This document shows, piece by piece, positions 1-22,019 of a DNA stretch of 22,019 bases. Below the pieces are notes generated by a model. That model saw only the letters and a program-made list of their open reading frames with translations, was not told the DNA's origin and made no database searches. Both the position numbers and the translations under genes were made by a program. The stretch's first letter is position 1. Each line of letters opens with the position of its first letter. Source of the stretch: a virus; IMG/VR virus record IMGVR_UViG_3300045999_000982, positions 1-22,019 of that record; one strand, given 5' to 3'.

Positions 1-353
1 AGACAATAGTGCATGTAACTCCATAGCATATTGTCATAAATTCCTATGATGTTCCATCCGCTTTTTATATACCAATCAAGCAAAAGAACAATCTGCATCA
101 GACAGGCTGTGCATGACAATGCCAGTAGCCAGCAGGTTTCAAGGCAATCCCATTTTCCCTGCCATTTTTGAAACGTCTTTACGCCGGTGTGCAAAGCATG
201 GAGGGTTATAAGGGGGACAATGATGTTCATCGTCCATATACAAATCAGATAATTATCCGTCATCCATGCCAAGAACGGCACAATCAATGCCGCGCAATCC
301 AGCGTAATCGTGAGCCGTACTCCGGCGGGGATGGTGGAGCGAGCGAGGATCAT
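1..353 (-). CDS. Partial polytopic membrane protein, possible holin (C-terminus off the window)
   Basis: This reading frame opens with an ATG at 353-351 that overlaps the TGA of the esterase gene (ATGA, 353-350). It stays open through 117 codons to the window edge, so its 3' end is missing. The product looks like a membrane protein. Hydrophobic stretches lie at about residues 14-31, 36-54 and 74-92. Lys-rich loops separate them, including a Lys/Trp-rich loop near 59-68, and the protein is rich in Trp and Cys. No good Shine-Dalgarno precedes the ATG, so translation probably depends on coupling to the esterase gene. The position right after the last tail gene is where many phages begin their lysis cassette, so a holin or holin-like protein is a reasonable guess. 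No family-specific motif confirms this. A superinfection-exclusion or other membrane moron is the main alternative. Confidence 0.6.
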   Translation of the reverse strand, partial: MILARSTIPAGVRLTITLDCAALIVPFLAWMTDNYLICIWTMNIIVPLITLHALHTGVKTFQKWQGKWDCLETCWLLALSCTACLMQIVLLLDWYIKSGWNIIGIYDNMLWSYMHYC

Positions 354-2683
354 ACCGTGATACCGGCGGTAAATGCGCGAACAGGCACGCCCGCCGCATC
401 GCCAATGACGCTGGCATTGGTGAATACGTTATTGGTGATAACGGGATTCTGTATGTCGATATAATCAACAGCGTATCCAACCATTGGCACACCACTAATT
501 GTCAGTCGGATTGTGTTTGCTGATTGCACTATTGCGCCTGTAATTGTGACCAAGCTCAGCAGATCGTCAAAGACTCTAAATCCAGTAAGCCCCGTGCTGC
601 CCGTCAGTCCCTGCAACGTGCTGCCGTGATTGAGTGTAAACACAACATCTATATCATTGAGTCCGCTAATACTGGCGCTTGCCACAGTCGCGCCAGTCAT
701 TGGGTTAGTGTAGGTGCCGGGGAGTAAATAATTGAGCAGCGCCTGCGCTTGCCGCTTCCCAAGGCGGATGTAACCGGCGGCAGACGGGTGCAGGGCATCT
801 CCATGCGCCAGATCATACATCTCCAACTCAAGCGCATTGGTGATGTTTGGCAGTGCCTGCGCCTGCCCGTTGCGCACTTGTCGCCACCCGGCATCCACTG
901 CTGATGTCCCAGCGGTGTTGGTGCCGAGCTTGGCAATCACCACCGGAAGCGTTGCCGCCGTCCGCCCAGTGATATAGGTGCGGATTTGTGGGATCAGAGC
1001 CTCAAGAGCCGCCTGATATGTTGCTGCACTTGGCGGCGTGCCGTCATTGGCATCATTGGCCCCTTGCAGCCAGTAGATACCCGCATAATCCTGTTCTGTC
1101 AGGGCAATGGCCGTTCGTAATTTACCATGCGTAATCACACTGGTATAAGGCGCGCCCCAATCGGCGCTGCCAGAAGCAAGTTTTGATCCGCTTTTACCGC
1201 ACACGATCCCCATGCATGGCAGTCCGGTGTATTTCCGGATCCTGTCCACCGTGTGCATGATTGATCCGGCGGTCAGGTTTAACGTATTAACCTGCGTATT
1301 ACTGACATCAGCAACCGCCCATCGTCCGGGATTGGCGAGGCGATCATCCGCAAACGTTCCGCTGGCCGGACTGGTGTGCGCTGTGGCGCATCGCCAGATT
1401 GTGTTATCAACCGTATCAACACGGATACTATTCAGTGAGAATGACGTGGAATTGGCCCACGGGTCATTTGCAAAATACAGGATAGAGGAATTTTGCCGAT
1501 CAGGCGTAAATGTGTTTGCAGGATAATCCGTGCTGGCAGTATCTGTCCATGCGCTGCCATCACCTTGCTGTTGTGCGATGGACTCCCCGGTAACAAGGAT
1601 CACTTCCCCCACGCCCCACGGAAGCTGGGTGCGCTGGATGTTGGTTGTTGTGACTGTATCCCGCACCTCAAGCGTCAATTGTCCGCCTTGTGCGACCGTC
1701 AGTGTAACGTTCCACACCCCGGCGGACGGTGTATTGCATCGTGTCCAAGGGGTATTTGCCGTTCCGTCCGCATTGACAACACGGGCCTCAATCCCGGCAG
1801 GTGCGCCCGTGTATGTTCCATTGAATATGATGCTACGGGCTGTGCCTCCGCTGGCCCGCTGGAACACATACCCGTAAACCGCATCGAGCTTGCCGTTAAG
1901 TGTTCCAATCGTGAATGGCATCCCGGTCCATTTTGGCCCGCCCCGTGATATAGGTGCGCCTTGCCGTGTGGCCACATTACCGCCAGATCCGCTGTCATTG
2001 ATTGTGGCACTGGCCGCATCGAGGCGGATATACATTGAGGGGGACAGCACGGAAGGATCGCCGCTAGCCGCCAGCGCATTCACCTGCGCATCACTGACAG
2101 CGCCGTCCACCTTCGCCACATAGCTGATATGCCCGGTGAAGAATCTGCTGCTTAAAGCATCAAAACGGCTTGCGATAAAAGCAGAACCACTTGGCGTAAT
2201 GGCTCCCGGTGTTGTGATTGCAGCCGCGGTGCCGTTTGTAACGCTGCCATCCTGCGGGCACGAAAACACCTGATAATCTGTGCCCGTCCGCCGCATTCCA
2301 ATCAGAAACCAACCGCCCGCATTACTGGCTGCCAGTGTCGCACCAGTCACAATTGTAGAAGCACTGCCTGCGGTGCGCACACGCCCACTGACAATTCCAT
2401 TATTCAGATACAATTCCACCATCTGAACCGCGCCTGTATTACCGTGGTTCCAGATGTGCTGCGTGCCGGATGTTTTGGTGTATTTGATAAGCGCAAACAC
2501 AGTCCAATCCGCATCCGGGTAATTCAAGCTCGCGGCATCATCAACGGTGTAATGGTCATCTACGCCATCAAACCAAACAGAACCACGAGCTGCAACCGTA
2601 ACAGTGCCATTCGGTAATGGAGCGCCAGCACCCAGCCTGCGGTACGATCCAAGTGTTAGCGTTTGGCGTTGCGCGATCCTCAT
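350..2683 (-). CDS. Tail-associated LamG-like / SGNH-esterase-like protein (putative glycan deacetylase)
   Basis: A 777-aa protein, probably a virion enzyme that removes acetyl groups from surface polysaccharide. Residues about 34-200 resemble a concanavalin/LamG-type domain, with a WFDGVDDHYTV start and an HIWNHGN strand region. Residues about 355-655 look like an SGNH or sialate-O-acetylesterase-type hydrolase. The nucleophile candidate is Ser368 in VTGES, where families usually have GQS. The block III motif WLQGAND supplies Asn543, and DALHPSAAGY supplies Asp629 and His632. Residues 657-777 form a Thr/Val-rich beta tail. The frame extends upstream to 2827, but ATG 2683 overlaps the preceding TGA (ATGA, 2683-2680), and the extra 48 residues overlap a convincing gene, so I use 2683. 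Position at the end of the tail genes fits a tailspike or fibre-bound enzyme. Enzymatic activity is inferred from motifs only. Confidence 0.8.
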   Translation of the reverse strand: MRIAQRQTLTLGSYRRLGAGAPLPNGTVTVAARGSVWFDGVDDHYTVDDAASLNYPDADWTVFALIKYTKTSGTQHIWNHGNTGAVQMVELYLNNGIVSGRVRTAGSASTIVTGATLAASNAGGWFLIGMRRTGTDYQVFSCPQDGSVTNGTAAAITTPGAITPSGSAFIASRFDALSSRFFTGHISYVAKVDGAVSDAQVNALAASGDPSVLSPSMYIRLDAASATINDSGSGGNVATRQGAPISRGGPKWTGMPFTIGTLNGKLDAVYGYVFQRASGGTARSIIFNGTYTGAPAGIEARVVNADGTANTPWTRCNTPSAGVWNVTLTVAQGGQLTLEVRDTVTTTNIQRTQLPWGVGEVILVTGESIAQQQGDGSAWTDTASTDYPANTFTPDRQNSSILYFANDPWANSTSFSLNSIRVDTVDNTIWRCATAHTSPASGTFADDRLANPGRWAVADVSNTQVNTLNLTAGSIMHTVDRIRKYTGLPCMGIVCGKSGSKLASGSADWGAPYTSVITHGKLRTAIALTEQDYAGIYWLQGANDANDGTPPSAATYQAALEALIPQIRTYITGRTAATLPVVIAKLGTNTAGTSAVDAGWRQVRNGQAQALPNITNALELEMYDLAHGDALHPSAAGYIRLGKRQAQALLNYLLPGTYTNPMTGATVASASISGLNDIDVVFTLNHGSTLQGLTGSTGLTGFRVFDDLLSLVTITGAIVQSANTIRLTISGVPMVGYAVDYIDIQNPVITNNVFTNASVIGDAAGVPVRAFTAGITV

Positions 2684-2952
2684 TCGTATGCTGCCACCGC
2701 GCCAGATGTGAGCGTGTAAGCCGTCACAGGCCCGATCAGCAACGTACCAGCGGGCAACGTCAGGCCAGTGATTGAACCAGTGCTGTTCGTGCGTGTAAAC
2801 ACCGAAAACACCGTATCGGTCAGGCACACCACTTGGGCAAAATTCACACCCGTGACAGCCGCCGTGTTGGTCGTATACCGCACTGCATTACGGCCATTGT
2901 AATCCGCGCTTACAAACGGCGCGGCAGGCGTTCCGACAACGATTCCAGTCAT
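2680..2952 (-). CDS. Small beta-rich tail-fibre-region protein
   Basis: A 90-aa protein of unknown function. It is rich in Thr, Val, Gly and Ala and has almost no charged residues in its C-terminal half. The ending, with a SITGLTLPAGTLLIG segment followed by YTLTSGAVAAYE, matches the style of small proteins often found beside phage tail-fibre genes. A compact beta-structured virion or fibre-associated protein is therefore likely. The ATG at 2952 overlaps the stop of the upstream 76-aa gene (ATGA), and a GAGG lies about 11 nt ahead of it. Its own TGA overlaps the start of the esterase gene in the same way, so the genes are translationally coupled. I do not see a signal peptide or catalytic motif. 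Confidence 0.7.
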   Translation of the reverse strand: MTGIVVGTPAAPFVSADYNGRNAVRYTTNTAAVTGVNFAQVVCLTDTVFSVFTRTNSTGSITGLTLPAGTLLIGPVTAYTLTSGAVAAYE

Positions 2953-3179
2953 TGAATGGCCTCAATCAGCTTCTCGATGCTGCGCACCGAATTGATTTTG
3001 TTTTGCAGCGACGCATCCGCATCCCGGATACTTTGCCGCTTTGCTTCCAGTTCGTCAACAGACGCGCCGGGAAGCCTTTTGGCAATGGCCTCATCCAAAG
3101 GTGCAAATGCTTCTGCACGCCGCCGCCGCCGGATGTCGTGCGCAATGTCTTTTGAACGCGCCAGATCAATCTTTATCAT
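2949..3179 (-). CDS. Small charged helical protein of the tail-fibre region
   Basis: A 76-aa, highly charged and probably all-helical protein. An Arg-rich stretch (DIRRRRRAEAFAPLDEAIAK) is followed by a heptad-like helix containing VDELEAKRQSIRDADASL. Similar small proteins, with a conserved pattern of an Asp-Ile-Arg-Arg segment followed by FAPLDE, recur next to tail-fibre genes of proteobacterial phages, but I know of no established function. A fibre-assembly helper or small structural protein is possible. A strong GAGGGGG precedes the ATG at 3179, which overlaps the TGA of the 83-aa gene as ATGA. It forms a three-gene coupled block with its two neighbours. Confidence 0.7.
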   Translation of the reverse strand: MIKIDLARSKDIAHDIRRRRRAEAFAPLDEAIAKRLPGASVDELEAKRQSIRDADASLQNKINSVRSIEKLIEAIQ

Positions 3180-3427
3180 TGTTCCCCCTCAAAACTGGTG
3201 ATTTCTGTACCAACCCCGTCAGTCAAGTCCTTGACATCAACAGTCCAAGCGGCCCGGAATGTGCGATCCGTCGGGATGTCGGATGCATCCACGATTTTGA
3301 ACGGCTTTCCTTCTGGCACATCCTTTTCAGCAATGGCCTGAATGCCGTACTTTTCCACCGCTTCCGGTGATGGGATGATAACAGCAACGCCGCCATCATC
3401 AGTCTGGTAAATGATTCGCTGGTTCAT
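3176..3427 (-). CDS. Small conserved phage protein of the tail-fibre region
   Basis: An 83-aa soluble protein of unknown function. The N-terminus (MNQRIIYQTDDGGVAVIIP) and the central segment KIVDASDIPTDRTFRAAWT are a pattern I recognise from small hypothetical proteins beside tail-fibre genes in many phages. It usually travels with a partner like the 76-aa protein encoded next, with which its stop codon overlaps. It begins 6 nt after the tail-fibre stop codon, with an AGG-type ribosome site upstream. A tail-fibre assembly or accessory role is suggested by position only. Confidence 0.7.
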   Translation of the reverse strand: MNQRIIYQTDDGGVAVIIPSPEAVEKYGIQAIAEKDVPEGKPFKIVDASDIPTDRTFRAAWTVDVKDLTDGVGTEITSFEGEQ

Positions 3428-3433
3428 TGGTTT

Positions 3434-4912
3434 TTACCTGAAAATCGCGACGTTAGCATATGAAGGGTCACTTAATGATCCAGAGTTTCCGTTAAAATTT
3501 ATCAATCGCACAGAAGTAGTGGTTGGCGGGTTGGTTGCACTAACACTTAATGTGGTGTTTGTTGCCGCTCCAGTTGTCCATTGAGATGCTGTCACTGTAG
3601 AATAATTTGCATCCGGCATGGCAGTTGTAAAGTTCACCGTGTAATCCCCAGTGCCATTGTCTGTGATGCTAGTGACATTGCCACTAGCCCGGATTGCAAC
3701 AGTTCCAGTGCCATTGAAGTTAACCCAAGCACGCGCCGCAAACAATGGTGCTGATCCGCTGGGCGTGGCTTGTACCGCATCGCCAATGCGGAAGTTCCCG
3801 GTGATATGGAGTTGTTCGCTTGGCGCAATAGTACCAATTCCCACGCCGCCTGTTGATGAAACACGAACCCTTTCAGATCCACCAGCTACAATTCGTACAT
3901 CATCTCCCTGCAACGATAGAGGCACATTTGATGTGCCTGCATCGTTATACGCAGATAATCCTACAGCAACTCCTGAAAACGACGTAAGAATGCCAATGTT
4001 TCGATCCGTGGCAGCTTTAACTTGCAAAGCATTTAATGGAGTAACAGTACCAATGCCGACATTGCCACCAGATGTCACCCGCAGCCGCTCAACGCCACCC
4101 GTTTCAACCGTCACCGTGTCCACAGCCGGAAACCGGATAGACGTATCGGTATCTCCGGAATGGATGATTTTATCAGTAATAGTCACATCACCGTTTACAT
4201 CCAGTGTTGTGGCCGGGCTGATCGTGCCAATGCCAAACTTGCCATCCCATTGCAGTTGCGCCCGGATAGCGCCACCAACGGAAAACAGGATGCTGTTATT
4301 TCCACCGATGGAATCAGCCATCAGCGCAAGGTTGGTACTACTATAAAGTAAACCCATCGCGCCAGTTACTCCTCGATAAGAGTAACTACCGCCCGTGCGG
4401 GCAATAATAATATTTCGTGTTGTATCTGCAATGTCCTTAAACGAAAATCCATTGCTACCTGATGCGGTTACTGTATCTGCTATCTCAATGGCTTCAGTTG
4501 GCGTTGCAACATTTCGCCCGATGCCAGTTGCGGTAAATCGAACGCTTTCTACGCCTGCCGTTGTCGCGGCGACGACATTTGCAGAAGGGAAATAAAACCC
4601 TGTATCAAGATCACCATCATTGGTGATGGATGGAGAAACCGCCGTTCCATCGTTAAACGCAACGGTGCTGACTGAGTCCTTGACGAAATCTTTCAGCTTT
4701 TCAACCGTCACGGATTTGTCGTCAGTGCCTTGCCGGGAAAGCAACAGGTCTGTGTCGTTTACGGTGACGACAGATGCAAGATCCGACAGTGAAACCTTTG
4801 TCGCCGCCAACTTTGAAATGATCGTTGGCTCACTTGTTGCCAGCGACAACAATGCTGCTTGTTGATCCAGTAATTGGCGAGTTTGGGCTTCTTCAGTTGG
4901 GGTCAAAGCCAT
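3434..4912 (-). CDS. Tail fibre protein with GIGT-type repeats
   Basis: A 492-aa tail fibre, probably trimeric and used for host recognition. Residues 1-80 look like a baseplate-attachment region: a helical start and then DTDLLLSRQGTDDKSVTVEKL, common at fibre N-termini. The shaft carries three degenerate repeats, each ending in GIGT-x-x-P followed by a Leu-x-Val/Ile strand, at about residues 227, 286 and 358. Two are preceded by ERLRVTSGG- or ERVRVSSTGG-like strands, and a related strand occurs near 121-130. The C-terminal region from about 396 (NFNGTGTVAIRAS, then a DNGTGDYTVNFTTAMPDANY segment) resembles a knob found at the ends of many fibres. I see no intramolecular-chaperone peptidase motif. 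The start has GGAG 7 nt upstream and overlaps the previous stop (TAATG). Confidence 0.85.
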   Translation of the reverse strand: MALTPTEEAQTRQLLDQQAALLSLATSEPTIISKLAATKVSLSDLASVVTVNDTDLLLSRQGTDDKSVTVEKLKDFVKDSVSTVAFNDGTAVSPSITNDGDLDTGFYFPSANVVAATTAGVESVRFTATGIGRNVATPTEAIEIADTVTASGSNGFSFKDIADTTRNIIIARTGGSYSYRGVTGAMGLLYSSTNLALMADSIGGNNSILFSVGGAIRAQLQWDGKFGIGTISPATTLDVNGDVTITDKIIHSGDTDTSIRFPAVDTVTVETGGVERLRVTSGGNVGIGTVTPLNALQVKAATDRNIGILTSFSGVAVGLSAYNDAGTSNVPLSLQGDDVRIVAGGSERVRVSSTGGVGIGTIAPSEQLHITGNFRIGDAVQATPSGSAPLFAARAWVNFNGTGTVAIRASGNVTSITDNGTGDYTVNFTTAMPDANYSTVTASQWTTGAATNTTLSVSATNPPTTTSVRLINFNGNSGSLSDPSYANVAIFR

Positions 4913-5358
4913 TATAGATCTCCGGTTTGTCTTGAATAGCCGACGGTCACAACGTCAGAACCGCCGAGAATAGGTTGATTGCCTGAAACCGTGGCAATTC
5001 CAAGGGTGAGGCTGGCGCTTTGCACCACTTTAAGGGTGTGGGTCACATTAAGCGCACCTTTCCACCCAATGGCAATGAGATACTTGTTTGGATCGTCGCG
5101 GTCAAATGCTTCAAGACGAATTATACTGTTAGCTGTTTTGAAAAGCCCGGTTCCGGTTTCATCCGAAACAACATCACGATTGACAGCACGGAACAGCTTC
5201 TGAAACAACCAGTTTAACCATTGGGCTGGCAATGGTTGGCCGCGATTAGCAGCAGTAGCCGGGATGAAGCCGCTTTGCAGCGTGGCTTCTGGCGGGGTGT
5301 TTACATTCTGCTGGCCGTCAGGATAAGAAACCAGCGTCTCGGCGAAAGTGTAGCTCAT
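4912..5358 (-). CDS. Putative tail-fibre adapter / distal baseplate protein
   Basis: A 148-aa protein between the gpI-like gene and the tail fibre. The N-terminal half contains FIPATAANRGQPLPAQWLNW and a following helix ending in a VNRDVVSD segment. This Gln-Pro-Leu-Pro-Ala-Gln-Trp pattern recurs in proteins at the base of phage tail fibres. The C-terminal half is beta-rich. It starts at an ATG overlapping the DUF2612 stop (ATGA) and ends overlapping the fibre start (TAATG). A role linking fibre to baseplate is inferred from position and motif; no specific family is assigned. Confidence 0.7.
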   Translation of the reverse strand: MSYTFAETLVSYPDGQQNVNTPPEATLQSGFIPATAANRGQPLPAQWLNWLFQKLFRAVNRDVVSDETGTGLFKTANSIIRLEAFDRDDPNKYLIAIGWKGALNVTHTLKVVQSASLTLGIATVSGNQPILGGSDVVTVGYSRQTGDL

Positions 5359-6092
5359 TGATAGACGCCCGTCAGATAATCGTGGCCCAGCAACGCCTGA
5401 TGATTCTGGCTATGCACCACCAGAATAGCGCCATTTGATAATTCTAGCAACTGTCCAGTTCCTACTGAAAAATCAGCAGGAGCAATGCCACCAAGGGCAG
5501 ATTCACCGACGCTACCAATGCTGCCAAGATTTACGATAATGTCAGAACCATTGGCGGTCAGGTAATCATTGCCGCCATTCACAAACAATTCAGCGGGCGG
5601 CGCACCGCGCTCGCACCGCAGCGGGCTTGTGGCGAATGACATACACACTGGCACTGTTGAAATAGCGGCAGGCGCAAGCGTTTGGATCTCGGCCTGTGTG
5701 TCTTGCGGAACAAAAAATCCGTCCGTCCACACAATCGCCGTTGCGGGGTATGCCTCCAGATATTGTGAATCAGTCGGATCGGTCAGCGCCCGCAATCCCT
5801 GAATCAGATCGGCAGGCGTGCCCTTGGACGTGTTGGCAAAAACCCGGAACTTGATCGCCTTGCGGTAATCATCATCATTGCGCCCTTCGCGCTGTTCGCC
5901 GACGATATAGCCGCATCCGTCAAGCTGAAGGCCTTCCGCCGTGTCAATCCAGCGGTCAGCAATCAATGCGTCAATATCGCCTTCCAAAGCCTCCAAAGGC
6001 GCAACAATGCCCTCAAGCATCGCCCGTAGCTTGGTGGATGCTTCAAACTGCCCTGTGAGCCGGGAAAGCGCGATAGCGGTATAATCCAGCAT
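5355..6092 (-). CDS. DUF2612-type baseplate wedge protein (gpI-like)
   Basis: A 245-aa baseplate protein equivalent in position to P2 gpI, which connects the wedge protein J to the tail fibres. Residues 1-140 match the DUF2612 pattern as I know it: a helical start with LEGDIDALIADRWIDTAEG, then LDGCGYIVGEQREGRNDDDY and a FRVFANTSKGTPADL segment. These recall the GxxLGxxRxGxxDxxYR signature of gpI-like proteins. The C-terminal part contains GGNDYLTANGSDIIVNLG and ends in HQALLGHDYLTGVYQ. The start overlaps the J-like gene by one base (TAATG) and the stop overlaps the next gene (ATGA). Assignment is confident by order and motif. Confidence 0.85.
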   Translation of the reverse strand: MLDYTAIALSRLTGQFEASTKLRAMLEGIVAPLEALEGDIDALIADRWIDTAEGLQLDGCGYIVGEQREGRNDDDYRKAIKFRVFANTSKGTPADLIQGLRALTDPTDSQYLEAYPATAIVWTDGFFVPQDTQAEIQTLAPAAISTVPVCMSFATSPLRCERGAPPAELFVNGGNDYLTANGSDIIVNLGSIGSVGESALGGIAPADFSVGTGQLLELSNGAILVVHSQNHQALLGHDYLTGVYQ

Positions 6093-7519
6093 TAGACCCC
6101 CACCACCGTGATTCTGGCGTCATCAAAAATTGCCACCTCAGCCCGCGCAACGCTGATGTTATTGGTGGAATAAGACGGCGTTCCCAATGGGGTAGCAGTC
6201 ACCGCCACTTCTACAGTGATCGAGCCGATGCCGCTTGTTGCCCCATAAATCGGGCCAAAGAATCGCTGCGTGTAGATGTCCTGCCCAATTTCAATACTGT
6301 TGCCATACGCCAGTGCTGCATCTTTGATTGCTTGATCCACATCGGCTGGTAGTGGTTCTTCCGGGGTAATCAGATTCACACTCACGCGCACCCACGCATA
6401 GACTTCAGTTGGACGGCTGAATTTTGTCATTTGCCCGTCGCCATTGTCATCAATCACCGTAACTGTGGTGTTGCCATGTGTTTCAATCCCAGCTGGCTTC
6501 ACTTCAAAAACCTTGTTGCCAACCGACTGATTGATGCCGCCCTGCACGACAACCTCGACGGAATGGGGCGGCAATCCGAAAACATCCGTTGCATTGGTAC
6601 GGTTTTCATAAACAGCCACATACTCGACAGAATCAACCTCAGCGAGAATTCGCGCCCGCATAGATTGAACAGTCGCTGCCCCAGTTACGCGAACACTGGT
6701 CAAATGGCGCAACCGCAATTCTTCATCTGTTTCGATAAAGCGCCCGGTGTCGCCATCCACAAGGTTGCTGATTGAATCCCATCCGACAATGCCGCTATCA
6801 ATTTGGGTCAGTGTCCCCGCTGGCAACACATAAGCGCCGAGATCAAGGCAGGTAAAAAGCGCCGGGGAACCTAAAAGCGAAATCGTCAGCTTGCTATCCA
6901 CCGTCAACGGAAAAGCCGATACAAGATCTGCCTTGCGCAATCGCACTTTATCATTGCTGGCCGTAGCCTCAAAATCATCAGGATCAAACGCCGCCGCAAG
7001 GCCCGTGGCAATCTCTGCCGCCGTTGCCGTGCCGTCTGCCGTGTAAACCACCGATACGCCGCCAGCGATAATCTGATAATTCCCGCTATTGACCACCGTG
7101 GAAACCGTAATCTGCACATCCCCGGCATTGGCGCGGGAAATGACAGCATCTGCACTTGTGGCATATTGGCGGTTATCCGTGGCTCGCGCCAGAACTCCAG
7201 CAGGCACAAGCGTGCCTTCTGTGCCGTAGAGCATCGCCGTCACGGTCGTGGGAGCCGCCGCAAGGCGCGTCAGACCGATAAACGAAACAGCGCCATCAAG
7301 GGACGTGCCTTCGGCGCTGTATGGGTACATGGAATCATAGCAGTTCTGCAGTGCCTCATAAGCATCATCCAGCGCGGCAGAAAAGATCCCGATAATCTGC
7401 CCGGTGACAGAATCAGGCGCTGTGTTGACCGCGCCCAAAGCGTCCTTGAACCGCTGATCGTAATCCGCCTTGATTTCATTTAGGCGTGGCCGGGTGAATC
7501 CTGTAGCAGTGAGCGTCAT
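6092..7519 (-). CDS. Baseplate wedge protein, J-like
   Basis: A 475-aa homologue of the baseplate J family, the wedge protein that rings the hub and carries the gpI-like and fibre proteins. The N-terminus (FTRPRLNEIKADYDQRFKDA) and residues 36-90, with DSVTGQIIGIFSAALDDAYE and GTSLDGAVSFIGL, are classic for the family, as is RFIETDEELRLR near 260-271. Residues about 144-214 form an inserted module, with YTADGTATAAEIATGLAAA, that also occurs in this phage's sheath protein. ATG 7519 overlaps the gp25-like stop (ATGA). Length is in the normal range for contractile-tail J proteins. Confidence 0.92.
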   Translation of the reverse strand: MTLTATGFTRPRLNEIKADYDQRFKDALGAVNTAPDSVTGQIIGIFSAALDDAYEALQNCYDSMYPYSAEGTSLDGAVSFIGLTRLAAAPTTVTAMLYGTEGTLVPAGVLARATDNRQYATSADAVISRANAGDVQITVSTVVNSGNYQIIAGGVSVVYTADGTATAAEIATGLAAAFDPDDFEATASNDKVRLRKADLVSAFPLTVDSKLTISLLGSPALFTCLDLGAYVLPAGTLTQIDSGIVGWDSISNLVDGDTGRFIETDEELRLRHLTSVRVTGAATVQSMRARILAEVDSVEYVAVYENRTNATDVFGLPPHSVEVVVQGGINQSVGNKVFEVKPAGIETHGNTTVTVIDDNGDGQMTKFSRPTEVYAWVRVSVNLITPEEPLPADVDQAIKDAALAYGNSIEIGQDIYTQRFFGPIYGATSGIGSITVEVAVTATPLGTPSYSTNNISVARAEVAIFDDARITVVGV

Positions 7520-7863
7520 ACTGAAACCTCGACCAGTCCAAATGGCGTATCTGCCGTGAATGTAACAGACAATGTGCGCTGTTGCGCTGAATAATTATAG
7601 ATCAATTCCTGAATGGATCGAACACCCGACACTTCAAGAATGGATTGCCGCAATGCTGCAAGCGCCCCTGAAAGCGTCAGTTGCTTTCCAAGGATTGATT
7701 GCAAATACGGTGTACCGAATTCTGTATCGAGAAACCATTCGCCGCGCCACAGTTTTAACTTGATTAGCAACTGCTGCCGCACGGCCTCGGCTCCGTCTAG
7801 CAACACCAGATCAAAGGCACTGATTCGCAGATCATGGGAATCATCAAGCGCAAGGTCAGACAT
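7516..7863 (-). CDS. Baseplate wedge protein, gp25-like (gpW/gp25 family)
   Basis: A 115-aa protein of the T4 gp25 / P2 gpW type, which joins the baseplate wedge to the first sheath layer. Supporting features are the N-terminal strand DLRISAFDLVLLDGAEAVRQ, then a helix with LKLWRGEWFLDTEFGTPY and a C-terminal beta region with TLSVTFTADTPFG. Size and position just before J are as expected. An AGGAG lies 6 nt before the ATG. The start overlaps the spike gene by 8 nt and the stop overlaps the J start (ATGA). I do not see an intact EPR motif of the kind found in T4 gp25. Confidence 0.88.
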   Translation of the reverse strand: MSDLALDDSHDLRISAFDLVLLDGAEAVRQQLLIKLKLWRGEWFLDTEFGTPYLQSILGKQLTLSGALAALRQSILEVSGVRSIQELIYNYSAQQRTLSVTFTADTPFGLVEVSV

Positions 7864-8551
7864 TGGGCGCTCCTGTGTTACTGCCGCCGGGCGTTACGCC
7901 GCTATGCGTGTGTGTACCGTCAATCTTTTTGCCCAGCGATGTGATAGAACCTGAAACGTGAACAATATCGCCGCTGATCGTAGCCGCTGCACCACCGCCG
8001 CCCGTGCCAGACATTCCCGCCTGATAGGTCAAAAGCCCTTGCGTGGTGAGTGTGCCTGTGTTGGTCGTGGCAGGCGTTGTGATCGTGACACCGCCCGGCG
8101 CATTGATCGTCAAAGCCCCAGCAGATGACAGCTTGAGAAACGCCCCACCAAAAAACATCATCATTGTGGCGTTATCGTCGGACGGCGCGGCAGATGCACC
8201 CAGATCACACATCACCGCATAAACGTCCTGCAAATCAAACATCCGGCGGTCGTCTGTGCCATCGGTGGCCTGTTGCGAAAAAACCAACAAACATCTATCA
8301 CCCGGATTCACAGGCCCTTTAACGCCTGCCTGCCCGCCAGCGAATGACGGCCAACACACCCGCGCACTGGGAATGATCGGATATTCCAGCGCGTCACCAT
8401 CGGCAAAGTGTTTTTTGCCTGTTGGCTTCACCTTGGCAAGGCCATTGGCATAACTCACAATCGTGCCGGGAATAGCCGTATTCACGTCAAGCAACTGCGA
8501 TCGGACAAGTCCGACAAGTGCATCAATGATGTTTGTTGACGACTCGGCCAT
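7856..8551 (-). CDS. Baseplate spike protein, Gp138 N-terminal domain type (gpV-like)
   Basis: A 231-aa tail spike that probably trimerises at the baseplate centre and pierces the outer membrane. The N-terminal helix (TNIIDALVGLVRSQLLDVN) is followed by an OB-fold-like region with IPGTIVSYANGLAKVKP and VNPGDRCLLVFSQQ, as in Gp138-type spikes. The C-terminal beta-strands (INAPGGVTITTPA) lead to a THTHSG tip motif and a final GGSNTGAP segment. The His-x-His arrangement is known to bind iron at the tip of P2 gpV-like spikes; metal binding here is inferred. The frame also has a GTG at 8587, but ATG 8551 has GAGG upstream and a TGATG overlap with the hub stop, so I choose it. Confidence 0.88.
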   Translation of the reverse strand: MAESSTNIIDALVGLVRSQLLDVNTAIPGTIVSYANGLAKVKPTGKKHFADGDALEYPIIPSARVCWPSFAGGQAGVKGPVNPGDRCLLVFSQQATDGTDDRRMFDLQDVYAVMCDLGASAAPSDDNATMMMFFGGAFLKLSSAGALTINAPGGVTITTPATTNTGTLTTQGLLTYQAGMSGTGGGGAAATISGDIVHVSGSITSLGKKIDGTHTHSGVTPGGSNTGAPNV

Positions 8552-9474
8552 CAGCGCGTGTACCTCAAAGTCAGATAGGTTTGCCACTCTTGGCTGTGAG
8601 TATCACCGTTATGCGTCAATTCTTCAATGCGGAAAAACTCGTTATTGATGCCAACAGATTTAATCTGCACATACCCGCCCGGTTCCAACGTTGGCTGTAG
8701 CAACGTCCGGGCTTTATATCCAAGCACCTGCAAGACCTGCTGCACCTCGCCATCTTCATCTCGCTGCGTGGTACGCCGCACGCCCGGCTGATCCGCAGTG
8801 ATGCCGTCCTTGGCGGCGGCCTTTTCCGTCATGGTTTTTGATTCCTGTTCCGGGGAATCAATCAGGCCCGTGTCAGGTGACAGTACAATGGCTTGTTGAC
8901 GGTAAATGCCGCCTTTTTTGATAATCTGCACCTGCCGGTTCTGGATCGACCATTCCAGATCGGCAAAGTCACAGACCTTATTCATAGCGTCACGCAAGCG
9001 CCCGACAAAGGCAAAGCCGTTGGTGTACTGTCTGTCAACAATGCCTGTAGGAAGCTGACGCACAGGCAGATTGAATCGGCCAGACAGATCACGCAACACC
9101 TGCAAGGCCGTTGCGCCGCGCTCATATGCAACAGACACCTTGGTATCGCGGTACTCCAACAAGCCGTCCTGCATCTCGACCCGCGTTATCCATTCCGGGC
9201 CTTCCCGCGTTGTCAGGCTGCGGCTGATCGTGCCTGTGAAGATCGTCACCGCGCCGATGTCTTGCGCATATCCAGCTTTCAAAATGATGATGTTGCCAAT
9301 GACGGACAACAGCTTCTGCGTATCTTTGGACGCATTGAACACCGACAGGGTGCAATTATTCGGCGTGGCAACAGCGCCCTTCTGGATGCTGAAGGCCATG
9401 CGCAGATCCTTGATCTCGCGGCCAGTGCCACCAGATGGCCCTACAGTCAGCGATGCAACGCGGTCAAACAGCAT
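8551..9474 (-). CDS. Baseplate hub protein (gp44/gpD-like)
   Basis: A 307-aa protein expected to form the trimeric hub between tail tube and spike. It lies directly before the Gp138-type spike gene. The N-terminal half is beta-rich, with LRMAFSIQKGAVATPNNCTL and LKAGYAQDIGAVTIFTGTIS, the pattern of hub barrel domains that begin by describing a coupled coordinate system. The middle has ALQVLRDLSGRFNLPV and a DFADLEWSIQNRQVQII strand pair. A charged linker (EKAAAKDGITADQPGVRRTT) is followed by a final barrel with LLQPTLEPGGYVQIKSVG. The start is 1 nt from the plug stop, and the stop overlaps the spike ATG as TGATG. Confidence 0.82.
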   Translation of the reverse strand: MLFDRVASLTVGPSGGTGREIKDLRMAFSIQKGAVATPNNCTLSVFNASKDTQKLLSVIGNIIILKAGYAQDIGAVTIFTGTISRSLTTREGPEWITRVEMQDGLLEYRDTKVSVAYERGATALQVLRDLSGRFNLPVRQLPTGIVDRQYTNGFAFVGRLRDAMNKVCDFADLEWSIQNRQVQIIKKGGIYRQQAIVLSPDTGLIDSPEQESKTMTEKAAAKDGITADQPGVRRTTQRDEDGEVQQVLQVLGYKARTLLQPTLEPGGYVQIKSVGINNEFFRIEELTHNGDTHSQEWQTYLTLRYTR

Positions 9475-9909
9475 TTACTGATCCCACTCCGAATCGCCAC
9501 CATCCCAGACAGAAGCGCCACTATCCCATATCGTGCCAAGGGGCACTGATGTCGTTGCAACGGTCACAATCTCAACAGGCGCAACCGGGTCAGGCTCATA
9601 ATAATACAGGTTATGGGTTGTTCCCATATCCTCATAACTTGGCCGGGATGATGTGCCGTTTTCCTGAATGAAGAACAGTTCGCCCGGCGGCAGTAGCGTG
9701 CTTTTGAAACGGGATGTCAGGCCAAAATCCTTCACCATTTTGACGTTGCTCAAAATGGGTTCATCATCAGCCGTATTGATTGACAGCGACCAGTAGCCGA
9801 AACGATCATTCCACAAGACGCGCAATATGTAGGGATTGCCGGAAAGCTCCACGCTTAGGCGCTGGTCTGATGTTTCAGGATTCAATGGGATAAGGTATGT
9901 CGCGGTCAT
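9475..9909 (-). CDS. Baseplate plug protein (Pam3 gp18-like)
   Basis: A 144-aa protein resembling the baseplate plug family described from cyanophage Pam3, a small protein that closes the tube above the hub. The beta-rich core includes RVLWNDRFGYWSLSI, a strand pair typical of the family, and a GELFFIQENG turn. The C-terminus is odd and tidy, with three Trp-Asp units in a row (WDSG, WDGG, WDQ) spaced seven residues apart. The gene lies between the Dit-like and hub genes, as expected. Its start is 1 nt beyond the Dit-like stop with only a weak ribosome site, suggesting coupling. Confidence 0.75.
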   Translation of the reverse strand: MTATYLIPLNPETSDQRLSVELSGNPYILRVLWNDRFGYWSLSINTADDEPILSNVKMVKDFGLTSRFKSTLLPPGELFFIQENGTSSRPSYEDMGTTHNLYYYEPDPVAPVEIVTVATTSVPLGTIWDSGASVWDGGDSEWDQ

Positions 9910-9910
9910 A

Positions 9911-10552
9911 TCATTTCTTGAAATAATCGTAGATTGACAGGATCACGGATTGTGCTTCTTTTTTGGCCTCCGCCGCCAGTTCCTGCGCTTGTTTGGTACC
10001 GTTGTTTTTTGTGGCTTCTGTTTTGCGTGCCGTTGATCCTTTTTCGCCGCCAGCCTTGGCAGCTTTTGTCGGATTGATCCCGACAGGCACGTCAACGACT
10101 TGCGTTGCCACCTTGCGGATGTTTACGAACTCGGCGTTAAATTCTATCGCCTCACCCTGCGCCGCATTGCGGGGAATGACGACAGAAGTCAGCACCATGT
10201 TATCATAATTGCGGTACTTGGTGTAAACCGTCATCGGCTCCCGCAGCTTGATAAGCTGATACAGGAAGTCAAAGACGGGTTGCGTCCGTGTCTGCGTCGG
10301 GGTGACGTTAAAAAGCCCACTCAGGTTCGCGCTGGTGTAAATCGGCGCATCCGTCACCACGCCGCTGATCCGCAGCTTGTCGGGCATCTCAATGACGTGA
10401 TCCGTCACAGGCGATCCAATTTCGACAGGATTCATTGTGGCATCGGCTTGCCATTCATGCGATTCATCAAGCGTGGCATCAAGCTCGATGTTGCCAAAAG
10501 CATTGCCGAACGACGTTTGAAACCGCTGCCCACCAAAGAAAAGCCCGATCAT
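9911..10552 (-). CDS. Dit-like / proximal baseplate protein
   Basis: A 213-aa protein just downstream of the tape measure. It probably forms the first baseplate ring below the tail tube. Residues 15-150 are beta-rich and include DATLDESHEWQADATMNPVE, a PVTDHVIEMPDKLRISGVVTD-like segment split over two strands, and a Leu-Ile-Lys-Leu-Arg-Glu-Pro helix. This pattern fits Dit-like phage tail proteins that handle a rotated-axis hub ring. The C-terminal 60 residues are Lys/Ala-rich and look disordered or helical, ending in YDYFKK. Start overlaps the tape-measure stop (ATGA). Confidence 0.75.
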   Translation of the reverse strand: MIGLFFGGQRFQTSFGNAFGNIELDATLDESHEWQADATMNPVEIGSPVTDHVIEMPDKLRISGVVTDAPIYTSANLSGLFNVTPTQTRTQPVFDFLYQLIKLREPMTVYTKYRNYDNMVLTSVVIPRNAAQGEAIEFNAEFVNIRKVATQVVDVPVGINPTKAAKAGGEKGSTARKTEATKNNGTKQAQELAAEAKKEAQSVILSIYDYFKK

Positions 10553-11967
10553 CGCGCACCTACCGTATTTGCTATATTACGAGCAAGTGTATCATCAACA
10601 GCTTTATTGATCTCGCGCATCCAGATAGGCGCTTGATCTGGTGAGGTTCCGGGTGGAAGGGTGACGTTGACATTCACATTACTTTGCACTGGTCTGCCAT
10701 TCGCGCCAATGTCCGTAAAATCCATCAGCGGCCTGTTCGCCATTGGACGTGGCGCAAACGATCCCTGTTCAAAGCCAGCCTTTTCAAGGAGCCAAGGTGC
10801 CCACCCGCCCATAAAATTTTTAACATCTTCGCCAAATCGCGCAATGCCGTTAAGCGTTGTAAACCTGTCAATCAGATAATCTACAGCATCAGCCGTGACT
10901 GAGGCATCACCACGAATACCAGCAAACACATCTTGCACAATCAAAGCGGCGGCAAGTACAGCTCCAGCAAGCAATAGCCATTTCGCCCGCAACAGAAATG
11001 TTTTTCGATCGAGCGTTACAAGGCTTTTGATGATCTTTCCGGCAATCACCGTGGTAATCAGGCTGCCAATGTAACTTACAAGGTTACCAAAACCGCCAAA
11101 AGCATCTTTAACCTTGTAAATCCCGGATTCGATAAAATCGAATGACTTTACAATCGTGCCAGCAATTCGCGTGACCGCCATACTTTCGCGGTTCATGCGG
11201 TCAATCATAGCGGTGAAGTCGTTCCGCACGACCTGCGTTGCACCCCCAATGGTCAGCGGGATCGAAAGCATCTGCTTTCTGATTTCCGGGGCCATTTTCT
11301 GAAACGCCAATGCCAAATCTTTGGCGACAAGCTCGCCATTGGCCGACATATCGTAAAGCGCACCAAGGGTGATTTTGGTGTTGCCCGTGACATCCTGAAG
11401 CGCCACAACCATCTTTTCTTTAAAGTCGGTTGAAAGCCCTTCCATGAATGAGCGGAATTCGTCACCGTCTAGTTTGCCCTTCTGAAACGCTTGGGAAAGC
11501 TGGAGCGTGACAGATGCAGCTTCTTCCGTGGTTGCGCCATTAATTGCCAGTGCCTGTGAAATGGCATCTGTGACGGTTAAGACCTCTTCTTGCGTTTTAA
11601 GATAGTCTTTTGTTGCCCCAGCAAGCCGCACATACAAAGTGCCATAAGCATTTAAGGACGTTCTGGCAAAGTTCGCACGTTCGACCAATTCATCAAACGC
11701 CGCGCCAGCGTCTCCAATGGTCTGCGGCACCAGTGCAAGCCGCGCACGCAGACTTTGAGCGGCATCGGCAACACGGGCAAGAGAAGCGGCTGAGGCGAAA
11801 GAAACATACGCCTGAATCATCAAGCCAATGTTTGAACGCGCCTCTTGTGCCGCGCTAGATATTTCGTTGGTTTTTTTCTTGAGATTATCGGCAGCTTCCT
11901 GCCCGCGCTGCAATGCGCTTGAATCAACAGTAAACCCCAGTTTTGTGATAAGCTCGCGGATAATCAT
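10549..11967 (-). CDS. Tape measure protein (short)
   Basis: A 472-aa tape measure, which sets tail length and is packed in the tube lumen. The N-terminus (LITKLGFTVDSSALQRGQEA) leads into a coiled region. Residues 75-270 match the typical tape-measure domain, with YGTLYVRLAGATKDY, the ATTEEAASVTLQLSQAFQKG motif and NGELVAKDLALAFQKMAPEI. Two hydrophobic segments lie at about 295-312 and 329-349. The C-terminus (NVNVNVTLPPGTSPDQ, then an Asp-Asp-rich helix) is of the kind seen in Mu-like tape measures. At roughly 0.15 nm per residue, the general rule for tape measures, the tail tube would be near 70 nm. ATG 11967 overlaps the stop of the frameshifted chaperone product (ATGA, 11967-11964). Confidence 0.92.
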   Translation of the reverse strand: MIIRELITKLGFTVDSSALQRGQEAADNLKKKTNEISSAAQEARSNIGLMIQAYVSFASAASLARVADAAQSLRARLALVPQTIGDAGAAFDELVERANFARTSLNAYGTLYVRLAGATKDYLKTQEEVLTVTDAISQALAINGATTEEAASVTLQLSQAFQKGKLDGDEFRSFMEGLSTDFKEKMVVALQDVTGNTKITLGALYDMSANGELVAKDLALAFQKMAPEIRKQMLSIPLTIGGATQVVRNDFTAMIDRMNRESMAVTRIAGTIVKSFDFIESGIYKVKDAFGGFGNLVSYIGSLITTVIAGKIIKSLVTLDRKTFLLRAKWLLLAGAVLAAALIVQDVFAGIRGDASVTADAVDYLIDRFTTLNGIARFGEDVKNFMGGWAPWLLEKAGFEQGSFAPRPMANRPLMDFTDIGANGRPVQSNVNVNVTLPPGTSPDQAPIWMREINKAVDDTLARNIANTVGAR

Positions 11968-12580
11968 TTCAGAGACTCATGGTATTCTGCTTCGATATCC
12001 GCCTGCATATCAAGGAGAGCATTCAGCGCATGCAAATCCTCAATGGTTGCGGTTCCGTCCTTTACATCCCGCAGCGTTACCTTGCCAGCAAGGATAGGCC
12101 GCCAAATCCATAAATCCGCCTCAACCGCATCGGCCAGATCGCCAGCGTTTACTGTTCGGCTGTCTTTCCTCCGACGAGACCGCCAAAGCGGTTCGCCAGA
12201 GATTTTATAAAAGGGCCGAATTGGTGCTTTGCTACAAGGAAAATCAGCTCATAAAAATCGAACAGATTCTCAGTGGTGAAGCACAAATCAACATCAGTGC
12301 CGCTTTTGATCTGCCGCTTATGCTCCACGCTATACACACGGGATTCTGCGAACAGCGGAAACACAATATCGTCAATGATTTTCTCATCCAGATGCTCGGC
12401 CAGCAGCATTGCCGCCTCTTTCACATCCACATCGCCGATAGAACCTTTCTGCGATACAAGAGCACCCAGAACAGGCACAAGCACCTTCTGAAGCCTCAGA
12501 AAGAGCTTGTTTGCGGCAAAGGCATTCATGCGTACGCAGGTGTACTCACGATTACCGACGATAAAAGTTTCCGTTGTCAT
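11964..12580 (-). CDS. Frameshifted tail assembly chaperone (gpG-T-like fusion, programmed -1 shift)
   Basis: The 143-aa chaperone gene is followed by an open -1 frame that has no plausible start codon of its own near its beginning. It runs to a TGA at 11966-11964 that overlaps the tape-measure ATG. A -1 shift at either candidate slippery site gives a 205-aa fusion. The extension is acidic and helical, with GDLADAVEADLWIWRPILAG and ALNALLDMQADIEAEYHESL. This is the arrangement of lambda gpG/gpGT and its analogues upstream of tape-measure genes, where the extended form binds tape measure and recruits tube protein. The frame, lengths and overlap are seen directly; frameshifting itself is inferred. 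The ORF is too short to appear as a separate gene. Confidence 0.8.
12149..12580 (-). CDS. Tail assembly chaperone (gpG-like, unshifted product)
   Basis: A 143-aa protein encoded between tail tube and tape measure, the standard slot for the tail assembly chaperone. It is mostly helical, with MNAFAANKLFLRLQKVLVPV near the start, an acidic middle (KEAAMLLAEHLDEKIIDDI), and a TTENLFDFYELIFLVAKHQF segment typical of chaperones in this tail type. It ends in GGLVGGKTAEQ. Translation starts at an ATG overlapping the tube stop (TGATG). The in-frame CCC-TTTT heptamer near its end and the open -1 frame beyond indicate a minor, longer product. Confidence 0.85.
   Translation of the reverse strand: MTTETFIVGNREYTCVRMNAFAANKLFLRLQKVLVPVLGALVSQKGSIGDVDVKEAAMLLAEHLDEKIIDDIVFPLFAESRVYSVEHKRQIKSGTDVDLCFTTENLFDFYELIFLVAKHQFGPFIKSLANRFGGLVGGKTAEQ
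12164..12215 (-). promoter_or_regulatory. Candidate -1 ribosomal frameshift region
   Basis: Two heptamers sit in the correct zero-frame phase near the end of the chaperone gene. C-CCT-TTT at 12215-12209 is a perfect X-XXY-YYZ slippery sequence. A-GGA-AAG at 12170-12164 resembles lambda's G-GGA-AAG and overlaps a GGAGG, which could act as a stimulatory Shine-Dalgarno-like element. The -1 frame has no stop codon between the two sites or beyond until 11964. Both sites predict a 205-aa fusion differing only in the peptide between residues 124 and 139. I cannot tell which is used. Confidence 0.65.
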
Positions 12581-13017
12581 CAGTTGCCACCGTGGAACAT
12601 ACGCAGGTCAGCAGCGGTAAACACCCACACGCGCTCGGAAACTTCCTTGCCAAGTGTCAGCTCTGGAATGGTCTTGATCCAGCATTGCGTAGCGGCAGCC
12701 AGTGAACGCCCGGAAAGATCCACAACGGTGATCGGGATAACGGCCTGTCCGCCATTGGCCAGATCATCAATGTTGACCAAAGCCGAAAGCAGATCATTTG
12801 CACCGCTGGTTTGCAGCAACCGGAATTCAAACTCGCCCATGCGGTTTGAATTGCGGGCGCGTGCCACACCACCGTCAGTGCCAACGCGGGTTGTGTAATA
12901 GTCTTCGCTGGCGCGTGCAATAACAGCATCGCCATCAGAAAACGCCGTCACGATGACGGGGCCAACCGTCACCACGACTTGCGATGGATCATAAGAACCG
13001 GAAAGGGTTGCAGCCAT
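12580..13017 (-). CDS. Tail tube protein (DUF3277-like)
   Basis: A 145-aa tail tube subunit located directly after the sheath gene. The sequence has the DUF3277 pattern: GSYDPSQVVVTVGPVIVTAF at the N-terminus, GDAVIARASEDYYTTRVGTD in the middle, then NRMGEFEFRLLQTSGANDLL and an ITVVDLSGRS strand. These fit the beta-barrel tube fold that builds hexameric rings. AGGAG lies 10 nt upstream of the ATG, one of the strongest ribosome sites in the window, consistent with high demand for the protein. The stop overlaps the chaperone start as TGATG. Confidence 0.9.
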   Translation of the reverse strand: MAATLSGSYDPSQVVVTVGPVIVTAFSDGDAVIARASEDYYTTRVGTDGGVARARNSNRMGEFEFRLLQTSGANDLLSALVNIDDLANGGQAVIPITVVDLSGRSLAAATQCWIKTIPELTLGKEVSERVWVFTAADLRMFHGGN

Positions 13018-13030
13018 GATGATTTAGCTC

Positions 13031-14362
13031 CTAAAGTTCGTAAGCAAGAGCGCCAGTGATTTCGACCACATGGATCGCACCAGCAAGGCGGGCAGTGAAT
13101 GACAGATCAAGAATCCGGCTGGCTTTAACCTCCGCCGAAACGTTCGAAGCGCGGGGATAGGTGATGACAAAGCCCGGAACCGTTGCACCTGTGGCATCCA
13201 GCTCATCAGGGGCAATCCCACCAACATTTTGGCCTTCTTGCAAAGAACGCCGCAGGTTGTTGACACACAGCGCAATGCCTTGATCCGTGTACGGCACTTT
13301 GTCACGGTTGATAAGCATCTGCACCATCGACACCTGAATGGTGTCTTTGAGCCAATCCCGGAACCGGATCACATCAATCCACTCGCCGCCAGCGGTCTTG
13401 CCGGGGTTGGTGAGTGCGATGCTTTCCTGATAATATTCAAACGTGTTGCCGCCCTTGTTGAAGATCGTCTGGCGGTTGGTGGCTGTGATTTTGGGCACCG
13501 TGATGCTCGACAGACCTTTGAGCGCCCACGTTTCAGAACCCGGCTGGATCGTAAACACCCGCGCCGCCCAAGCTGCATCAGGGTATTCCGTAGCGGCATT
13601 CGGATGATACAGAACAGCCGTGCGAAAATAGTTGGTTGCCTTAAGCTGACTGATAAGGTCAGTGCTGGAGCCGACGTTCAAAACATCAGCTTCAGATGTC
13701 GCCGTGATGAAAAGCTTTTCATTAGCTTCCACCCACTCGGCAGCGTCAAGCTGTGTCTGCTTCACCCGCTCGGCCATGACAAGGCCGTACCATTCCGGGT
13801 CTTCATCCAGAATGGCGTTCAAATCATCTTCAACCGCAGTGCTGGCCGCAAGCGGAGAGATTGTGCCCCATTGCAGATTGGTCAGCAGTTCAATGGATGA
13901 AATGTTCGTCCCAATCCAAGCCAGCTCGAGCGTGTTGCCGACCACCGTTGCCGTGATGATTTCATCCGTATCAGCAGCCACAGCAGCAGCAAGGCCTGCC
14001 ACAATCTCAGCGGCAGTGGGTGTGCCGTCAGCGGTAAAGCTGTAAGTGTCATTGCCAACCTTGAACGAATACACGCCAAGGGCAATCAGGCTTGACGGCT
14101 GAATCACGCCTTTCAGTACATCGCGGCGGCCAACTTTGACCTTTGTCGGGCGCGGCGTTTGCGAGAACGCATCAGACAGCGCCGTTTTGATATATGGCGG
14201 AAGATCATCCTCAGCAGCGGCGGCATAGCTGGTATAAACGCGCACCCGTTCCGGAAACGTCATCAGCGGCGCAACGATAATGGGGATACCAAACTCGCCA
14301 CGGGTTACGCCGGTGGTTTGCAGGGCAATCTGTACGGAAACGATATCGTCAAGGGTGGCCAT
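13031..14362 (-). CDS. Tail sheath protein (DUF3383-like)
   Basis: A 443-aa contractile sheath subunit of the DUF3383 type. The N-terminus (DDIVSVQIALQTTGVTRGEF) is the handshake-arm and core start typical of the family, followed by IPIIVAPLMTFPERVRVYTS. The C-terminal third includes FIQ-type strands, GKTAGGEWIDVIRFRDWLKD and SRILDLSFTARLAGAIHVVE, which fit the conserved core and C-terminal arm. Residues 96-165 form a small inserted domain (FTADGTPTAAEIVAGLAAA) shared with the baseplate J-like protein. GAGG precedes the ATG. Sheath directly followed by tube, chaperone and tape measure shows this is a contractile-tailed phage. Confidence 0.93.
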   Translation of the reverse strand: MATLDDIVSVQIALQTTGVTRGEFGIPIIVAPLMTFPERVRVYTSYAAAAEDDLPPYIKTALSDAFSQTPRPTKVKVGRRDVLKGVIQPSSLIALGVYSFKVGNDTYSFTADGTPTAAEIVAGLAAAVAADTDEIITATVVGNTLELAWIGTNISSIELLTNLQWGTISPLAASTAVEDDLNAILDEDPEWYGLVMAERVKQTQLDAAEWVEANEKLFITATSEADVLNVGSSTDLISQLKATNYFRTAVLYHPNAATEYPDAAWAARVFTIQPGSETWALKGLSSITVPKITATNRQTIFNKGGNTFEYYQESIALTNPGKTAGGEWIDVIRFRDWLKDTIQVSMVQMLINRDKVPYTDQGIALCVNNLRRSLQEGQNVGGIAPDELDATGATVPGFVITYPRASNVSAEVKASRILDLSFTARLAGAIHVVEITGALAYEL

Positions 14363-14364
14363 GG

Positions 14365-14841
14365 TTAATCCTCTGTCTGCGTGACGTTAACCGTTTCAAT
14401 GATTCCCACGCGGTCTTCAAGGAATACACCGAAACGGATGAATAAGTCAAATGATGCGCGTGGTTCTATTGATTGATCGTCCATCACAAATGGAATGTTT
14501 TGCACTGGCCCGACATTGTAACAGGATATATTTTGCGCTGCCCAAGCATCGCGCACGGTCTGCTTTGCCATGTCATCCCGAACGCCAGCGACAACAATTT
14601 GCGCATCACCGCCAATGCGCTGCAGGTTTACCGTTGCCTCGCGCACGCCCCGGATCGTCAGATCCCCATCATTATCCACGCCGTTGCTGTATTCATCAGA
14701 TCCAATGATGTTTTGCACATCCAAACGTATCGTCCAATACGGCAAGGCCGGACGCGGCGCGTTCTGATCGGCAAAGATCAGGGTTTCCGCACCGACGCGG
14801 GCTTTCAGCAACGTGTAAAGCTTTGATTTCAGCGTGTTCAT
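14365..14841 (-). CDS. Neck / tail terminator protein, gp12-like
   Basis: A 158-aa protein placed just before the sheath. It resembles the phage neck terminator gp12-like family, proteins that cap the tail tube and contact the head-closure ring. Features are the helical start TLKSKLYTLLKARVGAETLI, the YWTIRLDVQNIIGSDEYS strand pair, TVNLQRIGGDAQIVVAGVRD, and a late strand with SFDLFIRFGVFLEDRVGIIE, which I recognise from this family. The ATG overlaps the stop of the 63-aa gene (ATGA). The sheath ATG follows its stop by 2 nt. Confidence 0.78.
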   Translation of the reverse strand: MNTLKSKLYTLLKARVGAETLIFADQNAPRPALPYWTIRLDVQNIIGSDEYSNGVDNDGDLTIRGVREATVNLQRIGGDAQIVVAGVRDDMAKQTVRDAWAAQNISCYNVGPVQNIPFVMDDQSIEPRASFDLFIRFGVFLEDRVGIIETVNVTQTED

Positions 14842-15029
14842 TTCTGCTTAGGTAATTTCATAGCCCAAGAAGAACCCTTTTTGCGGCCTTCCGAAATGTT
14901 GATAGCGGTAACCTGCGCTGCGGCTTTCTCGCGTGCGCCCGCGCCAGTATAGCACACGGCGTTTGCAGCGCCCTCAGCTTTAAACCCCTTTACGCCTTTT
15001 GTGGTGCATTCCAAAATCTTTGACGGCAT
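14838..15029 (-). CDS. Small basic protein of the neck region
   Basis: A 63-aa, lysine-rich protein of unknown function (MPSKILECTTKGVKGFKAEG, ending in MKLPKQK). It has two Cys and no obvious fold motif. The frame extends further upstream into the preceding gene, but ATG 15029 has a GGAG 7-8 nt ahead and begins 4 nt after the preceding stop, so it is the better start. Its TGA overlaps the neck-terminator ATG (ATGA), which argues that it is translated. Role unknown. Confidence 0.65.
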   Translation of the reverse strand: MPSKILECTTKGVKGFKAEGAANAVCYTGAGAREKAAAQVTAINISEGRKKGSSWAMKLPKQK

Positions 15030-15033
15030 GCAA

Positions 15034-15627
15034 TTAACTCCACGTTGGCAATTGGATTTCAGCGTACCATCCAATGACTTTTACAGAACCAGCACCATCA
15101 ATGCGCATTCTGATTTCGGTTGGATTGTTTTTAATATCGTTTGAGCCGATATAAAACCCGGTAAATGCAGCGACACGATGTTCTGTGGCGTTCTTGAAAT
15201 ACGAATGAGATATGATCGGCAATTCAAAAGCCGATGCACTGCCGATACCCAAAGACAAAACCAAATCCGCAGTTAAATTGTTTGCGGCGGTCGTCAGATA
15301 CAAATGCGCACGCAACCGAACAGTGGAATTAACTGGCAGATCGGTAAAATCAAACTGATCCGTTGCTGGATTCCAGATTGAGGTCACTCCAGCGGGCAGT
15401 CTGCTTGTTTTGGTAAATGGCCCAAGGGTATCATTTGTCAGCTTACGCCACACGTTCGCAGTCAGTGACAGCGGCGTGATTAACGTCTCTGCATCGGCAT
15501 AATCCACATATCCGAACGCAGTTTGCATCGCCTCAATTTCATTCTTCGCGGCAAGGAAATTGGCCCGCACTCCGGCAGTTGTCGGATTGCCGAACGGTGG
15601 AACAGCGGCGTTGATGTTACTGCTCAT
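15034..15627 (-). CDS. Fibre-like beta protein in the neck region
   Basis: A 197-aa protein of unknown function. The N-terminal segment NPTTAGVRANFLAAKNEIEA resembles the helical start of phage fibre proteins, where an Asn-Phe-x-x-x-Lys-x-Glu-Ile-x-x-Leu/Met pattern is common. The rest is beta-rich, including RLRAHLYLTTAANNLTADLV and FTGFYIGSNDIKNNPTEIRM, with a terminal GWYAEIQLPTWS strand. This is reminiscent of C1q/TNF-like trimeric knobs in fibres or head decorations, a tentative comparison. ATG 15627 overlaps the preceding stop (TAATG); the frame upstream to 15657 lies inside the previous gene. Neck whisker, head fibre or decoration are candidate roles. Confidence 0.65.
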   Translation of the reverse strand: MSSNINAAVPPFGNPTTAGVRANFLAAKNEIEAMQTAFGYVDYADAETLITPLSLTANVWRKLTNDTLGPFTKTSRLPAGVTSIWNPATDQFDFTDLPVNSTVRLRAHLYLTTAANNLTADLVLSLGIGSASAFELPIISHSYFKNATEHRVAAFTGFYIGSNDIKNNPTEIRMRIDGAGSVKVIGWYAEIQLPTWS

Positions 15628-16010
15628 TATGGCCTCGCAAGCGTTCCGTTTGTCCAAGCGGTATCATTGGTGAATTTAAACACCCGCTTGGCCGTGTATT
15701 TGTAATGGTTTATCACGCCGGACTGATGCGGCGCGATGTCGTTCAATTCGTAACCGTACCCGCCAAACACGATAATATCAGGTTGTCTGCCTTCCCCATC
15801 TGCCGTGACGGTGAGTAAGGTGCTGGTGTAAACCTTCACCACGTCTTTTAGATGCCGTCCGACGAGCATCGGCATCATGTCTTGCCCTTCCTTCACAGGT
15901 TGCACCGATGCAAGCACCGTCGAGACGGCTCTTGTGCCGCGTGCCCATACCCCATTGGTATAAGTGCCAGCGGTCTCACGGAGCAGCTTGTAGGATTGCC
16001 GGAAGCTCAT
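15627..16010 (-). CDS. Putative head-tail joining protein
   Basis: A 127-aa protein of the neck block. The start is MSFRQSYKLLRETAGTYTNG, followed by beta-rich sequence with TVLASVQPVKEGQDMMPML, a KDVVKVYTSTLL strand and a PDIIVFGGYGYELNDI segment. Similar-sized, beta-barrel head-closure proteins occupy this slot in related phages, but I do not recognise a specific signature. Two ATGs are possible. The one at 16010 has GGGAG upstream and overlaps the previous TGA as ATGA, whereas the one at 16028 has none, so I use 16010. Confidence 0.65.
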   Translation of the reverse strand: MSFRQSYKLLRETAGTYTNGVWARGTRAVSTVLASVQPVKEGQDMMPMLVGRHLKDVVKVYTSTLLTVTADGEGRQPDIIVFGGYGYELNDIAPHQSGVINHYKYTAKRVFKFTNDTAWTNGTLARP

Positions 16011-16456
16011 TTTTTGCGCAGCTCCCATGTGACGGCATTCGTCATTGCGCCAGTGTCAACAAGCGTTTTGGTGCTGCCCTTGCGTGCTACGGTAACAGGT
16101 GACAACGGCGGCGGGATGTTCGGCCCGGTAATCGTTGCTTGCACGCGGGAAGCCTGCTTTGCCCCGATACGGTTCAATTCCTTATGCACCGTGCTTGACC
16201 CGTCTGTAATGCGCCCCATTCCTGCGTCAATGTCACGTTTAATGGCTTCTTTGTTGGAATCCACCGATATGGCCATAAACGGACGGGCGGGGATTTTAGA
16301 CGTGCCGAATTCGTTATAGGTGGCATATTCCGCGATAGATTCGCCTTCATTGTTGCGGGAACCTTCAAAGATTCCGACAGCAACTTCCATCGTGCGGGCT
16401 TTTTCCATTTCCTGCACGAAACGCTTCCATCCACGGTCTATGTCCCTAACCGCCAT
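16007..16456 (-). CDS. HK97 gp10-like head-tail morphogenesis protein
   Basis: A 149-aa protein of the HK97 gp10 / virion morphogenesis type, which acts at the head-tail junction or in tail completion. The diagnostic stretch is AEYATYNEFGTSKIPARPFM near residues 43-62, where the Asn-Glu-Phe-Gly then Ile-Pro-Ala-Arg-Pro-Phe pattern is characteristic. A later KTLVDTGAMTNAVTWEL segment, with the Asp-Thr-Gly turn, is also typical. It starts inside the DUF4054 gene (11-nt overlap) with no strong ribosome site and ends overlapping the next ATG (ATGA). Confidence 0.8.
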   Translation of the reverse strand: MAVRDIDRGWKRFVQEMEKARTMEVAVGIFEGSRNNEGESIAEYATYNEFGTSKIPARPFMAISVDSNKEAIKRDIDAGMGRITDGSSTVHKELNRIGAKQASRVQATITGPNIPPPLSPVTVARKGSTKTLVDTGAMTNAVTWELRKK

Positions 16457-16817
16457 CAGGCACCCGTGTCATAATTCCAAGGCCATAACAGGCCCGTGTA
16501 AGGTCGTTGTATTGCAAGCCATAAGGCGATTGCGTCAGCCATGAATCAGCGCCTTTAATCTCGCCGTATTCACGCTCCAAATCACCTTCCTTTTCCCGCT
16601 TGATTGCGCCAAGCCCGCCACCGGAACCGCTTGCCTGATTCGTCGTCACCCACAACAGATGCGCCGCATAAAGCGCATTTGCCATGTTTGCGCGTTCGGC
16701 ATCAAGGCAGGCAGTGTTGGTGGTGTTTTGCGCAACAGTCAGCCACGTTGCAAACGTGCCGTCAGACACGCTTGCAAACTCAGGAGCCAGCAAGCGGAAA
16801 TATTCAAGCGGCGTCAT
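16446..16817 (-). CDS. DUF4054-like head-tail adaptor
   Basis: A 123-aa, largely helical protein resembling DUF4054, the head-tail connector that sits below the portal. Supporting motifs are TPLEYFRLLAPEFASVSDGT at the N-terminus, a helix with DAERANMANALYAAHLLWVT, the linker GSGGGLGAIKREKEGDLERE and a final YGLQYNDLTRACYGLGIMTR, all usual in this family. It begins 14 nt inside the preceding 64-aa gene and ends 11 nt inside the gp10-like gene. Role at the portal is by analogy. Confidence 0.85.
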   Translation of the reverse strand: MTPLEYFRLLAPEFASVSDGTFATWLTVAQNTTNTACLDAERANMANALYAAHLLWVTTNQASGSGGGLGAIKREKEGDLEREYGEIKGADSWLTQSPYGLQYNDLTRACYGLGIMTRVPDGG

Positions 16818-16998
16818 CTTCGCTCACTTTTGCCGGGCGGCCACGCTTGGGCTGTTCCGGTTTGTCCTCGGCGACTTCCACCAGCTCGGCGGCGTTGAAC
16901 GCACCACGCCAGATGTCATCCACATCAGCCGTCTGGCCGGGGATAATCAGCACATCGCCAAGCCAATGCGGGCGGGAAGAAATGTTTTTCAGCAGCAT
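16804..16998 (-). CDS. Small protein after the capsid gene
   Basis: A 64-aa protein of unknown role, encoded between the major capsid protein and the DUF4054 adaptor. The first half (SSRPHWLGDVLIIPGQTADV) is beta-like; the second half is an acidic helix followed by an AT-hook-like PKRGRPAK segment near residues 50-57. Small proteins with the same Lys-Arg-Gly-Arg-Pro-Ala ending are common beside head genes. A GAGG lies 6 nt before the ATG. It is the first gene past the capsid-proximal terminator hairpin, so its expression may depend on readthrough. Confidence 0.7.
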   Translation of the reverse strand: MLLKNISSRPHWLGDVLIIPGQTADVDDIWRGAFNAAELVEVAEDKPEQPKRGRPAKVSEDDAA

Positions 16999-17012
16999 AT
17001 CATCCTCAAGAA

Positions 17013-17036
17013 GAAAGGCCCCGGCGAACCGGGGCC
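17013..17036 (-). terminator. Intrinsic terminator hairpin after the major capsid gene
   Basis: On the minus strand a perfect 8-bp GC stem, GGCCCCGG (17036-17029) and CCGGGGCC (17024-17017), closes a TTCG tetraloop and is followed by TTTCTTCTT. It starts 7 nt past the capsid stop codon at 17043. This is the form of a Rho-independent terminator or attenuator. As all genes here run in one direction, it would trim transcription after the abundant capsid gene while letting a fraction continue into the neck and tail genes. The T tract is imperfect, so leakage is likely. Confidence 0.8.
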
Positions 17037-17042
17037 GTTACC

Positions 17043-18002
17043 TTAAATGCCGTCTGCGAATGCAAATGCAAGTGGGTATTCCACAATCACACCAGCAAAG
17101 CGGCTTTCCATCGGAACCACAAACTCAAGACCCTGCTGTTGCGGGGTGTACTGCCGCATCATCATGGGGATCTCAAGCTGCCAGTTGTCGATGCTGTTTT
17201 CCAGAGCATACATCCGGTCAGCACCGGCCGCACCAGCGCCGTCCAGCTCGACAACCTGCCGGAACGTCACGCCGGGGAAGTTCCGTTGCAGGAACTCCAG
17301 AATGGTGACATCGCTGGCCGTACTGTTTTGCGTGGTGGCAATCAGCGCATACTGCTCAATCGGCATCCACACTTCCGTGGCGCGGTGAACGCCTTTGGAC
17401 TGCGTGATGATCTTATTGATCAGGCTGTTGACATCGCGCACAATCTTGTCAGCGGACTTGCTGGCAAAGGTCTTGCTGGAACCCGTACCATCAGCCAGAA
17501 GGGTAACTTCCGGGATGTTGGTGTTGTTCAGCAAACCCGGCAGGCCGTGATCAGCATCGCCAGAAAACGCCAGTGCGTTAATCCGCTCCTGATGAGCGCG
17601 GGCAGCGGCAGCGGCTTTGCGGGCATTCAGGTTCGTGCCAGCAAACAGAGCCGAACGAATCTCCTGCACGTTATAGCCGTAAGCGTTCCCGATAGAACGG
17701 ATCGGGTTGGTGAACTCTTTGCCCACCACATCGGCGCGAGGCATATCGTCAGCATAGTTGGCGATAACCTTTGCCATCCCGACAGTATCATACTGGCGGT
17801 ATGTGTGGGTTGTTGCGCCTTCCGGGATAGCCGTGGAAACGGGAATCAGCGTCAGGGCATTCAGGCTCACCCGCTTAACGTCATAAGTCTGGCTTTTGAC
17901 GAATTCAAGCTGGCGGGCAAAAAAGACGCTTTCGTTTGCGTCCAGACGGCCTGTGTTCTGGATAGCCAGAAGATCAGCCGCATCATATTGCATCTGGGTC
18001 AT
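17043..18002 (-). CDS. Major capsid protein (DUF2184-like)
   Basis: A 319-aa major capsid protein of the DUF2184 type (HK97 fold). Supporting features are the start MTQMQYDAADLLAIQNTGRL, the E-loop region around TTHTYRQYDTVGMAKVIANY, a long spine helix with GYNVQEIRSALFAGTNLNAR, HGLPGLLNNTNIP near residue 160, and the C-terminal ENSIDNWQLEIPMMMRQY strand, all seen in this family. A strong GAGGTGA precedes the ATG, fitting high expression. The neighbours are the cement protein and protease/scaffold gene upstream, and a terminator hairpin downstream. The sequence has no large N-terminal scaffold extension, consistent with a separate scaffold. Confidence 0.92.
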   Translation of the reverse strand: MTQMQYDAADLLAIQNTGRLDANESVFFARQLEFVKSQTYDVKRVSLNALTLIPVSTAIPEGATTHTYRQYDTVGMAKVIANYADDMPRADVVGKEFTNPIRSIGNAYGYNVQEIRSALFAGTNLNARKAAAAARAHQERINALAFSGDADHGLPGLLNNTNIPEVTLLADGTGSSKTFASKSADKIVRDVNSLINKIITQSKGVHRATEVWMPIEQYALIATTQNSTASDVTILEFLQRNFPGVTFRQVVELDGAGAAGADRMYALENSIDNWQLEIPMMMRQYTPQQQGLEFVVPMESRFAGVIVEYPLAFAFADGI

Positions 18003-18003
18003 A

Positions 18004-18459
18004 TTACTTCACCTCGACAAGAGCCAGACCAGCGCCGGTCGTGGCAGTGATAAAACGCACCGAAATGATCGAGAAGTTCTCAATCCCGGTTGTGGCGGCT
18101 TCATCCGTCAGTTTCCCGTTGGACGTTTTGAGACGCGCAACAGCGCCTGCCGCAACAGCGTCATCGGTTTCAACCCACAGTCGGCCTGCGGTCAGAACGC
18201 TCACGGTTTCCGTGGCAGCGTACTGAACAGCACCAACTGAGGTCTGTTCCCGAGCATGATCATGCAGGGCAAAACCAACCGTTGTTGCACCAGCAGTGGC
18301 TTTCAGCACTTCCTTTGCAGGGTCAGTGCCAAGACGAACAGGGAATCCAACCGGGATGATTTCCTCGGCGGCGTAGCTGCGCACCGAATGAGTGCCAACG
18401 CCATCCAGAAGGCCGGGAAAGCCCGCCGTCTGGTATTGAGTGTAAGAGAGTTGTGCCAT
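18004..18459 (-). CDS. Capsid cement / decoration protein (gp24, DUF2190-like)
   Basis: A 151-aa protein placed between the protease-scaffold and major capsid genes, the usual place for a structural cement protein. The N-terminus SYTQYQTAGFPGLLDGVGTH fits the gp24-like family. The later part is a beta barrel with EEIIPVGFPVRLGTD, TVGFALHDHARE and VSVLTAGRLWVETDDAVAAG, like the DUF2190 decoration proteins. It probably stabilises the expanded head. The ATG lies 2 nt after the previous stop with an AAGG-type ribosome site, and the next gene starts 1 nt after its stop. Confidence 0.83.
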   Translation of the reverse strand: MAQLSYTQYQTAGFPGLLDGVGTHSVRSYAAEEIIPVGFPVRLGTDPAKEVLKATAGATTVGFALHDHAREQTSVGAVQYAATETVSVLTAGRLWVETDDAVAAGAVARLKTSNGKLTDEAATTGIENFSIISVRFITATTGAGLALVEVK

Positions 18460-18461
18460 GA

Positions 18462-18974
18462 TTAAGCGCCTTTCTTGTGCAGGTTGCCAAGGGCGGCTTT
18501 GAAAGCCTCATAGCCGCCACTTGCTTTGTCATTCCGCTGCTCGCCAGCGCCAGTCTTGCGCTGTTCGGCAATAGCGGAATCACGTTTCAGGGAAACGGCC
18601 AGATCAAAAGCCGCAGCCAAATAGTCCTCGCTTTTGCCAGTTAGATCGGCATCAGCGCGGACGCTTTTCACAACCGCTTCTTTAACGTCACGGTCGCTTT
18701 TGCCAGCGTGGTCAACCTTGAACTCTTCCGCCACTTTCTCAAGCGCGGCGCGGGCTTTGATTTCCTCGCGTGCTTGTGCAATGGCATCAGCCTTCACCTG
18801 TTCCAGTTTTGCAGCTTCGCCCTTGAACGTGTCACGCTCAGCGGCAATGGTGTCGATCTGCTTATGCAATTCATCAATCCGGGTTTTCATTGCGTCAAAC
18901 GCAACGATCACCTCAGGCGCGGCGGAATACTCCAAACCGCTATCAAGCCGAATACGGCCCAGAGTGTCGCTCAT
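18462..18974 (-). CDS. Nested scaffold protein from an internal start
   Basis: An in-frame ATG at residue 185 of the DUF2213 protein (MSDTLGRIRLDSGLEY) has GAGGA about 7 nt upstream. It stands exactly at the border between the protease domain and the coiled-coil part. The predicted 170-aa product would be a scaffold sharing the C-terminus, as in lambda gpC/Nu3. The sequence shows the codon and ribosome site; independent translation is inferred. It contains the long charged helix KTRIDELHKQIDTIAAERDT and a Lys/Ala-rich C-terminus (KAALGNLHKKGA), which could contact the capsid. Confidence 0.6.
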   Translation of the reverse strand: MSDTLGRIRLDSGLEYSAAPEVIVAFDAMKTRIDELHKQIDTIAAERDTFKGEAAKLEQVKADAIAQAREEIKARAALEKVAEEFKVDHAGKSDRDVKEAVVKSVRADADLTGKSEDYLAAAFDLAVSLKRDSAIAEQRKTGAGEQRNDKASGGYEAFKAALGNLHKKGA

Positions 18975-19526
18975 GGCGGGTTCCTCATCAGTTGTTAACA
19001 AAACGGCATCACATTGATCAAGATTCAGTCTGGCATTGCCAGCCCGACCCCTTTTAACGATTGCAAGGTGATTGATCCTGATATTCCGCTGGATCGCGTC
19101 ATAGCGTTCGCCATTCCACTCGCCGGGAGTTTCCTCAAGATCCACCTTGTAACCAAGGGATAGCTCGCGTTTGCCGCCATTTAAAATCTTGTCGATCACT
19201 TCCTGATCGTAGATCGTGACGGGCGCGGTAATAGTTGTGTCCTGCGCAATGGCAGGCCCTTTAATAATTCCGACAGCCAGCTTGCGGGCATTGGCCGCAT
19301 TTACATCTGTTACCGGATGATCATCAGTGACAGGCTTGTTTTCAAAGCTCGCCAATGAATCAGCGTTAAACACTTCTTCCGGCGGGCGAAACTCACGGCG
19401 CATTGTGCCGTCGGCATTCATATAGACCTGAATCCCAATGCGCCCGACAACAGGCATATCCACCAGATAACCGTCCTCGGTAATCGTGGCTTTAATCTCG
19501 GCGCGGTCAAATCTCAATGATGCCAT
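18462..19526 (-). CDS. Prohead protease with scaffold-like C-terminal domain (DUF2213)
   Basis: A 354-aa protein. Residues 1-170 match DUF2213, which I treat as a prohead protease-like domain. Conserved features are KPVTDDHPVTDVNAANARKL, RELSLGYKVDLEE and INHLAIVKRGRAGNARL. His70, Ser123 and His153 could form a Ser-His-His catalytic set like that of herpes-type assemblins; this is inference. Residues about 205-275 are a charged coiled coil and the tail resembles a scaffold. The gene is 40 nt from the previous stop, the widest gap in the window, and has no Shine-Dalgarno before its ATG, but a promoter-like sequence lies there. An internal ATG at 18974 probably gives a separate scaffold protein. 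Confidence 0.85.
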   Translation of the reverse strand: MASLRFDRAEIKATITEDGYLVDMPVVGRIGIQVYMNADGTMRREFRPPEEVFNADSLASFENKPVTDDHPVTDVNAANARKLAVGIIKGPAIAQDTTITAPVTIYDQEVIDKILNGGKRELSLGYKVDLEETPGEWNGERYDAIQRNIRINHLAIVKRGRAGNARLNLDQCDAVLLTTDEEPAMSDTLGRIRLDSGLEYSAAPEVIVAFDAMKTRIDELHKQIDTIAAERDTFKGEAAKLEQVKADAIAQAREEIKARAALEKVAEEFKVDHAGKSDRDVKEAVVKSVRADADLTGKSEDYLAAAFDLAVSLKRDSAIAEQRKTGAGEQRNDKASGGYEAFKAALGNLHKKGA

Positions 19527-19534
19527 GATGGGAG

Positions 19535-19563
19535 ATATTACTTTGCATTAACAATCAAGTCAA
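19535..19563 (-). promoter_or_regulatory. Possible sigma70-type promoter before the protease/scaffold gene
   Basis: In the 40-nt gap upstream of the DUF2213 gene the minus strand reads TTGACT (19563-19558), a 17-nt spacer, then TAATAT (19540-19535). The -35 matches the consensus at 5 of 6 positions and the -10 at 4 of 6. Transcription would be expected to begin near 19530-19526, on or next to the ATG at 19526, giving a leaderless or nearly leaderless message. No Shine-Dalgarno precedes this ATG, which agrees. AT-rich chance matches are common, so this is tentative. Confidence 0.4.
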
Positions 19564-19566
19564 ATG

Positions 19567-20376
19567 TCAATCTTCAAATACTGGTTCGGCTCGACAACGG
19601 CATCTGACGGGTTGTCCGGGGTGTCCATCAGACGGCGGATCGTTCCATTTGTAGGTTTTTCCTTCGCGGTCACGGTGGTGAGGCCGCACACGATTATCTT
19701 TGACAGTGCGCCAAATATATTTCTTTACGCCAATGTCTTTAAGACGCTCCTGCGTCATTTTGGAATGCAGCTTAAGTGTCTGGTCTTGCGCAATCAGTTT
19801 TGCACGGGCGGCAGTCATGTCTACCTTTTCCAGAATCATCTTTTGGATGGATTTAACAGACGATCCAGCCATTACTTCACGGCGCACAATGGAGGCGATG
19901 TCTTCATATTGGCGGCCAGACACCGATTTAATCAGCTTGGTGTTTTCGTCAATCCATCCCTCAGCCAACGGACGCAACCACGGCTCGCCTCGAAACGGAT
20001 TCACGCCAAGGCGCGCGCCCGGCGATACGCCAAAGGGCTGCGGCGGTGCAGGCGGCAGATCAATGCCCGTGTTGGCCTTAACCACCAACCGCAGCTGGCG
20101 CTCATTGTTGGCATTGACGGCGGCGAACTGTCCGGGCAAGCGCAAGAACAGCGTACCTTCACGGATTCCGGCCAACCGCAACAGTTCGGCAATCAGCGCA
20201 TCCAATGATTCCACCCACCCGTCACGGCGTGATTCTGTGGCAAACTCGGTTTTGATCTTGCCCATTTCGGGCATCAGCATCTTCGCAATGTCTGCCTTCA
20301 TGCCGCGCGTGTATGCGTTCATCAGACGCACATACTCGCGCTCTGCAGAATCAGGCAGGTTCAGGGTTGTTTTCAT
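19567..20376 (-). CDS. Minor head protein, Mu gpF-like head morphogenesis
   Basis: A 269-aa minor head protein of the Mu gpF type, a component thought to enter the head with the portal and assist assembly. The C-terminal domain has SGRQYEDIASIVRREVMAGS, the helix RAKLIAQDQTLKLHSKMTQE, KKYIWRTVKDNRVRPHHRDR, and the terminal GHPGQPVRCRCRAEPV, where His and the Cys-Arg-Cys signature define the family. The upstream ATG 20406 would add 10 residues, but it lies inside the preceding gene and has no ribosome site. ATG 20376 overlaps the previous TGA (TGATG) and has a weak GAAG, so I use it. Confidence 0.88.
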   Translation of the reverse strand: MKTTLNLPDSAEREYVRLMNAYTRGMKADIAKMLMPEMGKIKTEFATESRRDGWVESLDALIAELLRLAGIREGTLFLRLPGQFAAVNANNERQLRLVVKANTGIDLPPAPPQPFGVSPGARLGVNPFRGEPWLRPLAEGWIDENTKLIKSVSGRQYEDIASIVRREVMAGSSVKSIQKMILEKVDMTAARAKLIAQDQTLKLHSKMTQERLKDIGVKKYIWRTVKDNRVRPHHRDREGKTYKWNDPPSDGHPGQPVRCRCRAEPVFED

Positions 20377-22019
20377 CAGATTCTTCGGCGGGCTTGGACG
20401 TACCATGTGGATGATGCCAGATCAATCGCGGCAGCGGTGTTGTTGTAAAGCGTCAATGTCACGACGCCGTTTGTCCAGTAATCCACATCAGCAAGCGTGT
20501 TTGGCATTGTGCCTTCCACTACGTTTACCGTCACCTCTGTGAGATTCGTGCCGTTGTAGGTGCTGCTGGCAACATATCCATATCCGACAATCGCGCCACC
20601 CACAAGGAACCGCACATAACGCCGTTGCGGAAATTCTGACGTGTGATCAACCCCGGTATCTGTAATAGTGAAAACCGTCGGGTTCAGATATGCCACCGTG
20701 CCGCCGCTGATGTTGGTGAATGCCCCCGGTGTGGTAATGTGCGAATCCAATAGCAGGCCACCAAGGGACACACCCGGAATCACAATAATCTCATCCCGTA
20801 CGGGTGACGTGATGGCATCCGGGATGGTCACGGTGGTGCTGCTGTTGGCACCCGCTGAAATGCTAGGCGGGTTCCATGTAGTGGATTTGACGTTGCGGAT
20901 ACCAGTGAAGTCAACACTGATATTGCCTGTGATGTATTGGTTATCCTCAACCTGCAGAGCGCCAACATTTGAACCAATCACGATGTCATAATATCCACCA
21001 ACACCACCACCGCGCAGCTTGTTACGCTTGATGATGCCAGTTGTGTTGGCGCCAGTTACGGAAACGGCATCGTTTGTGGCTTGGATGTCGTTATCTTCCA
21101 CCACGAAGTTGATTGACGTGGCACCATTGGCAATCGCTGAAAGGTTTGGTTGATAATTAGCGCCATCCATACCAGTGAGAGTGCCACCAACACTGGTCAC
21201 GTTTACCGTTGTTACAGCGGCTGCATAACTGCTGCTTGTGACAATGGCACGCCCGATGACTGTTCCGGTTTGTGTGGCTTCAACGCGCCGCCCGTTGTCA
21301 TAGTTTGCAGTATGGCTGGTGCCATATTTTACGCCATCCATGCCTGCAAGCGCCCCGGTTGCTACCGTGACGTTTATCGTGGTGACGTTTGTGCTGTAAG
21401 TTGGTGTTCCGCTTACTGTACCCGTGGCAATCGTCACCCCGCCAGCTGTGGCCTCAAAATAGGTGCCTGAAGCGTACCGTGAAACGTATGATGTGCCAGT
21501 TTCTGTAATGGTGAATTGCGCAGCGCCCGTGCTGGCAATGGTTCCACTTTGCACTCGCAAATCGGTAATGGTGAATTGTGTCGCACTGGTTCTGGCAACG
21601 GTTCCGTTGGCCTGAGCAACAAACGCCCCATCGCCAATTGTGATTTTGTTGCGGCGGAATGACGTACCACTTCCATTGGTGATAACACCAAAGATGGAAG
21701 CCGCTACTGTAGATCCAGCAGCAACAGAAATCACGTTGTCTTCAAAGCGGCTGTTTGTGATGTTCTGGAAATAGAACTGGTTAGCTGTTCCATCGCTGGC
21801 GGCATATTCCAGATAGTTATCATGCACCCATAAACGATCCACTTCGCGCAGGAAGTGCCCCTTATGGCCTCGGAAATCGCAATTATGAACTCGAATATCC
21901 GTTGCGAAACGGGTATTTGATCCTTTGTCTGCGTCAACATTAATCCAAAAGCGCCCACCGTTTCCACGGCAATTTCTAATGATAATCTGCTCAAGGTGCA
22001 AATCGTTAGAAAACGCATC
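20376..22019 (-). CDS. Beta-helix spike-like protein, 5'-partial
   Basis: The frame is open to the right edge, so the N-terminus is missing; 547 codons are seen. A TTG at 22001 is an internal codon, not a convincing start. Numbering from it, residues 5-130 and 298-375 look like right-handed parallel beta-helix coils, with repeated Arg/Glu-Asn-x-Ile turns (IRNCRGN, VHNCDFRG, VHDNYLEYA, FEDNVISV, VEDNDIQA, IKRNKLRG, VEDNQYITG). Two related beta modules (about 161-227 and 228-284) interrupt the helix and a third is near 442-509. Beta-helix proteins of this kind are usually tail spikes binding or cutting polysaccharide. Its place just before the minor head gene is unexpected. It may be a head-located fibre or a misplaced spike. 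No catalytic residues can be assigned. Confidence 0.8.
   Translation of the reverse strand, partial: DAFSNDLHLEQIIIRNCRGNGGRFWINVDADKGSNTRFATDIRVHNCDFRGHKGHFLREVDRLWVHDNYLEYAASDGTANQFYFQNITNSRFEDNVISVAAGSTVAASIFGVITNGSGTSFRRNKITIGDGAFVAQANGTVARTSATQFTITDLRVQSGTIASTGAAQFTITETGTSYVSRYASGTYFEATAGGVTIATGTVSGTPTYSTNVTTINVTVATGALAGMDGVKYGTSHTANYDNGRRVEATQTGTVIGRAIVTSSSYAAAVTTVNVTSVGGTLTGMDGANYQPNLSAIANGATSINFVVEDNDIQATNDAVSVTGANTTGIIKRNKLRGGGVGGYYDIVIGSNVGALQVEDNQYITGNISVDFTGIRNVKSTTWNPPSISAGANSSTTVTIPDAITSPVRDEIIVIPGVSLGGLLLDSHITTPGAFTNISGGTVAYLNPTVFTITDTGVDHTSEFPQRRYVRFLVGGAIVGYGYVASSTYNGTNLTEVTVNVVEGTMPNTLADVDYWTNGVVTLTLYNNTAAAIDLASSTWYVQARRRI
20475..20678 (-). repeat. Third copy of a beta module in the spike-like gene
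   Basis: The segment codes for FTITDTGVDHTSEFPQRRYV and on to a TEVTVNVVEGTMPNTLADVDYW ending. It follows the same order as the two modules at 21150-21521: a TIT-x-TG start, a Tyr/Arg-Arg-Tyr/Phe-Val or -Glu strand, a Gly-x-Val-Ala-Ser-Ser-Thr/Ser-Tyr turn, a VTVNV strand and an Asp-Gly/Asp-Val-Asp-Tyr end. Similarity is at protein level and imperfect. Confidence 0.55.
21150..21521 (-). repeat. Two tandem copies of a beta module in the spike-like gene
   Basis: Two successive modules end in the same way: TTINVTVATGALAGMDGVKY and TTVNVTSVGGTLTGMDGANY. Each is preceded by a Gly-Thr-Val strand and a short Ser/Tyr-rich turn, so they are duplicates of one domain of about 60 residues. They interrupt the beta-helix coils on either side, suggesting that a domain was inserted and duplicated. 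Confidence 0.65.
21505..21605. repeat. Short imperfect direct DNA repeat, 60-bp offset
   Basis: The 14-mer GTAATGGTGAATTG (plus strand) starts at 21505 and again at 21565, and the next 27 bases remain partly alike, ending in GGTTCC each time. The repeat codes for the pair ATQFTITD and AAQFTITE. The 60-bp offset keeps the frame, so it is a recent-looking in-frame duplication beside the larger modules. Confidence 0.75.

Follow-up and report, generated by a model that had tools for sequence, protein, structure and literature searches.

A conserved C-CCT-TTT column as the probable site of a programmed -1 frameshift in the tail assembly chaperone gene of a family of contractile-tailed phages

Does the tail assembly chaperone gene of this phage direct a programmed -1 frameshift and, in this case, at which of two candidate sites would the ribosome shift? 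We considered this question for a 22,019-base virus record of IMG/VR (hereafter the window, meaning the whole stretch of DNA analysed), whose tail module is read on the minus strand. A first reading of the sequence alone had described a 143-aa chaperone ORF at 12580-12149 (-), a -1 frame that stays open to 11964 and overlaps the tape-measure ATG, and two slippery sites, C-CCT-TTT (12215-12209) and A-GGA-AAG (12170-12164), each of which would lead to a 205-aa fusion. The coordinates of the ORF, the overlap, the zero-frame phase of both sites and the length of the fusion from either of them all proved to be correct. The comparative evidence given below speaks strongly for a programmed -1 frameshift that yields a lambda gpGT-like fusion, whereas the proposal of two sites did not hold, given that only C-CCT-TTT is conserved.

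The tail module is of the contractile type and includes genes for sheath-like, tube-like, chaperone, tape measure, Dit-like, baseplate hub and other proteins, all on the minus strand. Precisely, the sheath-like gene is at 13031-14362 (-; phrog_205, DUF3383), the gene for the tail-tube-like protein, presumed to be the partner of the -1 extension, at 12580-13017 (-; phrog_280; PF11681 KPP10_Orf10), the short chaperone (TAC-N, zero frame) at 12149-12580 (-) and the 472-aa tape measure protein at 10549-11967 (-; PF20155 TMP_3, E = 9e-42; TIGR02675). The chaperone gene lies between the tail-tube-like and the tape-measure genes, the order that we looked for in a chaperone pair of the lambda gpG/gpGT kind, and the tape-measure ATG (11967) overlaps the stop codon TGA of the extension (11966-11964) as ATGA. 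Beside its ORF and gene position, the chaperone was assigned by its matches to PF21822 Phage_TAC_15 (E = 2.3e-20; 73.8 bits vs a curated cut-off of 22) and to phrog_1613 (tail assembly chaperone, E = 1.6e-20).

Three further genes of the minus strand were recorded in passing. The product of 9475-9909 (-) matches the baseplate plug gp18 of cyanophage Pam3 (PF22479, E = 2e-22), which suggests a simple contractile tail of the Pam3 type. A large late gene at 350-2827 (-) has a SASA-type carbohydrate esterase domain (PF03629, E = 8e-12) and probably codes for a tail protein that modifies a surface glycan. The long ORF at 20376-22019 (-), open at the window edge and adjoining a Mu-F-like head gene, contains repeated 'TQFTITD' / 'TTINVT' segments and had no match in Pfam; its product is possibly a beta-helical or receptor-binding protein.

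C-CCT-TTT (12215-12209, -) is the sole perfect X-XXY-YYZ heptamer in zero-frame phase across the chaperone gene. It lies inside the overlap of the two frames, as a slippery site of a -1 programmed ribosomal frameshift (PRF) signal should, and the +1 frame is closed at this point. About 0.1 heptamers are expected by chance in the overlap of ~30 codons, and the presence of one is unremarkable by itself. A lone heptamer is therefore weak evidence, and we considered the homologues as decisive.

By tblastn in phage records we found the chaperone in 14 records, at about 30-34% identity. Scans of IMG/VR for homologous loci gave 8 and then 80 loci; after the removal of duplicates, 72 distinct loci (27-99% identity) were considered. 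Scans of genome contigs found no relative. As representatives we took 35 sequences that were less than 85% identical in DNA, of which 20 were on the window's side of the family and 15 on the other side.

The alignment of homologues, proposed in the sequence-only reading as the way to identify a conserved heptamer, singled out one column: C-CCT-TTT and/or the overlapping T-TTT-TTN was present, in phase, at codons P123-F124 in 72/72 distinct loci. Among the 35 representatives, 8 had C-CCT-TTT only, 21 had both heptamers (C-CCT-TTT-TTN), 6 had T-TTT-TTN only and none had neither. Where Pro is replaced at the P123 column, the codon is GTT, GCT or ACT, all of which end in the T needed by T-TTT-TTN; similarly, this second heptamer is present in both loci with a G before CCT (L031 and L043). 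The pairwise synonymous codon identity was 1.0 at both P123 and F124, compared with a mean of 0.43 (s.d. 0.15) over 127 columns, and elsewhere in the gene Pro is coded by CCG, CCT, CCA and CCC and Phe by TTT and TTC. Both C_CCU_UUU and U_UUU_UUY belong to the H_HHU_UUY class, which was efficient when measured in E. coli, a species that may not match the host of this phage (PMC4066793).

In the window, the -1 frame has no stop between one at 12251 and the TGA at 11966-11964, and from the slip site onwards it codes for an extension of 81 aa plus TGA (12209-11964, -), the C-terminal domain of the 205-aa fusion. This extension was intact in 71/72 distinct loci. The sole locus with an internal stop was L074 (IMGVR_UViG_2588253796_000004), with a TAG ~41-44 nt past the chaperone stop, at a position with a sense codon in its near relative L075; either the copy is broken or the TAG is a sequencing error. 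The pooled pN/pS of the extension was 0.159 over 223 pairs, indicating purifying selection. No -1-frame stop interrupts the stretch from the slip site to the zero-frame stop in any of the representatives (35/35 open), whereas recoding the zero frame synonymously 2000 times left on average 9.9 of them open, and never more than 20. From these tests of selection we infer that the -1 frame is also translated.

Past the zero-frame stop the core of the extension reads ELWIWRPI...VT...EVK.G...DL..LNALLDMQ.D, and W9, W34, W36, P38, V49, G52 and N63 of the extension are invariant (alignment A5). The extension matches phrog_4364 ('unknown function', E = 1.5e-10) and, modelled alone at pLDDT 90, is predicted to form a small, mostly helical domain. 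We found no relative of it in the PDB, either by sequence or by fold, and all its matches in BFVD were uncharacterised proteins of phages, among them one of 52 aa from Pectobacterium phage PM1. It had been described as acidic and helical: the second term applies to its C-terminal half, while the acidic character is only mild (about 15 acidic vs 12 basic residues).

Inside the overlap, a -1-frame TGG (Trp 9 of the extension; 12185-12183, -) is dual-coded with zero-frame F132-G133. This Trp was present in 72/72 loci, 8 codons after the slip in 68 of them and 9 codons in the other 4. The codon of F132 is always TTT, the sole other fully invariant codon choice besides P123 and F124, because its third T and the GG of G133 encode the -1-frame Trp. 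On the upstream side, the last -1 stops are as near as 6 nt to the slip base (L076), and 12 nt in several other loci. The shift is hence bracketed by the upstream -1 stops and the downstream -1 Trp, which place it around the heptamer and before A-GGA-AAG.

This bracketing bears directly on the second candidate, according to which the shift would occur at A-GGA-AAG (12170-12164, -), aided by the overlapping GGAGG, either alone or besides C-CCT-TTT. We consider this very improbable, even if the site has the right phase and includes A_AAG, the tetramer that slips best in E. coli (PMC4066793), and GGAGG is a strong match to the anti-Shine-Dalgarno sequence. In fact, a shift at this point would not make the upstream Trp, and the site, which falls short of a perfect heptamer since AGG is not XXX, is seen only in the window and in three of its nearest relatives (L006, L007 and L015), with A-GGA-AAA in L008 and L017 and neither form from L009/L018 on. 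For these reasons, i.e. the invariant Trp and the limited distribution, A-GGA-AAG was rejected as a programmed site; it may add minor leakage in the window's lineage. Moreover, its GGAG is base-paired in the predicted hairpin described below, which the first reading did not mention, and the GGAGG, which had been taken for a Shine-Dalgarno-like element, more plausibly belongs to the 3' arm of that hairpin.

Still less probable is a separate small gene for the extension, translated from a start codon of its own. A separate ORF is annotated for it in LIET2, MII_001 and Meifeng, and PHROGs holds it as a family of its own, but an ATG between the slip site and the extension core was found in 0/34 loci, and 16 of these 34, the window included, have no ATG, GTG or TTG at all before the core. 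In the window, the only such codons in the -1 frame after the slip site are the TTG at 12035 and the ATG at 12008, and neither is more than 23 codons away from the stop. A start with any Shine-Dalgarno-like 4-mer was found in only 2 loci, and the -1 frame is constrained inside the chaperone gene too. A separate start codon with a ribosome footprint and stops in the homologous extensions had been named beforehand as findings that would count against a frameshift; the latter were limited to L074. Transcriptional slippage on the T run as the origin of the fusion, instead of ribosomal frameshifting, has a negligible probability: long T runs do occur in some relatives (8 T in L076), but in the window there are 4 T and then an A, a run shorter than usual for such slippage, and the preserved tandem-codon X-XXY-YYZ phase fits slippage of tRNAs.

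A frameshift at C-CCT-TTT could be helped by a stimulator, for which 7 nt past the slippery heptamer is a classical position. Here a spacer of 7 nt (12208-12202, -) is followed by a predicted stimulatory hairpin of 14 bp (9+5, with one bulged base) with a 4-nt loop (12201-12169, -), the 3' arm of which contains the GGAG of GGAGG. For the 49 nt past the heptamer the predicted folding energy is -23 kcal/mol (z -5.4, 0/200 shuffles). A structure some 5-9 nt past the heptamer, as sought in a -1 PRF signal, is hence present in the window, although it is not family-wide. Precisely, considering stretches of 45 nt in the 20 window-side representatives, the mean z was -1.49 at the hairpin place, with 40% of values below -2, and between -0.87 and +0.22 at other offsets from -300 to +120; in the other 15 representatives there was no structure at the hairpin place (mean z -0.03). 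Among 25 window-side sequences, paired changes (both sides changed) were 30 vs 18.7+-3.2 in shuffles and the true register was the best one, in a test that leans in favour of the hairpin since its structure was derived from the window. RNAalifold gave no consensus on the same 25 sequences, whose stems share a TTTG apex with a drifting register, and a search of Rfam gave no match. Taken together, the z-scores, the paired changes and the lack of an RNAalifold consensus indicate that the hairpin is likely a frameshift stimulator in the window and its window-side relatives, and not in general.

We also considered an upstream internal Shine-Dalgarno sequence as a family-wide stimulator, and rejected it in view of the fact that only parts of the family carry one and the window has none. 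In part of the window side (a subset of L018-L052) there is a GAGG(T) 10-11 nt before the heptamer, in the column of window residue 118; the Arg of this column is coded by AGG in 9/12 cases vs 11/151 Arg codons elsewhere in the gene. In these relatives it is a possible internal Shine-Dalgarno stimulator, which the window lacks. Other relatives (such as L053 and L074-L089), mostly on the family side without the hairpin, have GGGAGG 19 nt upstream of the heptamer, coded by a conserved Trp-Glu-Val. This is farther than usual for a stimulatory Shine-Dalgarno sequence and may reflect only coding constraint.

The two heptamers of the conserved column may be related by a relay, a reading that we somewhat favour: the invariant Phe TTT would anchor both C-CCT-TTT and T-TTT-TTN, and lineages would swap one for the other only via C-CCT-TTT-TTN, which carries both. 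If the exchange went only through this double state, frameshifting would never be lost while the site moved by one codon. Mapped onto a tree built from the flanking protein sequence, the three heptamer states require 7 changes. This number does not rise when the order C-only, both, T-only is imposed, while the other orders need 10 or 11. Long branches and open forks in the tree make this order suggestive. Among more distant phages that share a homologous extension, T-TTT-TTC is found in POR1, MiCath and ZPAH140, and the overlapping heptamers G-GGA-AAT / A-AAT-TTT / T-TTT-TTG are found in Mulock, ST11-OXA48phi15.1 and AbTJ; these look as if they occupied the same place as C-CCT-TTT.

On the comparative evidence, a -1 frameshift at C-CCT-TTT with the hairpin, producing short and long chaperones as in lambda, is very probably the best explanation of the locus. 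We infer the slippage, its efficiency, the effect of the hairpin and the role in assembly as follows. Most ribosomes would terminate at the end of 12580-12149 and release the 143-aa chaperone. In a minority, held up by the hairpin (12201-12169) while tRNA-Pro and tRNA-Phe occupy C-CCU-UUU, the tRNAs would re-pair one base back (CCU to CCC, UUU to UUU) and reading would continue in the -1 frame, giving the 205-aa fusion with its 81-residue C-terminal domain. If the two products work as gpG and gpGT do in lambda, the tape measure protein would be coated by the short form, and tail tube subunits would be brought in by the few copies of the long one. In the model of the short form (pLDDT 83), F124 sits in the last helix (103-136), so that the short and long products diverge inside that helix. 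The best match of the short form in the PDB was 5IR0, ORF19 of a PICI-like element of Vibrio cholerae, by sequence (E 5e-4) and, weakly, by fold.

The lambda gpG/gpGT mechanism and its spread have been reviewed (PMC5009743). As in lambda, the chaperone is between the tail tube and tape-measure genes and the extension overlaps the start of the tape measure, and the same heptamer scan recovers the known G-GGA-AAG of lambda. Unlike lambda, the chaperone is of a different family, the heptamer is C-CCT-TTT, the extension is of 81 aa instead of about 144 and has no detectable PDB relative, and the tail is contractile with a sheath. A GTTTTT -1 PRF with conserved -1 reading has been described in myovirus chaperones (TAC-N/TAC-NC) of Vandenendeviridae/Andersonviridae, Pakpunavirus and phage Adele (PMC12846349); their GTTTTT differs from the present C-CCT-TTT, and the likeness is in the recoding mechanism. 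In the literature searched, which does not include the list published by Xu et al. (2004), we found no precedent of CCCTTTT for tail chaperones.

Closer to the window are Dibbivirus, Erwinia phage phiEt88, Pantoea phage LIET2 and Hafnia phage Meifeng, with a homologous chaperone, extension and C-CCT-TTT(-TTN) column, on a side of the family in which no hairpin was detected. Klebsiella phage Mulock (QFG06717.1) has a homologous extension (31% identity) annotated as a joined chaperone frameshift product, although it is distant and its site region, G-GGA-AAT-TTT-TTG, has three overlapping heptamers and no C-CCT-TTT. A joined CDS is absent in the records of PSKM, phiEt88, LIET2, Meifeng and MII_001. 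In these phages the frameshift is usually unannotated, although it is marked in Mulock.

As judged from the homologues, the locus is a well-supported new case of the known lambda-like recoding, fixed to one exact site. It corrects the gene models of a family of contractile-tailed phages, in which the extension is now given as 'unknown function' (phrog_4364, phrog_16972) or is unannotated. It is also a well-sampled case of a recoding site that changes its heptamer and its stimulator while its function is apparently kept, and the evolution of a frameshift signal without loss becomes directly testable in this family.
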